NCBI GenBank assembly: GCA_947631905.1
Contig: CANRND010000003.1
Span: 62,001 to 126,000 of the forward strand
From: an uncultured Clostridia bacterium
GTDB lineage: Bacteria > Bacillota > Clostridia > Christensenellales > Borkfalkiaceae
Length of the DNA stretch: 64,000 nt
Reading direction: 5' to 3'
The position numbers were made by a program, and so were the translations under genes. The notes beneath the pieces were generated by a model, which was not told the DNA's origin, made no database searches, and saw only the letters and a program-made list of their open reading frames with translations. Positions 1 through 64,000 of the stretch are shown one piece after another. Every line of letters starts with the position of its first letter. Within the stretch, counting starts at the first letter, position 1.

Positions 1-232
1 GATAACGGTAAAATGTAAGCCAAATGCGAATTTTTGAACTTTTGTCAACCCGCTCTCTCGCTCTAAACTTATTGCTTGAGGGAAGATATTCGCCTTCCCA
101 CGTATGGGTCTCTGTAATCTCTTCCTCTTCGGTCGCGTCGTCCAGCGTCCAACCGAAGCGTTGTGTGTTTTTTGCAATACGCTTCCATCCGAATTTTTTC
201 AACACGAGCACTTTTGTCTGTACTTTTCCCAT
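1..232 (-). CDS. Hypothetical protein, 3'-truncated by the window edge
   Basis: The first 77 residues are visible; the gene runs off the left edge. The ATG is preceded by an AAGGAG Shine-Dalgarno sequence and a perfect promoter, so this is a real gene rather than the plus-strand ORF that overlaps it. The visible part starts MGKVQTKVLVLKKFGWKRIA, is rich in Trp, Lys and Glu, and has no signal peptide or membrane segment so far. I do not recognise the family. It is transcribed divergently from the XRE regulator at 354-671, which is probably its repressor (inference from layout only). Confidence 0.7.
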   Translation of the reverse strand, partial: MGKVQTKVLVLKKFGWKRIAKNTQRFGWTLDDATEEEEITETHTWEGEYLPSSNKFRARERVDKSSKIRIWLTFYRY

Positions 233-259
233 GGCACTTCTCCTTTGTTATGATGTTTA

Positions 260-288
260 ATTATAGCATAATCTAACAATAATGTCAA
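260..288 (-). promoter_or_regulatory. Consensus sigma-A promoter of the truncated gene
   Basis: Read on the minus strand: TTGACA at 288-283, a 17-base spacer, TATAAT at 265-260. Both hexamers are perfect. It faces away from the XRE gene, and the region between the two start codons is the likely operator. Confidence 0.8.
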
Positions 289-302
289 CTCAATTTTGGA
301 AG

Positions 303-328
303 TTTGTAGTTAAATTTTGTAGTAAAAT
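303..328 (+). repeat. 13-bp tandem repeat, possible XRE operator
   Basis: TTTGTAGTTAAAT (303-315) is followed directly by TTTGTAGTAAAAT (316-328), one mismatch. It sits between the divergent promoter and the XRE start codon. The related string TAGTAAAAT also occurs just upstream of the second XRE gene (about 30423-30431). Operator function is inferred. Confidence 0.4.
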
Positions 329-353
329 TATTTCAAAGGAGAATTATATCAAT

Positions 354-671
354 ATGGACGTCATAGAAAAACTCAATCGAATGCGATTGGAGCGTGATAT
401 GAGCGTATATCGACTGGCTGAACTTTCGGGGATTAACCAATCGACACTAGCCAATACTTTTTCACGCGGGACCGTCCCTTCTTTGAAAAACCTTGAATTA
501 ATCTGCTCAACGCTCGGTGTCACGCTTTCCCAATTTTTTGCGGAAACAGAAGAGCTTTTATGGTTGACGCCTGAGGAAAAACGGCTTATGGAAAATTACC
601 GAAGATTGCCCGAACAATTGAGATGTTCCATCGCTAATATCGTAAATTCCGTATCCGATCTTCGCAACTAA
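354..671 (+). CDS. XRE-family helix-turn-helix transcriptional regulator
   Basis: A 105-residue DNA-binding protein. Residues about 5-62 form a Cro/C1-type HTH with the recognition part YRLAELSGINQSTLANTF. A tail of about 40 residues follows (LTPEEKRLMENYRRLPEQLR), typical of small XRE regulators in gut Clostridia. I chose ATG 354 because AAAGGAG lies 8-9 bases upstream; the longer in-frame ORF has no such site. It is divergent from the truncated gene at 1-232 and probably represses it, and perhaps itself, through the intergenic repeat. Ligand unknown. Confidence 0.9.
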   Translation: MDVIEKLNRMRLERDMSVYRLAELSGINQSTLANTFSRGTVPSLKNLELICSTLGVTLSQFFAETEELLWLTPEEKRLMENYRRLPEQLRCSIANIVNSVSDLRN

Positions 672-770
672 ACCCACAGTCCTGCCGAATATTCAAGCAG
701 AGTACTTTTCTTGCGGGACGCTTTACCCCCCGCTCTCTCCCACGGCGGGGTAAACGCAACACCTTTCCCA

Positions 771-916
771 ATTGTCATGTCGAGCGTAGTCGAGACATCT
801 CTACCGCATTATAATAATGTGAGATTTCTACTTCGTCGCTAACGCTCCTCGTGCCGCCCTTTGACAAATAGAGCGTGCGGGCGGGACGACTTCACTTTGT
901 TCCGCTCGAAATGACG
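771..916. repeat. Dispersed inverted-repeat element, family R1
   Basis: The 672-1158 gap holds no credible gene and is filled with repeats. This copy begins ATTGTCATGTCGAGCGTAGT and ends CCGCTCGAAATGAC, so its termini are imperfect inverted copies (GTCAT..CGAGC and GCTCG..ATGAC). AGATTTCT-type sequence lies inside. The same ends recur at 981-1073, 12430-12535 and 61469-61735. No protein is encoded; it looks like a MITE-like or REP-like intergenic element. Confidence 0.7.
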
Positions 917-980
917 TTATTAGAATGGCGGGGCGAAATGACAAAAAGAACGGCAACGGGGAGCGAAACGCCGTTCCCGA

Positions 981-1073
981 TTTGTCATCCCGAGCGTAGT
1001 CGAGGGATCTCTACCTTATTTTTAAAAATGTTGAGATTTCTCGACTTCACTTCGTTCCGCTCGAAATGACAAA
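981..1073. repeat. Dispersed inverted-repeat element, family R1 (second copy)
   Basis: Starts TTTGTCATCCCGAGCGTAGT and ends TCCGCTCGAAATGACAAA, with GAGGGATCTC and GAGATTTCTC as inner arms. It is the most compact copy in the window and forms a long imperfect hairpin. It lies just upstream of spmA; a C-rich stretch (about 1079-1105) follows it. Confidence 0.75.
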
Positions 1074-1158
1074 TAAAGGCCCCCCTCCCCTACCCCTCCC
1101 CCGCGCGTTCCGCGCGGCGGCGGGGCATTTTTTTACACTTTTCCACATACAATCAAGC

Positions 1159-1710
1159 GTGAACGGTATTTTCGCCATCGTCTTTCTTGTTTCCACCGCC
1201 GCCCTCCTCTTTCTCGACCCCGACGGCTTTCTTGCCGCGCTCCTCAAAGGCGGGGAAAAGGCGGCGACCCTCTCCCTCTCACTCCTTGCCGTGTACTGCG
1301 TTTGGCTGGGCTTTTTTAAGGTGATGGAAAAGAGCGGGCTTGCCGAAAAACTCGCCCGTCTCCTCTTTCCCGCGGCGAAAAAGCTCTTCCGCTCCGAAAA
1401 CAGAGAGGCGGTGTATTTTGCAAGCTGTAACCTCACCGCCAACTTTTTGGGCCTGCCCGGCGCGCCCACTCCCCTCGGCATAAAAGCCGCCGAAAAATTC
1501 TGCGCCGCCCGCGAACACTACGCCGCAGACATGCTCTTCGTTCTCAACGCCACAAGTTTACAACTTTTGCCCACCACCGTCATCGCCCTGCGCCTTGCCT
1601 ACGGCTCTGCAAACAGTGTGGATATCTTTCTCCCCACCCTGCTCGCCACTCTTTTTTCCACATTGCTCGGTGGAATACTCGTCTTTCTCACCCGCAAGAG
1701 GAAATCATGA
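1159..1710 (+). CDS. spmA: Spore maturation protein A (SpmA)
   Basis: A membrane protein of the nucleoside-recognition (Gate) family, 183 residues from the chosen start. SpmA and SpmB are needed for spore-core dehydration in Bacillus; the transported substrate is not established. The SpmA-type segment NLTANFLGLPGAPTPLGIKA is present, with several hydrophobic segments. I chose GTG 1159 because homologues begin directly at the first membrane segment. The 31 residues added by an upstream ATG are low-complexity and overlap repeat DNA. No clear Shine-Dalgarno is visible, so the start is less certain than the identity. spmB overlaps its end by four bases. Confidence 0.88.
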   Translation: MNGIFAIVFLVSTAALLFLDPDGFLAALLKGGEKAATLSLSLLAVYCVWLGFFKVMEKSGLAEKLARLLFPAAKKLFRSENREAVYFASCNLTANFLGLPGAPTPLGIKAAEKFCAAREHYAADMLFVLNATSLQLLPTTVIALRLAYGSANSVDIFLPTLLATLFSTLLGGILVFLTRKRKS

Positions 1711-2219
1711 AATATTTCGCCCTCATCGTCCCCTTGCTCTTTCTCGCGCTCTTTCTTTACGCCCTCGTGAAAAAGGTGAAGCTCTACGACTGCTTTACGG
1801 ACGGCGTGAAAGAGGCGGTTCCTCTCCTTTTATCCCTCTTCCCCTACCTCGCCGCCATGCTCATGCTCTCCGAACTCTTCGAGGCGAGCGGGCTTTCGGC
1901 AAAGCTCACCTCATTTCTTGCACCCGCGTTCCGCTTTCTCGGCATCCCGCCCGAGATCGGCAAGCTCGTTCTGCTCAAACCCTTTTCGGGAAGCGGCTCC
2001 ACCGCCCTCCTCTCGGAAATTTTTTCCTCCTACGGCGCGGACAGCTACATCGCCCGCTGTGCGTGCGTCGCTTACGGTTCGAGCGAGACGGTATTCTACA
2101 TCTCCGCCGTCTACTTCGCCCGCGCAAAACAAAAAAAATTAGGCAAACCCATTCTGATCGCCCTGTTTTCCAACTTCTGCGCCGTGATCTTCGGCTGCTT
2201 CCTCTGCCGCTTTATTTGA
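1707..2219 (+). CDS. spmB: Spore maturation protein B (SpmB)
   Basis: A 170-residue membrane protein, the partner of SpmA. Diagnostic segments are FPYLAAMLMLSELFEASG, LKPFSGSGSTALLSEIF and AYGSSETVFYISAVYF, all typical of SpmB. Length matches the family (about 175). Its ATG overlaps the spmA stop (ATGA), implying translational coupling. In Bacillus the pair acts in the developing spore; in this window it stands alone, without dacB. Confidence 0.93.
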   Translation: MKYFALIVPLLFLALFLYALVKKVKLYDCFTDGVKEAVPLLLSLFPYLAAMLMLSELFEASGLSAKLTSFLAPAFRFLGIPPEIGKLVLLKPFSGSGSTALLSEIFSSYGADSYIARCACVAYGSSETVFYISAVYFARAKQKKLGKPILIALFSNFCAVIFGCFLCRFI

Positions 2220-2334
2220 TATTTTGAACGCTTTGGAAGCAGACCACAAATTTTGTGATTTTTATGAAAATAATTTTCAAAATGTGAACATGATGTTAAT
2301 AAAAAACATTTTTCGAAAAATCTCGGAATTTTTA

Positions 2335-2363
2335 TTTACTTTTGTCGAAAGAGCGGATATAAT
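2335..2363 (+). promoter_or_regulatory. Sigma-A-like promoter with no gene behind it
   Basis: TTTACT, a 17-base spacer and a perfect TATAAT at 2358-2363. No plus-strand coding sequence follows; the next element is the strong hairpin at 2412-2447. See the candidate small RNA. Confidence 0.5.
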
Positions 2364-2369
2364 AGAAGC

Positions 2370-2455
2370 ACAAAACAAAAGTTGCTCATAATTTTCCCCC
2401 TTATCATTATAGGAAGCCCCCGAGAGCGCAAGCTGTCGGGGGCTTCCGTATATTG
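2370..2455 (+). ncRNA. Candidate small RNA between spmB and the O-antigen ligase gene
   Basis: A promoter (2335-2363) is followed about 80 bases later by a 12-bp GC-rich stem and a T-rich tail, a minimal small-RNA transcription unit. The body has no ORF with a ribosome-binding site. It could instead be a leader or a fortuitous arrangement. It matches no small RNA that I recognise. Confidence 0.35.
2412..2447 (+). terminator. Rho-independent terminator
   Basis: Perfect 12-bp stem GGAAGCCCCCGA / TCGGGGGCTTCC with a 12-base loop, followed on the plus strand by GTATATTGTATTTT. On the minus strand no T-run follows, so the plus direction is preferred. Confidence 0.7.
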
Positions 2456-2464
2456 TATTTTGCC

Positions 2465-4000
2465 TTAGGTTTGTTCTGGAATTGCTTCCGCCGCGGGGAG
2501 AGCCTCGCTGTCCGCCGCTTCATCCTCTTTGCCGCATTCGGCATAGACGAGGAGCATGCCGTAAATGAGCCCGGGGCCGAGGTTAAAGAAATGGCAATCG
2601 GTGACGCTGGTAAGAATGAGCGCGGCAACGCTCAGAAACAGAAACGTTTTCGTTAAGGAGGGTTTGCGGAAAAACATCACGAGCGTTTCCGCGCGATGGA
2701 GAAGATAGCACGCCAGCGCGAAGATGCCGCCCGAGGCGAGAAGCTGGATATACGTGTCGTGGTAGCGGGGGGGAAGAAAGGCGGACTCGGGGAGTTCTCC
2801 CCAGCGATCTACCACGCTGAAATCGACCCCATACCAACCCGCGCCGAAAAACGGATAGCGCTTGAAATAATCGATCCCGCTCTCGTAGATCTCAAACCGC
2901 CCGTTGTTGCCGAAGCCCGCGCTGAAAACGCTATTGAAAATGCCCAGAACTTTTTCGCGGAGCGCGGGGATACACAGGGCCGAAACGACCGCCACAATGG
3001 CGGCAAGCGCAAACGCGCCCACCGTAACGGCATTTTTGATGCGCGGACTCCCTTTCCCGAACACCGCCATGAGGACGATTGCCGTCAGAAAGACGACGCC
3101 GCCGAAGAGCATGGAGCCTCTGCTCTGCGAAAGAACGAGGCCCGCAAAGATAAAGAACGCGGCGATGACATACAGCCAGCCGTGTTTCTTTTTGGTTGCC
3201 AAAAGGAAGGGAGCGGGCGCGCACATCGCCAGAACGCAACCGACGTTGTTATACATCCCCCACCCCGTTATAAGGAGTCCGCGGTCCACGTATTTGCCGC
3301 TGAGCATCTCTTCGATAATCGTGGTTTTGCTCCCCGCGGAAATGGGTTGGAGATACATACCGAAAACTTCGAACACAACGCCGCAACCGACCAGCGTAAG
3401 CAAGAGGGCAAATTCTTCCTTTTTGGTATTCGCCCAATCAATGCCGTAATAAAAGAGAAAATACAGGCCGCACAGCGCGGCGATCTCAGTGAACCCGAAC
3501 AGCACCGTGCGGAAGCCGTAATAGTTGCTGAACAGCCCCGCAAGAAGATACGCGATCCCGAGCGCCGCAAACCCGAACGCGAGCATGGGGAGCTTTTTTT
3601 TCTCCCCGCGCATGAATATGACGGCGAGCCGCCCGATGATGAGTACCGCCGCCACCGCAAGGATAAAGCTGAGTTGGAGAACAAACGCGGGATCGTAAAA
3701 GACCGAGGGTTCCCAACCGTGTCCGTTGATCGTGGAATGCACCGCGGGGTTGTTCCTCGGAGAGAGGGTGAGATAACTGCAAATGACGATCGGCACTACG
3801 GGCTTTAAATCGTCGTCGAACAAGATCGCCGTAAAGCCCAAAAGAAGGTAGAGGTAAAAAACGGGAAGTTCCAACGAGAAAAGGTTGCCGAGAACCATGA
3901 GGACCACCACCGAAAGGGGGAAAAAAGCGGAATGCAAAAAAGCGCGCAGGGCCTGCACCGCACGGTATTCTCCCAATTTTGTGATACACTCTACCAGCAT
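2465..4000 (-). CDS. O-antigen ligase / Wzy-type polymerase-like membrane protein
   Basis: A 511-residue polytopic membrane protein with about ten hydrophobic segments. Family marks are LVLSQSRGSML (about residue 285), GNNGRFEIYESGIDYF, and the large loop ending in PRYHDTYIQLLASGG, as in the RfaL/WaaL/Wzy superfamily. These enzymes polymerise or ligate surface glycans at the outer face of the cytoplasmic membrane. No other glycan genes lie nearby, so its substrate cannot be predicted. Its promoter ends only six bases before the ATG and there is no Shine-Dalgarno, so the mRNA may be leaderless. Confidence 0.8.
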   Translation of the reverse strand: MLVECITKLGEYRAVQALRAFLHSAFFPLSVVVLMVLGNLFSLELPVFYLYLLLGFTAILFDDDLKPVVPIVICSYLTLSPRNNPAVHSTINGHGWEPSVFYDPAFVLQLSFILAVAAVLIIGRLAVIFMRGEKKKLPMLAFGFAALGIAYLLAGLFSNYYGFRTVLFGFTEIAALCGLYFLFYYGIDWANTKKEEFALLLTLVGCGVVFEVFGMYLQPISAGSKTTIIEEMLSGKYVDRGLLITGWGMYNNVGCVLAMCAPAPFLLATKKKHGWLYVIAAFFIFAGLVLSQSRGSMLFGGVVFLTAIVLMAVFGKGSPRIKNAVTVGAFALAAIVAVVSALCIPALREKVLGIFNSVFSAGFGNNGRFEIYESGIDYFKRYPFFGAGWYGVDFSVVDRWGELPESAFLPPRYHDTYIQLLASGGIFALACYLLHRAETLVMFFRKPSLTKTFLFLSVAALILTSVTDCHFFNLGPGLIYGMLLVYAECGKEDEAADSEALPAAEAIPEQT

Positions 4001-4006
4001 AGCTTC

Positions 4007-4035
4007 ATTATATCCGATTCTCTTCCCGAAAGCAA
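4007..4035 (-). promoter_or_regulatory. Promoter of the O-antigen ligase-like gene, leaderless type
   Basis: Minus strand: TTGCTT (4035-4030), 17-base spacer, perfect TATAAT (4012-4007), then GAAGCT and the ATG at 4000. Transcription would be expected to begin at or next to the start codon. Confidence 0.7.
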
Positions 4036-4059
4036 GCGCTTTCGCTCACTTTCGCCCGA

Positions 4060-4860
4060 TTATAAATCGAGCGTTTCTTTGTAGAGCGCGCTCTTCGGTA
4101 CGCCGCGGTCGCGCGCGGCGCGTTTTAACGCCTCTTTCTTATCCAGCCCTTCGTCCATATACCGTTTGACGTGTTCGCGGACCGAAAGTTCGCACAGGGG
4201 ATTTTTTTCCTGCGCGCCCTCTACGAGCAACACGTACTCCCCCCGCTTTTCGCCCGAAAGACCCTCTGACAGCAAAAAGGAGAGGCTCTCCTCATGAATT
4301 TTGGAAATTTCCCGCACGGCGCACGCCTTTCTCTCGCCGAAAACTTGATACATATCGGCAATATCCCGCCCGACGTCCTGCGGGGCAGAGTGAAAGACGA
4401 GCGTTTCGCGGTAAGACTTGTACCTCTCCAAAAGCTCTTTGCGCTCCCCCGCTTTGCCGGGCAGAAAGCCGACGAACGTAAAGCGGTCGGCGGGCATGGC
4501 GGACAGCACGAGGGCGCAAACGAACGCGCAAGCGCCCGGCAAGACCGTGTACGGTTCCCCCGCCTCCCGCAGGACGCGGCAGACGAGATTGCCCGGATCG
4601 GAGACGACGGGCATGCCCGCGTCCGACACGACGGCGACCTCTTTGCCCTCCCGCGAAGCGGAAAGGATCTTTTCCGCCGCCTCCCGCTCATTGAATTTAT
4701 GGCAGGAGAGGAGAGGTTTTTTGATCCCGTAAGCGGAGAGCAGTTTGAGGGTGTGGCGGGTGTCCTCGCAAAAGATAACGTCCGCCGCTTTGAGCGTTTC
4801 GAGCGCGCGGAGGGTGATATCTTGAAGATTTCCGATGGGCGTTGCGACAAAACAGATCAT
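4060..4860 (-). CDS. rsmI: 16S rRNA (cytidine1402-2'-O)-methyltransferase RsmI
   Basis: A 266-residue SAM-dependent methyltransferase of the tetrapyrrole-methylase fold that methylates C1402 in the ribosomal decoding centre. Clear family segments are ICFVATPIGNLQDITLRAL at the N terminus, DVIFCEDTRHTLKLL and VAVVSDAGMPVVSDPG. The short C-terminal helix bundle (KKEALKRAARDRGVPKSALY) matches the RsmI tail. ATG 4860 is where homologues begin; the in-frame upstream extension is not family sequence. It follows trmN6 after 11 bases, the yabB-yabC order of Bacillus. Confidence 0.95.
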   Translation of the reverse strand: MICFVATPIGNLQDITLRALETLKAADVIFCEDTRHTLKLLSAYGIKKPLLSCHKFNEREAAEKILSASREGKEVAVVSDAGMPVVSDPGNLVCRVLREAGEPYTVLPGACAFVCALVLSAMPADRFTFVGFLPGKAGERKELLERYKSYRETLVFHSAPQDVGRDIADMYQVFGERKACAVREISKIHEESLSFLLSEGLSGEKRGEYVLLVEGAQEKNPLCELSVREHVKRYMDEGLDKKEALKRAARDRGVPKSALYKETLDL

Positions 4861-4871
4861 GGCGTTCCCCT

Positions 4872-5534
4872 TTAAGCGTTGACTTTTACGGGCAGGACCT
4901 CGATCCCCGCTTTCCCGCCCTTGACCGCCTCCACCAGAACCGCATACGGTTTGGCGGACGGCTTGCCCGCGACAAGCTGCATGCGCTTTGGTTCGAGGCC
5001 CTCGGCATGCAACGCGCACAGCAGTTCGGAGAGCCTGTCCGCGCGGTGGACGAGCGCAAACCTGCCCCCGAATTTCAGACATCTTTTTGCCGCGCCGATG
5101 AGTTCTTGAAGCGTCAGAGAAAGTTCCTTGCGGCAGAGCGCTTTCCGCCCGTCCGCTTTTTCGAACCCGCCCCGTTCGTAGGGCGGGTTGCAGAGAATGA
5201 GCGAAAACCGCTCGGTGTAAGAAGCGGGGATCTCCTGCAAGCGGCAATTCTCCACCGTAAAGGTCTCCGCAAGGCCGTTGAGCGCCACCGTGCGGCGGCT
5301 CATTTCCGCGAGCTGCGGCTGCATTTCAAACAGCGTAACCTGTTCCACGCCCTCGTTCTCCGCAAAAAAATGCAGACCGACGATGCCGCTTCCCGCGCAG
5401 AAATCGGCGACCCGTTCCCCCTTTTTCGCCTTGGGAAAGCGCGCCAAAAGCACGCTGTCCGACGTAAAGCGGTAGAGCGAAGTATCCTGTATGATCTTAT
5501 AATTGCCGATGAGCAGGCTTTCGATCACTTCCAT
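4872..5534 (-). CDS. trmN6: tRNA1(Val) (adenine37-N6)-methyltransferase-like protein (TrmN6/YabB)
   Basis: A 220-residue class I SAM methyltransferase. Motif I is VADFCAGSGIVGLHFF; the catalytic N-6 adenine motif NPPY appears as LILCNPPYERGG. The N terminus IQDTSLYRFTSDSVLLARF is typical of the TrmN6/YabB family. The predicted target is A37 of a tRNA; the exact tRNA is not proven for Gram-positive members. The gene lies between the ferredoxin and rsmI, in the same order as Bacillus yabB-yabC. Confidence 0.88.
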   Translation of the reverse strand: MEVIESLLIGNYKIIQDTSLYRFTSDSVLLARFPKAKKGERVADFCAGSGIVGLHFFAENEGVEQVTLFEMQPQLAEMSRRTVALNGLAETFTVENCRLQEIPASYTERFSLILCNPPYERGGFEKADGRKALCRKELSLTLQELIGAAKRCLKFGGRFALVHRADRLSELLCALHAEGLEPKRMQLVAGKPSAKPYAVLVEAVKGGKAGIEVLPVKVNA

Positions 5535-5559
5535 ATTGCAAAAATGAGAAAAATAGCGG

Positions 5560-5584
5560 AAAGGGCGCGGATACCGCGCCCTTT
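5560..5584 (-). terminator. Hairpin between the ferredoxin and trmN6
   Basis: An 11-bp stem (AAAGGGCGCGG / CCGCGCCCTTT) with a three-base loop. The plus strand has the better T-run and the minus strand ends TTTCCGCTATTTTT. It probably limits read-through from the highly expressed ferredoxin gene into trmN6. Confidence 0.6.
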
Positions 5585-5598
5585 TTCCTTTCCCGATG

Positions 5599-5769
5599 TT
5601 ATTCGGCTTCGATTGCTCCGGTGGGGCAGCCGTCCTCGCACGCGCCGCAGTCGATGCACGCGTCGGGATCGACAACATACGTCGTATCGCCGGGGGCGAT
5701 CGCTCCTACGGGGCAAGTATCCGCGCACGCGCCGCAAGAGACGCAAGCGTCGCTGATCTTGTGAGCCAT
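5599..5769 (-). CDS. Small 2[4Fe-4S] ferredoxin
   Basis: A 56-residue bacterial-type ferredoxin. The two cluster motifs are CVSCGACADTCP (Cys 9, 12, 15, 19) and CIDCGACEDGCP (Cys 38, 41, 44, 48), each binding one [4Fe-4S] cluster. It is a low-potential electron carrier in the cytoplasm, as expected for an anaerobe. The ATG has a strong GGAGGT site 8 bases upstream and its own promoter, and a hairpin follows the stop, so it is probably a separate, well-expressed transcript. Confidence 0.97.
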   Translation of the reverse strand: MAHKISDACVSCGACADTCPVGAIAPGDTTYVVDPDACIDCGACEDGCPTGAIEAE

Positions 5770-5798
5770 GATGACACCTCCATATAAATCTTATCCGT

Positions 5799-5827
5799 AT
5801 TATAGCATAAGATTTTCTTTTCGTAAA
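5799..5827 (-). promoter_or_regulatory. Promoter of the ferredoxin gene
   Basis: Minus strand: TTTACG, 17-base spacer, perfect TATAAT (5804-5799), about 30 bases before the ATG. Confidence 0.65.
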
Positions 5828-5846
5828 GTTTTTTCGGAGAAAATTT

Positions 5847-6698
5847 TTATTCTTCGGGAATTTTGTCGCCGTCGTCGTCCTTTTCGGGCTTTTCGGGCGC
5901 GCGCTTGAACGAAAGTTCCTCCACGGGGAAATCGCGGTAGAAAAGGCTTCCGTCCTTTTCGATCTTCACCCGCACCTGCATGTTGAGCATGTTCGTGGTG
6001 ATGACCGTTCCCGGGCCTTCGGGCGTACCCACCGTGCCGCCGATCTTGGGCATCTTTTTGAACGCCCCCGCATAGTATTCGTTCTCATACGAAAGACAGC
6101 ACATGAGCCTGCCGCACAGGCCGCTGATCTTGGTGGGATTGAGCGACAGCCCCTGGTTTTTTGCCATTTTGATGCTCACTTTGCGGAAATCGGGCATACA
6201 GCTCGCACAACAGCACTCCCTGCCGCAGGGGGCGACGCCGCCGAGGATGCGCGTTTCGTCGCGGATGCCGACTTGCCGAAGCTCGATGCGGATATGGAAG
6301 ACCGCCGCGAGGTCCTTGACAAGTTCGCGGAAATCCACCCGTCCCTCCGCCGAAAAGTAGAAGATGACCTTGCTGCCGTCGAACGTAAATTCGCACGCGA
6401 TGATCTTCATTTCAAGCCCGCGGGCGGCGACTTTCTCCTTGCAGATCTTAATTGCCTCCGCGCGGCGGGATTCGTTGTATTTGACCGTTTCGAGGTCTTT
6501 CTCCGTCGCAATGCGGAGAACTGGCTTTAAGGGAGTAGAGGTCTCCGCCTCCCACTCGGGTTCGACCACCGTGCCGTACTCCGTGCCGCGCGAGGTCTCT
6601 ACGATGACCCCCTGCCCGCGGGAGAGCGTAAGCCCGCCCGACGTGAAATAATAGGGTTTGCAATTCCCTTTGAATTTGATGACGACTACCTTTGCCAC
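5847..6698 (-). CDS. ricT: PSP1-domain regulator of RNase Y, RicT/YaaT
   Basis: A 283-residue protein. In Bacillus, RicT (YaaT) with RicA and RicF forms an Fe-S complex that directs RNase Y-dependent mRNA maturation and affects sporulation and competence. The PSP1 core is unmistakable: GGVAPCGRECCCASCMPDF, then NPTKISGLCGRLMCCLSYE, giving the Cys-rich set that binds Fe-S clusters. I chose GTG 6698 because GAGGAG lies 8 bases upstream and homologues start at this VVVIKF segment. It overlaps the end of holB by 13 bases and ends the greA operon. Confidence 0.95.
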   Translation of the reverse strand: MAKVVVIKFKGNCKPYYFTSGGLTLSRGQGVIVETSRGTEYGTVVEPEWEAETSTPLKPVLRIATEKDLETVKYNESRRAEAIKICKEKVAARGLEMKIIACEFTFDGSKVIFYFSAEGRVDFRELVKDLAAVFHIRIELRQVGIRDETRILGGVAPCGRECCCASCMPDFRKVSIKMAKNQGLSLNPTKISGLCGRLMCCLSYENEYYAGAFKKMPKIGGTVGTPEGPGTVITTNMLNMQVRVKIEKDGSLFYRDFPVEELSFKRAPEKPEKDDDGDKIPEE

Positions 6699-7582
6699 TT
6701 TTCTTTCTCCTCTTTGATCCCGAGCGCAAGCGCATACAGACAGCTTGCAAAGTTCGCGTTGAACTGGATTTGTTTTTCCGCCTCGCCCACGAGTTCCAGC
6801 GAGGCGATCGCCGCGCCCAGCGGCCACACGGGGCTTTCCGAGCGCACATATTCCGTCTGCCCCGCCGCCTGCATCATGGCGTCGCGGAGCAAACTTTTGA
6901 GCGCCGCGAAAAATTCCCGCTTTTCCTTTCTCTCCCCCAACTCCCGGCAGAACAGCTCGGGATTTTCGAGGAACAAAAAACGGCGCGCCAAAGAAAATTC
7001 TTCCCCGCCGTCCGCGAGCAGGCTCTCCCCGACCGAGAAGATCCCCCCGCTCGCGCCCGCCGCCCGTGCGACGTCCTCCCCGGGATACTTCCGCGCAAGC
7101 GCGCGTTCGATCTCCTCCTCCGAAAAGGGCGGAACCATGATCTTGACCGTGCGGGAAAGCACGGTGGGAAGCACGGGAAATTCCGACTCCGCCCCGAGCA
7201 GGAAACTGACGCCCGCGGGCGGTTCTTCGAGAATTTTCAACAGCTTATTCTGCACGAGCGCGGACGCGGCACCGAACGCGTCAAGTACGAACAGCTTTTT
7301 CGTCCCCTCCACGGGGGCGAGCAAACTCTCCTCGACGATCCGTTCGCAATCTTCCACGTTGAGTTTTCCGCCCGCTTCGGGAAAGAACAGACAGTCGGAA
7401 AAGTTCTCCCCGTCGATGAGCGCCGCAACGCGGGAGCCGTCCTCTGCGCCGAAAAAACGTTTAGCGCACTCTTTGAGCAAGTCCCGCAGGTATTTCCCGT
7501 CGGGAAACAGCACGAGCGCCGAACGGAAGTCGCCCTGCGCCATCGCGCGGTATGCGGTTGTCGAGCGCAAGAGCTGTTTCAT
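6686..7582 (-). CDS. holB: DNA polymerase III delta-prime-like subunit
   Basis: A 298-residue clamp-loader protein of the AAA+ fold. The best mark is LLKILEEPPAGVSFLLGAE followed by LPTVLSRTVKIMV, the delta/gamma signature including the SRC-like sensor motif (here SRT). No Walker A P-loop is visible, as expected for delta-prime. It lies between the decarboxylase and ricT, exactly as holB does beside yaaT in Bacillus, but tmk is missing from the cluster. The start overlaps the decarboxylase stop by four bases (ATGA). Confidence 0.85.
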   Translation of the reverse strand: MKQLLRSTTAYRAMAQGDFRSALVLFPDGKYLRDLLKECAKRFFGAEDGSRVAALIDGENFSDCLFFPEAGGKLNVEDCERIVEESLLAPVEGTKKLFVLDAFGAASALVQNKLLKILEEPPAGVSFLLGAESEFPVLPTVLSRTVKIMVPPFSEEEIERALARKYPGEDVARAAGASGGIFSVGESLLADGGEEFSLARRFLFLENPELFCRELGERKEKREFFAALKSLLRDAMMQAAGQTEYVRSESPVWPLGAAIASLELVGEAEKQIQFNANFASCLYALALGIKEEKEKWQR

Positions 7583-8631
7583 CTTTCCTCCCCGTACATG
7601 GGAATGCTTCCCGCGGGCGCGTCTTCTCCGACTTCGCCGCGCGGCATTTTTTTCAAAAGTTTCCCCAGCGTTTTGAGTTCCCGTGCCGTGGTACAGGGCG
7701 AAAGATAGAACAAAAGATAGTTTCCGTCGTTGAACTCGGGATATACCCCATGCCCCTCCGAATATGCCTGTGCCGCGCCGCACTGCCCCCCGAACGGGAC
7801 GAGAAGTTTGGTCCAATCGCCGTTATTTACGCAACCGTATTGCGTTTTGAACCGCTCCGCGGCATTTTCGAGCGCAACGTTGCGCGGATATTTTACGGCG
7901 TACTCTACGCTCGCCATGATGGGATAGGAGGGCGAACTCGTGCGGAAGAGTTTTACCGCGCTTTCGAGCGGCCCCGCCCACGGTTCGGACTTTGCCGAGA
8001 CGACCGCGCCCTGCGTGAGCGCGGGCAGAGACTTATGCACGCCGTCCACCCAGAGATCGGCATAGCTCCCCGCATACCGTTCGGGAACAAAATGCAGGTG
8101 TCCGCCGTGCGCGCCGTCTATGACAAGCGGCTTGTTTTGCGCCTTGCAGAGCGCCGCCGCTCCGGCAAGATCGGGGAAATTTCCGTAATAATCGGGCGAC
8201 GTTAAAAGCAACGCGTCCGCGCTGTCAAGGGCGCGCGCGACGTCGGCCGATGTGGGTTGCAACGGGATCCCGAAGCGCGTTTTTTGCGGAACGGGTATCC
8301 ATTTGAGGCCGAACACGTTGCAGGCGTTCCGCACGCTCGGGTGGGAAAAGACGGGCGCCGCGACCGACGCTTTCCCCGCCGTTTTCAGACAGTAAAGCAT
8401 GGAAAAGACGCCCGAGGTACTGCCGTCCGTCAAAATGAAACTGCGTGCCGCCCCCAAAATGCGGGCGACGTCCTCCTGCGCCGCTTTCAGCACCCCGCGG
8501 GGGGAGAGCAGACAGTCGGAATAGTCCAGCTCGGTGATGTCCGCGCCCGCGCGCTTGTGTCCCGGCGTGTGAAACGAGATGTGTTTTTTCTGCCCGCGGA
8601 GCATCTCCGCGATCCAAAGGCGCTCTTTCAT
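7579..8631 (-). CDS. Short Orn/Lys/Arg decarboxylase-family PLP enzyme
   Basis: A 350-residue PLP-dependent protein of the aspartate-aminotransferase fold. HISFHTPGHKRAG at the N terminus and WVDGVHKSLPALTQGA, which contains the PLP-binding lysine, identify the family; DGAHGGHLHF carries the cofactor-contact Asp and His. It is much shorter than typical members (about 480), keeping the large PLP domain and only part of the C-terminal region. Activity on arginine or lysine is therefore uncertain. A yaaO-like gene at this place next to holB is conserved in Bacillota. It overlaps both neighbours by four bases. Confidence 0.8.
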   Translation of the reverse strand: MKERLWIAEMLRGQKKHISFHTPGHKRAGADITELDYSDCLLSPRGVLKAAQEDVARILGAARSFILTDGSTSGVFSMLYCLKTAGKASVAAPVFSHPSVRNACNVFGLKWIPVPQKTRFGIPLQPTSADVARALDSADALLLTSPDYYGNFPDLAGAAALCKAQNKPLVIDGAHGGHLHFVPERYAGSYADLWVDGVHKSLPALTQGAVVSAKSEPWAGPLESAVKLFRTSSPSYPIMASVEYAVKYPRNVALENAAERFKTQYGCVNNGDWTKLLVPFGGQCGAAQAYSEGHGVYPEFNDGNYLLFYLSPCTTARELKTLGKLLKKMPRGEVGEDAPAGSIPMYGEER

Positions 8632-9563
8632 GCGCCGAAACGCTCCACGAGGGCGCGCACATAGGAGAGCGCCTCGTATCTTAAATCGTTTTTAACGTCC
8701 TTTGCCGCGGCTCCCTCGTCGCTGTCGTTGCGGAACAGGAAGAGACATACGTTGGCGGAATTCGCAACGGTCACCTCTTCCCCCTCTTCGTTCGTAGTCG
8801 TTTCGGCATAGTAGTAGTAATTTCTCAGCTGTGAGAGCTTTCCGAGCGCGAACGCCTTATGATGCAGGACTTCCTTTTCATCGGCAATGTCCACATAGGA
8901 CAGCGTTCCGTCCGCCAGACGGTCGCACACAAAGATGTAATCGCTGCGCAGATGCTCAAAGCGTTCGTATTCCTGCAAAACGCCCTCCGCCCGCTTTGCT
9001 TCGGAACGGTAGCGGCGGTCCTTGCCGTTGCGCGCAAGGAAACATGCCTCCGCCTCGGCGCGGTCGAGCGTTCCCGCCCGCCAATTTTCCCCGAAAAAGC
9101 GGATGAGATATTTTTCGCAGTCCGAAAGATAGGTGTCGAGATCGAGCGCCATCGTGTGTTGGTCACCGCCCAGCAACTCCGAAATGACCGTGACGGAGGG
9201 GTCTTCCTCGTCGGTGCGGTTGGTGGTGGTAAACATCACGGTGCCGTCCGCCGTGGAGCGGCGCGCCGTGAACGCGGCGTTTGCGTACTGCCCCGTACCG
9301 AACGTCTCCTGCTCGGTTTTCAGCACGTCGTAAGAAAGCACGCCGTCCGCCTGCAAACGTTCCAGAAAGCCGTTTGCGTCCCCGCCCTCCACAAGTTCGC
9401 GGTAGCCGTAAACCGTGAAAGTATGGTACTTCCCGGGACGCGTTTTTACCGTGGTAAAGAACACGCAGATCACCAGCACCGCCGCAAGGATGGCGGCGAC
9501 GATTTTGAGCCAATCGTAGGAGAGCAGGTTGGCAAGTCTGGATTTCGTGATGCGTGCGTCCAT
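8628..9563 (-). CDS. Hypothetical single-pass membrane protein
   Basis: A 311-residue protein I do not recognise. A cytoplasmic N-terminal stretch is followed by one membrane segment (about residues 20-38, IVAAILAAVLVICVFF). The rest is a soluble extracytoplasmic region with no cysteines that suggest a metal site. A disordered acidic piece (TTTNEEGEEVTVAN) lies near the C terminus. It is embedded between lysS and the decarboxylase with a four-base overlap, so it is co-transcribed with greA-lysS. It may be lineage-specific. Confidence 0.75.
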   Translation of the reverse strand: MDARITKSRLANLLSYDWLKIVAAILAAVLVICVFFTTVKTRPGKYHTFTVYGYRELVEGGDANGFLERLQADGVLSYDVLKTEQETFGTGQYANAAFTARRSTADGTVMFTTTNRTDEEDPSVTVISELLGGDQHTMALDLDTYLSDCEKYLIRFFGENWRAGTLDRAEAEACFLARNGKDRRYRSEAKRAEGVLQEYERFEHLRSDYIFVCDRLADGTLSYVDIADEKEVLHHKAFALGKLSQLRNYYYYAETTTNEEGEEVTVANSANVCLFLFRNDSDEGAAAKDVKNDLRYEALSYVRALVERFGA

Positions 9564-9597
9564 AAAAGCGTCCTTTCGGCAAATGGGTCGAACCCGC

Positions 9598-11085
9598 TTA
9601 TTTCTTCGGTTTCATCGTGGGGAAGAGCAGTACGTCGCGGATGGTGGGGCTGTCCGTGAGGAGCATGACGAGGCGGTCTACCCCGAGTCCCAGCCCGCCC
9701 GTAGGGGGCATGCCGTGTTCCAGAGCGTCGATAAAGTCCTCGTCTACCTGCGCGTTCGTTCCCTGCGCACGCTTCCTTTGCGCCTGTTCTTCCATGCGCT
9801 TCTTTTGGTCGATGGGGTCGTTGAGTTCGGAGAACGCGTTGCCCATCTCCATGCCCATCATGAAATATTCGAACCGTTCGGTCATCGAAGGATCGGACGG
9901 CTTGCGTTTTGCAAGCGGAGAGATCTCCACGGGATAATCGTAGATGAACGTGGGCCGGATGAGCTTGTCCTCAACGAACGCGTCGAAAAATTCCGCCAGA
10001 ATATATCCTTTGGTGTTCTTGTCTTTCTCAAATTCCACGCCCTTTTCGCGGGCGATCGCCTGCGCCTCTTCGTCCGAGGCGACCGTGTCGAAATCCACGC
10101 CCGAATACTTTTTCACCGCCTCTTTCATGGTGAGCCGCTCCCACTTGGAGAAGTCGAGTTCCACCCCTTGATAAGTCACTTTGAGGGTGCCGCACGCCTC
10201 CTTGGCGACATGGCGGTAAAGTTCTTCCACAAAGTCCATCACCTCGCGGTAATCCACATAGGCCTGATAAATTTCCACCGTGGTGAACTCGGGATTGTGC
10301 TTTGCGTCCATGCCCTCGTTGCGGAAGATGCGCCCCATTTCGTATACTTTTTCAAAGCCGCCCACGATGAGCCGCTTCAAGTAAAGTTCCGTCTCGATCC
10401 TCAGGTACATGTCGAGGTCGAGCGCATTGTGATGGGTCTTGAACGGGCGGGCGTCCGCGCCGATTTCGAGAGGGAGCAGAATGGGCGTGTCCGCTTCCAG
10501 AAATCCCTTTCCGTCGAGGAAATCGCGGATCGCCTTGATGATCTTCGCCCGCTTGAAGAAAGTCTCGCGCACGTCCTGGTTCATGATGAGATCGACGTGC
10601 CTGAGGCGGTATTTCATGTCCTGGTTTTGCAGGCCGTTGTACTTTTCGGGGAGGGGCAGAAGCGCTTTCGAGAGCATTTCGAGGTGGGTGGCGTGGACGG
10701 TGACTTCCCCCGTCTGCGTTTTGAACACAAACCCCTTTACGCCGACGATGTCGCCGATGTCGTAGTCCTTTTTATAGGCGGCGTACGTCTCCTCGCCCAC
10801 ATCCTGGCGGGTGATGTAGATCTGCAACTGTCCGTCGCGGTCGGAAATATGCGAAAAGGACGCCTTTCCCATGACGCGGCGGGACATGAGCCGCCCCGCA
10901 ACGGAGACCTCTTTCCCTTCGAGCTTCTCAAAATTTTCCTTGACGGAACCCGAACGTTCCGTTACGGCATAGGCCGTCTTTTCGTAGGGGTTATTGCCCT
11001 CCGAGATGAGCTTTTCGAGCTTTTCCCGCCGGATACGCGCCTGCTCGTGCAGGTCCTCCGCGGCGGGGAGATTTTTTTCTTCCAT
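9598..11085 (-). CDS. lysS: Lysyl-tRNA synthetase (class II)
   Basis: A 495-residue class II synthetase that charges tRNA-Lys. The N-terminal OB-fold anticodon-binding domain spans about residues 55-160 (SVAGRLMSRRVMGKASFSHI). Motif 2 is visible as GRIFRNEGMDAKHNPEFTTV. Motif 3 is GLGLGVDRLVMLLTDSPTIR. Length is normal. It starts 10 bases after the greA stop, and the greA-lysS order is common in Bacillota. No T-box leader is seen upstream of the operon. Confidence 0.98.
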   Translation of the reverse strand: MEEKNLPAAEDLHEQARIRREKLEKLISEGNNPYEKTAYAVTERSGSVKENFEKLEGKEVSVAGRLMSRRVMGKASFSHISDRDGQLQIYITRQDVGEETYAAYKKDYDIGDIVGVKGFVFKTQTGEVTVHATHLEMLSKALLPLPEKYNGLQNQDMKYRLRHVDLIMNQDVRETFFKRAKIIKAIRDFLDGKGFLEADTPILLPLEIGADARPFKTHHNALDLDMYLRIETELYLKRLIVGGFEKVYEMGRIFRNEGMDAKHNPEFTTVEIYQAYVDYREVMDFVEELYRHVAKEACGTLKVTYQGVELDFSKWERLTMKEAVKKYSGVDFDTVASDEEAQAIAREKGVEFEKDKNTKGYILAEFFDAFVEDKLIRPTFIYDYPVEISPLAKRKPSDPSMTERFEYFMMGMEMGNAFSELNDPIDQKKRMEEQAQRKRAQGTNAQVDEDFIDALEHGMPPTGGLGLGVDRLVMLLTDSPTIRDVLLFPTMKPKK

Positions 11086-11095
11086 GTTGGTTTCC

Positions 11096-11566
11096 TCAGT
11101 CGATTTTGCGGATCGTCAGTTGATATTCGAAGTTGTTGGGCGCTTTGACCGTGACTTTGTCCCCTTTCTTGTGGCGGAGGAGCGCGGCGCCCACGGGGGA
11201 CTCGTTGGAGATCACGTTGTTCATCGGGTCCACTTCGGTGGTACCCATGATCGTGTAGACGACCTCCTCTTCGAGGTCGGCGTCCCACACCGTAACGGTG
11301 GAGCCGATGTGGACAACGGAATTGTCATCCGTCTCCTCGATGATGACCGCGTTTTTCACTTTGTATTCCAGCTCGGCGATCTCGCCCTCGTTCGCCGCCT
11401 GCTCGTTGCGCGCCGCGTCGTACTCGGCGTTCTCCGAAAGGTCGCCGTGGCTGCGCGCCTCGGCGATGCGGTCTACGATCTCTTTGCGTTTGACCGTTTG
11501 AAGGTATTCCAGCTCTTTCTTTGCCGCTTCGTACCCTTCCTGCGTCATGTAAAACTGTTCTGCCAT
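11096..11566 (-). CDS. greA: Transcription elongation factor GreA
   Basis: A 156-residue factor that binds in the RNA polymerase secondary channel and stimulates cleavage of backtracked RNA. The N-terminal coiled coil ends in the acidic tip (SHGDLSENAEYDAARNEQ), which carries the Asp and Glu used for catalysis. The C-terminal FKBP-like domain includes SPVGAALLRHKKGDKVTV. It is the first gene of a six-gene operon driven by the promoter at 11671-11699. Confidence 0.97.
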   Translation of the reverse strand: MAEQFYMTQEGYEAAKKELEYLQTVKRKEIVDRIAEARSHGDLSENAEYDAARNEQAANEGEIAELEYKVKNAVIIEETDDNSVVHIGSTVTVWDADLEEEVVYTIMGTTEVDPMNNVISNESPVGAALLRHKKGDKVTVKAPNNFEYQLTIRKID

Positions 11567-11583
11567 AATCTATGAACCCCTTT

Positions 11584-11649
11584 GCGCCGGTTTTTTGCGG
11601 CGCGTTATTTTATAAGACGACCGTGATTTCCCCCATGCGGAAACCACGG
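11584..11649 (-). promoter_or_regulatory. Structured 5' leader of the greA operon
   Basis: Two hairpins lie in the roughly 97-base leader. The first (11649-11621) pairs CCGTGGTTTCC with GGAAATCACGG with one mismatch. The second (11603-11584) pairs GCGCCG with CGGCGC and ends right before the AAAGGGG Shine-Dalgarno. Neither is followed by a T-run. A regulatory role is possible but not shown. Confidence 0.4.
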
Positions 11650-11670
11650 CATCCTCCCGATCCTGCTTTC

Positions 11671-11699
11671 ATTATATCCCTTTTGCCCCGCTTTGTCAA
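11671..11699 (-). promoter_or_regulatory. Consensus promoter of the greA-lysS operon
   Basis: Minus strand: perfect TTGACA (11699-11694), 17-base spacer, perfect TATAAT (11676-11671). It is back to back with the plus-strand promoter at 11741-11769. Confidence 0.85.
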
Positions 11700-11740
11700 C
11701 CGACTTGCCTTATACCGCGCAAAAATTTGTGAAAAAACCG

Positions 11741-11769
11741 TTGCATTTCTGCGCAAAAGCGGGTAAAAT
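11741..11769 (+). promoter_or_regulatory. Promoter ending six bases before the next start codon
   Basis: TTGCAT, 17-base spacer, TAAAAT at 11764-11769, then AGAGCC and ATG 11776. No Shine-Dalgarno is present between them, so translation may begin on a leaderless mRNA. Confidence 0.65.
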
Positions 11770-11775
11770 AGAGCC

Positions 11776-12033
11776 ATGTTCCGCATTTGGGCAAAAGTGT
11801 TGAAAGAGGGCCGTATCGTAAGCCAGACCACCTACGAGAGTGAGGAAAAGTTCACCTACTCCGATTTTTTCCGCTACCTTACGGAAATCTGCGGAAAGCT
11901 CGACGTTCCCACGCCCGTTCTTTTGAAACCGCACCTTTTTAACTATGCGAAGTTCCGCCACGTCGTATTCCGCCCCGCCGACTTTATGGAGCGGGTAGAT
12001 TTCGACAGGCTGGTGTTGGAAAATATCGGGTAA
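11776..12033 (+). CDS. Small conserved-looking hypothetical protein
   Basis: An 85-residue soluble protein rich in aromatic and charged residues (RPADFMERVDFDRLVLENI at the C terminus). I do not recognise the family. It has a good promoter, normal codon use and sits divergent from greA, so I take it as real. The -10 box is six bases before the ATG and there is no ribosome-binding site, which suggests leaderless expression. A repeat array begins directly after its stop. Confidence 0.7.
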   Translation: MFRIWAKVLKEGRIVSQTTYESEEKFTYSDFFRYLTEICGKLDVPTPVLLKPHLFNYAKFRHVVFRPADFMERVDFDRLVLENIG

Positions 12034-12034
12034 A

Positions 12035-12193
12035 TATTCACGAAAAATCTTTTGCTTTGCAAAATCTTTTTCCGTGAGGAAACTTTCCTCTATGCCTTAA
12101 CTTGCTTATCCTCTCGGTCGTTTCATCGGACAAGAAGTTGCAAGTATGCAACAACTGTGGTCGCGCAGCGAAGAAGCGTGGTTCTTCTCGCGC
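12035..12193 (-). repeat. Three-hairpin structured element, copy D
   Basis: The 12034-12635 gap holds no credible gene. Read on the minus strand this copy has hairpin 1 (AGAAGAA / TTCTTC closed by GCGC on both sides), hairpin 2 (GTTGCA / TTGCAAC) followed by TTCTTGT, then GAGAGGATAA, GTTTCCTC, and hairpin 3 (GGAAAAAGATTTTGC / GCAAAAGATTTTTCGTG). The same order occurs at 12205-12373, 30978-31207 and 57712-57932, and without GAGAGGATAA at 61758-61916. Confidence 0.7.
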
Positions 12194-12204
12194 AAGTAAA
12201 TTTA

Positions 12205-12373
12205 TATTCACGAAAAATCTTTTGCTTCGCAAAATCTTTTTCCGTGAGGAAACTTGCGCTCACGCCTTAACTTGCTTATCCTCTCGGTCGTTTCATCAGA
12301 CACTAAGGCAAAAGTAATTGCCAAATTGAGTCGCCCACGGCGGAAGTCAATTCCGCCTAAGGCAAGTAAATTA
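12205..12373 (-). repeat. Three-hairpin structured element, copy E
   Basis: Tandem to copy D with a period of about 170 bases. The first 95 plus-strand bases are nearly identical to copy D, while the hairpin 1-2 segment differs in sequence. It keeps the pairing (GGCGGAA / TTCCGCC; GGCAA / TTGCC) and ends in the same GCAAGTAAATT on the plus strand. A third, truncated copy (12374-12402) retains only the outer arm of hairpin 3. Confidence 0.7.
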
Positions 12374-12429
12374 TGTTCACGAAAAATCTTTTGCTGCGCG
12401 CAGTGATTTAGAAATACAGACCGTTCCAA

Positions 12430-12535
12430 ATTGTCATTTCGAGCGTAGTCGAGAAATCTCTACCTTAGTGTTAAAATAATGTTGAGATTTCTCCACTCCG
12501 CTCACTTTCGTTCGCTTCGGTCGAAATGACAAAAA
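12430..12535. repeat. Dispersed inverted-repeat element, family R1 (third copy)
   Basis: Begins ATTGTCATTTCGAGCGTAGT and ends GGTCGAAATGACAAA, with GAGAAATCTC and GAGATTTCTC as inner arms. The 12536-12635 remainder has no recognisable feature. Confidence 0.75.
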
Positions 12536-12635
12536 ATGATTTCCGCTACGTTACGCTACTTCGGCTGCGGCTCGTGCCGCGCTTGGAGAAACAGAACCGG
12601 CGCATAGGTTTGCGGGGGAAGCACATACTTTGTGC

Positions 12636-12845
12636 ATGAAACTCACCACCCTCATCTGTTGCGCGTTCCTCATTGCGTTCGGCTTTTTCGCGGCAGTGTA
12701 TGCCCTCTCGGGGTTTGACCTGCTGCTTTTTTTGTGCGCGGGAAACTCCGCCGTCTACCGCTCCCTTCTCTCCCTTGCGGGGATCGGCGCGCTGTGGCTT
12801 TTGTTCTGGCTCATCACTTTCCGCCCGACCAAACCGCTCTCGTAA
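12636..12845 (+). CDS. Small membrane protein, DUF378-like
   Basis: About 69 residues with two membrane segments (residues about 5-27 and 44-62), ending in a short positively charged tail. The pattern FDLLLFLCAGNSAVYRSLLS followed by a hydrophobic helix resembles the DUF378/YuzA family of unknown function. A GGGGGAAG stretch lies upstream; the in-frame TTG at 12630 is an alternative start better spaced from it. Identity as DUF378 is tentative; a small two-helix membrane protein is well supported. Confidence 0.6.
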   Translation: MKLTTLICCAFLIAFGFFAAVYALSGFDLLLFLCAGNSAVYRSLLSLAGIGALWLLFWLITFRPTKPLS

Positions 12846-12867
12846 GACGGGCGCAGACCGCGCGCAT

Positions 12868-13071
12868 TTACCAATCCTGCTTTTTGAGAGAACTGTCTTT
12901 CAGATCGTCGTAAAATTCAAAATACCGCGCTTTCCATTCGCGGGGCGGGAGCGGGTCCGCTTCGCCCTCGGCATATTTCAAGTATTCCTCCATCTCCGCG
13001 GGCGTGAAATCCCCCTCTGAGATCTCCCCGTCGTACTGCGCAAACAGCTTCATCAGATCGTATTGCGACAT
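12868..13071 (-). CDS. Small acidic hypothetical protein
   Basis: A 67-residue acidic protein (SQYDLMKLFAQYDGEISEGD near the start), probably helical and soluble. I do not recognise the family. I prefer ATG 13071 because GGGTGA lies about 6 bases upstream; the longer ORF reads through the palindrome at 13121-13155. It is convergent with the DUF378-like gene and divergent from the MarR regulator. Confidence 0.6.
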   Translation of the reverse strand: MSQYDLMKLFAQYDGEISEGDFTPAEMEEYLKYAEGEADPLPPREWKARYFEFYDDLKDSSLKKQDW

Positions 13072-13120
13072 CCGTTCACCCTTTTTAAGTCCTTTCCACA
13101 GGCCTGTGTAAAACGCGGGA

Positions 13121-13155
13121 GTTGTCCACATTTCCACGGTGGAGATGTGGATAAC
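13121..13155. promoter_or_regulatory. Palindrome with two inverted DnaA-box-like 9-mers
   Basis: Arms of 17 bases (13121-13137 and 13139-13155) around one central base, with two G-T wobble positions. The arms contain TTGTCCACA (13122-13130) and TGTGGATAA (13146-13154); the latter is a perfect TTATCCACA box on the minus strand. No T-run follows, so it is not a terminator. It lies between the 67-residue gene and the MarR gene. Confidence 0.55.
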
Positions 13156-13210
13156 CCCGCTTTTCCTCGTTTATTATAGCAGAAACGGTCGGAAAAATCA
13201 ACGAAAGCCC

Positions 13211-13239
13211 TTGACATTTCAAGTCCCCTTTTTTATAAT
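13211..13239 (+). promoter_or_regulatory. Consensus promoter of the MarR-family gene
   Basis: Perfect TTGACA (13211-13216), 17-base spacer, perfect TATAAT (13234-13239), 36 bases before the ATG. Confidence 0.85.
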
Positions 13240-13275
13240 GGCGGTAGCCGAAATCCGGCTTCCCCGAGGAAAAAA

Positions 13276-13713
13276 ATGGAAAATTTGGACGAAGCTCTCA
13301 TCACCGCGTGGGTGGCGGTGACGGGGGTACTCAAAAACAACCGCATTACGCAGGGGCTGAACTACAACGAGGCGATCGTGATGAACATCGCCTATCACCG
13401 CTATCTCGCGGACGGGGAGGCGACGCCCTTTAAGAGCATCGTTTCCGAAACCAAGATGCTCAAATCTCTCGTGAACCGCACCATCGATTCGCTCGTGCAA
13501 AAAAATTTGCTCGAACGCGTGGAGGGCGAGGACAAGCGCACCACGTTCGTGCGGCCCGTGAAAGAAAATTTGGCCGTCTTTCTCAAAGTACACGAACAGT
13601 CGCTCGCGCTTGCGCGCACCGCGATCGAAATTTTAGGCGAAGAGGACGCCCGCGCCTTTGTGCGCATCTCGGAGCGCATCGTAAACGCCGACCCTCTCCA
13701 CGGAAAAGACTGA
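13276..13713 (+). CDS. MarR-family transcriptional regulator
   Basis: A 145-residue winged-helix protein. The HTH is LKSLVNRTIDSLVQKNLLER and the wing carries VEGEDKRTTFVRP, the D-x-R wing signature. The flanking helices would form the dimer interface. It has its own consensus promoter and a GAGGA site. Its target is unknown; the adjacent downstream gene encodes a surface lipoprotein, but an intergenic gap of 93 bases leaves co-transcription open. Confidence 0.85.
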   Translation: MENLDEALITAWVAVTGVLKNNRITQGLNYNEAIVMNIAYHRYLADGEATPFKSIVSETKMLKSLVNRTIDSLVQKNLLERVEGEDKRTTFVRPVKENLAVFLKVHEQSLALARTAIEILGEEDARAFVRISERIVNADPLHGKD

Positions 13714-13806
13714 GACTTTTTTTCGAAAAATTTCCGTAAAATTTCACCAAAGAGACAAGTGACGCACAAGCGGCGCAGATAAACTGTCCGGCAAAGGGAG
13801 GCAGTT

Positions 13807-15714
13807 ATGAAACGCATTTCGGTTTTGATATTGGCGCTTGCCTTATCTATGTGCCTTTTTTCAAGTTGCGGACAAAAGGAAAACTTTATCAACCCCGGGG
13901 ACTATCTCGGCGGGGGCGGAACGGGAGAAATTGCAGACAGCGCGGACGATGTTACGGACGAAGTGAAAAATAATTTTTCCGACGAAGATTTTTCCGGATT
14001 GTCGGGCAATACCTCTGCGGACGGAGCGGTCACTGTTCCTGAGACGGATGACGTATATACGATTTCCGAGAGCGGGACCTATCTTTTCCGCGGCAAATAC
14101 GGCGGGATCGCGCTCGGCGCGGACGGCCTCAAATTGCACCTCATCCTGAACGGCGCGGCGATAGAGACGGCGGACGGCATTGCTTTGAACGGAGCCGATC
14201 ACAAGAAAGCCGAGGTTGTTATCACGCTGATCGGCGAAAATTCCATAGCGTCTGCCGCCGAGGGGGAGAACGCCGTTCACGTCAAGGGAGCGCTTTCTTT
14301 TAACGGAACAGGCTCCTTGTCGGTTACAAGCGAGGGCAAGAACGCCGTGAAAGTTTCCAAAGAACTTGTAATCGTCGATTGTTCTCTCACCCTCACGGCG
14401 GCAAACCACGCGATCTCCGCGCTCTCCGTTTCGGCTTCCGACTGTAAGATCAACGTCCTGTCCGCGGGCAAGGACGGGATCAACGCGGAGTGCGACGACG
14501 AAACGACTGCGTTCACGACCGATGAGGGGTATGTCTATCTGAAAAACGTAGAATATTCCTGCGTGACGGCGGGCGACGGGATCCAGGCCGATACGGTCGT
14601 CTATCTCGACGGCGGCAATTACAACATCAAAACGACGGGCAGTTTTGTCCCCAAAACGCAGATGTCCGAATACGGGATAGACGCGGACGATTTCAAGTAT
14701 ATCAAATCGGGTAATACCTATCAAAGAGTAGCAAGCGATGAAACGAGCCGTTACGGCGCAAGCTCGCTCTACGGACTTGTGCAAGGGTGCAAGGGAATTA
14801 AAGTCGGAGAAATCGAATATCCCGATCCGAGCGATGCCGAAAAGGAGATCACCGTTACCGAGGGGGACTATTCCATTCTCATCGAGGGCGGTACGTTTAC
14901 GATAGACAGTACGGACGACGCGGTCCACGCGAACAGCGGAAATCTTTCGGTGGGCGGCGGAGAGTTTACGATCTCCACTTATGACGACGCGTTGACGAGC
15001 GATGTTCTCACAAAAATTACGGGCGGCACGATCACCGTGATGAAAAGTTATGAGGGCATCGAGGGCGGCTATGTGGAGATTACGGGCGGCACGATAAACA
15101 TTGCGGCGCAGGACGACGGGATCAACGCCGCAAGCGACGACGCGCGCGTTGTCGAACATATCATCATCTCGGGCGGCGATATTTCCGTCAATGCCGAGGG
15201 CGACGGCGTGGACTCCAACGGCTCGATCAATATGACGGGCGGCACTCTTATTGTGTTCGGCCCGACTTCGGGCGCAAATTCAGCGCTCGACGCAGACAGG
15301 GGAATTTTGATCGACGGCGGCTATCTCTTTGCGGTCGGCCCTCTCGGCATGGTGGAAACGCCCGCAAACAATTCCAAACAGAACGTGCTGTCCTATGCGC
15401 AAAACCAAGCGATCGGCGCGGGGACTGTCCTGTCTTTAACCGATGAAAATGGCACGTCGATTTTCTCCGTCACCGTGGAAAAGAACTGCCAATCGGTGAT
15501 CGTCTCCTGCCCCGAACTTGCCACGGGCAAGAACTTCAAACTCTACGGCGGCGATACGCAGCTCTGTGCCTTTACGGTGTCTGCGGTCATCACTTCGATC
15601 GGTTCTCAGGGCAATATGGGAAATCCGGGCGGCGCCCCTCCCGGAGGGTTCGGCGGAGGTTTCGGCGGGCCGGGAGGTCCCGGGGGCGGTTTCGGCGGCC
15701 CCGGCGGACGGTAA
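13807..15714 (+). CDS. Lipoprotein with a carbohydrate-binding beta-helix (Cthe_2159-like)
   Basis: A 635-residue exported lipoprotein. The signal peptide ends in a lipobox (CLFSSC, Cys about 21). Most of the protein is a repetitive beta-helix with short ladder units such as GGTITVMKSYEGIEGGYVEI and ISGGDISVNAEGDGVDSNGS. This is the pattern of the Cthe_2159 carbohydrate-binding family, whose founder in Clostridium thermocellum binds cellulose and acidic sugars. The C terminus is a Gly/Pro tail (GGFGGGFGGPGGPGGGFGG) of unknown role. A strong GGGAGG ribosome site supports the start, and a terminator follows. Confidence 0.85.
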   Translation: MKRISVLILALALSMCLFSSCGQKENFINPGDYLGGGGTGEIADSADDVTDEVKNNFSDEDFSGLSGNTSADGAVTVPETDDVYTISESGTYLFRGKYGGIALGADGLKLHLILNGAAIETADGIALNGADHKKAEVVITLIGENSIASAAEGENAVHVKGALSFNGTGSLSVTSEGKNAVKVSKELVIVDCSLTLTAANHAISALSVSASDCKINVLSAGKDGINAECDDETTAFTTDEGYVYLKNVEYSCVTAGDGIQADTVVYLDGGNYNIKTTGSFVPKTQMSEYGIDADDFKYIKSGNTYQRVASDETSRYGASSLYGLVQGCKGIKVGEIEYPDPSDAEKEITVTEGDYSILIEGGTFTIDSTDDAVHANSGNLSVGGGEFTISTYDDALTSDVLTKITGGTITVMKSYEGIEGGYVEITGGTINIAAQDDGINAASDDARVVEHIIISGGDISVNAEGDGVDSNGSINMTGGTLIVFGPTSGANSALDADRGILIDGGYLFAVGPLGMVETPANNSKQNVLSYAQNQAIGAGTVLSLTDENGTSIFSVTVEKNCQSVIVSCPELATGKNFKLYGGDTQLCAFTVSAVITSIGSQGNMGNPGGAPPGGFGGGFGGPGGPGGGFGGPGGR

Positions 15715-15746
15715 GAGAAATCATCAAATGTGGTAATTACGATAAC

Positions 15747-15779
15747 AAAACAGCGGGGAAACTGTCCTCGCTGTTTTTG
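15747..15779 (+). terminator. Terminator after the beta-helix lipoprotein
   Basis: Stem AAAACAGCGGGGA / TCCTCGCTGTTTT with one mismatch and a short loop, followed by TTGTTAT. A second GC-rich hairpin (about 15815-15838) lies between it and the convergent aspartokinase stop. Confidence 0.7.
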
Positions 15780-15839
15780 TTATCCTCGGCCAAAGGCATA
15801 TTCTTTTTTCATTCCCCGCCGCCAAAGCGGCGGGCGGTT

Positions 15840-17153
15840 TTATCGGAAAAATTCGTCGTATACGGCGCGGACGGTGCGCTCGTAATTCTCGTTGTCTACG
15901 CCGACGATGATATTCAGCTCGGAAGAGCCTTGATCGATCATGCGGACGTTGACCCCCGCGCGGGCGATTGCGTCGAACAGGCGGGCGGAAGTTCCCACCG
16001 TCTTGCTCATGCCGTGGCCCACCACCGCGATAAGCGCGATGTCTTTGAGCGTCTTGCACTGGTCGGGATGGACGCTCTCGCAGATCTCCCGTTCGAGTTC
16101 CCCGAGCGTAACGCCGTGCAGTTCCGCCTCGTCGATGACGAACGAGATGGTGTCGATGCCCGAGGGCATGTGTTCGAAACTGATTTTGTGCCGTTCCAAA
16201 ACGGACAAAATGCGGCGGGCAAAGCCGATCTCGCTGTTCATGAGAGACTTTTCGATGAACACGACCGCGAAATTCTTTTTGCCTGCGATCCCCGTGACGG
16301 GACGCGCGCCCGCAATATATCCCGCCGTCGGCACAATGCGGGTCCCCTCGTCCGCGGGGCGGAAAGTGTTTTTGATGAGAATGGGGATATTCGCCTCGCG
16401 CACGGGGAAGATGCTCTCGCTGTGCAATACGTTCGCCCCCATATAGGAAAGCTCTCTCAATTCTCGGTAAGAAAGGGTTTTGATGCGGTCGGGAGAGTCC
16501 ACGATGCGGGGGTCGCAGGCGAGAAAGCCGCTCACATCCGTCCAGTTCTCATACAGATCCGCGCCCACGGCGCGCGCCACGATCGCGCCCGTCACGTCGC
16601 TCCCGCCGCGGGAAAAGGTATGATACCCGCCCGCCGCGTCCGCGCCGTAAAAACCCGCAACGACAGCCCGCTCCTTTCCTTTGAGCGCCGCCGCCGTCAG
16701 CGCAAAAGTCGCCCCGTTGTCGAGTTTTCCGTCCTCCGTAAAGCGGACCGCGTCTTTCGCGTCGATAAAAGGAACGTCCAAAACCGCCGCCATGACGCAT
16801 GCCGCAAGGTATTCCCCGCGGGAAGCGGTGAACGCCTCGTCCTTTCTGCGCAAAATCTCCGCCTCCGTTTCGCCGAGAACGGACTCCATGTCGAACGCAA
16901 CGCCGAGTTCGCGCACGATCCCCTTGAACCGTTCTTTCACCTTGCCGAACGCGTTGAGCGGTTCTCCGCTCACGGCCTCGCGGTGCGTTTCGTATAAGAG
17001 GTCGGTGATCTTGACGTCTCCGCCGAACCGCTTGCCCGGCGCGGAAACGACGAGATACCGCCGCGCGGGATCGGAGAGAAAGATCTGAGCGACCCGCCGG
17101 ATGTTGGTGCCGTCCGACATGGACGTGCCGCCGAATTTGCATACTTTAATCAT
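15840..17153 (-). CDS. lysC: Aspartate kinase
   Basis: A 437-residue kinase making aspartyl phosphate, the first step toward lysine, threonine, methionine and diaminopimelate. The N-terminal KFGGTSMSD is the family signature; substrate and ATP-site motifs follow (SAPGKRFGGDVKITDLLYE; GFYGADAAGGYHTFSRGGSD). The C terminus has two ACT domains (about residues 300-437) for feedback control. Which end product inhibits it cannot be read from sequence, and the symbol is by common usage. It overlaps the DUF1015 gene by eight bases, at the end of the cdaA operon. Confidence 0.95.
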   Translation of the reverse strand: MIKVCKFGGTSMSDGTNIRRVAQIFLSDPARRYLVVSAPGKRFGGDVKITDLLYETHREAVSGEPLNAFGKVKERFKGIVRELGVAFDMESVLGETEAEILRRKDEAFTASRGEYLAACVMAAVLDVPFIDAKDAVRFTEDGKLDNGATFALTAAALKGKERAVVAGFYGADAAGGYHTFSRGGSDVTGAIVARAVGADLYENWTDVSGFLACDPRIVDSPDRIKTLSYRELRELSYMGANVLHSESIFPVREANIPILIKNTFRPADEGTRIVPTAGYIAGARPVTGIAGKKNFAVVFIEKSLMNSEIGFARRILSVLERHKISFEHMPSGIDTISFVIDEAELHGVTLGELEREICESVHPDQCKTLKDIALIAVVGHGMSKTVGTSARLFDAIARAGVNVRMIDQGSSELNIIVGVDNENYERTVRAVYDEFFR

Positions 17154-18042
17154 AAGAAATTTCTCTGCCTTCGAGACTGCATCTCGCTTCGCGCGGCCCT
17201 CCCAAAGAGAGACCTTTCACGGGCAATTTTTTTCCCGCTTTGAGCATTGCCGAAAACTCATCCTTTTTGATGGGCGCGCCGCTTGCCGCGTCGGAAAGTT
17301 GCACCGCGGGATCGTACAGGTTGACAAGTTCCGCCAGCGCGAAGCGCGCAGGGTGATTTTTCGACTCGCTCTCCTTGATCTGCGCCTTGACCTCCTCCCA
17401 ATGGAGTTTCGCTGCCGCAAGCGTGTGGTTCCCGTCCAGAACGCCGAAGCAGGGATCGGCAAATTTCATTAGGTCGGGAATGATCTCTTCCGCGATGAAA
17501 TCGTATACAAACTCCCCTTTGAGCGAACAGAGCGGGGTATGAAATTCATAGAGCGGGGCAAGTTCCTCCTCTTCGAGGGCGCGCATGAGCCGATCGCGCT
17601 TATCCTTGTAACAGAGCAGGGTGTGCGGAAATTCGAGGACCGCGCGCTCCCGCTCTTTCATGCGGGAACGCAAAAGCGCGGGGTCTGTTTCGGTGGAGAG
17701 ACGGACCCCGCCCTCCTCCGACACCGCTTCGAGATCGACGCAGACGAGCAGCCCCCTCCTTTCGCCGCGGGACGTTATCTTTCTGACAAGCACAAAGCCG
17801 CGCTCGAGACGTTCGATGTCCCCGTTTTCAAGCGCGGCATACATATTCTCCCGCATTTTTGTAAACTGCGCCTCTTCCCCGCTGCCGCGGAGAAAGTCCG
17901 GGATCACGCAGTCCCGCGCGGAAACGCTCCCCTCGCCTGAAAGCGGCTCCCAAAGACCGGCGGGCGCGTCGCAGGCGGGCGCGACCCAGCTCTCATAATC
18001 CCGCGGGACAAACAGCCGCGGGATACGGACGCAACTTCTCAT
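17146..18042 (-). CDS. DUF1015 family protein
   Basis: A 298-residue cytoplasmic protein of unknown function. Recognition rests on the N-terminal FVPRDYESWVAPACD, the middle STETDPALLRSRMKERERAV plus LEFPHTLLCYKDKRDRLM, and FGVLDGNHTLAAAKLHWEE. The last carries the conserved DGNH-T/S-AxAK motif of one DUF1015 subgroup. That subgroup is usually longer (about 400). It overlaps the micro-ORF upstream by four bases and lysC downstream by eight, so the genes are translationally coupled. Confidence 0.8.
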   Translation of the reverse strand: MRSCVRIPRLFVPRDYESWVAPACDAPAGLWEPLSGEGSVSARDCVIPDFLRGSGEEAQFTKMRENMYAALENGDIERLERGFVLVRKITSRGERRGLLVCVDLEAVSEEGGVRLSTETDPALLRSRMKERERAVLEFPHTLLCYKDKRDRLMRALEEEELAPLYEFHTPLCSLKGEFVYDFIAEEIIPDLMKFADPCFGVLDGNHTLAAAKLHWEEVKAQIKESESKNHPARFALAELVNLYDPAVQLSDAASGAPIKKDEFSAMLKAGKKLPVKGLSLGGPREARCSLEGREISYD

Positions 18043-18146
18043 AGCGCGTTGACGATGATAACGACCACCGCGGCGAGCGCAAGCGCCGCAAGTTTTAGCG
18101 GGATGTTCTCGGTGAACGCTTTTCGCAAGATCTCCAAAAATTTCAT
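18039..18146 (-). CDS. 35-residue single-helix protein in the CdaR position
   Basis: The start overlaps the cdaA stop (ATGA, 18143-18146) and its stop overlaps the DUF1015 start (ATGA, 18039-18042), so ribosomes pass through it. It encodes a short amphipathic start (MKFLEILRKAFTENIPLK) followed by one hydrophobic helix ending at the stop. This resembles the N-terminal membrane anchor of CdaR/YbbR proteins, which normally follow cdaA and regulate it. All YbbR repeats are absent. It could be a CdaR remnant, a minimal CdaA partner, or a coupling ORF. The homology call is tentative. Confidence 0.65.
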   Translation of the reverse strand: MKFLEILRKAFTENIPLKLAALALAAVVVIIVNAL

Positions 18147-18967
18147 GCCTTTTTGCCCTCCGCGTTAAATTCTTTCCAGTAGTACTCTCTCAAAAACTTT
18201 TTCAGAAGCTCGGAATCCGCATAGCGGGTGATGTCGCCGCGCTTGACGACCGAGACGATGCCCGTCTCCTCCGAAACGATGATGGTGGAGACGTCCGCCA
18301 CTTCCGTGACCCCGATGCCCGCGCGGTGGCGGGTACCGAAATCTTTGGGGAAATCGCGCTGGGTGAGCGGCAGAAAGCACCCCGCCGCCTGGATCTTGTC
18401 GCCGTAGATGATCATCGCGCCGTCGTGAAGGGGCGCTTTATCGATAAAGATGCCCTCGATGAGCTGGTTGGAGATCACCGCCCCGAGCCGCACGCCGCTG
18501 TCCACAATGTCCCGCGGGAGATTGCCGTTGCTGAGTACGATGAGCGCGCCCGTGTTGTTTTTGGAGAGGTTCTGCACCGCCCGCACAATGGAAGCGATGT
18601 ATTCCTCGGCGCGCGCCGCAATGGCGCTCTTTGCCGTACTCTCCCCTTTGGTTTCGCCCATGCGCTTGCCCGTCCAGACCGAACGCTTGATCTCCTGGCT
18701 GAACAGCAACAGGAAAAACAGGGAAACGAGCAGGAGCAAAACGAGGAGCAGCGTGCTGTCGAGCTTTTCGGAGATAAGACAGGCAATGCCCATCAGGATA
18801 ATGAGCGCGACGTACACGCCGATGAGCTGTTTGGCGTTGTTGGCTTTCAGCGTGCGCAACACATAATAGATGAGCAGGAACAAAAAGATCCCCTCCGAGA
18901 GATAGACGAGCCAATTCTCTCCGAACTGTAAAAACACGTTCTTGATATTTTCCCAAACGTTCGCCAT
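18143..18967 (-). CDS. cdaA: Diadenylate cyclase CdaA
   Basis: A 274-residue membrane enzyme making c-di-AMP from two ATP. Three membrane helices occupy about residues 20-95, followed by a DAC domain. The catalytic motifs are LHDGAMII (DGA at 182-184) and GTRHRAGIG (RHR at 213-215). c-di-AMP controls potassium and osmolyte balance and cell-wall homeostasis in Bacillota. The usual partners cdaR and glmM are not downstream; a 35-residue ORF replaces cdaR. A TATAAT box lies about 40 bases upstream of the ATG. Confidence 0.97.
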   Translation of the reverse strand: MANVWENIKNVFLQFGENWLVYLSEGIFLFLLIYYVLRTLKANNAKQLIGVYVALIILMGIACLISEKLDSTLLLVLLLLVSLFFLLLFSQEIKRSVWTGKRMGETKGESTAKSAIAARAEEYIASIVRAVQNLSKNNTGALIVLSNGNLPRDIVDSGVRLGAVISNQLIEGIFIDKAPLHDGAMIIYGDKIQAAGCFLPLTQRDFPKDFGTRHRAGIGVTEVADVSTIIVSEETGIVSVVKRGDITRYADSELLKKFLREYYWKEFNAEGKKA

Positions 18968-19056
18968 AGCGCCACCCTGTTTGATTTTTGTGTTTTCTTT
19001 CTACTATTATAACGTTGAACGGAAAAAAAGAAAAGTATTTTTCTCTTCTTTTGCCA

Positions 19057-20040
19057 CTATTTTTCCGCGGGGAAGAAGATTTTTGCGATCGCCGCTTCGA
19101 GCGCGCCCGACTTTCCGTACAGCCCCCCGCGCGCCTGCGCCGACAGCGAATAGAGGGAACGGTACAGCTCCTCCGTCCGCTTTTCCCCGAGCCGCCCGGC
19201 AGTCTCCCTGTTTACCCGCACCGAATACGGGTGCATGCCGAGCGCTTTCCCTGCCTCTTCGTCCGAGCCGCGCACCCGCGAGACTTCGAGAAGAGTCTTA
19301 AAATGGGAGGCGAGCGAGACGAGCAGCGCGCTCTCGTCGTATCCCTTGCTTTCAAGATCGTATAAGATCTCCGAAAAGCGCGTGAAATTTCCCTTGGAAG
19401 CCGCCTGCGTCAGCTCGAAGATCTTATATTCCGCGTCCTTTGCGACGTATTCCTCCACAGTTGCGGAAGTCACTTTTCCCCCCTCCCCGAGAAGCAGGCG
19501 CAGTTTTTCCGTCTCACCTTTCATGCGGGCGGCGTCCTGCGCGCAGTATTGCACCATCAGCTCGGCGGACGCGGCGTCGGGAAGAAGCCCGCTTCTTCTC
19601 ATGAGATTGAACGCCCAGCGCGAGAGGGTATCCCTGTCCGCGCGGGAGCAGTCCACATACTCGATCCCCTTTTTCTTTTTGAGATCGGTCCCTTTCTTGC
19701 CGCTGTTGACGATGAGAAGCACGGTAGAGGGGCAAGGGGATTCTGCATAGCTTTTGAAAAGCTCCCACTCGCGTTCGGCGGGATAAAATTCATACGCGCG
19801 CACCAGCCGCTTTTCGTCCATAAACGGCAGGGCGTACAGCCCGTCGCGGAAAGAGACCAGCTTTTCGCCTTTGAGCGCCTCTCCCTCGAAGCGCACGTCG
19901 TTGAGAAGAGGCTGCGCGATGTTGCAGGCGGTGCGGATCGCAGACACCGCGTGGTCGCGGAAATACGCCTCCTCCCCCTCGATGAGGTAAATGGGCGATA
20001 TTTTCTCCTGTAAACTTTTAGCAAGCTGTACAAATTTCAT
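19057..20040 (-). CDS. holA: DNA polymerase III delta subunit
   Basis: A 327-residue clamp-loader subunit that opens the sliding clamp. Family segments are ISPIYLIEGEEAYFRDHAV at the N terminus, the central ERE-WELFKSY and LLIVNSGKKGTDLKKKKG regions, and the C-terminal helical collar. I chose ATG 20040, which overlaps the comEC stop by four bases and matches the start of homologues. The comEC-holA order is widely conserved in Bacillota. Confidence 0.93.
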   Translation of the reverse strand: MKFVQLAKSLQEKISPIYLIEGEEAYFRDHAVSAIRTACNIAQPLLNDVRFEGEALKGEKLVSFRDGLYALPFMDEKRLVRAYEFYPAEREWELFKSYAESPCPSTVLLIVNSGKKGTDLKKKKGIEYVDCSRADRDTLSRWAFNLMRRSGLLPDAASAELMVQYCAQDAARMKGETEKLRLLLGEGGKVTSATVEEYVAKDAEYKIFELTQAASKGNFTRFSEILYDLESKGYDESALLVSLASHFKTLLEVSRVRGSDEEAGKALGMHPYSVRVNRETAGRLGEKRTEELYRSLYSLSAQARGGLYGKSGALEAAIAKIFFPAEK

Positions 20041-22022
20041 AGCGTTTTGATTATAGCATCTTTCAGCAGATAATTCAAGCGTTTCGCCCTGCCCTCCGCC
20101 TCGCCGACGAACAGATCGGCGCCGAGCGCCTCCGTTCCCTCGAAATCGAACTCCACCGCGCAACCCTCGGCAAGCATCATGAGTTTGGAACGGCTCTCGA
20201 AGCGGAATATAAGGCCGCCGACGGTGAACGTTCTTCCCGAAAGCGGCTCTTTTTTCAGCCCCGTTTCGCATTCGTCGCAGACGCGCACCTCATCGGCGGG
20301 CAAAAAGCACGCCGTGTTCACCCCCGAAAGTTCATCCTCGGCAAGCACCACGACCGCCGAAAGACGGCCGCCGTACGTGCGGTCCAAAAAGTCCTCGCAG
20401 TCGGAAACGGAAATTTCCCCGTCGATCAAAAGCACGCTCTCCTGCCTCGTGCGCACGAGCGCCGCGCTGTTGCCGTTGCGGGAGAGGACTTCGATGCGGC
20501 AACCCGTAAAGACGACGTTTTGCAATACCGTTACAAGAAGAAACAGCGCCGCAAGCGCCACCGCCGCCGCGCCTTTGCCGCGGCCCGATAGCCGCACCCT
20601 GCCCGACAGCGCGACGCAACCCGTTAAAAAGACAACGCTCCCCGCCCCGAGCGCAAACCCCGCGATCACAAGGGAGACGTCTAAGACGGAAAACACATAG
20701 AGAAACGCCGAAAACATTCCCTCGGGAAAGAGCAAAAAGAAGCCTGCGGCGGGCGGAACAACGAGCGCAAGCAAGGCGCAGAGCAACGTTCCCAAAAACA
20801 GCACGGGAACGGCGGGAGCTATGAAAAGATTGACGACCGCCGCGAGCGCGGAGACGTAGCCGAACGTTTCGAGCATGACGGGGAACAGAAAAATTTGCAC
20901 CGAGAGAGACGCCGAGAGATATTCCGCCAGAAACCGCGGAAATTTGACGCGGCGGAATACTCTGCGGAGCGGGGCGGCAAAGAGCGCCAGCCCGAGGCAG
21001 GCGCCGTAGGAGAGCCGCATGCCCGCCGAAAACCACTGCTGGGGCAGAAAAAGGAGAGTAAGAAGCGCGGCGAGGGAGACCGATTCGAGGAAATCGTACT
21101 TCTTCCCGAACGCGCGCGTTATGCCGAGCGTTCCGCACATGATGACGGCGCGAACCGACGAGACGGTAAAATTACACAGCCCGCAATAAAGCAGCGAGAG
21201 GAGCAACGCGGGAAGAAAGCGGTATTTTTTCAAAAACGGGAAACAGGCGTATGCCGCCGCGTACAGGATCCCGATATGCAGGCCCGAAACCGCGAAGATG
21301 TGCGCGATCCCGCCCCGCCGCACCGCCTCGGAAAGGTCCTCGTCCATTCCGCCCGCGTTGCCCGTGAGCAGAGCGTAGGCAAGGTCCGCTTCGTCCCGCT
21401 CCATATTCCCGTGGAGGGTATCGTACAACGCCGCGTTCATGCGCAGAAAGAGATTGTTCGACCTGCCCGTCCGCTCCGCCGAAGTGAGCGAGGCGGTGTA
21501 GCGCACTCCCTTGGAAAAATCGCTCTGCACATAGGGATCGGTAAGATCGTCCGCGTCCACAGGCCGCACCTTTGCCTGCGCGGAGAGAATATCGCCGAGG
21601 CGGACGTCGCCGCCGTAGACCGCGCGGCATTTGCCCCTCTGCTCCTCCCCGTCGAACGTAAGATCGTCCAGCACGAGGACGGAATATCCCTTTCCAGCCG
21701 AGACGGAGGTCACCGTTCCCGTAAGGCGGTATTCCCCCTCCCCTACCGCAGGCAAAAACCTTTCGGTATACAGGTGCAGAGCGAGCGCGCCTGCCCCCGC
21801 AAAGAGACACAGAGAGAGAAGAACCGCAAGCGTGCGTACCTTTTTCAGCGGGAATACGGCGAAGAGTAAAAACAGCGCGGCAAAGAGAAAATCGGAGGGA
21901 ACAAGCCCTCCGAAACGGATCTTAGCATAGAGAAAGATCCCCATCACCAGCCCGAGCGCACAAAAAAGGATGGGACGAAAATTGATACGGTTCGCATTTC
22001 CGCTCTTTTGTTCCTCTTCCAT
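20037..22022 (-). CDS. comEC: ComEC/Rec2-family DNA-uptake channel with a degenerate C terminus
   Basis: A 661-residue membrane protein. The N-terminal DUF4131/OB part spans about residues 20-200 (EGEYRLTGTVTSVSAGKGYS). The competence domain with about eight helices follows, with the signature HIFAVSGLHIGILYAAA. In full ComEC proteins a metallo-beta-lactamase-like domain follows with HxHxDH. Here the C-terminal about 150 residues keep the start (IEVLSRNGNSAALVRT) but have no metal-binding HxHxDH motif. DNA transport may remain, while any nuclease activity of that domain is unlikely. holA overlaps its stop by four bases. Confidence 0.9.
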   Translation of the reverse strand: MEEEQKSGNANRINFRPILFCALGLVMGIFLYAKIRFGGLVPSDFLFAALFLLFAVFPLKKVRTLAVLLSLCLFAGAGALALHLYTERFLPAVGEGEYRLTGTVTSVSAGKGYSVLVLDDLTFDGEEQRGKCRAVYGGDVRLGDILSAQAKVRPVDADDLTDPYVQSDFSKGVRYTASLTSAERTGRSNNLFLRMNAALYDTLHGNMERDEADLAYALLTGNAGGMDEDLSEAVRRGGIAHIFAVSGLHIGILYAAAYACFPFLKKYRFLPALLLSLLYCGLCNFTVSSVRAVIMCGTLGITRAFGKKYDFLESVSLAALLTLLFLPQQWFSAGMRLSYGACLGLALFAAPLRRVFRRVKFPRFLAEYLSASLSVQIFLFPVMLETFGYVSALAAVVNLFIAPAVPVLFLGTLLCALLALVVPPAAGFFLLFPEGMFSAFLYVFSVLDVSLVIAGFALGAGSVVFLTGCVALSGRVRLSGRGKGAAAVALAALFLLVTVLQNVVFTGCRIEVLSRNGNSAALVRTRQESVLLIDGEISVSDCEDFLDRTYGGRLSAVVVLAEDELSGVNTACFLPADEVRVCDECETGLKKEPLSGRTFTVGGLIFRFESRSKLMMLAEGCAVEFDFEGTEALGADLFVGEAEGRAKRLNYLLKDAIIKTL

Positions 22023-22051
22023 GGCTCTTTTCCTAAGTAAAATAAATTGCG

Positions 22052-25000
22052 CTAAGCGAGCGTGATCCTGTCCGACACCGAACGCACCAGCACGCCCTTT
22101 TGTTCGCCGTAGGCGATGCACTCCGCCGCGAACGAGGCGAACCGCTCCGTGGCGCGCACATGGCAGTGCGCCGCAATGAGCGCGGTCAGTTCGTCGAGAT
22201 AGAGGCTCACCTTTTCTTCGAGCAGTCCCTTGACGAGGGAGACGATCTCAAACGGCGTGAAGTCCTCCTCCGCCTTTCTCAGCCCGCTTTCGTCCGTGCG
22301 GAAGCGGACGAGCTGTATTGCGCGGTCCGTCTTGTAAAAATAATCCACGCCGTCCACCCGCTCCCTGCGGAACGCGCAGGCGTCGATCAGCCCGTCGAGC
22401 TTTGCCGAAATGCGCGCGCCCGCCTTTGTAACGCCGAACGTTGCAAGGCACCTCGTTTTCAAGAACGCGCGGGAGATCGGCTCCTCCGCCGCCACGATCT
22501 CTTTGAGCCGCGCAAGCACGGCGGCGTCGTTTGCGGCGTCGAGGAAGAAAGAAGCGGGTTCCGCGTCCGCCGCCTTAACGGCGCGGTAAGGTTTGAGATA
22601 TTTGTTCAAAAGGGAAGCCCCCCTCTTTTCCGCACCCGTCAGCCGGTCCAAAAGCTCTTTCACGCGCTTGACTTCCCGCTTGGGGTTGTTGTAGTAATTG
22701 ACGCAGTTTACCCTGAGAACGTTCCAGTTCATGCGTTTGAGCGTTTGCACCTGCAAGATGTTACGGTCTTTGACGGAGAATTTTTCCGCGCCGTCGAAGA
22801 GGACGGCGAGCAGGTATTCGTGCGGGTTGCGCGGGTCGAGAACGGCGACGTCGATCTTGAAATCGGAAGCCCCCACGTCCGCGCGGCAACGGTAACCGTA
22901 GCCCTCGATCTCCCGCGCGAGATACTTGCCGATCCCCGCGCCCTCCTTGACTGCGGCCGCTTTCACCGCGAGCGTCGTTCTCCCCTTTTCGGCAAATTCG
23001 AGAAAGGCTTTGAGGCCCGCCACCCCTTTCGAGGAAGTTTTGGCAAGGTCGATCATGCCCGACGTCATGGAGGAGAATACGGTCATCTCCTCCCGCGCGC
23101 GGGACACCGCGACGTTCAGCCGCCGCCAGCCGCCCGATTGGTTGAGCGGGCCGAAGTTGAGCGAGAGCCGCCCCGTAGCGTCGGGGCCGTAGCAGACCGA
23201 GAACAGAATGACGTCCCTCTCATCCCCCTGCACGTTTTCGAGGTTCTTGACAAAGAGCGGCTCCTCGCCGTCGTAGGCGTAGCCTTCGAGCTTTTCCTTT
23301 ACGATCGCCTTTTGGAGCAACCGTTCGATGAGATTTTGCTGTGCGCTCGAAAACGTGACGACCCCCATACTCGACCGCCGCAGAATGGGATCTTTGAGCC
23401 GCCGCACGACTTCCGCCGCGAGCGCCTCCGCCTCCTTTTTGTTGCACTTGGTAAAGCCGCGGTCGTAGACCCCGTCCGTCTGCACGAGCCGCACCTTGCT
23501 GTCCGCGTCGGGCGAAGGGAAAGTGCAGAGTTTGTTGTCGTAATACATCACGTTGGAGAACGCGATGAGGCTCTCGTGCTTGCTGCGGTAGTGCCAGATG
23601 AGATGGCGTTCGGGCATGCCGAGCGCGAGACAGTCGTCCAAAACGCTTTCGAGGTCCTCGTTTTCGAGGTTCTCCTCGTCCACATAGCCCGTGCGGAAGA
23701 AAGTGGTGGGCGGGAGCTGGCGGGGGTCGCCGACGACGATCGCGGCCTTTGCGCGGGCAATGGCGCCCACCGCCTCCGCCGTAGTCATCTGCGAAGCCTC
23801 GTCGAAGATGACGAGATCAAAAAGGTCCGCCTGCGGTTTGAGATATTGCACCACCGTGGCGGGACTCATGAGCATGCAGGGCGCGACCGCGCCGAGCAGG
23901 TTGGGGATCTCGGCAAACAGCCCGCGCAGGCCCACGCCGCGCAGGTTGCTCTTGGAGAGACGGCGGAACGCGGCGACCTCCACCGAAAGGCTCCCCTCGT
24001 CGTCCGGCTTGGGCAGGCGGGAGATGAGGTCGCTCCGCAATTTTATGCGGGTATCGCGGGTAAACTCCTCCCACGCAAGGCGGAATTTTTCGGCCGTGTC
24101 CTCCAAAGACCCAACCGTCATGCGGGAAAGTTCGGGATCGGCGGGGATGTTGATTTCGAGGAAATTCTGGTAGACGTTCTTCTCGAACCCGCCCAAAACG
24201 TTCTCCGTTGTGAGTTTTCCGCTTTCGAGCGCCTCGGTGACAAAACTGCACCCGAGCGCTTTCAGCTCCTCTTCCGTGCGCTTGTACATGCACCAGTTCG
24301 GGAGCATATCCACATTGTCGATGAGCGCGCCCGCTTTCGCGGTAAATTCGTCTAGAATGTCGTCCTGCGGGATCTTTGCGCGGTCGGCGCGCGTGACGGT
24401 GAGAAAACTGTCGAGCGCGCGGAAAAAGCTGTCCGCGGCCTGTAAGTACCCTTCGAGAACGGGCCGCGTATAGCCATTGTTCGCGCGCAGGCACATGCTG
24501 TTGAACGTATCGGGGTTGTAATCGAGAAAGGTGGAAGCACACAGATCGTGCAAATCGTATAATGCGCTCAGATATTCGCTCCTCTTTTTGAACACGATCT
24601 CGCCGCCGCGGTCGGTGAAATTCGCGGCGAGCGGCACGCTCTTGATCCGCTCCGTTGCGTCGCGGATGTCCACAAGGGTCTGCAAAAACTTGACGGTATC
24701 CTCCTCGGTCAGGGGGTGAAGCGCGACGCGGCTAAGCCGCTTTGCCGCCGCCGAGGCCGCCTTGCTTTTGCGGTACCCCTGCCCGCTTTCGAGCGTTTTC
24801 TTGATCTCGGGATAGTCCTTTCCCAGATCGACAAACGCTTTGAAATGGCCGTTATAGAAAGCGAAACGCTCGTCGAGGCGGCGGTTAGCATGATAAAACA
24901 CATAGAACTGCTCTTCCGTGACCGAGGAGAAGTATTTCGCATACGTCTCGGACAAGAAATTCCGCGCGAGCTTGCAGAGATTTTCGAGCTTTTTGCGCGT

Positions 25001-27616
25001 GATCGTGGAGAGCTTCTGGCGGTAAAATTCGAGGAACAGCCCCAAAAACGTTTTGAGATGTTTGATCTCCGCGATGAGGACCTCCGAAGCGCAATACAGC
25101 TTATCGCGCAATCCCTGCGAGTATTCGGTAAGATTGACGTTTTCGAACGGGGAATTTACCACCCCGCCGCACTCCTTTGCCGCCGCGGCGGCGGAGAGAA
25201 TGCGGTTCTTGCAGTCGGCGAGTTTCCGCTCGCCCAGCGTATCGTAAAACGCGCTCCCCACGTCCATCACGTCGGGGGCGTCCTTGTTTTTGAGATAGAG
25301 CAGAATGGCGTCGTACACGGAAATGCCGAGCCGTCTCTTTTTGTGGAGAGCGAGCATGGGCGCTTTCAGTTCCCCGCGGAGGGTCCCGATCTCCGCGGCG
25401 CGCCCGCCGAAGTCCGTTTCCTCCCCGCCCGCAAGCGCGAGGGTATCCCCGAGCTTTTTCAGCGCGTCCGCCTTATCCGCCTTGCCCGCGTGAAGTTCGA
25501 GGCAGAAGTCCCCCGCGCCCACGCTGTCCAAACGCTTTTTCACCACGTCGAGCGCCGCTTTCTTTTCGGCGACGAACAGCACCCGCTTGCCGTCTTCGAG
25601 GGCGTTTGCAATGATGTTCGTGATCGTCTGGCTCTTTCCCGTTCCGGGAGGGCCGTGCAACACAAAGCTCGCGCCCGTTCGGGAGAGCGCCACCGCCGAG
25701 TACTGCGAACTGTCCGCGGGGAGCGGAATGAGGGTATCGGCGGGGTCCGCCTCGTCCTCTTCCGCGGGCGCGGGAAAGGTTTGCCGCGCCGCAAGGTTGT
25801 TGAGGAGCGCCGAGACGACCGCGTTCTGTTTGAGTTCGTCGAAATGGGCGTGCAGGTCGTGCCACATCAGATAGCGGCGGAAAGAAAAGACGGCGACGTA
25901 AATTTCTTTGAGGACTTTCCAGCCCTTCATGGAGGCGGTCTCCGCCGCGACCATTGCGAAAATCTCGCTCATTTTGAGTGCGGACACGTCTCCGCCCAGC
26001 CCGCGCACGTCGATGTTGAACTCCTGTTTGAGATATTCGAGGAGGGTGCTGTTGACGAAATATTCCCCCTCGGCAAGGGAGACGGTGAAATCTTCGTTCC
26101 CTTTCGCCCGCGCAATGTCCACGGGGACAAGCACCAGAGGGGCGCGGCGGGGTTTGCCGTCCTCTTTTGCGACGTATTGCAAAAACCCGAGCGCAAGATA
26201 GAGGATCTTCGCGCCCGATTCCTCGTCCGCCTCGCGGTTTTTCCGCTGTAAAAGGCGGGCTGTCTCGGAAAGGTCCTCCCCCTGCGCGCAGACGCGGAGC
26301 AGATCCTGCCGCTGTTCGAGCGCCAGAAGCTCCCGCTCGGCCGCGGAAATATTGCCCGTGTTCCCGCCGCCTTTCAGTTTCATGCCGTCCGAGACGAGCA
26401 AGCGCGCATAGAGCACGTCCGCGTCGTCCGCGCGCACTTTGAGCGCGCCCTTTTCCGTAAAGTTGAGCAGCGCGTTGCGGTTGGTGAGATCGAGCAAACG
26501 CCGCTCCCAGATTTTGTTTTTGGTAAGTTTTCCCTCGATGCCCGCATGGCCGAGTTCTTTTAAGGGGGCGGGAGCCGCGTCGGGGGACATCTCCTCGTGG
26601 CGGATCAGCTCCACTCCCCTGCTCCCTCGCTCTTTGAGCGGAAGCACGGGAATGCCCGCGATGCGGCATCTTTTGACGTCGACGAAATATTCGTAGTCCC
26701 CGAGCGACTGCGCAAAATGTTTTTCCGAGGTCGTGAAATTCACGCTCTTGTCCGCGAAGAGGTCCTCCGCGTCGAAAAAGCTGAGATTGTTGATCCCGTC
26801 CGCGATGTATTTTCCGACGATCTCCCCGTCGTCCGTGACGGTATCGAGGAAGCAACTGTCGTACAGCCAGACCCCGACGCCGACGCCGCGCTTTCCCACG
26901 GCGAGGACGGGGTTGAGTTTCGCTCCCTCCAAACATGCCGCCGCAAAGAGCGCAAGCTGTAACACGTTTCCGCGTTTAGAACGGAAGAAGTCCTGCGAAA
27001 AAGCGCATACGGGTGCGGAAAGATCGCAATTCTCCCGCTCGAAATTCCACCCTTTCACCGCGGCAAAGACCGCCGCGGAAGTCATGCGGACCGCGTTTTT
27101 ATCCGCGCCCGTGTAGCCGTATACGTCCGAGGCGGAAGTCCACTTTCTCATTTTTCTGCCCGCCTCTTCGAGAACGCGCCCGGCAGCGGAAAGACGGGGG
27201 CGCACATACGCCGCCAGCCGCTCGGGATTGCCGCCAAGGCCCTCCCACCAGTCGTAGGGAAGGGCGGTAACAAGGCGGCTGTCGCGGCAGATCTCCCCGC
27301 CCTCCGCCGTGACGGAGACCCAGACGGGGACTTCGCGCGGGGCGGCGTTTTCCACGAGAAAAACGGGCGAAAACACGCCGCTTGCGACGTGTTCCACCTT
27401 GCTTTCAAACGGGACGGGACAGCTCCCCTCGTGGGGGACGACCAGCCCGCACTCGTCATAGAGCTTTACGCCGAGTTCGCGGTTCTCCGCGTCGCGGTTG
27501 GAAATTTGCACCTTGACGGGGGTCTCCAACAGACAATCGAGATAGCCGACGTACTTTGGCGGTTCGAGCGTAGCTGTGATTTTTTCTTTGATATCGGTTT
27601 TTTTCGGCTTGGGCAT
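22052..27616 (-). CDS. Giant DUF4011 / SF1 helicase / Vsr-like nuclease protein
   Basis: 1854 residues. The N-terminal part (1-350) is of unknown fold. A DUF4011-like region near 360-600 begins KNKIWERRLLDLTNRNALLN. Superfamily 1 helicase motifs follow: Walker A HGPPGTGKSQT (about 655), DEASQM, VVGDPRQLPPTTFF, and the C-terminal RecA-like block RRLNVAVSRAREEMTV (about 1505). A restriction/Vsr-like domain near 1560-1670 carries DFKIDVAVLDPRNPHEYLLA; where relatives usually read IECDG this one reads VLFDG. A DUF3320-like tail ends the protein. Such proteins occur as predicted antiphage or DNA-processing factors; here it heads an operon with comEC and holA. Confidence 0.85.
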   Translation of the reverse strand: MPKPKKTDIKEKITATLEPPKYVGYLDCLLETPVKVQISNRDAENRELGVKLYDECGLVVPHEGSCPVPFESKVEHVASGVFSPVFLVENAAPREVPVWVSVTAEGGEICRDSRLVTALPYDWWEGLGGNPERLAAYVRPRLSAAGRVLEEAGRKMRKWTSASDVYGYTGADKNAVRMTSAAVFAAVKGWNFERENCDLSAPVCAFSQDFFRSKRGNVLQLALFAAACLEGAKLNPVLAVGKRGVGVGVWLYDSCFLDTVTDDGEIVGKYIADGINNLSFFDAEDLFADKSVNFTTSEKHFAQSLGDYEYFVDVKRCRIAGIPVLPLKERGSRGVELIRHEEMSPDAAPAPLKELGHAGIEGKLTKNKIWERRLLDLTNRNALLNFTEKGALKVRADDADVLYARLLVSDGMKLKGGGNTGNISAAERELLALEQRQDLLRVCAQGEDLSETARLLQRKNREADEESGAKILYLALGFLQYVAKEDGKPRRAPLVLVPVDIARAKGNEDFTVSLAEGEYFVNSTLLEYLKQEFNIDVRGLGGDVSALKMSEIFAMVAAETASMKGWKVLKEIYVAVFSFRRYLMWHDLHAHFDELKQNAVVSALLNNLAARQTFPAPAEEDEADPADTLIPLPADSSQYSAVALSRTGASFVLHGPPGTGKSQTITNIIANALEDGKRVLFVAEKKAALDVVKKRLDSVGAGDFCLELHAGKADKADALKKLGDTLALAGGEETDFGGRAAEIGTLRGELKAPMLALHKKRRLGISVYDAILLYLKNKDAPDVMDVGSAFYDTLGERKLADCKNRILSAAAAAKECGGVVNSPFENVNLTEYSQGLRDKLYCASEVLIAEIKHLKTFLGLFLEFYRQKLSTITRKKLENLCKLARNFLSETYAKYFSSVTEEQFYVFYHANRRLDERFAFYNGHFKAFVDLGKDYPEIKKTLESGQGYRKSKAASAAAKRLSRVALHPLTEEDTVKFLQTLVDIRDATERIKSVPLAANFTDRGGEIVFKKRSEYLSALYDLHDLCASTFLDYNPDTFNSMCLRANNGYTRPVLEGYLQAADSFFRALDSFLTVTRADRAKIPQDDILDEFTAKAGALIDNVDMLPNWCMYKRTEEELKALGCSFVTEALESGKLTTENVLGGFEKNVYQNFLEINIPADPELSRMTVGSLEDTAEKFRLAWEEFTRDTRIKLRSDLISRLPKPDDEGSLSVEVAAFRRLSKSNLRGVGLRGLFAEIPNLLGAVAPCMLMSPATVVQYLKPQADLFDLVIFDEASQMTTAEAVGAIARAKAAIVVGDPRQLPPTTFFRTGYVDEENLENEDLESVLDDCLALGMPERHLIWHYRSKHESLIAFSNVMYYDNKLCTFPSPDADSKVRLVQTDGVYDRGFTKCNKKEAEALAAEVVRRLKDPILRRSSMGVVTFSSAQQNLIERLLQKAIVKEKLEGYAYDGEEPLFVKNLENVQGDERDVILFSVCYGPDATGRLSLNFGPLNQSGGWRRLNVAVSRAREEMTVFSSMTSGMIDLAKTSSKGVAGLKAFLEFAEKGRTTLAVKAAAVKEGAGIGKYLAREIEGYGYRCRADVGASDFKIDVAVLDPRNPHEYLLAVLFDGAEKFSVKDRNILQVQTLKRMNWNVLRVNCVNYYNNPKREVKRVKELLDRLTGAEKRGASLLNKYLKPYRAVKAADAEPASFFLDAANDAAVLARLKEIVAAEEPISRAFLKTRCLATFGVTKAGARISAKLDGLIDACAFRRERVDGVDYFYKTDRAIQLVRFRTDESGLRKAEEDFTPFEIVSLVKGLLEEKVSLYLDELTALIAAHCHVRATERFASFAAECIAYGEQKGVLVRSVSDRITLA

Positions 27617-27672
27617 ATCACTCCGCGGGCGGCGAAAAGCCGCCTGTTCTTTTCTTCACGTTTTGTCCTATG

Positions 27673-27701
27673 ATTATACCATTTTCTTCCGCAAAATGCA
27701 A
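27673..27701 (-). promoter_or_regulatory. Promoter of the helicase-comEC-holA operon
   Basis: Minus strand: TTGCAT (27701-27696), 17-base spacer, perfect TATAAT (27678-27673). Confidence 0.7.
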
Positions 27702-27732
27702 CCTCCGCGGACATTTTCCGACAGAAAAATAA

Positions 27733-27761
27733 AAAAGAGCGCGAGGGGGACGCGCTCTTTT
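27733..27761 (-). terminator. Terminator of the SpoIIQ-like gene
   Basis: Minus strand: 11-bp stem AAAAGAGCGCG / CGCGCTCTTTT, seven-base loop, then a run TTATTTTTCTG. Confidence 0.85.
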
Positions 27762-27765
27762 CCGT

Positions 27766-28455
27766 TTACTTCTCTTCGAGGGTGACGTCGATATAGTCCG
27801 TCGGGTCCACCGCCTTTCCGTTGAGCGTCATTTCGAGGTGAAGATGCGTGCCGTCGTTTGCCTCGGTGCCGTAGGCCTCGGCCACCTTGGCGATCACATC
27901 GCCCTGCTTGACCGTATCCCCCTCTTTCAGGGTGGAGACGGGTTCCACAAAGCGGTAGGTGCTTTGCACGCCGTCCGCATGTTGCAAAACAACGAGATTG
28001 CCGAGCTTATCCGACATGCTGATCTTGACAACCTGCCCGTCCGCCATCGCTTTGACGTCGGAACCCGCTTCCGCGGAGTAGTCCACCGCCTTGTGGTAAT
28101 ACCACTTGTCGAGGGTGGTGTTTTGATACACCGAGAAATACTCCACCGAACAAGTTGCGGCGTTTTCAAGCGGCGCGATGAACGCTACCTTTTCGCCTCC
28201 GCTCGTGGGATCATCCTGCTCGCCGCCTGTGGGGGGATCCTGTTCGCCGCCTGTGGGGGGGTCTTGTTCGCCGCCCGTGGGGGGGTCTTCTTCACCGATG
28301 GGCGGGTTTTCCAGCACTTCCCTGCCGCCGTTCGTCACGAAATAGGCGGTGAGTACGATCGCCGTGATGAGCAGCAGCGCGCAGACCGCTAAAATGATCG
28401 AGGAGACGATCTTCTTTTTTCTCGAAGTAGGTACGGTATTTTCCTTTTCTTTCAT
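27766..28455 (-). CDS. M23/LytM peptidase-domain protein, SpoIIQ-like
   Basis: 229 residues: a short cytoplasmic tail, one membrane helix (about 18-40), a linker with three DPPTGGEQ repeats, and a LytM domain (about 95-225). The metal ligands HxxxD (YYHKAVDYS) and HxH (THLHLEM) are both present, so it may be an active endopeptidase. SpoIIQ anchors the forespore side of the SpoIIIA-SpoIIQ channel; in Bacillus the LytM site is incomplete, while clostridial SpoIIQ keeps it. The SpoIIQ call rests on topology and on the shared promoter motif with its neighbour. A generic M23 protein is the alternative. Confidence 0.75.
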   Translation of the reverse strand: MKEKENTVPTSRKKKIVSSIILAVCALLLITAIVLTAYFVTNGGREVLENPPIGEEDPPTGGEQDPPTGGEQDPPTGGEQDDPTSGGEKVAFIAPLENAATCSVEYFSVYQNTTLDKWYYHKAVDYSAEAGSDVKAMADGQVVKISMSDKLGNLVVLQHADGVQSTYRFVEPVSTLKEGDTVKQGDVIAKVAEAYGTEANDGTHLHLEMTLNGKAVDPTDYIDVTLEEK

Positions 28456-28479
28456 GGGAATCCTCCGAAATTTTATGTA

Positions 28480-28509
28480 GATGATTGACGGCGGAAAGTT
28501 GTTTTATAC
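28480..28509 (-). promoter_or_regulatory. GTATAAAA-N11-CGTCAATCATC promoter-like motif
   Basis: Minus strand: GTATAAAA (28509-28502), 11 bases, CGTCAATCATC (28490-28480), 25 bases before the SpoIIQ-like ATG. An identical arrangement occurs at 28984-29013. The -35 part fits the GYATA of forespore sigma factors; the -10 part fits less well. Confidence 0.55.
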
Positions 28510-28527
28510 CTGCCGCCGCGGAAAATT

Positions 28528-28953
28528 TTACCAGCCGCCGAAGATGAGCGGGGTGCCGACCACCGTCTGCCCGTCCCTTACGGCGATCTGCAAATTGACG
28601 ACTTCCCCGCCGAGAGAAAGGCCGCCGCCGAGCTTGGGGGAATAGAGATAGTAGCTTGTAACGCCGCTGACCGATTCGGTAAAAAGCAGGTTTGCGCCGT
28701 ATTTTTGTACGAGTTCCTCGTAGCGGTCGCCGCGGTACACCGCGCTCTCCCCCTTTACTTCGCCCAAAAAGAGTTTTGCAAGCGGCGAGCGGGCGGTAAC
28801 GGCGCGCGCGGAGGAGTTTTCTCCAAGATAAAATGTGTAGTTTTCGCCCTGTTCGAACACGGGCGAGCGCAGAACGGCAAAGAGAAAGAACGCGCATGCC
28901 GCCACGAGCGCAACGCAGAGAAAATTGCCGATGATCCCGAAAAACCGTCTCAT
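28528..28953 (-). CDS. Short YwmB-like protein
   Basis: 141 residues with an N-terminal membrane anchor or signal (about 8-27) and an extracytoplasmic part. The C-terminal stretch YYLYSPKLGGGLSLGGEVVN, then LQIAVRDG and VGTPLIFGGW, resembles the end of the YwmB (DUF1779) family found beside murA and spoIID in many Bacillota. It is much shorter than those (about 240), so the call is tentative. It sits directly upstream of the SpoIIQ-like gene and shares its promoter motif, supporting a sporulation link. GGGGGTG before the ATG is the ribosome site. Confidence 0.55.
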   Translation of the reverse strand: MRRFFGIIGNFLCVALVAACAFFLFAVLRSPVFEQGENYTFYLGENSSARAVTARSPLAKLFLGEVKGESAVYRGDRYEELVQKYGANLLFTESVSGVTSYYLYSPKLGGGLSLGGEVVNLQIAVRDGQTVVGTPLIFGGW

Positions 28954-28983
28954 AAAAAAACACCCCCTCGCAAAGAACGAGAG

Positions 28984-29013
28984 GATGATTGACGCTTTGA
29001 TGAAATTTTATAC
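28984..29013 (-). promoter_or_regulatory. GTATAAAA-N11-CGTCAATCATC promoter-like motif (second copy)
   Basis: Minus strand: GTATAAAA (29013-29006), 11 bases, CGTCAATCATC (28994-28984), 31 bases before the YwmB-like ATG. The motif overlaps the stop codon of the preceding gene. The 11-base spacer differs from that of the first copy, so this is not a simple duplication of the whole region. Confidence 0.55.
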
Positions 29014-30336
29014 GGGGATATGGTGAACGAGTTTTAGTTGTTTGTCCATATCGTAGGCGAGTTGTGTGCTTGACACATTGATTTTATCGAGCAGGGCGTT
29101 TGTCATCGCTTGATTTGTCGCCTGTATCCGCGCCTGCGCCTCGGCGGAAAGCCGCAATTCTTCCGCCTGTTCGTTTAGCTTTTCCAATCGGTCATTCTGC
29201 GCTTCCAGTTTCGCGCCGAGCTTTGAGACTTCTTCCAAAGATGTTTGATGTTGAAATTCGAGCTGAACCGAAAGTTTTCTGAAAGAATTATCGAGCGTTT
29301 TTTCCAGTGAACCGACCGATTGTTGAATTGTTTTTGCGATCATCTCCGTCGCCATGCCGACCGCTTTGACGAGCGTTTCGTTCTGCCGTTGACGGTCTAC
29401 CTGTTGCAAAGCTTCCTTCATGGTGTCGGCGCGCCCCGTTTCGTAATAAAAGATGATGAGATCAACATTCTCCCAGTCGCGGAAATCAATGACGGGATAG
29501 AGTTTTTGCGCGTTTTCGATAATTTCCTGCGACTCTTTGGCGATTTGGTTGATTTTTATTTGGCGTTCCGCGATAGCTTGTGTCTCGGCTTTTTTAGAGG
29601 GAGCCAAACTTGCCGCATATTGCTTTTGCCCTTCTCGGATTTTTTCAACGGCTTCGTCGTCGAAATAGAGCGCCCCTTTCTTTTGCAAAAGCAGCAACTG
29701 ATTTTTTTCCTGCTCCAATTTCTCAAATTCGTCTTTAAGCGGTTGTAAATTGCTCATAGGTTCTGTGACATTTCGTGAATATCTGTCATTCCAACGTTGT
29801 TGCCACTTGAGTTTTTTGCTTCGCCTTATCAAAGCATAAATCACTGTAATTACAAACGAAATGCCACAACCACTTAATATTCCGTAACCCGTGGCTGTAC
29901 CATACGGTAACCCGAGAGCCAATCGCATGACTAATAAAGTCATTACTAAAGTGAAACAAACCGCCGCAAGCAGAAAACATATAACGAGCGGGAACTTTCG
30001 TGAATATTTTTTATCGCACCATTCCCGAATGTCAACGATTTCTGCTTTCTCCTTTTTTATTGGCTCTTCCTTTTCGGCAATTTCCCGCTCTAACGGCTCC
30101 ATTCTCTTTTCGATCTCACGCAGACGGGTCGCAACACCGTATTGTTTTTCGGCTTCCTGCATACTCTCAGCCCTATGCTTTACGATTGCAGCATCTGATT
30201 TTTTGATTTTATCGTTACTGGAAGCGATCCCTCGCTCTTCGCTCCGAGTGACATCTGTCTTTTGAGATATAAGCGACATTGCCGCACGGATGGCATATAA
30301 ATCGCTTAAAATTTCTTCCTTCGACCGTTCTTCCAT
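29008..30336 (-). CDS. Coiled-coil membrane protein of unknown function
   Basis: 442 residues, visibly lower in GC than its neighbours. A charged N-terminal coiled coil (about 60-105) is followed by two membrane helices (about 115-140 and 147-168). A long charged helical region comes next, then a second coiled coil near 340-410 (KLGAKLEAQNDRLEKLNEQA). I do not recognise the family. It has a perfect promoter and an AGAGGAG ribosome site and is divergent from an XRE regulator. This layout suggests an accessory cassette acquired by transfer (inference). Confidence 0.7.
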   Translation of the reverse strand: MEERSKEEILSDLYAIRAAMSLISQKTDVTRSEERGIASSNDKIKKSDAAIVKHRAESMQEAEKQYGVATRLREIEKRMEPLEREIAEKEEPIKKEKAEIVDIREWCDKKYSRKFPLVICFLLAAVCFTLVMTLLVMRLALGLPYGTATGYGILSGCGISFVITVIYALIRRSKKLKWQQRWNDRYSRNVTEPMSNLQPLKDEFEKLEQEKNQLLLLQKKGALYFDDEAVEKIREGQKQYAASLAPSKKAETQAIAERQIKINQIAKESQEIIENAQKLYPVIDFRDWENVDLIIFYYETGRADTMKEALQQVDRQRQNETLVKAVGMATEMIAKTIQQSVGSLEKTLDNSFRKLSVQLEFQHQTSLEEVSKLGAKLEAQNDRLEKLNEQAEELRLSAEAQARIQATNQAMTNALLDKINVSSTQLAYDMDKQLKLVHHIPV

Positions 30337-30375
30337 TTTTTTTGCTCCTCTTTACTAATATTCTGGTATGATGAT

Positions 30376-30404
30376 ATTATAATTGCAGATTTTTGGTTTG
30401 TCAA
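30376..30404 (-). promoter_or_regulatory. Consensus promoter of the coiled-coil membrane protein
   Basis: Minus strand: perfect TTGACA (30404-30399), 17-base spacer, perfect TATAAT (30381-30376). Its -35 box overlaps that of the opposite promoter. Confidence 0.8.
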
Positions 30405-30426
30405 TATAAAATAGAAAATTTATAGT
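30398..30426 (+). promoter_or_regulatory. Promoter of the second XRE gene, sharing its -35 with the divergent one
   Basis: TTGTCA (30398-30403), 17-base spacer, TATAGT (30421-30426). The heptamer TTGTCAA serves both directions. Transcription would start about five bases before the ATG at 30439, and no Shine-Dalgarno is present. Confidence 0.55.
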
Positions 30427-30438
30427 AAAATATAGTTT

Positions 30439-30738
30439 ATGGGGAAAGAAATTTCTAAGAACCGAATAAAAGAACTGAGAGAAGATAGAGATTTGCGACA
30501 AATTGACGTGGCTCATGCAACAGGAATTGACCAACGCTCCCTTTCCAACTACGAAACGGGAAAGACCTTGCCCGACAGCTATGCGATCATTCGTCTTGCC
30601 GAATTTTTTAATGTCACCTGCGATTATTTGCTCGGCGTGAGCGAACGGGACTTAAAAGACACCACTGCCGTGATAGATGAGTTGGAAGATGTGAAAAAGA
30701 GACTGAACGAAATACAAAAATTCCTCAACAAAAAATAA
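30439..30738 (+). CDS. XRE-family helix-turn-helix regulator
   Basis: A 99-residue Cro/C1-type regulator. The HTH is in residues about 5-62 (IDVAHATGIDQRSLSNYETG), followed by the common segment IIRLAEFFNVTCDYLLGVSE and a short coiled-coil tail (about 78-96) for dimerisation. It is divergent from the coiled-coil membrane protein with overlapping promoters, so binding in the middle could repress both. Low GC matches its partner rather than the chromosome. The mRNA leader is predicted to be only about five bases. Confidence 0.9.
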   Translation: MGKEISKNRIKELREDRDLRQIDVAHATGIDQRSLSNYETGKTLPDSYAIIRLAEFFNVTCDYLLGVSERDLKDTTAVIDELEDVKKRLNEIQKFLNKK

Positions 30739-30745
30739 TGATAAC

Positions 30746-30784
30746 CGCCGCGCCGCCGAAATTTTCGGCGGCGCGGCGTTTTTG
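30746..30784 (+). terminator. Terminator of the second XRE gene
   Basis: 15-bp stem CGCCGCGCCGCCGAA / TTCGGCGGCGCGGCG with a short AT loop, followed by TTTTT. Confidence 0.9.
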
Positions 30785-30892
30785 GAATATGTACAACCCG
30801 TTCCCTCACGGAAAACAAAAGATTTTCGTGAATATAATAAGGTAGAGATTTCTCCACTTCGTTCCGCTCAACATGACGTGATTTGGGAATTG

Positions 30893-30965
30893 CCCACCCC
30901 CTTAATCCCCCTCCAATGGAGGGGGTTCTACTTGCCCCCTCCGTGGGAGGGGGTAGGGGGTGGGC
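30893..30965. repeat. C/G-rich double-hairpin repeat
   Basis: CCACCCCCTTAATCCCCCTC pairs with its complement about 50 bases on (GGGAGGGGGTAGGGGGTGGG), with an inner pair CCCTCCAATGGAGGG and CCCCCTCCGTGGGAGGGGG. A related sequence lies at 57650-57690. It directly precedes a copy of the three-hairpin element at both sites. The 30785-31218 gap otherwise contains only repeats, including half of an R1 element (about 30841-30880). Confidence 0.6.
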
Positions 30966-30977
30966 GCGTTCCCAACT

Positions 30978-31207
30978 TCCTGCGCGTTGGAAAATCACAC
31001 TTTTCCATAAGCGCACACAATTTGCCGTATGCTTACGGCTTGTTGTAAAAGCCGAGCGAACGAGAGGATAAACCTGTTGATGCATGAGGAAGGTTTCCTC
31101 GCGCAATTCTTTTCCGAGGTGCGGTACGCTTAAAACCATGGGGATACACTCCACTCGGCGCAAGCGCCTCGGTCGGTATGACAACGAGGCAAAGAATTGC
31201 GCGAAAC
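30978..31207 (+). repeat. Three-hairpin structured element, copy A
   Basis: Hairpin 1: GCGC, TGGAAAA (30988-30994) / TTTTCCA (31001-31007), GCGC. Hairpin 2: GCCGTA (31024-31029) / TACGGC (31034-31039), followed by TTGTTGT. Then GAGAGGATAA (31062-31071) and GTTTCCTC (31093-31100). Hairpin 3: GCGCAATTCTTT (31101-31112) pairs perfectly with AAAGAATTGCGC (31191-31202), followed by GAAAC, around a 78-base insert. Confidence 0.75.
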
Positions 31208-31218
31208 TTTTTCGTGAA

Positions 31219-31776
31219 TTACCGAAACGCGCAATATTCCCAGTGGTCGTTGATGACGCCGATGCCCTGCAAATAGGAATAGACGATCGTCGGGCCGACA
31301 AATTTGAAGCCCCGCTTTTTGAGTTCCGCACTGACCTTTTCCGAAAGCGCATCTTTGGCGGGCATATCCTTTGCGCTCAACAAATGGTGGTCTATCACCT
31401 TGCCGCCCGTAAATCCCCATATGAATTTATCGAAACTGCCGAATGCTTCCTGCACTTTCAAAAAAGCGCGCGCATTCGTAACCGCCGCCCCGATTTTGCT
31501 GCGGTTACGGATAATGCCCTCGTCCCGCATCAGTTCCTCTACCTTTTGCTCGCCGTAATTTGCAACGATCTTTGGGTCGAAGCCGTCGAACGCGCGGCGG
31601 AAATTCTCCTCTTTGTTCAAGATCAAATTCCAGCTCACGCCCGCCTGCATGCCCTCCAACACGAGCATAGCGAAAAGCTCCCCGTCCCGATGTTCGGGCT
31701 TGCACCACCGCGTATCATGGTAGCGCAGGACCTTTTCGGAGACGCAGAGCCCTAAATCGCACCGCTTCGTTTCCAT
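31219..31776 (-). CDS. tag: DNA-3-methyladenine glycosylase I
   Basis: 185 residues. Tag removes 3-methyladenine from alkylated DNA (base-excision repair). Family marks: YHDTRWCKPEHRDGELFAML near the N terminus, the helix-hairpin region, and the C-terminal FVGPTIVYSYLQGIGVINDH followed by W-E-Y-C. The Tag zinc ligands (Cys near the N terminus, His, and the C-terminal His and Cys) are present. The six bases separating it from the HIT gene indicate co-transcription with the rng operon. Confidence 0.95.
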   Translation of the reverse strand: METKRCDLGLCVSEKVLRYHDTRWCKPEHRDGELFAMLVLEGMQAGVSWNLILNKEENFRRAFDGFDPKIVANYGEQKVEELMRDEGIIRNRSKIGAAVTNARAFLKVQEAFGSFDKFIWGFTGGKVIDHHLLSAKDMPAKDALSEKVSAELKKRGFKFVGPTIVYSYLQGIGVINDHWEYCAFR

Positions 31777-31782
31777 CGCGGC

Positions 31783-32121
31783 TTACTTCCCCCACGGGAG
31801 CGGCTCGCCGCCGAGGATGTGGATGTGCAGGTGATGCACCGTCTGCCCCGCGTTCTCCCCCTGGTTGATCACGAGGCGGTACCCATCGCCCAGCCCGAGC
31901 TTTTGTTGCAGTTTCCCGATTTTTTCGAGCGTTCTGCCGAGCAGATCGGCGCGTTCGGCGTTCAGTTCGCTCAAATAGGCGAAATGCTCTTTCGGAACGC
32001 ACAGCAGATGGACGGCGGCAATGGGCGCGACGTCCTTGAAAATAACGATCTCGTCGTCCTCGTACGCCTTGACGGACGGGATCTCCCCCGCAACGATCTT
32101 ACAAAAAATACAGTCGTTCAT
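31783..32121 (-). CDS. HIT-family nucleotide hydrolase (HinT-like)
   Basis: A 112-residue histidine-triad protein that hydrolyses AMP-linked phosphoramidates. The start MNDCIFCKIVAGEIPS and the catalytic triad HHLHIH near the C terminus are diagnostic. ATG 32121 overlaps the mtaB stop by four bases and matches the family start; the much longer ORF in the same frame is noise. Physiological substrate is unknown. Confidence 0.96.
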   Translation of the reverse strand: MNDCIFCKIVAGEIPSVKAYEDDEIVIFKDVAPIAAVHLLCVPKEHFAYLSELNAERADLLGRTLEKIGKLQQKLGLGDGYRLVINQGENAGQTVHHLHIHILGGEPLPWGK

Positions 32122-33344
32122 TCGATTTCCTCCATGATCTCGGCAAATGCGCCGTCTCGATATAATTTGATGAGCTTTACGCGGGCGAGCATGCCCTCTT
32201 TCGCCCCGTCCGCATATACGCGGATGTAGTTTTCGGTATATCCCCCGTCCTCTTCGAAGAGAACGGTGCGCTCCGTCCCCAAAAAACGCGATACGTATGC
32301 GGTTTCGGCGCGTTTTGCCGCCTCCGAAAGGCGCGCCATACGCTCCCGCTTCACCGCCGCGGGGAGGTCGGGTTTCTTCGCCGCCGCCGTTCCCGGGCGG
32401 GAGGAAAACGGAAAGCAATGCACCCGCGCAAACCCCGCTTTCCCGAGAATGGAGAGGCTCTCCCGAAAGTTTTCCTCCGTCTCGGTGGGAAAGCCCACGA
32501 TGATGTCCGTCGTGATCGCGGCGTCGGGGAAATATTCGTAAATTTTTGTACAGCAGGCGAGATACTCTTCCCGCGTGTAGCGGCGGTTCATGGCTTTGAG
32601 AACCGCCGAGGAGCCGCTTTGCAGGGACAAGTGGAAGTGCGGCGCAACGTTTCCCGCCTCTTTCATCTGTTTCAAAAATTTTTCGTCGACGATCCCCTCT
32701 TCGAGGGAGCCGAGACGGACGCGCGCGGGGACCTCTTTGAGCAGGAGGAGCAATTCTCCCAACCCCACCTCCCCGTCGCGGTAGGACGACACGTCGATGC
32801 CCGTCAGAACGATCTCTTTCGCGCCGCAGCTTTTTGCCTCGGACAGCACGCTCTCCGCGCGCCGCGAGCGCGTTCTTCCGCGCAGATAGGGAATGAGGCA
32901 GTAAGAGCAGAAGCGGTCGCACCCGTCCTGTATGCGCAAAAAGGCGCGCGTTTTGGTCTGTTTGGGTTGCGGCAACTCGCAAAACGAGCGTTCCGTTTCG
33001 CGGAAAATGCCCCGCTCTTCCAATACGCTTAACACTTTGCTCTTGTTCTGCGCGCCGAGGACGAGGGTAACCCCCTCTTTGCCGAGGAACGCCTCCGCGT
33101 TTTGCTCGGAAGCGCACCCGCACACCACCACGGGCGCGGCGGGGTTGAATTTCCGCATCCGCGCGACCGCCTGCCGGGATTTGCGCTCCGCCTCCGCCGT
33201 CACCGCGCAGGTGTTGAGCAGGTACAGATCGGCATAGCCGAGTTCGTCCGTCACCTCATAGCCGCGCTCTTCCAGCCCGCGCATGAGAGACGCGCTCTCC
33301 ACCTCGTTCATTTTGCACCCGAGGGTAAACACGCACGCCTTCAT
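32118..33344 (-). CDS. mtaB: tRNA t6A37 methylthiotransferase MtaB
   Basis: 408 residues. Converts t6A37 to ms2t6A37 in tRNAs reading ANN codons. N-terminal UPF0004 domain with cluster cysteines (TLGCKMNEVES, NTCAVT, VVCGCASEQ), radical-SAM domain with CDRFCSYCLIPYLRGR (CxxxCxxC), and a C-terminal TRAM domain. The spacing and RTRSR segment fit MtaB rather than MiaB or RimO. It overlaps rsmE and the HIT gene by four bases each. Confidence 0.95.
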   Translation of the reverse strand: MKACVFTLGCKMNEVESASLMRGLEERGYEVTDELGYADLYLLNTCAVTAEAERKSRQAVARMRKFNPAAPVVVCGCASEQNAEAFLGKEGVTLVLGAQNKSKVLSVLEERGIFRETERSFCELPQPKQTKTRAFLRIQDGCDRFCSYCLIPYLRGRTRSRRAESVLSEAKSCGAKEIVLTGIDVSSYRDGEVGLGELLLLLKEVPARVRLGSLEEGIVDEKFLKQMKEAGNVAPHFHLSLQSGSSAVLKAMNRRYTREEYLACCTKIYEYFPDAAITTDIIVGFPTETEENFRESLSILGKAGFARVHCFPFSSRPGTAAAKKPDLPAAVKRERMARLSEAAKRAETAYVSRFLGTERTVLFEEDGGYTENYIRVYADGAKEGMLARVKLIKLYRDGAFAEIMEEIE

Positions 33345-34054
33345 TTGAGTTCCCCTAATTGATACATGACAACGGACAAAAGCGCGATCGCCGCCGTCTC
33401 CGCCCGCAAAATGCGCTTTCCGAGGGAAATGCCCCGAAAGCCGAGAGATTTGGCCAAAGCGAACTCTTCTTCCGTGAAGCCGCCCTCGCTGCCCACGACG
33501 AGCGCAGAACTACCCGAAAGGTCCTGCAACCCCTCTTCGCTCTGCGCCAAAAATTCGCACGCAAACAGCTTATTTTGATACCCGTCTGCACTTTTAAGCG
33601 CCTCGCCGAGCGTTTCAAAGTAGACGACCTCGGGCGCGACCGTGCGCATGCACTGCTTTGCCGCCTCGCGCGAGACGCGGTTCAAACGTTCCAGCTTGTT
33701 GCCGTTCATGTACGCCGCGCAATAGCGGGAAGAGAATACGCCGATCTTCGAGGCTCCCAGCTCCGCCGCTTTCTGCACGACAAGCTCGGTCTTGTCCCCT
33801 TTGAGCGCGCCGATCAAAAGATAAACGGGCGTTTTGGGTTCGCGGTCCGCCTCTTTTTTGCCGACGACGTGTACGAGCATTCTGTCCCGCTCCGTCTTTG
33901 TGACGATCGCGGAGTATTCCGCGCCGCTTCCGTCGAGCAAGGCGATCTCGCTCCCCTCTTTGAGACGCAACACGTTTTTGGCATGGCGGAACTCGTCGCC
34001 CGTGAGCGCGACTTCCTCTGCGATATGGTCGATGAAAAAACGGTTGCGTGCCAT
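33341..34054 (-). CDS. rsmE: 16S rRNA (uracil1498-N3)-methyltransferase RsmE
   Basis: 237 residues, SPOUT-fold methyltransferase. The N-terminal PUA-like part starts ARNRFFIDHIAEEVALTGDE. The knotted SAM-binding tail has SSALVVGSEGGFTEEEFALA and ISLGKRILRAETAAIALLSV, which is diagnostic. It follows prmA by 11 bases, the prmA-rsmE-mtaB order typical of Bacillota. Confidence 0.97.
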   Translation of the reverse strand: MARNRFFIDHIAEEVALTGDEFRHAKNVLRLKEGSEIALLDGSGAEYSAIVTKTERDRMLVHVVGKKEADREPKTPVYLLIGALKGDKTELVVQKAAELGASKIGVFSSRYCAAYMNGNKLERLNRVSREAAKQCMRTVAPEVVYFETLGEALKSADGYQNKLFACEFLAQSEEGLQDLSGSSALVVGSEGGFTEEEFALAKSLGFRGISLGKRILRAETAAIALLSVVMYQLGELK

Positions 34055-34065
34055 GATTTTCCGTA

Positions 34066-35001
34066 TTACTTTCTATACGCCAGCGCAAACCACTCGCCCT
34101 CGCGGCGCTCGTTCAGTGGCTGTAAGCCGAGCGCGGCGTAAGTTTGCTTGACGAAATCGAGACGGGAGGCGATAATGCCGCTCAGAATGAGAACGCCCCC
34201 CTCTTTGAGCGCGTTCGGGACGGCGGGCGCGAGCAAGGCAAGCACTTCCGCCGTGATGTTCGCAAGAATGAGGTCGGCTTTCAGCTGTGACCCGTCGAGC
34301 AAATTCGCCTCTGAGACGGTGACGTTCTCCGAAACGCCGCTTTTGAGCGCGTTGTGCTTTGCGCTCTTGACGGCGATGGGGTCGAGGTCGGAGAGATAGC
34401 ACTTCTTCGCGCCGAGCTTCGCCGCCGAGATGCCCAAAATGCCGCTCCCGCAACCCACGTCGAGGACGACGTCTCCCTCTTTGAGATAGTCCTGCAAAAG
34501 TTCCACGCACATGCGCGTTGTCTCGTGTTCGCCCGTGCCGAACGCCATGCTCGAATCGAGCGAGACGATCTCCTCTTTCCCCTCTTTGGAGTAGGATATC
34601 CACTCGGGGACCACGACGATCCGCCCGATATGGATGGGGCGGAAATGCTTTTTCCACACGTCGATCCAGTCGTCGCCGTCGATCTCGCGCTTGGTATCTT
34701 CGAGGGTGCCGAAGTCGATCGCTCCCCCCGCGAGGGCGCGGCGGTTGCGGATCTCCTCCATAACGGCGGAAATCTTGTCCGCTTCCGCGGGTGCGAAATA
34801 GCACTTGACGAGGACGTCCTCGTTCGGCTCGGCAACGCTGTCGTCCATGTAGTCCCAAAAGACGGAGCTATCCCGTTGCAGGGCGAGAATGTCGTTGTGA
34901 TCGCAAACGGTCACGCCGTAGGAAGTGTATTCCCACATGACGTCCGAGACGATCTCGCTCGCCTCGGAAGAGGTATGCACGGTGAGTTCGATGTATTTCA
35001 T
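34066..35001 (-). CDS. prmA: Ribosomal protein L11 methyltransferase PrmA
   Basis: 311 residues, trimethylating L11. The N-terminal substrate domain contains DDWIDVWKKHFRPIHIGRI, followed by SMAFGTGEHETTRMCVELL, the SAM motif VVLDVGCGSGILGISAAKLG and the NPPF-equivalent LILANITAEVL. ATG 35001 matches homologues; the longer ORF runs into rng. It lies 14 bases after rng. Confidence 0.96.
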   Translation of the reverse strand: MKYIELTVHTSSEASEIVSDVMWEYTSYGVTVCDHNDILALQRDSSVFWDYMDDSVAEPNEDVLVKCYFAPAEADKISAVMEEIRNRRALAGGAIDFGTLEDTKREIDGDDWIDVWKKHFRPIHIGRIVVVPEWISYSKEGKEEIVSLDSSMAFGTGEHETTRMCVELLQDYLKEGDVVLDVGCGSGILGISAAKLGAKKCYLSDLDPIAVKSAKHNALKSGVSENVTVSEANLLDGSQLKADLILANITAEVLALLAPAVPNALKEGGVLILSGIIASRLDFVKQTYAALGLQPLNERREGEWFALAYRK

Positions 35002-35015
35002 AATTTGTTCTTCTT

Positions 35016-36509
35016 TCAATATAAAATTTGCGCGGTATCGGGCAAAGTCAATACTTGCGCGTTGTCGCCGCGGATGGAAAACCTCTCCTCGGGGAACGCG
35101 CTGTGGGGGATAAAGTAGACCCGCTTTTCTTTCCATGCGCCCGTAAGTTCGCCCGCAAAATACCGCTCGGAGAGGATCTTGTTCATGAGCGAGCGGTTGA
35201 GTTCCACGATTGCCGCGCCGTAGCCGTCCGCAAAACAGTTGAGGATCGCCGTGCGGATCCGCATCGCCATGTAGATATCCGAGAGAACGTAGCCCTGCCG
35301 CGTGCAATGGTTGCAGGGTTTGAGCAGGAAAGAGGAAAGCTCTCCCGACATGCGCTTGCGCGTGAACAGCGTTACGCACAGATCGCTCATGGGCAATACC
35401 CTCGTCTTTGCGCGGTCCTCCGAGAGCGCCTCTTCGAGCGCCGCCGTGACCGCGAGGCGGTGTTCTTCCTCCGCCATATCGATAAAATCCACCGCCACGA
35501 TCCCCCCGATGTTGCGGATGCGCACCTGGCGGGCGATCTCTTTCGCCGCAAGAAGATTGGTTTTGAGTACCGTGCTTTCGAGGTCGCTGTCCCCCGTGTA
35601 CTTCCCCGTGTTTACGTCGAACACCGTCATCGCCTCGGTGCGGTCGATGACGAGATGCGCGCCGTTTTCAAGTTTGATCTGCGGGGCCGTCAGTTTGAAG
35701 ATCTGTTCGTCCAGCCCGTAGAAGCAGAACATGCTCCTCTCGCCCGTATAGCGCACAATGCGCTTTTCGCCGAGGTCGGACCGCATGCGCGCAAGGCGCG
35801 CGATCTTTTCGTACAGTTCGCCGTCCCCGACGTAGACCTTTGCCTCGCCGTCTCCCAAAGAGTCGCGCATGACCTTGACGGGAAGGTCCCACTCGCGGTA
35901 CACCGCGGCGCCGACGGGCGCGCTCTTGGCCGCTTCGAGCGTGGCGCGGTAGACGCGTTTCAAGTATTCGGATTCGATTTTCAGCGCGCGCTTGGCGGCT
36001 TTCGCCGCCGCCGTGCGCACGATAAAGCCCTCCCCCTCTCCGCGGAGCTTGTCCGCCTCTTTCAGAAGTTCCTCCCGCTGTTTTTCGTCCGTGATCTTGC
36101 GGGAAATGCCGAGAAAGTCCGTCCGCGGCAGGAAGATGAGATTTTTTCCCACAAAAGAAAGTTCGGCGGAGACTTTTGCGCCCTTGTTGCCCCGCGGGGT
36201 CTTGACGACCTGCACCAAAATTTCGTCCCCCGCTTTCAGCTCGGAGGAAGCGGCGTTCCCGCTGCCGTCGTAGCTTGAAAAGATCGCCGCGCCCTCGTCG
36301 AGGGGAAGATAGCAGTTGCGCTCCATGCCGCAGGAGACGAACGCCGCCTGCATGCCCTGCACCACGTTGGCAACTTTTCCCTTATAGATATTCCCGAGGA
36401 CGTCGCCCTGCTTCTCGTTTTCGACGCCCACTTCGATAATTTTGCCGTCTTCTGCGTAGATCACGATCTGCTCGCCGCAGAAGCGGTCGAAAAACCATTC
36501 TTTCTTCAT
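35016..36509 (-). CDS. rng: Ribonuclease G/E family protein
   Basis: 497 residues; an endoribonuclease for rRNA and mRNA processing. N-terminal S1 domain (GNIYKGKVANVVQGMQAAFV) followed by the RNase H-like and DNase I-like core with ENGAHLVIDRTEAMTVFDVN, GGIVAVDFIDM (catalytic Asp) and LPMSDLCVTLFTRKR. The zinc-link cysteines of RNase E/G appear as LKPCNHCTRQG. The C terminus lacks the RNase E scaffold, so RNase G type is preferred. It heads a six-gene operon ending in tag. Confidence 0.93.
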   Translation of the reverse strand: MKKEWFFDRFCGEQIVIYAEDGKIIEVGVENEKQGDVLGNIYKGKVANVVQGMQAAFVSCGMERNCYLPLDEGAAIFSSYDGSGNAASSELKAGDEILVQVVKTPRGNKGAKVSAELSFVGKNLIFLPRTDFLGISRKITDEKQREELLKEADKLRGEGEGFIVRTAAAKAAKRALKIESEYLKRVYRATLEAAKSAPVGAAVYREWDLPVKVMRDSLGDGEAKVYVGDGELYEKIARLARMRSDLGEKRIVRYTGERSMFCFYGLDEQIFKLTAPQIKLENGAHLVIDRTEAMTVFDVNTGKYTGDSDLESTVLKTNLLAAKEIARQVRIRNIGGIVAVDFIDMAEEEHRLAVTAALEEALSEDRAKTRVLPMSDLCVTLFTRKRMSGELSSFLLKPCNHCTRQGYVLSDIYMAMRIRTAILNCFADGYGAAIVELNRSLMNKILSERYFAGELTGAWKEKRVYFIPHSAFPEERFSIRGDNAQVLTLPDTAQILY

Positions 36510-36539
36510 ACAACCGAACCAAAAAAAGAAGTCCTCTTT

Positions 36540-36568
36540 ATTTTAACACACATTCCCGATTTAAGCAA
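36540..36568 (-). promoter_or_regulatory. Promoter of the rng-prmA operon
   Basis: Minus strand: TTGCTT (36568-36563), 17-base spacer, TAAAAT (36545-36540), about 30 bases before the ATG. Confidence 0.65.
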
Positions 36569-36590
36569 GAGTTTTTTGCGCGCACAAAAA

Positions 36591-36611
36591 CCTCTCCCTC
36601 ACAGGGAGAGG
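36591..36611 (-). terminator. Terminator overlapping the spoIVFB stop codon
   Basis: Minus strand: 9-bp stem CCTCTCCCT / AGGGAGAGG with a three-base loop, followed by TTTTTGTG. The TGA of spoIVFB lies inside it. Confidence 0.85.
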
Positions 36612-37432
36612 CAATCTTTCAGTTTGCGGCCGTATCCCGATTCCCCCAACACTTTGAGCAGTTCTTCTTCGGGAAGTTCCCCCAAAAACTCCCCCCGTTC
36701 GAAGAGGACGAACACGAGATATTTGTCCTCGCGCAGATAGCGCATCGCCTCCCCCGCCGTCTTTTCCGCCGAGAGTGCGATCCGCTTTTCCTCCACCCCT
36801 CGGGAAAAATCTTTCGGGGCAAACGCGAGCCTTTGGTAGCGTCCGCCGCCGAAGTTCCCCGCCAAAAGCAGGAGCGCGAACAGCAGGGCGCTGAAATTCG
36901 GCTTTGAGACGCAACAGGTATAGACAAAATATCCCGCGACGCCCGCCGTAACGAGCGCGCTCACAACGCGGCAGAGGATAGTTGCACGGCGCTCCCCTAT
37001 GGGCCGCAGAAGCGCCCGCAGGACCCTGCCCCCGTCGAGCGGAAACGCGGGGAGCAGGTTTACGAGAAAGAGCGAGAGCGAGATATACGCCGCGACGTCG
37101 GTATAGGGATAGGTCTCGGGCCAGAGCCACCACAGGGCGGCGAAGCCGAGCGCGGTAAGGGCGTTTGCGAGCGGACCTGCGAGGCAGACCCAGATCTCCT
37201 GCAACGGCGTAACGCCGCGGATGTCCCCCGAAATGACCGCCCCGTAGGGCATCAGCACGATCTTGTCGAGGGAAAATCCCATTCTCCGCGCAACGAGCGC
37301 GTGCGCAAGCTCGTGTTCGAGGGCGGCGAGCGCCGCCGAAAGGAGAAGCAGGAACTGCCCCGTAAACGCCGACAGGACAAGCGCTAAGGCAAAGAGCGGG
37401 TGGACCCGCACCGCGATTTTAGCTCCACGCAA
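36599..37432 (-). CDS. spoIVFB: Site-2 metalloprotease SpoIVFB
   Basis: 277 residues with about six membrane segments. The zinc motif HELAH is in LEHELAHALVARRMG (about 39-43), and the third ligand is in AFPLDGGRVLRALLRP. In Bacillus SpoIVFB cleaves pro-sigma-K in the mother cell. The C-terminal 80 residues (about 195-277) are a short soluble part comparable to a reduced CBS domain. It overlaps the upstream SpoIVFA-like gene by 14 bases, which supports the assignment over other S2P proteins. Confidence 0.9.
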   Translation of the reverse strand: MRGAKIAVRVHPLFALALVLSAFTGQFLLLLSAALAALEHELAHALVARRMGFSLDKIVLMPYGAVISGDIRGVTPLQEIWVCLAGPLANALTALGFAALWWLWPETYPYTDVAAYISLSLFLVNLLPAFPLDGGRVLRALLRPIGERRATILCRVVSALVTAGVAGYFVYTCCVSKPNFSALLFALLLLAGNFGGGRYQRLAFAPKDFSRGVEEKRIALSAEKTAGEAMRYLREDKYLVFVLFERGEFLGELPEEELLKVLGESGYGRKLKDCLSL

Positions 37433-38147
37433 GCGTGTTTTCGTTTACCGTAAGGCAATTCAGAAGAGTGCCGTCCGCATAGAACATCACGCGGACCTCC
37501 CCCTCTCCGTCGGTATAGCCGAGCGGGATGTTGCTTCTGATCTCTTCGCCCTCGGCGGAATAGACGCGGTCTAGCCCGCTGATGATGGTGGAAAAGTGTT
37601 CGGAGTGCTTGACTTCGACCGTGTAGCCCGTTTCGGCATTCCCGTTGACGGAGGAAAGCGTACCCGCGCAGGGAGAATAGACGCTGCACTGCGAGGTAAA
37701 GGACAGAACGCCCGTTTCGGAGACGGCAAGCTCCGCGTCCACCGCGTCGTTCACAACGGACGAAAGGGTAAATTCGGAATAAGTACGCGTATCCGCGGGC
37801 GCGGTGTCGCTTCCGAACAGTCCGCGGACGAACGTATTGATCGCGCTGTTCGGCAGAAAGATATTCGTCAGAAAAATGGCGGCGCACAGCGCACAGACGG
37901 CGATAAACTCACCCACGATCACCCGCCGCGCCACTTTCTTTTTGCGTCCCTCGTAGGGAGCGTTCCGCGCGATCGGCGTACTCTCCGCATAGGACGGGTC
38001 CTCCGATTCGAGCTTCTCGTTCACTTCTTCCACGAGTTGCTCTTGAAGATCGGGTTCTTTCTCCCGCTTCTTGCGCTCTTTCCGCCGCACCGTGACCGTT
38101 TCGACGGGGATCTCCAACATTTCCGCATAGTTGAGTTCATCGTTCAT
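37419..38147 (-). CDS. spoIVFA: SpoIVFA-like membrane protein with degenerate LytM domain
   Basis: 242 residues: a long charged cytoplasmic region (to about 75), one membrane helix (about 77-100), then an extracytoplasmic region with a degenerate M23 fold (YSPCAGTLSSVNGNAETGYT; GEEIRSNIPLGYTDGEGEVR). No HxxxD/HxH set is present, as in SpoIVFA, which inhibits SpoIVFB until a forespore signal arrives. The gene pair order matches Bacillus. CATATATT (38204-38197) upstream is similar to the -10 of sigma-E promoters. Confidence 0.8.
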   Translation of the reverse strand: MNDELNYAEMLEIPVETVTVRRKERKKREKEPDLQEQLVEEVNEKLESEDPSYAESTPIARNAPYEGRKKKVARRVIVGEFIAVCALCAAIFLTNIFLPNSAINTFVRGLFGSDTAPADTRTYSEFTLSSVVNDAVDAELAVSETGVLSFTSQCSVYSPCAGTLSSVNGNAETGYTVEVKHSEHFSTIISGLDRVYSAEGEEIRSNIPLGYTDGEGEVRVMFYADGTLLNCLTVNENTLAWS

Positions 38148-38372
38148 ATCTGTTACCTCTTGTCTTGAAATGGCTCCGATTTTTTTCGGGCAATCTAATA
38201 TATGCGAAAAAAATTTGCATTAGAAGCTGCTTTTTTTCAAACATTTTGTCGTTTTGAGGGGGTTATGCGTCGTATTTTGGAAAAAAATTTTCATTATTTC
38301 TTCGGAACCGCTTGACGGAAGCCCTTTTTTCGGGTAAACTGAAATCAGCCCATAATGATGAGGAGGCTTCTG

Positions 38373-39782
38373 ATGAAACTCAAAAAAACGCTTTCGCTCT
38401 TGCTCGGCGTCCTCTTTGCCGCATGCCTGTTCGGCGGCTGCGGCAAAACGGGGGACGTTTCAAAGAACCCCGAAACGCCTACGCCCGAAACGCCCGACCC
38501 TCCGCAAGACGCCACGGTATACTCGGTGAGCCTTGAAACGGAATACTTTTTGCTTGCGGGCGACGAAGAGGCGGGCCGCGTAACCCTTTCGCCCGTTGTG
38601 AAAGCGGGTAAGACGGTGCTTGATAACGCCGTATGCGGCTATTCGGTGGAGGACGACGGCATTGCCTCCGTGGATGAGGCGGGAGTAGTTACCGCCGCGG
38701 CCTACGGCACGACGACCGTGACCGCGACTTATACCGCGGAATCGGGCAAGACGGCTTATGCCAAAGCGGCCGTAAAAGTGTTTACCGGGGCGACGGCGGA
38801 AGAGGTAAACTCTTTCGACGAAAAATACGTCAACCTCTACGGAAGAATGGACAACTCCGAGGGGGTGGTGAACATCGACAACTGCGGCTCGGGGATCGAA
38901 GTGGCCTTTTACGGCACGGAACTGAAAGCCAAACTCACCGTCACCCAGCCCACGAACGGCATGAAGATCTTCGGCCATGTGTTCCTCGACGGCGAAATGC
39001 AGGAGTTTACTCCTTTCGTCTCGGGAGACAGCGTTGTTCTTGCGGAAGGCCTCGAAGAGGGCGTACACGTTGCCGCCCTGCACAAGTCGAGCGAGATCAA
39101 CGAGGGCAGAATTTCCGTCAAACAATTCTATGCCGACCGCTTTTTGCGCATTCCCGAAAAGTCCGATTTTAAAATGGAATTTATCGGGGATTCGATCACC
39201 TGCGGCTATGGGGACCTTTTGATGGGCGCAAGCGGGATCGTCCGCAATTCGGAAAATTCCGACGCCTGCCTCAGTTACGCCTTTCTCACGGGGAAACAGC
39301 TTAATGCCGATTTTTCGATCATTTCTTATTCGGGCATCGGCGTGAAAGCCGACCGCTGGGGCGCGGGGTTCGATATGACAGACTTACATACCTATACCTC
39401 TCTGCAAACCAAGACTCCCTACCGCTATGATGCAGATATGGACGTGGTGGTACTCAATCTCGGCACGAACGACGCGTCTTACATCAAGGACGTGAACCCC
39501 TCGTACCGAAAGCAGTTCCCCGTCGATTATAAGGACTTCCTCACCCACCTGCGCGAGATCTATCCCGACGCCTACATCGTGTGCGCTTACGGCATGATGG
39601 GGAGCTTTGAAGCAGTCGACAAAGGCATTAAACAGGCCGTTGAAGAGATGAACGATCCCAAGATCTCCTACAAGAAATTCAACGAAAACACCGCGGGCGT
39701 AAACGGACATCCGTACTACACGGCTCACGCGAGCTACGCAAAGCAGCTTGTCACCTATCTCGAAACACTGCTTGCCGAATAA
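38373..39782 (+). CDS. Lipoprotein with Big2 domain and CE2-type SGNH esterase
   Basis: 469 residues, exported (lipobox near FGGC, Cys about 23). A bacterial Ig-like Big2 domain (about 50-145) is followed by a beta-sandwich (about 155-260) and an SGNH hydrolase domain. Catalytic marks: EFIGDSITCGYG with the nucleophile Ser, LNLGTND, and GHPYYTAHASYAKQ with the His. This architecture is that of carbohydrate esterase family 2, which removes acetyl groups from xylan or mannan. AGGAGG six bases upstream fixes ATG 38373. A polysaccharide-degrading role is inferred. Confidence 0.87.
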   Translation: MKLKKTLSLLLGVLFAACLFGGCGKTGDVSKNPETPTPETPDPPQDATVYSVSLETEYFLLAGDEEAGRVTLSPVVKAGKTVLDNAVCGYSVEDDGIASVDEAGVVTAAAYGTTTVTATYTAESGKTAYAKAAVKVFTGATAEEVNSFDEKYVNLYGRMDNSEGVVNIDNCGSGIEVAFYGTELKAKLTVTQPTNGMKIFGHVFLDGEMQEFTPFVSGDSVVLAEGLEEGVHVAALHKSSEINEGRISVKQFYADRFLRIPEKSDFKMEFIGDSITCGYGDLLMGASGIVRNSENSDACLSYAFLTGKQLNADFSIISYSGIGVKADRWGAGFDMTDLHTYTSLQTKTPYRYDADMDVVVLNLGTNDASYIKDVNPSYRKQFPVDYKDFLTHLREIYPDAYIVCAYGMMGSFEAVDKGIKQAVEEMNDPKISYKKFNENTAGVNGHPYYTAHASYAKQLVTYLETLLAE

Positions 39783-39800
39783 GTAAAATGAAAGCGCAAA

Positions 39801-39837
39801 AAGCGGGACCTCCCACACCAGGGAGGTCCCGCTTTTA
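39801..39837. terminator. Bidirectional terminator between esterase and desulfurase genes
   Basis: 15-bp stem AAAGCGGGACCTCCC / GGGAGGTCCCGCTTT; T-runs follow on both strands. The two genes converge here. Confidence 0.9.
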
Positions 39838-39847
39838 CATCCTGTAT

Positions 39848-40942
39848 TTACTGCGCCGCTTCGGCGATCGTTCGGGCGGCAAAGAGGACTTCTTCCTCCG
39901 TCGTCTCCGCGCCGAAAGAGAAGCGTACCCCCTTTTTCGCCTCTTCGGGGGTCCTGCCCATAGCGAGCATCACATGGGAGGGAAGCGCCGCGTGCGCCGA
40001 GCAAGCCGCCCCGCCCGAAGCCGCGATCCCATATAGGTCGAGGCGGTTCAAAAATGCCTCGCCCCCTTTGAGGAACGTAAGATGGGAGATGTTGGGCGCA
40101 CGGTTTTTGCCGTCCCGTTTGACGTTTTTGCCGAGGGAGGCGCAAATTTTTTCTTCAAACAAATCGCGGAGCCTGCCCGCATGGACGCAGAACGCCTCTC
40201 TGTTTTCCTGCGCAAGTTCGAGCGCCTTGGCAAGGCCGACCGCCCCCGCGACGTTCAGCGTGCCGCCGCGCAGACCCCGCTCCTGCTCCCCGCCCGCGAT
40301 GAGGGGACGAAGAACTGCGCCGTTTTTGACGACGAGCGCGCCCACCCCTTTGGGACCGCCGATCTTGTGCGCCGAAAGGGAAATTCCGTCCGCAAAACGC
40401 AATACGTCCGCAAGTTTGAGACTGCACGCCGCCTGCACGCAATCGGAAAAGAAGAGCGCGCCGCGCGCATGGGCAAGCGCCGCGAGTTCCTCTATGGGCT
40501 GGACGCAACCCGTTTCGTTGTTGACCGCCATGACTGAGACAAGCCCCGTATCTTCGCGGAACGCCTCCCCGACATGTTCGGGCAAAACGATACCGTCCGC
40601 GGAGACGGCGCACACCGTTCCCCGTTTCCCGCCGCGCAAAGGAAGCGCGGAGAGGACGGCGGCGTGTTCGACGGGGGAAAGAAGCGCCCTGCCCCTCCCC
40701 AGTTTGCGCACCGCCCAGTTGTCCGCCTCGGTGCCGCCCGAAGTGAAGTAAACTTCGTTTGGCTTTACGCCGAGGATCTCCGCAATTTTATCGCGCGCGG
40801 AAGTGACTGCGTACGCCGCCTCTCTCCCATAAGAATGGAGAGAGTCGGGATTGCCGAACTTGCCCGTAAGATAGGGCATCATCTCGTCTAATACCTGTTG
40901 TTTGAGCGGAGACGTCGCCGCGTAATCAAGATAGACGTTCAT
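39848..40942 (-). CDS. Cysteine desulfurase (NifS/IscS family)
   Basis: 364 residues, PLP enzyme that moves sulfur from cysteine to scaffold or tRNA-modifying proteins. N terminus MNVYLDYAATSPL; PLP lysine in SLSAHKIGGPKGVGA; active cysteine in ASGGAACSAHAALPSH. Length is slightly short for IscS (about 400), closer to NifS-like enzymes of Clostridia. No iscU, thiI or mnmA is adjacent, so the acceptor is unknown. A terminator separates it from the upstream kinase gene. Confidence 0.93.
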   Translation of the reverse strand: MNVYLDYAATSPLKQQVLDEMMPYLTGKFGNPDSLHSYGREAAYAVTSARDKIAEILGVKPNEVYFTSGGTEADNWAVRKLGRGRALLSPVEHAAVLSALPLRGGKRGTVCAVSADGIVLPEHVGEAFREDTGLVSVMAVNNETGCVQPIEELAALAHARGALFFSDCVQAACSLKLADVLRFADGISLSAHKIGGPKGVGALVVKNGAVLRPLIAGGEQERGLRGGTLNVAGAVGLAKALELAQENREAFCVHAGRLRDLFEEKICASLGKNVKRDGKNRAPNISHLTFLKGGEAFLNRLDLYGIAASGGAACSAHAALPSHVMLAMGRTPEEAKKGVRFSFGAETTEEEVLFAARTIAEAAQ

Positions 40943-40954
40943 ATCTTAGAAAAA

Positions 40955-40974
40955 GGAGAGGGCGCGCCCTCTCC
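40955..40974 (-). terminator. Terminator of the APH-like kinase gene
   Basis: Perfect 20-base palindrome GGAGAGGGCGCGCCCTCTCC followed on the minus strand by TTTTTC. Confidence 0.75.
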
Positions 40975-41013
40975 CGTCGCTGCCCGCGCCCTGCGCGGAA
41001 AGAGCGGCTGCAC

Positions 41014-41754
41014 TTACTGCCAATCGCAGACGTTCACCCATTTTGCGAGAAATTCCGCTTCTTCGGGTTTGTTCTTCACCGACTGCGAGGCCGCAACGAT
41101 AGGTAGCACCCTCTGCACGTACTGGACGGCGGTATCCGTCTTTAAGCAATACAGTTTCAGATATTTTTCCGCAACGTCCGCCTGCCCGTGCAGGTGGAAC
41201 AAAAGATAGGTACGCGCCGCGTCCGCCGAGCCGTTGCCCTGCGTGGCGTGCGCCCAGTCGATGATGTAGGGCGTGCCGTCCTTTGCGATGATGATGTTAC
41301 TCGGCTGGAAATCGCCGTGGCAGAGCTTTTTGTGGCGGGGCAGACCGTCGAGCCGCACATGCAGATCGTAGCGCACGGTGGCGGGGAAAGAACTCGCCGA
41401 AATTTTTGCGTGCATTTTATCGCGCAGATGCCCGAGGAGCGGCACTTTTTCCTTGCTCATCCTGATCTGCAAGTCCACGAAGAAATCAAGATACTCGTCT
41501 AGTTTTTCGGGGTTCTTCTTCATGAGGCTGTCGAGCGTTTCGCCCTCGATGAACTCCCATGTGAGCGACCACTTCCCGTCGATGACGGAGACTTCCAAAA
41601 TCTTCGGGATATTGAGAGAAGTCTCCTCTACGCGGGCCTGGTTGAGCGCCTCGTTCAAGATCCCCGCTTTGGAGTACGTTTCGTCGAAAGATTTGATGAG
41701 TTTATCTCCGTCGCGGTACACTTTTTTGCCTACGCCCGTATAGATGAGTTCCAT
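41014..41754 (-). CDS. Aminoglycoside phosphotransferase-family kinase
   Basis: 246 residues with a protein-kinase-like fold. The catalytic loop is KLCHGDFQPSNIIIAKDG and the metal-binding motif is PYIIDWAHATQG. The N-terminal lobe has the glycine-poor VGKKVYRDGDKLIKSF. Such proteins phosphorylate small molecules (choline, sugars, antibiotics); nothing here points to drug resistance. An AAGGAGGA site and a good promoter support the start. Confidence 0.85.
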   Translation of the reverse strand: MELIYTGVGKKVYRDGDKLIKSFDETYSKAGILNEALNQARVEETSLNIPKILEVSVIDGKWSLTWEFIEGETLDSLMKKNPEKLDEYLDFFVDLQIRMSKEKVPLLGHLRDKMHAKISASSFPATVRYDLHVRLDGLPRHKKLCHGDFQPSNIIIAKDGTPYIIDWAHATQGNGSADAARTYLLFHLHGQADVAEKYLKLYCLKTDTAVQYVQRVLPIVAASQSVKNKPEEAEFLAKWVNVCDWQ

Positions 41755-41798
41755 ATTTTCCTCCTTATCGGCGGATCTCTCCGCTTCCTTTCGCCGTT

Positions 41799-41827
41799 AT
41801 TATAGCGCAAAATATGCGAATTGTAAA
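41799..41827 (-). promoter_or_regulatory. Promoter of the APH-like kinase gene
   Basis: Minus strand: TTTACA (41827-41822), 17-base spacer, perfect TATAAT (41804-41799). Confidence 0.75.
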
Positions 41828-41869
41828 TACCATTCCGAAAAATTCCGCCATATTTTTGTCGGATAGAAA

Positions 41870-41899
41870 CGGGCGGCGGCGCATCCGCGCCGCCGCCCG
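41870..41899 (-). terminator. GC-rich hairpin after the TPR-like membrane protein
   Basis: 13-bp stem CGGGCGGCGGCGC / GCGCCGCCGCCCG with a four-base loop; only TTTCT follows on the minus strand, so termination strength is uncertain. Confidence 0.6.
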
Positions 41900-41912
41900 C
41901 AAACCGAACGAA

Positions 41913-42848
41913 CTATTCTTCGTCCGCCGCTTCGTCTGTATCCTCGTCTGCCGCTTCGTCTGTGTCGTCCAGATAAAGGGACAAAATTTCGAGGTCCTCT
42001 TCCAGTTCTTCGAGCTTTGCGCCCTCTTCCGTAGAGGAGAGCTTTTCGTTTTCGCTGACAAGCCGTTGCGCCACCACGAACTTCCGCGACAAGATCACGA
42101 TGGGGATGAGATCGAGAAGGGCGAGCGCGCCGAACGCGATGGTAAGGTAGGCGGGCGTATTTTCCCGCACGTGGACGATCTGCGACCCGCAAATGCTCAT
42201 GGCGACGACAAAAGCGCAGAAAATTGCGACGAACACCAAGAGCCGCCAACGGTAATAATTGCGGTTGGCGATAAACGCGCTCCTGCGTTCCCGCTGTGCG
42301 GCGCGCACCTTTTTGCGCAAGGGCGCGGCTTCCGCCTCCGCCGCCTTGCGCTCCTCTTCGAGCCGTTCGCCGAGCTTGCCGCGCAAAACGTTCTTCACTT
42401 CGGGATCGGAAGCGGAAAACTCCTCGGCATACCCGCGGTCGTAAAGGCGTTCCGTCTCGGTGTAATTCCGCGTGCGGCAGATCCAGACCCCCTCTTTGGC
42501 GCGCAGACAGTCCGCGTCGTAGACGAGCGCCTGCGAAAACAACGCCTCGGCATCTTTGTATTTTTCCTTTTTCAGGCGTTCCTCGGCCGCCGCAAGCAAT
42601 TTATCCCGTTCCGCCGCCGCCTCTTCCGCCTCTTTTTTGCGGCGTTCCAACTCTTTTTCGAGCTGCGAGGGCGCAAGCCCGATGAGATCTTCATCCAGCT
42701 CTTCCTCGGGCAGAACGATGTCTTCGGAAACGTCGATCTCCACTTCTTCCCCGTCGGGGGCGAGAGCGTCCGTCGCGTCCTCCACCCCGCCGACCGCGTT
42801 GCGCTTAACTTTGATCTTTCTCGGATCGTCCATCAATCTCTCTTCCAT
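41913..42848 (-). CDS. Acidic membrane protein with a coiled coil and one TPR-like unit
   Basis: 311 residues, not recognised. An acidic N terminus is followed by a charged coiled coil (about 60-95), a TPR-like pair of helices (KYKDAEALFSQALVYDADCL), a second charged helix and two membrane segments (about 200-220 and 233-253). The acidic tail contains the repeat DTDEAADE twice. It follows ispE by only 14 bases, so it is in that operon. ATG 42848 has GAGGTGA close upstream; ATG 42833 is possible. Confidence 0.75.
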   Translation of the reverse strand: MEERLMDDPRKIKVKRNAVGGVEDATDALAPDGEEVEIDVSEDIVLPEEELDEDLIGLAPSQLEKELERRKKEAEEAAAERDKLLAAAEERLKKEKYKDAEALFSQALVYDADCLRAKEGVWICRTRNYTETERLYDRGYAEEFSASDPEVKNVLRGKLGERLEEERKAAEAEAAPLRKKVRAAQRERRSAFIANRNYYRWRLLVFVAIFCAFVVAMSICGSQIVHVRENTPAYLTIAFGALALLDLIPIVILSRKFVVAQRLVSENEKLSSTEEGAKLEELEEDLEILSLYLDDTDEAADEDTDEAADEE

Positions 42849-42862
42849 ACTTCACCTCGCAT

Positions 42863-43747
42863 TTATTCAATCGAGTAGAGGGATCTCTCCCTCTCCCGCA
42901 TGTTTGTGGTTTTCAGCACGTAGGCGCGGCACTTTCCGCGGTAGCGGCTCTTTGCCCACTCGCACAGCTCCCGCGTTTCAAACACCGCGAACACTCCGCT
43001 TCCCGAACCCGTCATGCTCGCCCCCCACGGGGAGAACTCCCTGAGCGCAAAAAGCGCTTTTTCCACGTCGGGGTTGAGCGCGCACGCCGCGGGATAGAGG
43101 TCGTTATAAAACAGCTTTGCCGCCCACTCCGCATTGCCTGTGCGAAGCCATTCGAGCGCGCGCCCGGTGTGCGGCTGTGATTTTGCATACGTATCGCACT
43201 TTTTATAGCATTCGGCGGTGGAAACGCCCCCGGCGGGCAACAGCAGAAGCACGTTGAGAGGCGGCGCTTCGCCGAGCGGCTCGACAAGATTTCCTCTCCC
43301 CCTCAGCCGCGCAAATCCGCCCTGCAACAGATACCCCGTGTCGCTTCCCAGCCCGTCCGCAAGCGATTTCAGCGCCTGCCCGTCGTCGATGCCGTAGAGG
43401 CGGGCCATTGCTCTTAAAACGCCCGCGGCGTCCGCCGACGATCCACCCAGGCCTGCGCCGATCGGGATATTTTTATAGACGGTGATCTCCGCGCCGCAGG
43501 TGCCGAACGCGGAAACAAACGCCTCTCCCGCCTTTTGCGCGTTGTTCTCCTCGGGCGGAATGCTCTCGCCCCCCATGCCGCGCATGGTGACGGCGATGAG
43601 GCCGTCCTTCCTCTTTTTTGCTACGACGCGGTCGGAAAGGTCCACGGTACAGACGAGGGAATCGAGCATGTGATAGCCGTTTTCCGCTCCCAAAACGTCG
43701 AGCGTGAGATTGAGTTTCGCCTGCGCGTTGACCGATGCCGTGTTCAT
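42863..43747 (-). CDS. ispE: 4-diphosphocytidyl-2-C-methyl-D-erythritol kinase IspE
   Basis: 294 residues, GHMP kinase of the non-mevalonate isoprenoid pathway. N terminus QAKLNLTLDVLG; ATP loop IPIGAGLGGSSADAAGVLRA; C-terminal SPWGASMTGSGSGVFAVF. The usual GADVPFxL reads GSDTGYLL, a modest variation near the substrate site. The -10 box of its promoter ends seven bases before the ATG; GAGAGG touches the ATG directly and cannot act as a normal Shine-Dalgarno. It lies near veg and the SipL-like gene, as in many Bacillota. Confidence 0.95.
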   Translation of the reverse strand: MNTASVNAQAKLNLTLDVLGAENGYHMLDSLVCTVDLSDRVVAKKRKDGLIAVTMRGMGGESIPPEENNAQKAGEAFVSAFGTCGAEITVYKNIPIGAGLGGSSADAAGVLRAMARLYGIDDGQALKSLADGLGSDTGYLLQGGFARLRGRGNLVEPLGEAPPLNVLLLLPAGGVSTAECYKKCDTYAKSQPHTGRALEWLRTGNAEWAAKLFYNDLYPAACALNPDVEKALFALREFSPWGASMTGSGSGVFAVFETRELCEWAKSRYRGKCRAYVLKTTNMRERERSLYSIE

Positions 43748-43754
43748 CCTCTCT

Positions 43755-43783
43755 ATTTTAGCACACTCCTTGCAAAATGGCAA
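43755..43783 (-). promoter_or_regulatory. ispE promoter, leaderless type
   Basis: Minus strand: TTGCCA (43783-43778), 17-base spacer, TAAAAT (43760-43755), then seven bases and the ATG at 43747. Confidence 0.65.
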
Positions 43784-43800
43784 GAATTTTCCGCAAACGA

Positions 43801-43831
43801 AAAAGCCCGTCCGAAACGGGAACGGGCTTTT
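43801..43831 (-). terminator. Terminator of the 478-residue lipoprotein gene
   Basis: 10-bp stem AAAAGCCCGT / ACGGGCTTTT, 11-base loop; minus strand continues TCGTTTGC. Confidence 0.8.
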
Positions 43832-43841
43832 TTGCCGTAAT

Positions 43842-45278
43842 TCACTTGATGGCAACGGGTCCCTCGTCGCCGCGGTACTTGCAACCTTTGAGGTCGAACA
43901 GCTCGGGAGACTGCGCGCAGGTGGCGCTCAGTTTCAGGCCGAAACGGACCTTGGCGCCGCTCTCCGCCGCAACGTTCATTTCATCGCCGTTGCCGTCCTC
44001 GGGAGAATGGCCGCCGTCCGGTTGCGGCTGCTCTTCCGCCGCGGGAGATACGTTCCCCTCGGCGAGGGCGTCCAACGCGATCCCGAGCAGCTTTTTGTTC
44101 TCGTCAAACGAGAAACTCACGCTAAGGTCCACGTTCTCCTCCGTCACCGTGCCGTCGACGGAAATGATCTCCGCAAGCAGGGAAACGATTTGATTCTCCA
44201 ACGTACTCCCGAAGTTTTCGAGCATTTCTTTGAGCTTCACGGAAGCAAGGTCGATTTCGCCGCCGCTCACAGCAGAGACGAGAGTGGCAAGCGGCACTTC
44301 GCCGAACGTGCGGTAGTTTGTCCACGGCTCTCCCTCGCCTGCGACCTCGGTATAAAAGCTACCCGAGCGCAACAGCCCCAAAAGATAGTCCTTTGCCGTG
44401 CCGCTCTGCGGTTGGGGCAAGACTGTCTGCATTTCCTGCGGGAGAAGTTCGATGAAGTCTTTAAGTTCCGCCGCCGTAATGCCGTTCAGAAGAGAAGAAA
44501 GGGTGTCGTCCACAAATTTCTGCGAGAAGAGCGCGGACAGCGTGAGATCAGCCGTGTTGTCGATCGCGTCCGCGACCGCACCCGCTCCTTTCAGAAGATT
44601 TGTGACCCCCGACACGAGGTCGAACGACAGGGAATAACCTCCCTCCGTTTTGGTGACGACCCCGTCGACAAGAGACGTCATATTCTTGACGAGCTTGACC
44701 GTAGCGGGAGCCGCCAAAATGCTCTGCAAAGGCCCCGTTTCATTTTTTTCGAGGATGAGCGGGTCGGTTTCCGCTTTGAGCTGCGTTTTCAGCGCGGTGA
44801 AATCCACCTCATCGCTTTCCTCTTCGCCCGTGGCGGAATAGAGGCCGTCCGCGCGCAAAAAGCCGAGGAGATATAAAAGCCCGTCGTCGCTTTCGACCGA
44901 GAGACAGACGTCCGCCTGAACGTTCTCCCCGAAGACCGCCGCGCCTTCCAGTTCGACCGTCTGCGTTGTGGTATCGGCCCCCTGCGTGGCGGAAATCGTC
45001 AAACCGCCCGAGTAGGAGAACCCTTCGATCTCCGCCTCCGCAAGCGCGGAAAAGACGGAATTTTTCAGCGTCTCGTCCGTGATCACGGTCCCGGGGGCGA
45101 TCGTTTGCCCGCTATTGGTATTTGAGTTGCCTCCGTTGTTCGTCCCGCCATTGCCACTGTTGCCGCCGTTGTTGTTCGTCCCGCCTGTGCCGTTTTGCGG
45201 TTTACATGCGGCCAGCCCGAACGCAGCGGTAATGGCGAGCATTCCCGAAAGCGCAAAGGATAAAATTTTCTTTTTCAT
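43842..45278 (-). CDS. Hypothetical lipoprotein
   Basis: 478 residues, exported: signal peptide with lipobox FGLAAC (Cys 25), then a low-complexity Gly/Asn linker (GGTNNNGGNSGNGGTNNGGN). The rest is a repeating alpha/beta pattern (SLVDGVVTKTEGGYSLSFDL; TVTEENVDLSVSFSFDENKK) similar to large clostridial surface lipoproteins without assigned function. I do not recognise a family. GGAGGG six bases before ATG 45278 fixes the start. It is flanked by terminators, so it is monocistronic. Confidence 0.8.
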   Translation of the reverse strand: MKKKILSFALSGMLAITAAFGLAACKPQNGTGGTNNNGGNSGNGGTNNGGNSNTNSGQTIAPGTVITDETLKNSVFSALAEAEIEGFSYSGGLTISATQGADTTTQTVELEGAAVFGENVQADVCLSVESDDGLLYLLGFLRADGLYSATGEEESDEVDFTALKTQLKAETDPLILEKNETGPLQSILAAPATVKLVKNMTSLVDGVVTKTEGGYSLSFDLVSGVTNLLKGAGAVADAIDNTADLTLSALFSQKFVDDTLSSLLNGITAAELKDFIELLPQEMQTVLPQPQSGTAKDYLLGLLRSGSFYTEVAGEGEPWTNYRTFGEVPLATLVSAVSGGEIDLASVKLKEMLENFGSTLENQIVSLLAEIISVDGTVTEENVDLSVSFSFDENKKLLGIALDALAEGNVSPAAEEQPQPDGGHSPEDGNGDEMNVAAESGAKVRFGLKLSATCAQSPELFDLKGCKYRGDEGPVAIK

Positions 45279-45340
45279 GTGATCCCTCCGTTTGCAGTAT
45301 GCGGAATCGCGCGGAGGATATGCACGGAAAAAACAAAAGA

Positions 45341-45370
45341 GCGCCGCCGCGGGCAAGCCCGCGGCGGCGC
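45341..45370 (-). terminator. Terminator of the SipL-like gene
   Basis: 14-bp stem GCGCCGCCGCGGGC / GCCCGCGGCGGCGC, two-base loop, then TCTTTTGTTTTTTCC on the minus strand. Confidence 0.85.
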
Positions 45371-45375
45371 GGCGT

Positions 45376-46854
45376 TTATGATAAACTTTTTTTGCGGTAA
45401 ATGATGACCCGTTGTCCCTTTTTGATGGGAAATTCGATGTCGGGGTTGCTTGCGGAGACTTCCTCGGGGGACTTTTTCAAGCTCTTTGCAAGCTCCCAAA
45501 GCCCGTCTCCCGCGCGGGGGATATACACGCTCACCGCGCTGTCCGAAAGCACGAGAGGCTCTCCTTCTTCCACCGCCGCCACGGGCCGCACCCGCCACTC
45601 CTTTTTGGGTGTAAGCACGATTTTGAGCGTGGCCTCCGCTTCGATCTCGCCCTCCTGCCTTTGCCGCGCCGACATGCCGCAGGCAAGCACGGAGACCGCG
45701 CAGTCCCCCTCCGCCTGTACGGGCAACGAGAAAGGCAGGCTCAGTTCCACGCCGCGGTGGGAGCCGTCCGCGCCGAGTACGAGGAGAGTTGCCATTGCCA
45801 CCCCTTCGAGCCGCTTTTCCTCCCCCGCAACGAGGTTCGCTTCGGCGCGTTGCAACGTGACGGCCTGAAAGACGTCCGAAAAATCCACTGCGGAGGAAAG
45901 GGCCGCCTTGCCCGAGATCCGCTCGGTAAGCTTTACTGCCTCCCCCACGCCCGCGCAATCCGCCTCCGCATAGGAGAGCGCGACCGCATGGGTGGGCGAA
46001 AAGGCGTCGGCGATCCCGTCGATCTGCGTTTCTTCATAGACGCAACCCTCGGCGGAAAGAGTCAGCTCGGCGGTGATCTTGCACTTGCCCTGCTCCTCGT
46101 CCGCGTCCGCATGCAGGACGACGTCGCTCACCGTCGCCTGCCCCTCGGCGTTTCTGCCCGCCTCCGCCGCTTCGCACGGGATCTCCACGCGGAACGGCAC
46201 GAGCCGCTCGAACGAGACGAGGGAGTTTTCTCCTTTGAGCGCCAAAACGCCGAGATTGACTTCCCCCTCCAAAACGAGGACGCCCGTTTCGCAATGCACG
46301 TCGGCAAGATTGACCGTTTCGGCGTGCAACAGAACGTCGCCGATGAAATCGGTCTCGAACTCGTCGTCCGCCTCCGCCGCCCCGCCGCAGAGGTGCGCCG
46401 TGAGCAAGGGAAAGCTCTCCCGTTTGCAGATAAGGTCGCCGTCGGTGAGGTATTCGAGCGTTTTATCGCCGTAGAGACAGACGTCCGCGCCGAGCAGAGC
46501 AGTGACGTAGACGCTCGCCCCCTCCCGCCGCACGGAGATATTTTCCGTTTGGAGCTTTACGCGGGGGGTAAGCGCGGGACTGCAAATCTCCGAGGCGACC
46601 TTTGCCGAAAATTCCACCCCCTTTTCGGCGCGGCAGACTTTTTTCTCGCCGCTCTCGTATACAATGGAAAAGCGGACGCGCCCCGTATAACGGATCTCGC
46701 CGTTCGCCGCCTCCGCGTTCAAGAGCGTTACGCCGGCATGCGCCGAAAGAACGGTTTCCGCCTCGCCGCCGAAGCGGCATTCCACCGCCGTCTGCCCGCT
46801 TGCCTCACCGATTTTGCCATAGCCGCGAAAAGTTTCCGTCTGGGTATTGATCAT
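45376..46854 (-). CDS. DUF3794 (SPOCS) and LysM protein, SipL-like
   Basis: 492 residues, about three SPOCS/DUF3794 domains followed by a C-terminal LysM (about 440-490, VYIPRAGDGLWELAKSLKKS, then SNPDIEFPIKKGQRVIIYRK). In Clostridioides difficile SipL has this architecture and binds SpoIVA at the forespore surface to build the coat. A sigma-E-like promoter upstream fits mother-cell expression. It is divergent from veg. The exact SipL function is inferred from architecture. Confidence 0.85.
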   Translation of the reverse strand: MINTQTETFRGYGKIGEASGQTAVECRFGGEAETVLSAHAGVTLLNAEAANGEIRYTGRVRFSIVYESGEKKVCRAEKGVEFSAKVASEICSPALTPRVKLQTENISVRREGASVYVTALLGADVCLYGDKTLEYLTDGDLICKRESFPLLTAHLCGGAAEADDEFETDFIGDVLLHAETVNLADVHCETGVLVLEGEVNLGVLALKGENSLVSFERLVPFRVEIPCEAAEAGRNAEGQATVSDVVLHADADEEQGKCKITAELTLSAEGCVYEETQIDGIADAFSPTHAVALSYAEADCAGVGEAVKLTERISGKAALSSAVDFSDVFQAVTLQRAEANLVAGEEKRLEGVAMATLLVLGADGSHRGVELSLPFSLPVQAEGDCAVSVLACGMSARQRQEGEIEAEATLKIVLTPKKEWRVRPVAAVEEGEPLVLSDSAVSVYIPRAGDGLWELAKSLKKSPEEVSASNPDIEFPIKKGQRVIIYRKKSLS

Positions 46855-46884
46855 AATTTTTACTCCCGATTTTGGTTTCCCTCT

Positions 46885-46914
46885 ATGTTATGCAGGGGGA
46901 AGCGGCATTATGAC
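46885..46914 (-). promoter_or_regulatory. Sigma-E-like promoter of the SipL-like gene
   Basis: Minus strand: GTCATAAT (46914-46907), 14-base spacer, CATAACAT (46892-46885), about 30 bases before the ATG. Both parts fit the Bacillus sigma-E consensus (GTCATATT, CATACAAT) with few mismatches. Confidence 0.55.
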
Positions 46915-46936
46915 GGCCCCGTAAAATTTTTCCGAA

Positions 46937-46961
46937 GTATAAAAAAGCGCATACGCGTCAA
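46937..46961 (+). promoter_or_regulatory. GTATAAAA-N11-CGTCAA motif upstream of veg
   Basis: GTATAAAA (46937-46944), exactly 11 bases, CGTCAA (46956-46961) then CAATTTC, and the veg ATG at 46972. The same spacing and blocks occur before the SpoIIQ-like and YwmB-like genes. There is no Shine-Dalgarno before the ATG. Confidence 0.5.
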
Positions 46962-46971
46962 CAATTTCTCC

Positions 46972-47226
46972 ATGATAAAGCGACATAACGACATCCAGAG
47001 TATTAAAAAGACGATCGCGGATTACTTCCGCACGCAGGTGGACGTGACCGTAAATTTGGGCAGGAACAAAATTTTGAAATATTGTGGGGAGCTTTCGGGC
47101 GTTTATCCCGCGCTTTTCACCGTCCGCCCCAACGACAAGAACTTTTTGGGAAAAACTTCCTATTCCTATGCCGAAGTCCTCTGCGGCAGCGTGAAAGTGA
47201 AGCCCGTGAAAAAAGCCGCCGAATGA
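46972..47226 (+). CDS. veg: Veg family protein (DUF1021)
   Basis: 84 residues, small beta-rich protein. The family pattern is clear: VNLGRNKILKYCGELSGVYP, then ALFTVRPND and TSYSYAEVLCGSVKV. In Bacillus Veg promotes biofilm formation by an unclear route. The ATG has no ribosome site, unlike Bacillus veg, and lies just downstream of a GTATAAAA-N11-CGTCAA motif. A terminator follows. Confidence 0.9.
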   Translation: MIKRHNDIQSIKKTIADYFRTQVDVTVNLGRNKILKYCGELSGVYPALFTVRPNDKNFLGKTSYSYAEVLCGSVKVKPVKKAAE

Positions 47227-47234
47227 CACCGTGC

Positions 47235-47272
47235 GCCCGTCCGTCCGCCATGCGGAAAGGCGGGCTTTTTTA
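47235..47272 (+). terminator. Terminator of veg
   Basis: Stem GCCCGTC / GGCGGGC (one G-T pair) with a 17-base loop, then TTTTTT. Confidence 0.7.
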
Positions 47273-47284
47273 CCGTTAAATCGC

Positions 47285-47313
47285 TTGCATTCTCCCTTTT
47301 TTTGTGCTACAAT
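47285..47313 (+). promoter_or_regulatory. Promoter of the ArsB/NhaD-type permease gene
   Basis: TTGCAT, 17-base spacer, TACAAT (47308-47313); ATG follows 33 bases later. Confidence 0.65.
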
Positions 47314-47346
47314 TCTGCGCGGATTTTCATAGGATGAAGGTGCTTC

Positions 47347-48645
47347 ATGCTGCCCGCCGTACTCATTTGCGCCGCCGCTTGCGTCCTTATGATCGCAAGC
47401 GTGCTGTTCTTCCCCAAACTCAAACTCGGAAAGTTGACCCTTTCCACCTATTGGCTCGTCACCCTGCTGGGGGCGGGCGTTCTGCTTCTCGCGGGGCAGG
47501 CGGACCTTCCCGCGCTCGGCAGAGCGCTCATAGCGGACACGGCGATCAATCCCTTGAAGATCCTCGTGCTGTTCCTCTCCATGACCGTCCTCTCCGTCTT
47601 TCTCGACGAACTCGGACTCTTCCGCTTTCTTGCAAGCGTTGCCTTAAAACACGCCCGCGGCGGACAGAGAAAACTCTTCTTTATCCTGTATTTTCTCGTA
47701 TCCGTCTTGACGGTGTTCACCTCGAACGACATCATCATTCTCTCCTTTACCCCGTTCATCTGCTATTTTTGCAAAAGCGAAAACATCGACCCCATGCCCT
47801 ACCTCGCCGCGGAGTTTGTCGCCGCCAACACGTGGAGCATGGCGCTCATCATCGGCAACCCCACCAACATCTATCTTGCGACCTCTTACGGCGTAGACTT
47901 TCTTTCCTACCTCAAAGTGAGCATCGTTCCCACCGTTTTTGCGGGAACGGTTGCGCTTTTGTGCCTCTATCTCCTCTTCCGCAAAAAACTTTCCGCCCCG
48001 CTTTCGGCAGAGCCGCAGACGGTCGTTCTGCACGACAAGCCTCTCCTGTGGGTCGGGATCGTCCACCTCGCCGTCTGCACCGTATTGCTTGCGGTCGGCT
48101 CCTACATCGGGCTTGAAATGTGGATCGTATCCCTCTGCGCAATGGGGAGCCTGTTCGTGTTCGCGCTTGTATTCGCCCTCGCGCGGAGAGAAAAACCGAC
48201 CGAACTTTTGCATTGCCTGAAACGCGCGCCCTACGCCCTCGTTCCCTTTGTGCTTTCGATGTTCGTGATGATCGTCGTTCTCGAACAAAAGGGGGTGACC
48301 GCCGCCATCGGGAACTTCCTCGGCGGGGACAATGCGATCTGGAAATACGGACCGCTCTCTTTCCTCTGCGCGAACCTTATCAACAACATTCCCATGAGCG
48401 TCCTGTTTTCTTCGGTCCTCAGCGGGGCGGGCGCAAACTTGGGCGCGCTGTTTGCGACGGTGATCGGCTCAAACGTGGGCGCGTTCCTCACCCCGATCGG
48501 CGCGCTCGCGGGGATCATGTGGAGCGGGATCTTAAACGAACACGGTTTAAAATTCGGCTATCTCGACTTCCTTAAAATGGGCGTGACGGTGGCGATCCCC
48601 GCCCTCTTTGTGGCGCTCGGCGGTTTGGCGCTTGTATTGATTTGA
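47347..48645 (+). CDS. Ion transporter superfamily permease (ArsB/NhaD/SLC13 type)
   Basis: 432 residues, about eleven membrane helices. Repeated IT-superfamily marks: LTVFTSNDIIILSFTPFICY in the first half, MALIIGNPTNIYLATSYG, and CANLINNIPMSVLFSS with LFATVIGSNVGAFLTPIGAL in the second half. It probably exchanges an anion or weak acid for protons or sodium; arsenite is one possibility but no arsR or arsC is nearby. It is a single-gene unit between promoter and terminator. Confidence 0.85.
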   Translation: MLPAVLICAAACVLMIASVLFFPKLKLGKLTLSTYWLVTLLGAGVLLLAGQADLPALGRALIADTAINPLKILVLFLSMTVLSVFLDELGLFRFLASVALKHARGGQRKLFFILYFLVSVLTVFTSNDIIILSFTPFICYFCKSENIDPMPYLAAEFVAANTWSMALIIGNPTNIYLATSYGVDFLSYLKVSIVPTVFAGTVALLCLYLLFRKKLSAPLSAEPQTVVLHDKPLLWVGIVHLAVCTVLLAVGSYIGLEMWIVSLCAMGSLFVFALVFALARREKPTELLHCLKRAPYALVPFVLSMFVMIVVLEQKGVTAAIGNFLGGDNAIWKYGPLSFLCANLINNIPMSVLFSSVLSGAGANLGALFATVIGSNVGAFLTPIGALAGIMWSGILNEHGLKFGYLDFLKMGVTVAIPALFVALGGLALVLI

Positions 48646-48657
48646 CGGAAAAAATAC

Positions 48658-48699
48658 GGCGGCGCGGCGGGCTTTTCAGCCCGCCGCGCCGCTTTTTTC
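48658..48699. terminator. Strong bidirectional terminator between permease and gyrA
   Basis: 15-bp stem GCGGCGCGGCGGGCT / AGCCCGCCGCGCCGC, five-base loop, TTTTTT on the plus side and A-rich sequence on the other. Confidence 0.9.
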
Positions 48700-48731
48700 T
48701 TGCGTTTTTGCAATACGTATTGCGTTTTAAG

Positions 48732-51287
48732 TTATTCTTCGCTTTCGTCCGTCTCCTCGACGGGAACGTCCGCCGCCGTCTCTTCGGGGACTTCCACCTC
48801 CGCCTCGTCGTCGCGGTCGGTGATGGCGACGGTCGCAACCGTGCCGCCGCGCAGGCTCATGAGCCGCACGCCGCGGGTGTTCCGACCGATCCGCGAGATC
48901 GCGTCGCCATGCATGCGGATGACGATCCCCTGCGAGGACACCATCATCACGTCGAGGTCGTCCCGCACGAGTTTCATGTTGACGAGAAGCCCCGTCTTTT
49001 CGTTAAAGACCCCCGCCTTGACCCCCTTGCCCGCACGGGTCTGCATGCGGTAGTCGTCGGGATCGGTGCGCTTGCCGTAGCCGCTTTCGGAGACGGTGAG
49101 AATATCGAAGCCCTCTTTCAGAACGAGCATATCCACCACCGCGTCGCCCTCGTTCAGATTGATGGCGCGCACGCCCATCGTGTCTCTGCCCATCGGGCGG
49201 ACGTCCTCCTCGGAGAAGCGGATGCACTTGCCCGAGCGGGAAGCCACGATGATCTCGTCCGTGCCGCTTGCAAACTGCACCGAGATGAGTTCGTCGTCTT
49301 CATTGATCTTGATGGCGATCTTGCCGCTCCGCATAATGCGGTCGAACTCGCTCGTCGCCGTCTTTTTGATGAGGCCGTTCTTGGTCGCCATTACAAGATA
49401 GCCCGTGCCGTTTTCGTAAACGGGCAGAATAGCGGCGATCTTCTCGCCCGCGTTGAGCTGGACGATGTTGACGATCGCCCGCCCGCGCGCCTGCTTGTTC
49501 GCCTCGGGGATCTCGTACCCTTTGATAGAGTACACCTTGCCGAGATTGGAGAAGAGCAGAATGGGGATATGGGTGGAACAGACGAACATCTGCTCCACAA
49601 AGTCATCCTCTTTGGGTTTGTGGCCCGTAACGCCCACGCCGCCGCGGTTCTGCGCGCGGTATTCCGCCACGGGGAAGCGCTTGATGTAGCCGCCGTGGGT
49701 CATGGAGATGACGACGTCCTCCTCGTCGATGAGGTCCTCGTCGTCGATCTCGCCGTAGTCGACGGAGACCTCCGTCTTTCTCTCGGAGGGGTATTTCGCT
49801 TTGATCGCTTCGAGGTCGTCGCGGACGATCTTCATCACCCGCCACTCGTTGGCGAGAATGTCTTTGAGGTCCTCGATCGTCGCCTGCAAAGAGGCAAGCT
49901 CCTCTTTGAGTTTTTCCACTTCGAGCGCGGTGAGCCGTTGCAGGCGCATTTCGAGAATGGCGTTGGCCTGTTTTTCGCTCAGTTCGAACGCCGCGGTGAG
50001 TTTTTCGGTCGCGTCGTTCTTATCGCGGGATTCCTTGATGATGCGGATGACTTCGTCGATGTTGGCGAGCGCAATGACAAGGCCCTCCACGATATGGGCG
50101 CGTTCCTCCGTCTTGTTGAGATCGTATTTCGTTCTGCGGCGGATAACTTCCTTTTGGTGGGCGAGGTAATAGGTGAGAATTTCGCGCAAATTGAGTACTT
50201 TCGGCTCGGTGCCGTTTTCGACGAGGGCGAGCAAAATAATGCCGTCCGAAGTCTGCAAATTGGTGTGCTTGTAGAGGGTGTTGAGAACGACCTGCGCGTT
50301 CGCGTCCTTCTTGCATTCGATGACAATGCGGAGGCCCTCCCTGCCGCTCTCGTCGCGGATGTCCGAAATACCCTCGATGCGTTTATCTTTCACCATGTCG
50401 GCGATCTGCACGATGAGCTGGGCCTTGTTGACCTGGTAGGGAATTTCCGTAACGACGATGCGGGAGCGGACGTTCGCGCCCGTGCCGTGTTCCTCGATCT
50501 CGCACTTACTGCGGATGATGATGTTGCCCTGCCCCGTTCTGTAAGCCTTGCGGATGCCCCCTCTGCCCATGATAATGCCGCCCGTCGGGAAATCGGGCGC
50601 GGGGATGTACTGCATGAGTTCCTCGACGGAAATTTCGGGGTTATCGATCATGGCGATCGTGCCGTCGATGACCTCGGCAAGATTGTGCGGGGGAATATTT
50701 GTCGCCATGCCGACCGCGATGCCGTCCGACCCGTTGACGAGCAGGTTGGGGAAGCGCGACGTGAGGACCGCAGGCTCCATTTCGATACCGTCGAAGTTGG
50801 GGAAGAAGTCCACCGTCTCCTTGTCGAGGTCGCGGAGCATTTCGGCGGCCAGCTTTGTGAGGCGCGCCTCGGTATAACGCATGGCGGCGGGCGGGTCTCC
50901 GTCCACCGAGCCGAAGTTGCCGTGGCCGTCTACGAGCGGGAAGTTGATGGTGAAGTCCTGCGCGAGGCGGACAAGCGCGTCGTACACCGAAGAATCGCCG
51001 TGCGGGTGAAATTTACCCATGACGTCGCCGACGATACGCGCGCACTTGCGGTACGCCTTGTCGTTATACAGCCCCATCTCGTGCATCGCATAGAGAATGC
51101 GGCGGTGGACGGGCTTTAAGCCATCCCTGACGTCGGGAATGGCGCGGGATTTATTGACCGCCATCGCGTAGGCGATGAACGAGCGTTTGAGTTCGTCGTT
51201 CACCTCTACGTCGAGGATCTTCGTCATTTCGAGCGTTTTCTTAAATTCTTCGGTAAGTTCGGGACTTGTTTCACGTTTATTAGCCAT
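48732..51287 (-). CDS. gyrA: DNA gyrase subunit A
   Basis: 851 residues, breakage-reunion subunit. The N-terminal winged helix has the catalytic Tyr 138 ([10 protein letters not shown]). The quinolone region [17 protein letters not shown] keeps Ser 99 and Asp 103, the residues found in susceptible enzymes. The C-terminal beta-pinwheel includes the gyrase-specific GyrA-box as QARGRAIVN (Q-x-x-G-R/K-G-like). An acidic tail ends the protein. Unlike most Bacillota, gyrB does not directly precede it; an inserted DUF559 gene lies between. Confidence 0.98.
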
Positions 51288-51334
51288 AGATCAATTCCTT
51301 AATTGTTGTTTGTCGGAAGTAATTTCATTCTCTC

Positions 51335-51379
51335 GGCTGCCCCTTGAGGGGGAGCTGTCACGAAGTGACTGAGGGGGTG
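51335..51379. repeat. C/G-rich hairpin repeat flanking the DUF559 gene
   Basis: Contains CCCCTTGAGGGGGAGCTGTC and GTGACTGAGGGGGTGT. The inverted form of the same sequence (ACACCCCCTCAGTCAC ... CAGCTCCCCCTCAAGGGG) is at 57853-57907, inside copy B of the three-hairpin element. Another C/G hairpin (CCACCCCTCAAGGGGTGG) lies on the other side of the DUF559 gene near 51770-51790. Confidence 0.65.
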
Positions 51380-51733
51380 TTATTCTAAATTTAAGTGATA
51401 CAGTATCGCATTTTTTACCTTTTTGAAATCCTTGGAAATCTCATAATTTGAAAACCGTACCACGGTAATCCCTTTCTCTCGAAAAAATTCCGTCCTCTCA
51501 AAATCATACCTCTCTTGCCTTTCCTCGAAATGTTGTGAACCGTCTAATTCAAGAACAAGTTTTTTCTCGGGACAATAGAAATCCGCGATATAATGACCGA
51601 TTACCTTTTGCCTGACAAATTTACAGGGTAGATATTTGAGAAAGGTGTACCACAGTTTTCTTTCTTCTTTTGTCATTGCCTTGCGCAAGGCTTTTGCATT
51701 TTTTATGAGTTCGGGATTGTATAGCTCGTTCAT
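51380..51733 (-). CDS. DUF559 / Vsr-like endonuclease-fold protein
   Basis: 117 residues. The restriction-fold marks are IGHYIADFYCPEKKLVLELD, with the catalytic D-x(n)-ExD pattern (ADFYCP, LELDGSQH), and the C-terminal GITVVRFSNYEIS. DUF559 proteins resemble Vsr mismatch endonucleases; activity is rarely shown. It is AT-richer than gyrA and gyrB, is flanked by hairpin repeats, and lies next to a duplicated gyrB end. All of this suggests a mobile gene that inserted between the gyrase genes (inference). Confidence 0.88.
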   Translation of the reverse strand: MNELYNPELIKNAKALRKAMTKEERKLWYTFLKYLPCKFVRQKVIGHYIADFYCPEKKLVLELDGSQHFEERQERYDFERTEFFREKGITVVRFSNYEISKDFKKVKNAILYHLNLE

Positions 51734-51801
51734 TTACACCCCTTCCGTCGCTCGCTTTGCTCGCGCCACCCACCCCTCAAGGGGTGGGCAAGATGTATTT
51801 C

Positions 51802-51855
51802 TTATATGTCCAAATCAGTCACCAAAGTGGCGTTTTCTTCGATAAATTTGCGCCT
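51802..51855 (-). pseudogene. Second copy of the gyrB 3' end (17 codons and stop)
   Basis: Reads RRKFIEENATLVTDLDI and TAA, identical in protein to the true gyrB end at 51912-51965, exactly 110 bases downstream. The two 54-base copies differ at eight positions, all synonymous. It has no start and is not expressed as a protein by itself. The spacer between the copies (51856-51911) is unrelated sequence. Confidence 0.85.
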
Positions 51856-51911
51856 GGGTACGTGACCGAGGAAAACGCAGCGCGACACAGCATTGCGCCG
51901 CTTATACGCGT

Positions 51912-53825
51912 TTATATGTCGAGGTCAGTGACAAGGGTGGCGTTTTCTTCGATAAACTTGCGCCTCAGCGCCGGGCTTTCGCCCATTAGGATGTTGAACA
52001 TCTTGTCCGCTTCCACCGCGTCCTCCATAGAGACCTTGATGAGGGTGCGGGTGGCGGGGTTCATGGTGGTATCCCACAGCTGTTCGGTACTCATTTCGCC
52101 CAAACCTTTGTACCGTTGGTACTCCACTTTGTTGTTGTTCGCCGCGTCGAAGAGTACTTTTTCCTCTTCGGAATAGAGGTATACGTCCTCTTTTCCTTTG
52201 ACGCTCGCCTTGTAAAGGGGCGGCTTTGCCGAATACACATGCCCGTGTTCGATGAGCGGGCGCATGTAGCGGAACAGGAAAGTGAGCAGCAGAATGCGGA
52301 TGTGCGCGCCGTCTACATCGGCATCGGTCATGGAGATGATGCGGTCGTAGCGGAGCTTGCTCTCGTCGAAATCGTCTAAAATGCCGCAGCCGAACGCCGT
52401 GATCATCGCCTTGATCTCCGCGTTTTCGAGCGCGCGGTTGAGGCGGACTTTTTCGACATTCAAAATTTTGCCGCGGAGGGGTAGAATGGCCTGGAAACGC
52501 CTGTCTCTGCCCTGCTTTGCCGTGCCGCCTGCGGAATCCCCCTCGACGATGTAAATTTCGCACAGTTCGGGGCGCTTATCCGAGCAGTCGGCAAGTTTTC
52601 CGGGGAGGGTCGTGCTTTCAAGCACCCCCTTGCGCCTTGTGAGTTCACGGGCGTTTCTCGCCGCGTCGCGCGCTTTCTGCGCCGTGATACAGCGCAAAAC
52701 GAGTTCCCGTGCGACGGAGGGGTGTTCCTCGATGTAGGTGCCGAATTCATCCGCCACGGCCTTGTTGACAAAGGGACGGATGAACGAGTTGTTGAGTTTA
52801 TCCTTTGTCTGCGACTCGAACTGCGCGTCTTCGAGTTTGACGGAGACAACGGCGGTGATGCCCTCGCGCACGTCCTCGCCTGTGAGACGGTCGCTCTCTT
52901 TGAGCAGGTTGAGCTTTCTGCCCGCGTCGTTGATGACCTTTGTGAGCGCCAGTTTCAAGCCCTCGACGTGCGTGCCGCCGTCGATGGTGTTGACGTTGTT
53001 CGCATAGGAATAGATGACTTCGTTATAGCTCTCGTTGTATTGCAGGGCGACCTCGCAGACCGTAGTCCCCTCCTGCGCCTCGAAATAAAGAGGCTGTTCA
53101 AACAGGACTTCGCTCCCCTGGTTGAGTTCTTCCACAAGTTCGCGGATACCGCCCTCATAGCAGAAACTGTCCCGCCGCTCCTTTTCCCCCCTGAGATCGG
53201 CAAGGGTGATCGTAAGCCCCTTGTTGAGGAACGCCAGTTCTTTTAAGCGGGTTTTGAGCGTTTCGTACTTGAACGTGATCGTCTCGAAAATTTCCGCGTC
53301 GGGAAAGAAGGTGACTTTGGTCCCCGTTTTGTCGGTATCCCCGATGATATGAAGCGGGCGCTGGGGAACGCCGCGGTTATAAACCTGTTTGTAGATGTGG
53401 CCGTTCTGGCAGACCTCGGCCTCTAACCATTCGGAGAGTGCATTCACCGCCTTTACGCCCACGCCGTGCAGGCCCGAAGAGACTTTGTAGCCCGAATCGC
53501 CGCCGAACTTGCCGCCCGCGTTGACTTTGGTAAAGACGACTTCCACGGTGGAAATGCCCTCTTTGGGGTGAATTTCGGTGGGAATGCCCCGCCCGTTGTC
53601 CTCCACGGTGCAACTGCCGTCCGCGTTGATGGTGACGTCTACGCGGTCGCAATAGCCCGCGAGTGCCTCGTCGATGGAATTGTCCACGACTTCGCTTACG
53701 AGATGGTGAAGCCCCTTTTCGTCCGTGGAGCTGATGTACATGCCGGGGCGTTTGCGGATATGTTCCAAACCGTCCAATACCTGAATTTGTTCGGCGCCGT
53801 ATGCGCCCTCTACTTTTTCCGCCAT
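51912..53825 (-). CDS. gyrB: DNA gyrase subunit B
   Basis: 637 residues, ATPase subunit. GHKL ATP site (VVDNSIDEALAGYCD; GRGIPTEIHP; GLHGVGVKAVNALSEWL), Toprim domain with EGDSAGGTAKQGRDR and the acidic DADVDGAHIR, and the C-terminal RYKGLGEMSTEQLWDTTM. Length is normal. ATG 53825 follows AAGGAG. The leader contains a long alternating purine-pyrimidine tract. The last 17 codons are duplicated downstream, so the present 3' end may have been rebuilt during insertion of the DUF559 cassette. Confidence 0.98.
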   Translation of the reverse strand: MAEKVEGAYGAEQIQVLDGLEHIRKRPGMYISSTDEKGLHHLVSEVVDNSIDEALAGYCDRVDVTINADGSCTVEDNGRGIPTEIHPKEGISTVEVVFTKVNAGGKFGGDSGYKVSSGLHGVGVKAVNALSEWLEAEVCQNGHIYKQVYNRGVPQRPLHIIGDTDKTGTKVTFFPDAEIFETITFKYETLKTRLKELAFLNKGLTITLADLRGEKERRDSFCYEGGIRELVEELNQGSEVLFEQPLYFEAQEGTTVCEVALQYNESYNEVIYSYANNVNTIDGGTHVEGLKLALTKVINDAGRKLNLLKESDRLTGEDVREGITAVVSVKLEDAQFESQTKDKLNNSFIRPFVNKAVADEFGTYIEEHPSVARELVLRCITAQKARDAARNARELTRRKGVLESTTLPGKLADCSDKRPELCEIYIVEGDSAGGTAKQGRDRRFQAILPLRGKILNVEKVRLNRALENAEIKAMITAFGCGILDDFDESKLRYDRIISMTDADVDGAHIRILLLTFLFRYMRPLIEHGHVYSAKPPLYKASVKGKEDVYLYSEEEKVLFDAANNNKVEYQRYKGLGEMSTEQLWDTTMNPATRTLIKVSMEDAVEADKMFNILMGESPALRRKFIEENATLVTDLDI

Positions 53826-53835
53826 AATTCTCCTT

Positions 53836-53876
53836 CGCGCGCATGCGCGTATGCTCGCGTGCGCGTGTACGCGCGT
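53836..53876. other. Alternating purine-pyrimidine tract (Z-DNA-prone) in the gyrB leader
   Basis: Two strictly alternating runs, 53836-53854 (19 bases) and 53856-53876 (21 bases), separated by one base. They are mostly CG and TG/CA steps, lying between the gyrB promoter and its ribosome site. Such sequence flips to Z-form under negative supercoiling, and its RNA can also form hairpins. Confidence 0.7.
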
Positions 53877-53884
53877 CACAATTT

Positions 53885-53913
53885 ATTATAGCATGTCGTG
53901 ATCGGTTTGTACA
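53885..53913 (-). promoter_or_regulatory. gyrB promoter
   Basis: Minus strand: TGTACA (53913-53908), 17-base spacer, perfect TATAAT (53890-53885). The start site would fall at the edge of the alternating tract. Confidence 0.6.
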
Positions 53914-53945
53914 GCGTTTTTCACTATTTTTTGCACAATAAAAAA

Positions 53946-53963
53946 GAGACGGCTTCCCGTCTC
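53946..53963 (-). terminator. Terminator of the dus gene
   Basis: Minus strand: 7-bp stem GAGACGG / CCGTCTC with a four-base loop, then TTTTTTATTG. Confidence 0.85.
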
Positions 53964-53983
53964 CTTTCTGTTTTCTTTGCAGC

Positions 53984-54952
53984 TTACCGGGTTTCGAACG
54001 GCGTTCCTTCGCTGCCGCCGAAAATTTCCGCGGCGTACTTTTCCACCTCTTCCGTGGTTTCCGCTGTGAACAGCTTTCTCTTCCACTCCGCCGCGCCGCG
54101 GCGGCCTTTTAAGTAAAACGCCGCCATCTTGCGCATGAACACGCAGGCGAAATGCTCGCCGTAAAGCTCCTTCGTCTCTTTGAGCTGGACGGGGAAAAGC
54201 TCGGAAAAGGGCGTCTCCTCCCGTTCGAGGATCTCCGCAAACACCTGCGGGCGGTAGAGCGCCGCGCGGGCGATCATCACGCCGTCCACCCCCGTGCGGT
54301 CGAACATCTTGCGCGCGTCCTTGTCGTTCCAGACGCCGCCGTTGCCGATGACGGGGATCTTTACCGCCTCTTTCGCCTCGCGGATTTGTTCGAAATCGAC
54401 GGGTCCCGCATAAATTTTATCCCGCGTTCTGCCGTGGACGGTGATCATGCACGCCCCCGCCCCCTCGCACAGTTTCGCAAATTCGGCGGCTCGTCTGTCC
54501 CCCTCTTTCACGCCCACGCGGAATTTGACCGCAATGCGTTTTCCGCTCTTACAGCACTCCGAGATGATCTGTTCGGCAAGTTTGGGGTTCTCCATGAGCG
54601 CATTCCCCTCGCCGTTCCGTACGATCTTGGGCATGGGGCAGCCCATGTTGATGTCGATGAGGTCGAATTTGGAAAGTTCCTCGCTCTCGCAGGTCGCGCG
54701 CATCAGAACGGGAACGCTCCCGAAGATCTGCACCGCTTTCGGGCTTTCGTCCTCTCCCGTATAGAGGATGCGCTTGCTGTCCTCGCTGCCGAACGCAAGC
54801 CCCTTGCAACTCACCATTTCGTTGAACGCAAGCCCCGCGCCCAGCCCGCGGCACATCTTGCGGAACGGATAGTTCGTATATCCCGCCATCGGCGCCAAAA
54901 AGACGTTGTTTTCCAGCTTTAAGCCGGCGATTTCAAGTTCATGTACCCGCAT
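53984..54952 (-). CDS. dusB: tRNA-dihydrouridine synthase (DusB-like)
   Basis: 322 residues, FMN enzyme reducing uridines in tRNA. LAPMAGYTNYPFRKMCRGLG at the N terminus, NMGCPMPKIVRNGEGNALM with the catalytic Cys, VKFRVGV, ITVHGRTRDKIYAGP and IGNGGVW form the standard FMN/tRNA set. The assignment to DusB rather than another Dus group is by Bacillota convention. It overlaps yabN by 14 bases and closes the spoVB-yabN unit. Confidence 0.93.
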   Translation of the reverse strand: MRVHELEIAGLKLENNVFLAPMAGYTNYPFRKMCRGLGAGLAFNEMVSCKGLAFGSEDSKRILYTGEDESPKAVQIFGSVPVLMRATCESEELSKFDLIDINMGCPMPKIVRNGEGNALMENPKLAEQIISECCKSGKRIAVKFRVGVKEGDRRAAEFAKLCEGAGACMITVHGRTRDKIYAGPVDFEQIREAKEAVKIPVIGNGGVWNDKDARKMFDRTGVDGVMIARAALYRPQVFAEILEREETPFSELFPVQLKETKELYGEHFACVFMRKMAAFYLKGRRGAAEWKRKLFTAETTEEVEKYAAEIFGGSEGTPFETR

Positions 54953-56333
54953 GTTTCGCCCTCTTATAGTAGAAATCCCTCTCCTCGCGGGAGAGCGCCG
55001 TGGGGTCCTTCCCGTCCGCGCGGACGAGTTTTTCGTATTCCGTATAGCGTTTTTGCATCTTTTTCACCGTGTCGAGCAGGCACATTTCGCAGTCCTCTCC
55101 CACGGCTCGCCCGAGTTCGGCCGCGCAGAACAGCACGTCGCCGAGTTCTTCGCGGACCGCCGCCTTGTCGCCCGAATCTACCGCCGCTTTGAGTTCCGCG
55201 TACTCTTCCGCGAATTTCTTTTCGAAATTTTCAAGCGTGGCGGGGTCCCAGCCCCCTTTCTCCACCCGTTTGGCGATCTTCTGCGCGCGCAAAAGGGCGG
55301 GGAAGCACGCGGGGACGTCGTTCACCGCGTCCGAATAAGTGGTCTGGTGCTTTTCCGCCATCTTGTTTTGCTCCCAAACGGAAAGCGCACTCTCCGCGTT
55401 TTTCGCCTTGTCCTTGCCGAACACGTGCGTGTGCCGCGTGATGAGCTTTTCGCAGACGGCGGAGAGCATGTCCGTCACCGTGAAATTGCCCGCGTCCTCC
55501 TCGATGAGGGTGTGGAACACCGATTGCATCAGGACGTCCCCCGCCTCTTCGCACATCTTTTCGGGGTCCTCCGCGTCGATCGCGTCCACAAGCTCGTAGG
55601 CCTCCTCGACGGCGTTGATGCGGAGGCTCCCGTGCGTCTGCACCCTGTCCCACGGACAGCCGTCGGGAGCGCGCAGGCGGCGCAAAATGGCGACGAAGTC
55701 CGCAAACCCGAACCGCTTCTTTTCAAGGAGCGGAATGTCGTATAACACGAGCGCCGTGCGGGGGGAATAGGCGCGCTGGCGGTCGATCTCATACAGCGGC
55801 AACTTTTTTGCCGTCGCCCCCTCTATGTAACAGGCGGGCGCCTCGTCCCCGAATTTTTCGGACAAGAGCAGTTTTACGTCCCCCGCGAGCAGTTCGTTGT
55901 CCAAATCGTAGACGACGAGGGGCAGAGTGAGTTCTTTCTCCCCGAGATCGTACGCCGAAACGGCGAGATAGCTACCCGTAAGACCCGCGCTTGCCGCCGC
56001 CGCGGCCGATTTGGACGGTCCCTCGATGACGGCCGCCCCCTTTAAGAGCGACGCGGCGCGGTCCTCAAACACGCCGCCCTCCACGCAGTAGCAGAGGTCA
56101 CACCCCTCGGCGCGTTTTTTGACTTCCGCGGCGAGATTTTTTGCAAGCGTATCGAAATTGCGGCTCTTTTCGTAGACGAAATCGAGCGTTTCAAAGGGGA
56201 TCCCCTCGTCACGCAGGGTCTCTGCGGCGGGCGACATATTGCGCACGAGTACTTTCCCCGCCCTCTTCATCGCGGCGAGCGCCCGCAACGGAACGTCCCC
56301 TCTTCCGATCCCCAAACCGATGACCGTGATCAT
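54939..56333 (-). CDS. yabN: YabN: tetrapyrrole-methylase-like and MazG fusion protein
   Basis: 464 residues. The N-terminal domain (1-220) has the SAM-methylase-like start ITVIGLGIGRGDVPLRALAA; its activity is unknown. The C-terminal part is a double MazG pyrophosphatase (RLRAPDGCPWDRVQTHGSLR; EEAYELVDAID; EEAGDVLMQSVFH), which removes abnormal NTPs. The spoVT-spoVB-yabN order matches Bacillus. Its first 125 bases overlap the extended end of spoVB; see the frameshift note there. Confidence 0.93.
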   Translation of the reverse strand: MITVIGLGIGRGDVPLRALAAMKRAGKVLVRNMSPAAETLRDEGIPFETLDFVYEKSRNFDTLAKNLAAEVKKRAEGCDLCYCVEGGVFEDRAASLLKGAAVIEGPSKSAAAAASAGLTGSYLAVSAYDLGEKELTLPLVVYDLDNELLAGDVKLLLSEKFGDEAPACYIEGATAKKLPLYEIDRQRAYSPRTALVLYDIPLLEKKRFGFADFVAILRRLRAPDGCPWDRVQTHGSLRINAVEEAYELVDAIDAEDPEKMCEEAGDVLMQSVFHTLIEEDAGNFTVTDMLSAVCEKLITRHTHVFGKDKAKNAESALSVWEQNKMAEKHQTTYSDAVNDVPACFPALLRAQKIAKRVEKGGWDPATLENFEKKFAEEYAELKAAVDSGDKAAVREELGDVLFCAAELGRAVGEDCEMCLLDTVKKMQKRYTEYEKLVRADGKDPTALSREERDFYYKRAKHAGT

Positions 56334-57636
56334 GATCTTTCACCCGTTTTTTCTTTACAGTATAGTACAAATCGAGGAAAAAAGCAACCAGATAACAGGC
56401 ATTCGCGGCGATTGCCGCTCCTCCCACCGAAAACCGCGGCACAAGGACAAATTGCAGCGCAAGTTTTACCGTGACCGCGAGCAAGACGGAGAGCGCGGCC
56501 TTTTTGGCCTTGCCCATGCCCGTAAGGCAGGCGGCGAGGGTGTCGATCCCCGCAAGGGACACCGCCGAAACGGACACCGTTTTTACGAGCGTTACGAGGG
56601 TAACCGCCTCGGCGGACGCAAGTCCGCCGTAGAGGAGGGAGACGATCGGGCGGGCGAACAGGAAAAGTCCCGCCGCACAGGGAACGGAAAGAAGAAAGGT
56701 GAGAAAAAGGGCGTACATAGCCCGCGACTTGCCCTCTTCTTCGTCCCCGAGCGCGACCGCACGCGAAACGGACGGCACGGACGCGGCCGCCAAGCCGTAG
56801 CACGCCGTGGCGGGCAGGGAAACCAAAGAGAGCGCGCCCCCTGAAAACAGCCCGTAAAGGGCGACGGCGTTTTCCGTCTGCGCCCTGAGGAGCCGCACCA
56901 AAAGCACGCTGTCGAGGGTCTGGGACAGGGGCAGGAGCGCCGATGCCGCCATGACGGGAAGGGCGGAAAACAGAATTTCCGACGGGAACGGACGGCGGGC
57001 AAATAGCGTCCGCCTCTTCTCTCCGCCGCGGCTTTTCAGCACCAGATAGACGAGCGCGCAAAGTTCGGAAAGGGTGACGGAAAGCAAGCAATACGCCACG
57101 GCGCGCGCGGGCGTTGCGGCATAACGGTAGGCAAAATACAGCCCGAAAACGGATTTAACGGCCTCCTCCACGATCTCCGAAACGGCGGTGGACGCCATGC
57201 TGTTCTTCCCCTGAAAATACCCGCGGTAGACCGCGATGATCGCCACCAGAAACACCGAGGGCGCGAGCGCGAGATAGCAGGGAACGAGGCCGCCGTCTCC
57301 CTGCATGGCGCTCATATAGGGTGCGAAAAGGCACATGAGCGCCGTGCCGCACAGCCCTAAAAGCGCAAAGAGTTTGAGCGCGGTTTTCAACGTCTGCCCG
57401 CTTCCCCTGCCCGTAGCCGTTTCACGGGCGATCATGCGGGAGAGCGCCGAGGGGATGCCCGCGGACGAAAAGGCGAGCAATACGCAGAAGAGCGGATAGG
57501 CCATGTGGTAAAGTCCCATTCCGTAGCCGCCCAAAAGGCTCGTGAGCGGAATGCGGTAGAGCGCGCCGATCCCCTTTGCGAGAATACCGCCGAGGGAGAG
57601 TACCGCGGCGGACTTGATAAACCCGTCTTTTTTCAT
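56209..57636 (-). CDS. spoVB: Stage V sporulation protein B (MATE/MOP-type flippase), 3' end probably frameshifted
   Basis: 475 residues with about 13-14 membrane segments of the MOP exporter superfamily; SpoVB is needed for spore-cortex synthesis. The N terminus KDGFIKSAAVLSLGGILAKG, then IPLTSLLGGYGMGLYHMAYP, is typical. The last 40 residues (DHDHGHRFGDRKRGRSVAGA, then a charged end) are not family-like and overlap yabN by 125 bases. If the A6 run at 56352-56347 (minus strand) had seven A, the protein would end VKKKTGERS with a TGA overlapping the yabN ATG by four bases. A recent deletion or a sequencing error is likely. Confidence 0.9.
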   Translation of the reverse strand: MKKDGFIKSAAVLSLGGILAKGIGALYRIPLTSLLGGYGMGLYHMAYPLFCVLLAFSSAGIPSALSRMIARETATGRGSGQTLKTALKLFALLGLCGTALMCLFAPYMSAMQGDGGLVPCYLALAPSVFLVAIIAVYRGYFQGKNSMASTAVSEIVEEAVKSVFGLYFAYRYAATPARAVAYCLLSVTLSELCALVYLVLKSRGGEKRRTLFARRPFPSEILFSALPVMAASALLPLSQTLDSVLLVRLLRAQTENAVALYGLFSGGALSLVSLPATACYGLAAASVPSVSRAVALGDEEEGKSRAMYALFLTFLLSVPCAAGLFLFARPIVSLLYGGLASAEAVTLVTLVKTVSVSAVSLAGIDTLAACLTGMGKAKKAALSVLLAVTVKLALQFVLVPRFSVGGAAIAANACYLVAFFLDLYYTVKKKRVKDHDHGHRFGDRKRGRSVAGARRDEEGGESTRAQYVARRRDPA

Positions 57637-57649
57637 GGTATGTACATAC

Positions 57650-57692
57650 CCCACCCCCTCCCTACCCCTCCCCCGCTAACGCGGGGGAGGGC
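57650..57692. repeat. C/G-rich hairpin repeat
   Basis: CCCACCCCCTCCCTACCCCT followed by the hairpin CCCCCGCTAACGCGGGGG. It resembles 30893-30965 and sits directly before copy B of the three-hairpin element, as there. The 57637-57947 gap contains only repeats. Confidence 0.55.
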
Positions 57693-57711
57693 GAGGATCG
57701 CTGTTCCAAAC

Positions 57712-57932
57712 TTCCTGCGCGAAGCAGGGTTTCCCTGCGGTAGCGCACGCAATTTGCCGCATTCTTACGGCTTGTTGTAAAAGCCGAGCGAATGAGAGGA
57801 TAAACCTGTTGATGCACGAGGAAGGTTTCCTCGCACAATTCTTTTCGAAGCGACACCCCCTCAGTCACCTGCGGTGCAGCTCCCCCTCAAGGGGGAGCCA
57901 AGAGGGGGCGCGAGCAAAGAATTGTGCGAAAC
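57712..57932 (+). repeat. Three-hairpin structured element, copy B
   Basis: Hairpin 1: GCGC, GCAGGG (57724-57729) / CCCTGC (57733-57738), GCGC. Hairpin 2: GCCGCA / TACGGC (one mismatch) then TTGTTGT. GAGAGGATAA (57794-57803), GTTTCCTC (57825-57832). Hairpin 3: GCACAATTCTTT (57833-57844) / AAAGAATTGTGC (57916-57927), then GAAAC. The loop of hairpin 3 contains a nested CCCCCTC repeat (57853-57907). Confidence 0.75.
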
Positions 57933-57947
57933 TAATCTCGTCAAATT

Positions 57948-58493
57948 TTACTCGAATTGATTTGCAATGATGTCCGACGTGAGACGGGCGAGTTTCACCG
58001 CGGACGACTCCATGATCGCCCCCTCGTCGGTGGAAAGAAGCACCACCGCGCCCAAACAATCCCCGTTCGAAACGACGGGGACGATGACCTGCGCCGTGAC
58101 CGTGAGATCGCTGTCGGTTGCGATGGGCAGAATGTCGCCGCCCTCCGCCTTGTTCGCAAGATAGCTCCTGCGCGAGAGCATGACCTCCGTCATCTTGTCC
58201 GAAACCGACTTGCCCGCAAGCGACTTCTTGCCCGTGCCGCTCGCCTGCAAAACGCCGTCCGTATCGCAGATGACCGCAAGATACCCGCTCTGTTCGTTCA
58301 AAGACTTCGCCGTACCCTTTGCAAACTGTTCGATGCTGGCGATGGGCGAATATTTTTTGAGCATGAGTTCGTCGCGGTCGGTGAAGAGTTCCAAAGGATC
58401 CCCTTCCCGGATGCGGAGCGTCCTCCTTATTTCTTTGGGGATGACGACTCTCCCGAGTTCGTCGATCCGCCTTACAATTCCCGTTGCTTTCAT
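57948..58493 (-). CDS. spoVT: Stage V sporulation protein T (SpoVT)
   Basis: 181 residues. AbrB-type DNA-binding N terminus (MKATGIVRRIDELGRVVIPK, then EIRRTLRIREGDPLELF) and a C-terminal GAF-like domain (about 55-181). SpoVT adjusts late forespore genes of the sigma-G regulon. A sigma-G-type promoter and a GGAGGTTG ribosome site precede it. spoVB and yabN follow in the order seen in Bacillus. Confidence 0.97.
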   Translation of the reverse strand: MKATGIVRRIDELGRVVIPKEIRRTLRIREGDPLELFTDRDELMLKKYSPIASIEQFAKGTAKSLNEQSGYLAVICDTDGVLQASGTGKKSLAGKSVSDKMTEVMLSRRSYLANKAEGGDILPIATDSDLTVTAQVIVPVVSNGDCLGAVVLLSTDEGAIMESSAVKLARLTSDIIANQFE

Positions 58494-58512
58494 ATCAACC
58501 TCCGTATACTTT

Positions 58513-58543
58513 CAATATGCGGAGCATTTTGGACTTTTATGCA
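58513..58543 (-). promoter_or_regulatory. Sigma-G-like promoter of spoVT
   Basis: Minus strand: TGCATA (58543-58538), 18-base spacer, CATATTG (58519-58513). Compare the Bacillus sigma-G consensus TGAATA and CATACTA. spoVT is a known sigma-G target in Bacillus. Confidence 0.6.
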
Positions 58544-58576
58544 AATTTTTGCGCTCCCGCAAAACCCTCCCGAAAG

Positions 58577-58605
58577 TTGACAAAAAATTTTTTGTTTTTT
58601 ATAAT
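58577..58605 (+). promoter_or_regulatory. Consensus promoter of the sigma / anti-sigma pair
   Basis: Perfect TTGACA (58577-58582), 17-base T-rich spacer, perfect TATAAT (58600-58605), followed by a T-run. The leader is about 45 bases. Confidence 0.75.
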
Positions 58606-58655
58606 TTTTTTGTAAGATTTCCCCTTTCAAGTTATCTTACCGACGGAAACGCGCG

Positions 58656-59123
58656 ATGAAAGACTTTGAACAGCTTTACAACACCTATGGCGGCAGATTG
58701 TATGCTTTCTGCCTGACCCTCGCAAAGAACAAGAGCGACGCGGAGGAACTTGCCGCGGAGACCCTTTTCCGCGCCGTTCAAAAGGAATCTTTCCGCGGGG
58801 AGAGCGACTTTTTCACCTGGCTGTGCGCGATCGCGCGCAATCTCTTTCTCGCCGAGGAGAAAAAGCGCAGACGGCGGGCAAAGCCCGACCCGCCGCCCGA
58901 CTTCGACTCCGCCTTGCAAGACCGCGACGACGCAACGGGCATTTTGGTTGCGATGAACGCGCTCGAAGAACCCTACCGCGGCGTGTTCTTTTTGCGGACG
59001 GTCGGCTCGCTCCCGCCCGAAAACATCGCAAAGATCTATAAAAAAACTGTAAATTGGGTGTACGTCGTCTATCATCGCGCGAAGCTGAAAATTTTGCAAA
59101 AATTGGAGGAAACCCGTGAATAA
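58656..59123 (+). CDS. ECF-type RNA polymerase sigma factor
   Basis: 155 residues. Region 2 (about 5-70) has LYAFCLTLAKNKSDAEELAA and SDFFTWLCAIARNLFLAEEK; region 4 (about 100-150) has EEPYRGVFFLRTVGSLPPEN and a helix-turn-helix tail VVYHRAKLKILQKL. The linker is short, as in ECF sigmas. It overlaps the anti-sigma gene by eight bases. The target regulon is unknown; a housekeeping promoter drives it, and no copy of its own promoter type is evident. Confidence 0.93.
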   Translation: MKDFEQLYNTYGGRLYAFCLTLAKNKSDAEELAAETLFRAVQKESFRGESDFFTWLCAIARNLFLAEEKKRRRRAKPDPPPDFDSALQDRDDATGILVAMNALEEPYRGVFFLRTVGSLPPENIAKIYKKTVNWVYVVYHRAKLKILQKLEETRE

Positions 59124-60153
59124 ATGTAATTTGGTTACCGACTTGTTGCCGCTGTATGCCGAAGACCTGCTCTCCGAGGACAGCAAGCAGCTCGTGGAAC
59201 GCCACCTTGCAAGGTGCGCGGAATGCTCTGAAAAATTAAAACTCTTGAAAACGCCCGCCGCGCCGTTTTCCCCCACGACCGAACCCGCGCCCGAGGAGCA
59301 AGAGGTGCTGAAAAAGACGAGGAAAAAATTCAAAAAGCACACTGCCGCGGTCGCCGCCGCATCCGTCTTCCTCTCGCTGATCGTCGTTTCTTGCGCCGTA
59401 TTCTTCCCCATGCGGATTTGGGAGGTAAGAGACATTCTCTATCCTTACGGCATCGACGGACAACCGACCGAGTTGAGCAGCGGCGTTTGGACATACCCGA
59501 CCGATCCCATGATCAAGCTCGGCGAGCCGATCGAGACGTACACGCAAGAACCGCCCAAAGGAGGCGATCCGTTCATCTTCGACGATTTCTACGGCTTTTC
59601 TGCGCCCGACGCGCCCGCAGTTACCCTCTTTCTCCCTGAGACGTACCGCCGTATCGACGAAAGCGCGGAACTCGAAAGCGCAAGAATTTTTATCTGGGCG
59701 CGCGAAAACTCCTTTGAAAGCGTATTCGGCGTATCGCAGGACGATGTTTCTTCCGACGCGCCCGTGGCGGCACACTGCAAAGAACATTCTTTAACGACGT
59801 GGGCGCAAATCGCGGACTATGCGATAAATTACCGAAAGAGCGAATTTTCTCTCCTGTTTTCTTCGAACAGCGCCGTGCGCTATACGGCGGACATTCTTCG
59901 GGTGCGCGACGTACTCATCGGAACGTGGACCGTAAAAGACGGAACCTATTGCCCCCAAACCTACCACCCTTTGCGCGGCGCCTTTGAGGGATACGCGTTC
60001 TCCCATGAGGGAGCGCAGGGAATTTGGGACGTATTCGTCACGACCGAAAAATTTGTTTACCATCTGCGAATAATCAACCTCGAAAGCGAAAATGTCCTCT
60101 TTCCCGACGAAGAAAGCATTGCAAATCTTATTTCCACGGCAACGTTCGTATGA
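59116..60153 (+). CDS. Membrane anti-sigma factor with zinc-finger (zf-HC2) domain
   Basis: 345 residues. The cytoplasmic zf-HC2 domain (1-45) has CNLVTDLLPLYAEDLLSEDS and VERHLARCAECSEKL, with HxxxCxxC (His 30, Cys 34, Cys 37). A membrane helix (about 76-97) follows, then a 240-residue extracytoplasmic domain without recognised fold that may sense the stress signal. It probably binds and silences the sigma factor encoded just upstream. Confidence 0.88.
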   Translation: MNKCNLVTDLLPLYAEDLLSEDSKQLVERHLARCAECSEKLKLLKTPAAPFSPTTEPAPEEQEVLKKTRKKFKKHTAAVAAASVFLSLIVVSCAVFFPMRIWEVRDILYPYGIDGQPTELSSGVWTYPTDPMIKLGEPIETYTQEPPKGGDPFIFDDFYGFSAPDAPAVTLFLPETYRRIDESAELESARIFIWARENSFESVFGVSQDDVSSDAPVAAHCKEHSLTTWAQIADYAINYRKSEFSLLFSSNSAVRYTADILRVRDVLIGTWTVKDGTYCPQTYHPLRGAFEGYAFSHEGAQGIWDVFVTTEKFVYHLRIINLESENVLFPDEESIANLISTATFV

Positions 60154-60169
60154 GGAAAGCCGTATAAAC

Positions 60170-60205
60170 GCCGCGCCGCCTGCGGGTTTTCGCAGGCGGC
60201 GCGGC
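60170..60205. terminator. GC-rich hairpin between anti-sigma and aminotransferase genes
   Basis: 15-bp stem GCCGCGCCGCCTGCG / CGCAGGCGGCGCGGC, six-base loop. T-runs are weak on both strands (TTCTATT, TTTATAC). The flanking genes converge. Confidence 0.65.
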
Positions 60206-60221
60206 TTCTATTGGCATTCCT

Positions 60222-61403
60222 TTATTTGCGGTATTCTTCGATGAGGGCCTTAAAGGCGGGCAGGCTCCGCTCGATGACGGAGCGTTCCACGCAGTAGGAG
60301 ATGCGCACATAGCCCGTGACCCCGAAACTATCGGACGGGACGAGGAGCAGTTCGTGCTTTTTCGCCCGCTCGCAGAACTTCTTCGCCTCGGGTTCCAACG
60401 CCTTGACGAAGAGATAGAACGCCCCCTCGGGAGGAATGCACTCGTAGCCGTATTCTTTTAAGGCATTGTACAAAATGTCGCGGTTTTTCTTGTACTCGCC
60501 CACGTCCGACGATTTGCCGAGGCAGGTTGCGACCACCCGCTGGAAGAGGACGGGCGCGCAGACATAGCCGAGCGCACGCCCCGCGCCGCAGACGGCCGAA
60601 AAGAGCGTTTCCGCCCCCGCGCACTTGGGCGAGACCGCGATGTAGCCGATCCGCTCGCCCGCGAGGGACAGCGACTTGGAAAAAGAGTACAAAACGAGAG
60701 AATGCTCATAAAAATTCATCACGTACGGCACTTTTGCGCCGTAGGTAAGTTCGCGGTAAGGCTCGTCGGCAAGGAGCAGAATGGGTTCTCCCTTTTCCGC
60801 CGATTTCTTTTCGAGCAGGGCGGAAAGCGCCTTGATCTCCTCTTCGGCGTACACCGCGCCCGAGGGATTGTTGGGGGAATTGAGCAGCACCGCTTTGGTG
60901 TTTTTCCCGATACAGGTCGCAAGTTTTTGCATATCGAGGTGGAATTTTTCATCGGACGGCGCAACGACGAGCATTCCCCCTGCCCGCTCGACAAACACGC
61001 GGTATTCGGGGAAAAACGGCGCAACGACCACGACTTCATCTCCCTTGTTCAAAATGGCGTTGAGCGCGATCGTAAGAGAGGCGGACGCGCCGCACGTCAT
61101 GTAGACGAGGTCGGGTTTCATTTCCGCGCCGAACGCATGGCGTATGTAGTTTGCGACGGCCTCCCGTACTTCAAAAAGCCCGGGCGCGGAGGAATAGCCG
61201 TGCAGGGCGACGGCGGGCATTTCGCGCACGAGCCGCTCGGTTTCCTCCCGCACGCACAAGGGCGCGGGGACCCCTGGGTTGCCGAGCGAAAAATCGAACA
61301 CGTTCTCGCTTCCGACGAGCTTTTTGCGCGCGTTTCCGTATTCGAACAGCTCGCGGATGTCCGATCTTTCGTTGCCTAATTGGATCATTGTGTTATTGTA
61401 CAT
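60222..61403 (-). CDS. Class I/II PLP aminotransferase
   Basis: 393 residues, fold type I. PLP lysine in SLVLYSFSKSLSLAGERIGY; substrate-site motifs LNSPNNPSGAVY and LLLADEPYRELTY; C-terminal Arg in GYVRISYCV. The start IQLGNERSDIRELFEYG and FDFSLGNPGVPAP resemble a clostridial aspartate-aminotransferase-like group. Amino-acid specificity cannot be set from sequence. AAAAGGAG before ATG 61403 supports the start. Confidence 0.9.
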   Translation of the reverse strand: MYNNTMIQLGNERSDIRELFEYGNARKKLVGSENVFDFSLGNPGVPAPLCVREETERLVREMPAVALHGYSSAPGLFEVREAVANYIRHAFGAEMKPDLVYMTCGASASLTIALNAILNKGDEVVVVAPFFPEYRVFVERAGGMLVVAPSDEKFHLDMQKLATCIGKNTKAVLLNSPNNPSGAVYAEEEIKALSALLEKKSAEKGEPILLLADEPYRELTYGAKVPYVMNFYEHSLVLYSFSKSLSLAGERIGYIAVSPKCAGAETLFSAVCGAGRALGYVCAPVLFQRVVATCLGKSSDVGEYKKNRDILYNALKEYGYECIPPEGAFYLFVKALEPEAKKFCERAKKHELLLVPSDSFGVTGYVRISYCVERSVIERSLPAFKALIEEYRK

Positions 61404-61468
61404 GGATCGCTCCTTTTTTTAAAAGTTTTATGTTTGGTTTACTCGCTTCTCTCGCTGTCCCTAATATG

Positions 61469-61735
61469 TCATTTCGCCCCGCCCGCATGTTCTATTTTGT
61501 CGAAAGGCGGCACGAGCCGCAGGCGAAGTACCGTAGCGAGCGCCGCGAGCGAAGTGGAGAAATCTCACATTATTAGGGTTCCCGAAAAAGATTGCGGAGC
61601 AAGATTTTTTGGGAAGAGGAGCCGCCGCCCGCAAATAGAACTTTTCGTAAGAAAAGCGTAAAAATCGGGCGAGCGGCGACGAGGTTGAGATTTCTCGACT
61701 ACGGCTTACGCCTCCGCTCGAAATGACAGTTTAGA
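61469..61735. repeat. Composite of R1-family repeat ends
   Basis: The 61404-61917 gap has no gene. R1 sequence recurs as ATGTCATTTCG (about 61469) with GGAGAAATCTCACATTATTA and again as GAGATTTCTCGAC ... CCGCTCGAAATGAC (about 61686-61730), with about 110 bases of unrelated sequence between. It looks like two overlapping or rearranged copies. Confidence 0.6.
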
Positions 61736-61757
61736 ATGGCGTTAAGGATTCCCAAAT

Positions 61758-61916
61758 TACTGCGCGTTGGAAAACCACGCTTTTCCATAAGCGCACACAA
61801 TTTGCCGCATACCTGCGGCTTGTTGTCGGAGAAAGCGTTTTTCGGAGTCTGCGCGGTCGATATTGAAAGCAGGTTCGCTCGCCCGTTTTTTGCAAAAGGC
61901 AAAAAACGGGCGAAAC
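61758..61916 (+). repeat. Three-hairpin structured element, copy C
   Basis: Hairpin 1: GCGC, TGGAAAA / TTTTCCA, GCGC (61762-61794). Hairpin 2: GCCGCA (61804-61809) / TGCGGC (61814-61819), then TTGTTGT. The GAGAGGATAA segment is replaced by other sequence. GTTCGCTC (61873-61880), hairpin 3 GCCCGTTTTTTGC (61881-61893) / GCAAAAAACGGGC (61899-61911), GAAAC. It abuts the uvrA stop and could also act as its terminator. Confidence 0.7.
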
Positions 61917-61917
61917 C

Positions 61918-64000
61918 TTATAATACTTTTTTCAAAAATTGACCCGTGTAGGAGTTTTCGACCTGCGCAACTTCCTCGGGGGAACCCGTTGTGACGATCG
62001 TGCCGCCGCGGTCCCCTCCCTCGGGGCCGAGGTCGATGATATAGTCCGCGACCTTGATCACGTCCAGATTATGCTCGATGACGATGACGGTGTTCCCCGC
62101 GTCGCGGAGCTTCAACAAAATTTTTACGAGTTTATCTACGTCGAAGCTCGAAAGCCCCGTCGTCGGCTCGTCCAAAATGTACACCGTTCTGCCCGTGGAT
62201 CGTTTGGAAAGTTCGGTGGCGAGCTTCACGCGCTGTGCCTCGCCGCCCGAGAGGGTGGTGCTGCTCTGCCCGAGTTTGATGTAGCCGAGACCGACCTCGT
62301 TCAGGGTTGCGATCTTGTTGTAAATGGTCGTAACGGGTTTGAAAAATTCGCACGCCTCTTCCACCGTCATATCGAGAACGTCGGCGATCGTCTTGCCCTT
62401 GTAGCGGACTTCGAGCGTCTCGCGGTTGTAACGCTTTCCGCCGCACACTTCGCAAGGGACGTACACGTCGGGCAAAAAGTGCATCTCGATCTTCATGATG
62501 CCGTCGCCCTGACAGTTTTCGCACCGCCCGCCCGCGACGTTGAACGAAAACCGCCCCGATTTGAACCCCATGAGCTTTGCGTCGGGGGTGGCCGCAAACA
62601 GTTCGCGGATGGCCGTAAACACGCCCGTATAGGTGGCAGGGTTGCTCCGCGGCGTTCTGCCGATGGGCGATTGGTCGATGGCGATGACTTTATCGAAGTA
62701 TTCCAGCCCCGAAAAACTGCCGTTTTTGCCGAACGCGAGCCGCGCGCCGCCGAGGTTGTTGGAGAAAATGGGCAATATGATCTCGTTGACGAGCGAGGAC
62801 TTGCCCGAGCCGCTCACCCCCGTGACGAGGGTCAAAAGCCCCGCGGGAATTTTCGCCGTAAACCCTTTCAGATTGTTCTGGCGGCAATCCTCCACTTTGA
62901 GCCACCTGCCGTCGGGGACTTTTCTGACGGGGGGAACTTCGATCTTGCGCCGCCCCGCGAGATAGTCGCCCGTCAAAGAATCGGGCGCGTTCATGATGTC
63001 CTCCACGCTCCCGCAGGCGACGACTTCGCCGCCGTGAACGCCCGCGCGCGGCCCGATGTCCACGATGTAATCCGCCGCCCGCATGGTGTCCTCGTCATGT
63101 TCGACGACGATGAGGGTATTGCCCAAATCGCGCAACCCTTTCAGCGAGGCGAGCAACTTTTCGTTGTCCCGCTGGTGAAGACCGATGCTCGGTTCGTCCA
63201 AAATGTATAAAACGCCCGAGAGCGCGCTGCCGATCTGCGTGGCGAGGCGGATACGCTGGCTCTCCCCGCCCGAGAGGGTCGCCGCAGAGCGGGTGAGGGT
63301 GAGATAATCGAGTCCGACCCCCACCAAAAAGTTGATGCGCGCCTTGATCTCTTTTAGAATGACGTCCGCAATGGCGTGTTCGGTGGGCGTGAGTTGCAAC
63401 CCTTCGAGAAAGGCGTACAGCTCCCCCACGGGCAGATCGCATGCCTCGAAGATGTTCTTCCCCGCGATGGTGACGGCGAGCGCCTCTTTTTTCAGCCGCT
63501 TGCCGCGGCATGCGGGACAGTCGGAGGTGCGCATATAGCGCTCGATGTCCCACTTCACCCCCTCGGAGGAAGTCTGGTTGTATCTGCGCTGTAAATTGTT
63601 GACAAACCCCTCCCATGCGCTCGTATACGTGGAGTGGAAAGAGCGGGTCTCGTATTCGAGTTCGAGTTTCTCGCCGTTCGAGCCGTACATCAACATCTCG
63701 TATATGCCGCTCGGCAGGTCGGAGACGGGAACGTCGAGCGAAAAATGATAGTGCCGCGCAAGCGCGCCGAGATACATCTGGGTGACGGTGGAACTGTCTA
63801 AATTCCACCCGCTGATTTTAATTGCCCCCTCGCGCAAGGTCTTGCTCTTATCGGGGCAGATGAGATCGGGATCGACGAGCTGGCGGAAGCCGAGGCCCGA
63901 ACATTCGGGACAGGCCCCCCACACCGTATTGAACGAGAAGAGGCGGGGTTCGATCTCTTCGATGGAAATGCCGCAGTCGGGACAGGAATAGCGGGAGGAA
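61918..64000 (-). CDS. uvrA: Excinuclease ABC subunit A, 5' part outside the window
   Basis: About 694 C-terminal residues are visible of roughly 940. UvrA is the damage-recognition ATPase of nucleotide excision repair. Visible are a zinc module (CPDCGISIEE, CPECSGLGF), the first ABC signature SAATLSGGESQRIRLATQIG with LYILDEPSIGLHQRDNEKLL, the second Walker A VTGVSGSGKSSLVNEI, a second zinc finger (CENCQGDGIMKIEMHFLPDV, CEVCGG), and the second signature TTLSGGEAQRVKLATELSKR. The right window edge truncates the start, including the first Walker A. Confidence 0.98.
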   Translation of the reverse strand, partial: SSRYSCPDCGISIEEIEPRLFSFNTVWGACPECSGLGFRQLVDPDLICPDKSKTLREGAIKISGWNLDSSTVTQMYLGALARHYHFSLDVPVSDLPSGIYEMLMYGSNGEKLELEYETRSFHSTYTSAWEGFVNNLQRRYNQTSSEGVKWDIERYMRTSDCPACRGKRLKKEALAVTIAGKNIFEACDLPVGELYAFLEGLQLTPTEHAIADVILKEIKARINFLVGVGLDYLTLTRSAATLSGGESQRIRLATQIGSALSGVLYILDEPSIGLHQRDNEKLLASLKGLRDLGNTLIVVEHDEDTMRAADYIVDIGPRAGVHGGEVVACGSVEDIMNAPDSLTGDYLAGRRKIEVPPVRKVPDGRWLKVEDCRQNNLKGFTAKIPAGLLTLVTGVSGSGKSSLVNEIILPIFSNNLGGARLAFGKNGSFSGLEYFDKVIAIDQSPIGRTPRSNPATYTGVFTAIRELFAATPDAKLMGFKSGRFSFNVAGGRCENCQGDGIMKIEMHFLPDVYVPCEVCGGKRYNRETLEVRYKGKTIADVLDMTVEEACEFFKPVTTIYNKIATLNEVGLGYIKLGQSSTTLSGGEAQRVKLATELSKRSTGRTVYILDEPTTGLSSFDVDKLVKILLKLRDAGNTVIVIEHNLDVIKVADYIIDLGPEGGDRGGTIVTTGSPEEVAQVENSYTGQFLKKVL

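Follow-up and report, generated by a model that had tools for sequence, protein, structure and literature searches.

The dispersed three-hairpin element found in the window, that is, in the whole 64,000-nt stretch analyzed here from a genome of an uncultured Clostridia bacterium, is best read as a modular palindromic repeat of the REP/BIME/BOX kind that is non-autonomous and specific to one genus; the broad kind is known, and it is the family and its behavior that are unusual. With modest confidence, we favor the view that this repeat acts as an mRNA 3'-end hairpin device, placed directly behind stop codons.

Architecture, range and pairing of the element

Five copies with one shared order of parts had been claimed from the sequence of the window, and all five are present in that order; they are also exactly the matches that a DNA profile built from 112 copies finds there. 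The hairpins are designated H1, H2 and H3, and the copies, adjoining genes and further features of the window are as follows.

761-1063, 12420-12514, 30836-30960 and 61620-61730: other palindromic families
11776-12033 (+): gene of 85 aa without an NCBIfam family; its stop codon is abutted by copy A, and two tandem copies follow
12037-12195 (-): copy A, with H1 12195-12161, H2 12158-12130, core 12115-12076 and H3 12078-12037, the H3 end lying 4 nt past where the gene at 11776-12033 (+) stops
12207-12365 (-): copy B, with H1 12365-12331, H2 12328-12300, core 12285-12246 and H3 12248-12207
30804-30834 (+): solitary hairpin CCTCACGGAAAACAAAAGATTTTCGTGAA resembling H3, with no H1, H2 or core beside it
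30981-31207 (+): copy C, with H1 30981-31015, H2 31016-31046, core 31062-31100, H3 arms 31101-31112 and 31191-31202, and GAAAC 31203-31207
31113-31190 (no strand assigned): insert within the H3 loop of copy C; its sequence recurs in H3 loops elsewhere, e.g., at locus L007
31219-31776 (-): gene with its stop codon 12 nt past copy C; top NCBIfam match DNA-3-methyladenine glycosylase I, under the curated cut-off
51802-51855 and 51912-51965: repeat of the gyrB 3' end, just before a palindromic repeat and a DUF559 gene
57716-57932 (+): copy D, with H1 57716-57747 (CAGGG version), H2 57749-57778, core 57794-57832, H3 arms 57833-57844 and 57916-57927 around a loop that holds another repeat, and GAAAC 57928-57932
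57948-58493 (-): gene with its stop codon 16 nt past copy D; top NCBIfam match SpoVT, under the curated cut-off
61761-61916 (+): copy E, whose core is a different one; H1 61761-61795, H2 61796-61826, other core 61827-61880, H3 61881-61911 and GAAAC 61912-61916, adjoining the uvrA stop codon
61918-63999 (-): uvrA, truncated by the window end; stop codon 2 nt past copy E

In 129 parsed copies, and in the direction in which the element was originally read, the element runs from H1 through H2, a linker and the core to H3, which closes on GAAAC or GTGAA. The core follows the pattern [GA]AGAGGAYAA-NNNN-GTTRANRC-N-GTTTCCTC, and the element with its three hairpins measures approximately 160 nt. Its supposed intergenic and non-coding nature is borne out, as predicted genes overlap none of the 129 cores and none of the 52 matches in 1.14 Mb of the source genome. 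Five common versions of H1 and four of H2 combine freely (16 of the 129 copies are untypable at one or both hairpins), the core exists in several discrete versions, and the modules reassort. The tandem copies A and B have identical variable core bases and different versions of H1 and H2, and other tandem copies can show the same combination (L039 and L049, for example). The copy at 61.8 kb had been described as lacking GAGAGGATAA; this sequence is indeed absent, but a different core sits between an H2 of the same kind and an H3, and the copy belongs to the 31 of 235 distinct matches in which another core accompanies H1 and H2.

Other palindromes are often found inside H3 loops (L005, L007, L010, L013 and more loci), and it may be at the hairpin tips that such repeats enter. 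At L129, L046 and L050 (own copies and CANROE), the stop codon TGA of the gene lies inside the 3' arm of H3 (CCGTGAGGAAAC), and the reading frame may thus end in sequence contributed by the element.

A covariance-model search of this genome and of related Clostridia had been asked for by the original prediction. Model R1, which comprises H2 and the core and was built from 42 chosen copies, gives 77 matches in the source genome (best E 2e-24), and a 22-base core pattern with at most one mismatch finds 13 sites in the draft genome, against one for the reversed control. Of 61 relatives, 25 contain R1 matches; these belong without exception to a single genus (25 of its 37 members), and the 24 genomes of other families contain none. 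Copy numbers per genome run from 0 to at least 66; an order-wide search with stricter filters yields 5 of 200 genomes, all within the genus. A scan of genome contigs returned 95 stretches, the 80 listed all belonging to rabbit-gut 'Lapin' Clostridia MAGs, and a viral collection gave one match (L109), which is not recovered with the element profile. Genomes G010 and G034, with 0 and 1 R1 matches, contain the GGCGGAA version of H1 31 and 18 times, respectively; the GGCGGAA stretches read in these genomes continue with other H2 versions, other cores and then H3. Rfam names nothing, in agreement with the statement that no named family fits: across the window no score exceeds any family's gathering threshold, and 30900-31300 and 12000-12420 give only far sub-threshold matches. 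With no Rfam family, a riboswitch, a ribozyme or another named RNA was rejected. The open-licence literature yielded no description of this repeat family, which is weak evidence of absence.

Compensatory stem changes had been a main argument of the original prediction. They hold for H1 and H2, which covary in larger sets, but the GAGGA/TCCTC pairing is invariant and, as it never varies, is not evidence of covariation. For H2, in 42 hand-picked copies out of 129, the covariation score is 0.293 against a shuffled mean of 0.079 (none of 500 shuffles as high), and 97.3% of cells are paired, compared with 31-56% when slid; double-change pairs and further pair types in H2 are not above shuffles, which reach the observed values in 374 and 437 of 500 cases. 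The outer stem of H1 is paired in 388 of 420 cells (0.30-0.58 when slid), as counted in 86 of 110 rows with the CAGGG class omitted as misaligned. The arms of H3 are Watson-Crick in 1290 of 1371 cells from 118 of the 129 copies, a count that omits 7 copies without a matching arm and 4 that are too short. Covariation, which might have disappeared in a larger alignment, thus held. Since the versions are discrete, cassette exchange rather than step-by-step compensation may underlie it; covariation in a multi-copy repeat can come from such exchange and is, alone, no proof of a structured RNA.

Wobble pairs do not reveal which strand a functional RNA would come from, since the hairpins contradict each other: they favor the originally read strand in H1 (8.5 vs. 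0.3%) and the gene-sense strand in H2 (4.4 vs. 2.3%), and in H3 they are nearly absent with neither strand favored. A regulatory or trans-acting structured RNA transcribed from the originally read + strand would be in line with the covariation of H1 and H2 and with the wobble pairs of H1. We nevertheless hold it to be highly improbable, given the opposite preference of H2, the lack of an Rfam match and a fixed antisense placement behind stop codons that is unexpected for such an RNA. Complementarity of the core to its flanks on the opposite strand is likewise not beyond chance (5 and 15 of 60 shuffles reach the observed level), so that no opposite-strand signal of a guide-like core, as in guide or bridge RNAs, is seen. 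Same-strand matches between core and flanks are equaled by none of 60 shuffles on either side, an excess that probably comes from neighboring copies.

Placement behind stop codons and transcription of the neighboring genes

Gene context was determined for 52 matches in 1,138,284 bases (57%) of the source genome. In 48 of these 52 copies H3 points toward the stop codon of the neighboring gene. The element is found in 33 of 678 codirectional and 9 of 89 convergent spaces, and in none of 85 divergent spaces; within codirectional spaces, 37 copies are antisense and 4 sense. The + strand orientation of the original prediction needs correction in this respect: for most copies it runs antisense to the neighboring gene, the one with its stop codon against H3. 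Over all loci, and with hexamer-based gene calls, the gene that H3 faces is on the opposite strand for 101 of the 119 copies with a known neighbor (out of 129). The distance is short: the outer arm of H3 starts no more than 5 nt from the stop codon in 32 of 39 own spaces (2 of which lack a recognized H3 motif), compared with 32 of 374 element-free control spaces, and in 56 of 70 single-copy spaces from all loci, among which H3 is unrecognized in 2 and the stop codon lies inside the H3 arm in another 2. In convergent spaces, H3 starts within 5 nt of the stop codon in 7 of the 9 found.

Downstream of the element, promoters are scarce. At a score of at least 10, sigma-70-like promoters, the only kind scored, are absent from the 150 nt before the next gene in all 33 element spaces but occur there in 48 of 141 element-free codirectional spaces of 150 nt or more (Fisher p 7e-6), and in 50% of 124 divergent gene starts; over the whole space the counts are 1 of 33 and 71 of 141. 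Since the next gene of the operon is nearly without promoter signal, the element is probably co-transcribed and probably no terminator, and the simplest reading is that both genes stay on one transcript running through the element.

Hairpin clusters behind stop codons have been proposed in general as terminators in one source (PMC8355165). For the present element such a role would fit the three or more hairpins directly behind stop codons and the rarity of canonical terminators at its genes: of 51 cases with the element, 8 have terminator-like signals within the first 90 nt, vs. 145 of 374, and element-free genes of the window have canonical terminators. However, no U-run follows H3 in the window copies, and the combination that marks an intrinsic terminator, namely a G+C-rich hairpin with a U-run and downstream genes with their own promoters, is not found. 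As the downstream codirectional genes, the operon partners of ffh and proS included, lack promoter signal, termination would silence them, which makes a terminator of clustered hairpins very unlikely in our judgment.

The element occupies gene ends: H3 comes directly after a stop codon, and all parts run antisense to the gene that ends there. Often lying between two genes of one operon, it would, as an mRNA 3'-end hairpin device, be read into the operon mRNA from the strand opposite to that originally read, giving the order stop codon, H3, core, H2, H1 and next gene. The strong 3' hairpin would then protect the upstream message from 3' exonucleases or slow ribosomes at the stop codon, and would uncouple the downstream gene; the contents would be replaced by new copies or by recombination with sister copies, the site staying occupied. 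The location behind stop codons inside transcription units makes it most likely that the element is part of mRNA; we infer this co-transcription, and likewise an effect at the RNA level, selection for that effect and the way in which modules are exchanged. There are counterpoints. The fixed stop-proximal position could stem from target preference alone, and the scarcity of wobble pairs in H3 fits upkeep of a palindrome at the DNA level as well as it fits selection on RNA. One might moreover expect a functional element to persist, yet the junctions are patchy, with 4 changes behind ffh and 7 behind proS (see below). Nor are motifs resembling ribosome-binding sites before the next gene more common than elsewhere (19 of 33 vs. 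93 of 141). If the hairpin-device reading is right, this repeat family is part of operon messages throughout the genus, behind ffh, proS and other housekeeping genes, at fixed sites with changing contents.

Filled and empty junctions and the question of mobility

Orthologous junctions with and without the element could be paired in 50 comparisons, 41 of which have the same downstream gene; some of the 50 are repeated, with one copy under two loci. The gaps of the empty junctions range from -3 to 414 nt, and in one example 447 nt with the element correspond to an ATGA overlap when empty, a pair that we take to be rimM-trmD. These pairs constitute a natural set of filled and empty operon junctions on which the effect of a hairpin behind a stop codon can be measured. 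Behind ffh, identified by motif and query, the element is present in 9 of 30 genomes as judged by eye, and other genomes have a short gap to the next gene, presumably rpsP. Behind a proS-like gene it is present in 11 of 29 genomes, with G030 left out. The minimum numbers of changes on a quick tree of the two proteins, in which 12 of 35 inner branches are open, are 4 (ffh) and 7 (proS).

Occupancy recurs at the same genes. Among own orthologues of genes that bear the element elsewhere, 21 of 30 carry it. The base rate over all genes is 39 of 856, and where the orthologous genes elsewhere lack the element it is 9 of 103. The contents at such sites are scarcely more alike than those behind other genes: likeness is 0.545 behind orthologous genes and 0.521 behind other genes (s.d. 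0.075), and the same version is shared in 24 vs. 19% of pairs for H1, 46 vs. 36% for H2, 18 vs. 17% for H3 and 6 vs. 4% for the core NNNN, in a test of 33 non-independent pairs from 37 genes with 64 of 134 spaces parsed. An identical spacer of at least 3 nt between stop codon and H3 is seen in 5 of the 33 pairs (3 gene families) vs. 3 of 1758. Sharing of H3 arms, scored in 114 of 129 copies, is 0.228 within genomes and 0.090 between them, and no label shuffle out of 500 reaches the observed level. As orthologous sites are occupied with unlike contents and H3 arms are genome-specific, we infer that the places persist or are re-used and that their contents are renewed within each genome, by gene conversion or renewed insertion.

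The alternative posed in the original prediction, a structured RNA or a transposed DNA element with folded ends, appears too strict. The folded layout and the covariation stand, and the element looks like a mixture: its spread is mobile-like, with patchy presence, empty junctions and genome-specific H3 arms, yet copies lie behind stop codons in transcription units. One may go further and suppose a mobile or recombining element addressed to the ends of reading frames, which would be re-installed behind the stop codons of the same genes in different species, with the same facing and exchanged cassettes, as a plug-in 3' module that tunes operon genes; we regard this fuller version as unlikely. 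The hairpin-device reading, if right, also raises the question of how a DNA element finds gene ends so exactly without a known transposase.

That the element is selfish mobile DNA which targets gene 3' ends and has no useful effect is a real possibility, albeit not the outcome that we expect. The folded parts would then serve transposition, and the position would reflect targeting together with the purging of harmful insertions. Patchiness within one genus, empty sites, tandem copies, genome-specific H3 arms, repeated gain or loss at the same junctions and the nearly pure Watson-Crick pairing of H3 all agree with this. However, purging alone does not explain why H3 starts within 5 nt of the stop codon in convergent spaces too (7 of the 9 found). 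Empty orthologous sites are as in MITEs, but the target site duplication of MITEs was not detected: in 70 spaces, flank matches show no excess over shuffled pairs at 8, 12 and 20 nt. At a 60/400 setting the flank match exceeds 98 of 100 shuffles, and the top matches there are H3-like pieces. By eye, no end-to-end inverted repeat is apparent in the window copies, and no copy with an internal gene was noticed among partial matches or in 1.14 Mb of genome.

Y1 transposase genes (Y1_Tnp, PF01797) are absent from the source genome (G000) and from G005, G006, G007 and G024; mobilization of the RAYT/IS200 type was rejected because they are missing from it and from these four other high-copy genomes. 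They occur in 10 of 41 genus genomes, including one gene in G002, which has 57 core matches. DUF559 genes are present in 20 of 41 genus genomes, two of them in the source genome, but as drivers they do not track copy number (none in G002 despite its 57 core matches, one in G010). Remnants of a known coding transposon, whether of the IS200/IS605 or RAYT type or of a DUF559-bearing element, therefore have hardly any credibility as an explanation, even though DUF559 genes are this widespread and that of the window is flanked by repeats of a type that H3 loops contain as well. No copy was seen to be a decayed piece of a coding transposon, as had been considered originally.

The DUF559 gene of the window (51392-51706, within 51380-51966 on the - strand) is located between the palindromic repeats CACCCCTTGAGGGGTGGG... 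and ACACCCCCTCAGTCAC..., and repeats of this kind are also found in H3 loops of the element; the locus is possibly a gene-bearing form of that other palindromic repeat. Next to it, the 3' end of gyrB (54 nt including the stop codon) recurs after 110 bases with 85% identity; it looks as though something inserted at the end of the gene had displaced the old end without removing it.

Comparison with known repeat families

The element resembles the REP/BIME sequences of Escherichia coli, dispersed palindromes outside genes whose clusters form mosaic units, according to passages of two sources (PMC12306157, PMC3733652), which in one count place 446 of 4,072 REPs within 15 nt of a stop codon. Palindromes close behind stop codons are what we observe here too. 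REPs located this near to a stop codon are said to lower translation. One of the two sources (PMC12306157) reports ribosome stalling at such REPs and protection of mRNA from exonucleases by REPs, and we judge this kind of effect most likely for the element. In contrast to REPs, which are palindromes of 20-40 bp with a GTAG or CGTC end, the element measures approximately 160 nt, has three hairpins and an exchangeable core, and ends in GAAAC or GTGAA and in H1. It also has one fixed orientation to the gene (48 of 52 copies), and its own genome is without the Y1 tyrosine transposase that goes with REP/RAYT.

With BOX of Streptococcus pneumoniae the element shares a modular build with reassorting modules. 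BOX is described as varying in how many boxB modules it contains and as enriched between convergent genes, with distances to genes that decay (PMC3049150). By that description it differs from the element, where one version takes the place of another at a fixed position and H3 lies against stop codons. The enterobacterial repeats YPAL/RU-2 and ERIC are characterized as non-autonomous, 127-168 bp long, with internal inverted repeats and co-transcribed with their neighbors, ERIC being linked to mRNA stability and YPAL having target duplications of 3-26 bp (PMC2229807). Compared by this description only, YPAL differs in its target duplications, which were not detected for the element. The element is assigned to none of REP/BIME, BOX, ERIC and YPAL, and is set apart by its size, by module exchange at sites that stay the same, by its constant antisense position relative to stop codons and by the absence of a known transposase. 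EFAR repeats of Enterococcus are modular, lie near gene ends and act as bidirectional terminators, a role that does not fit the element.

The element may also be found in dense groups, as beside ffh at G006:C24:9687-11336, where at least 7 core matches are clustered, several of them approximately 167 bases apart. The same intergenic spaces also collect other dispersed palindromic families, such as GAGATTTCTCGACT...GAAATGACA and CCCCCTCC...GGAGGGGG.
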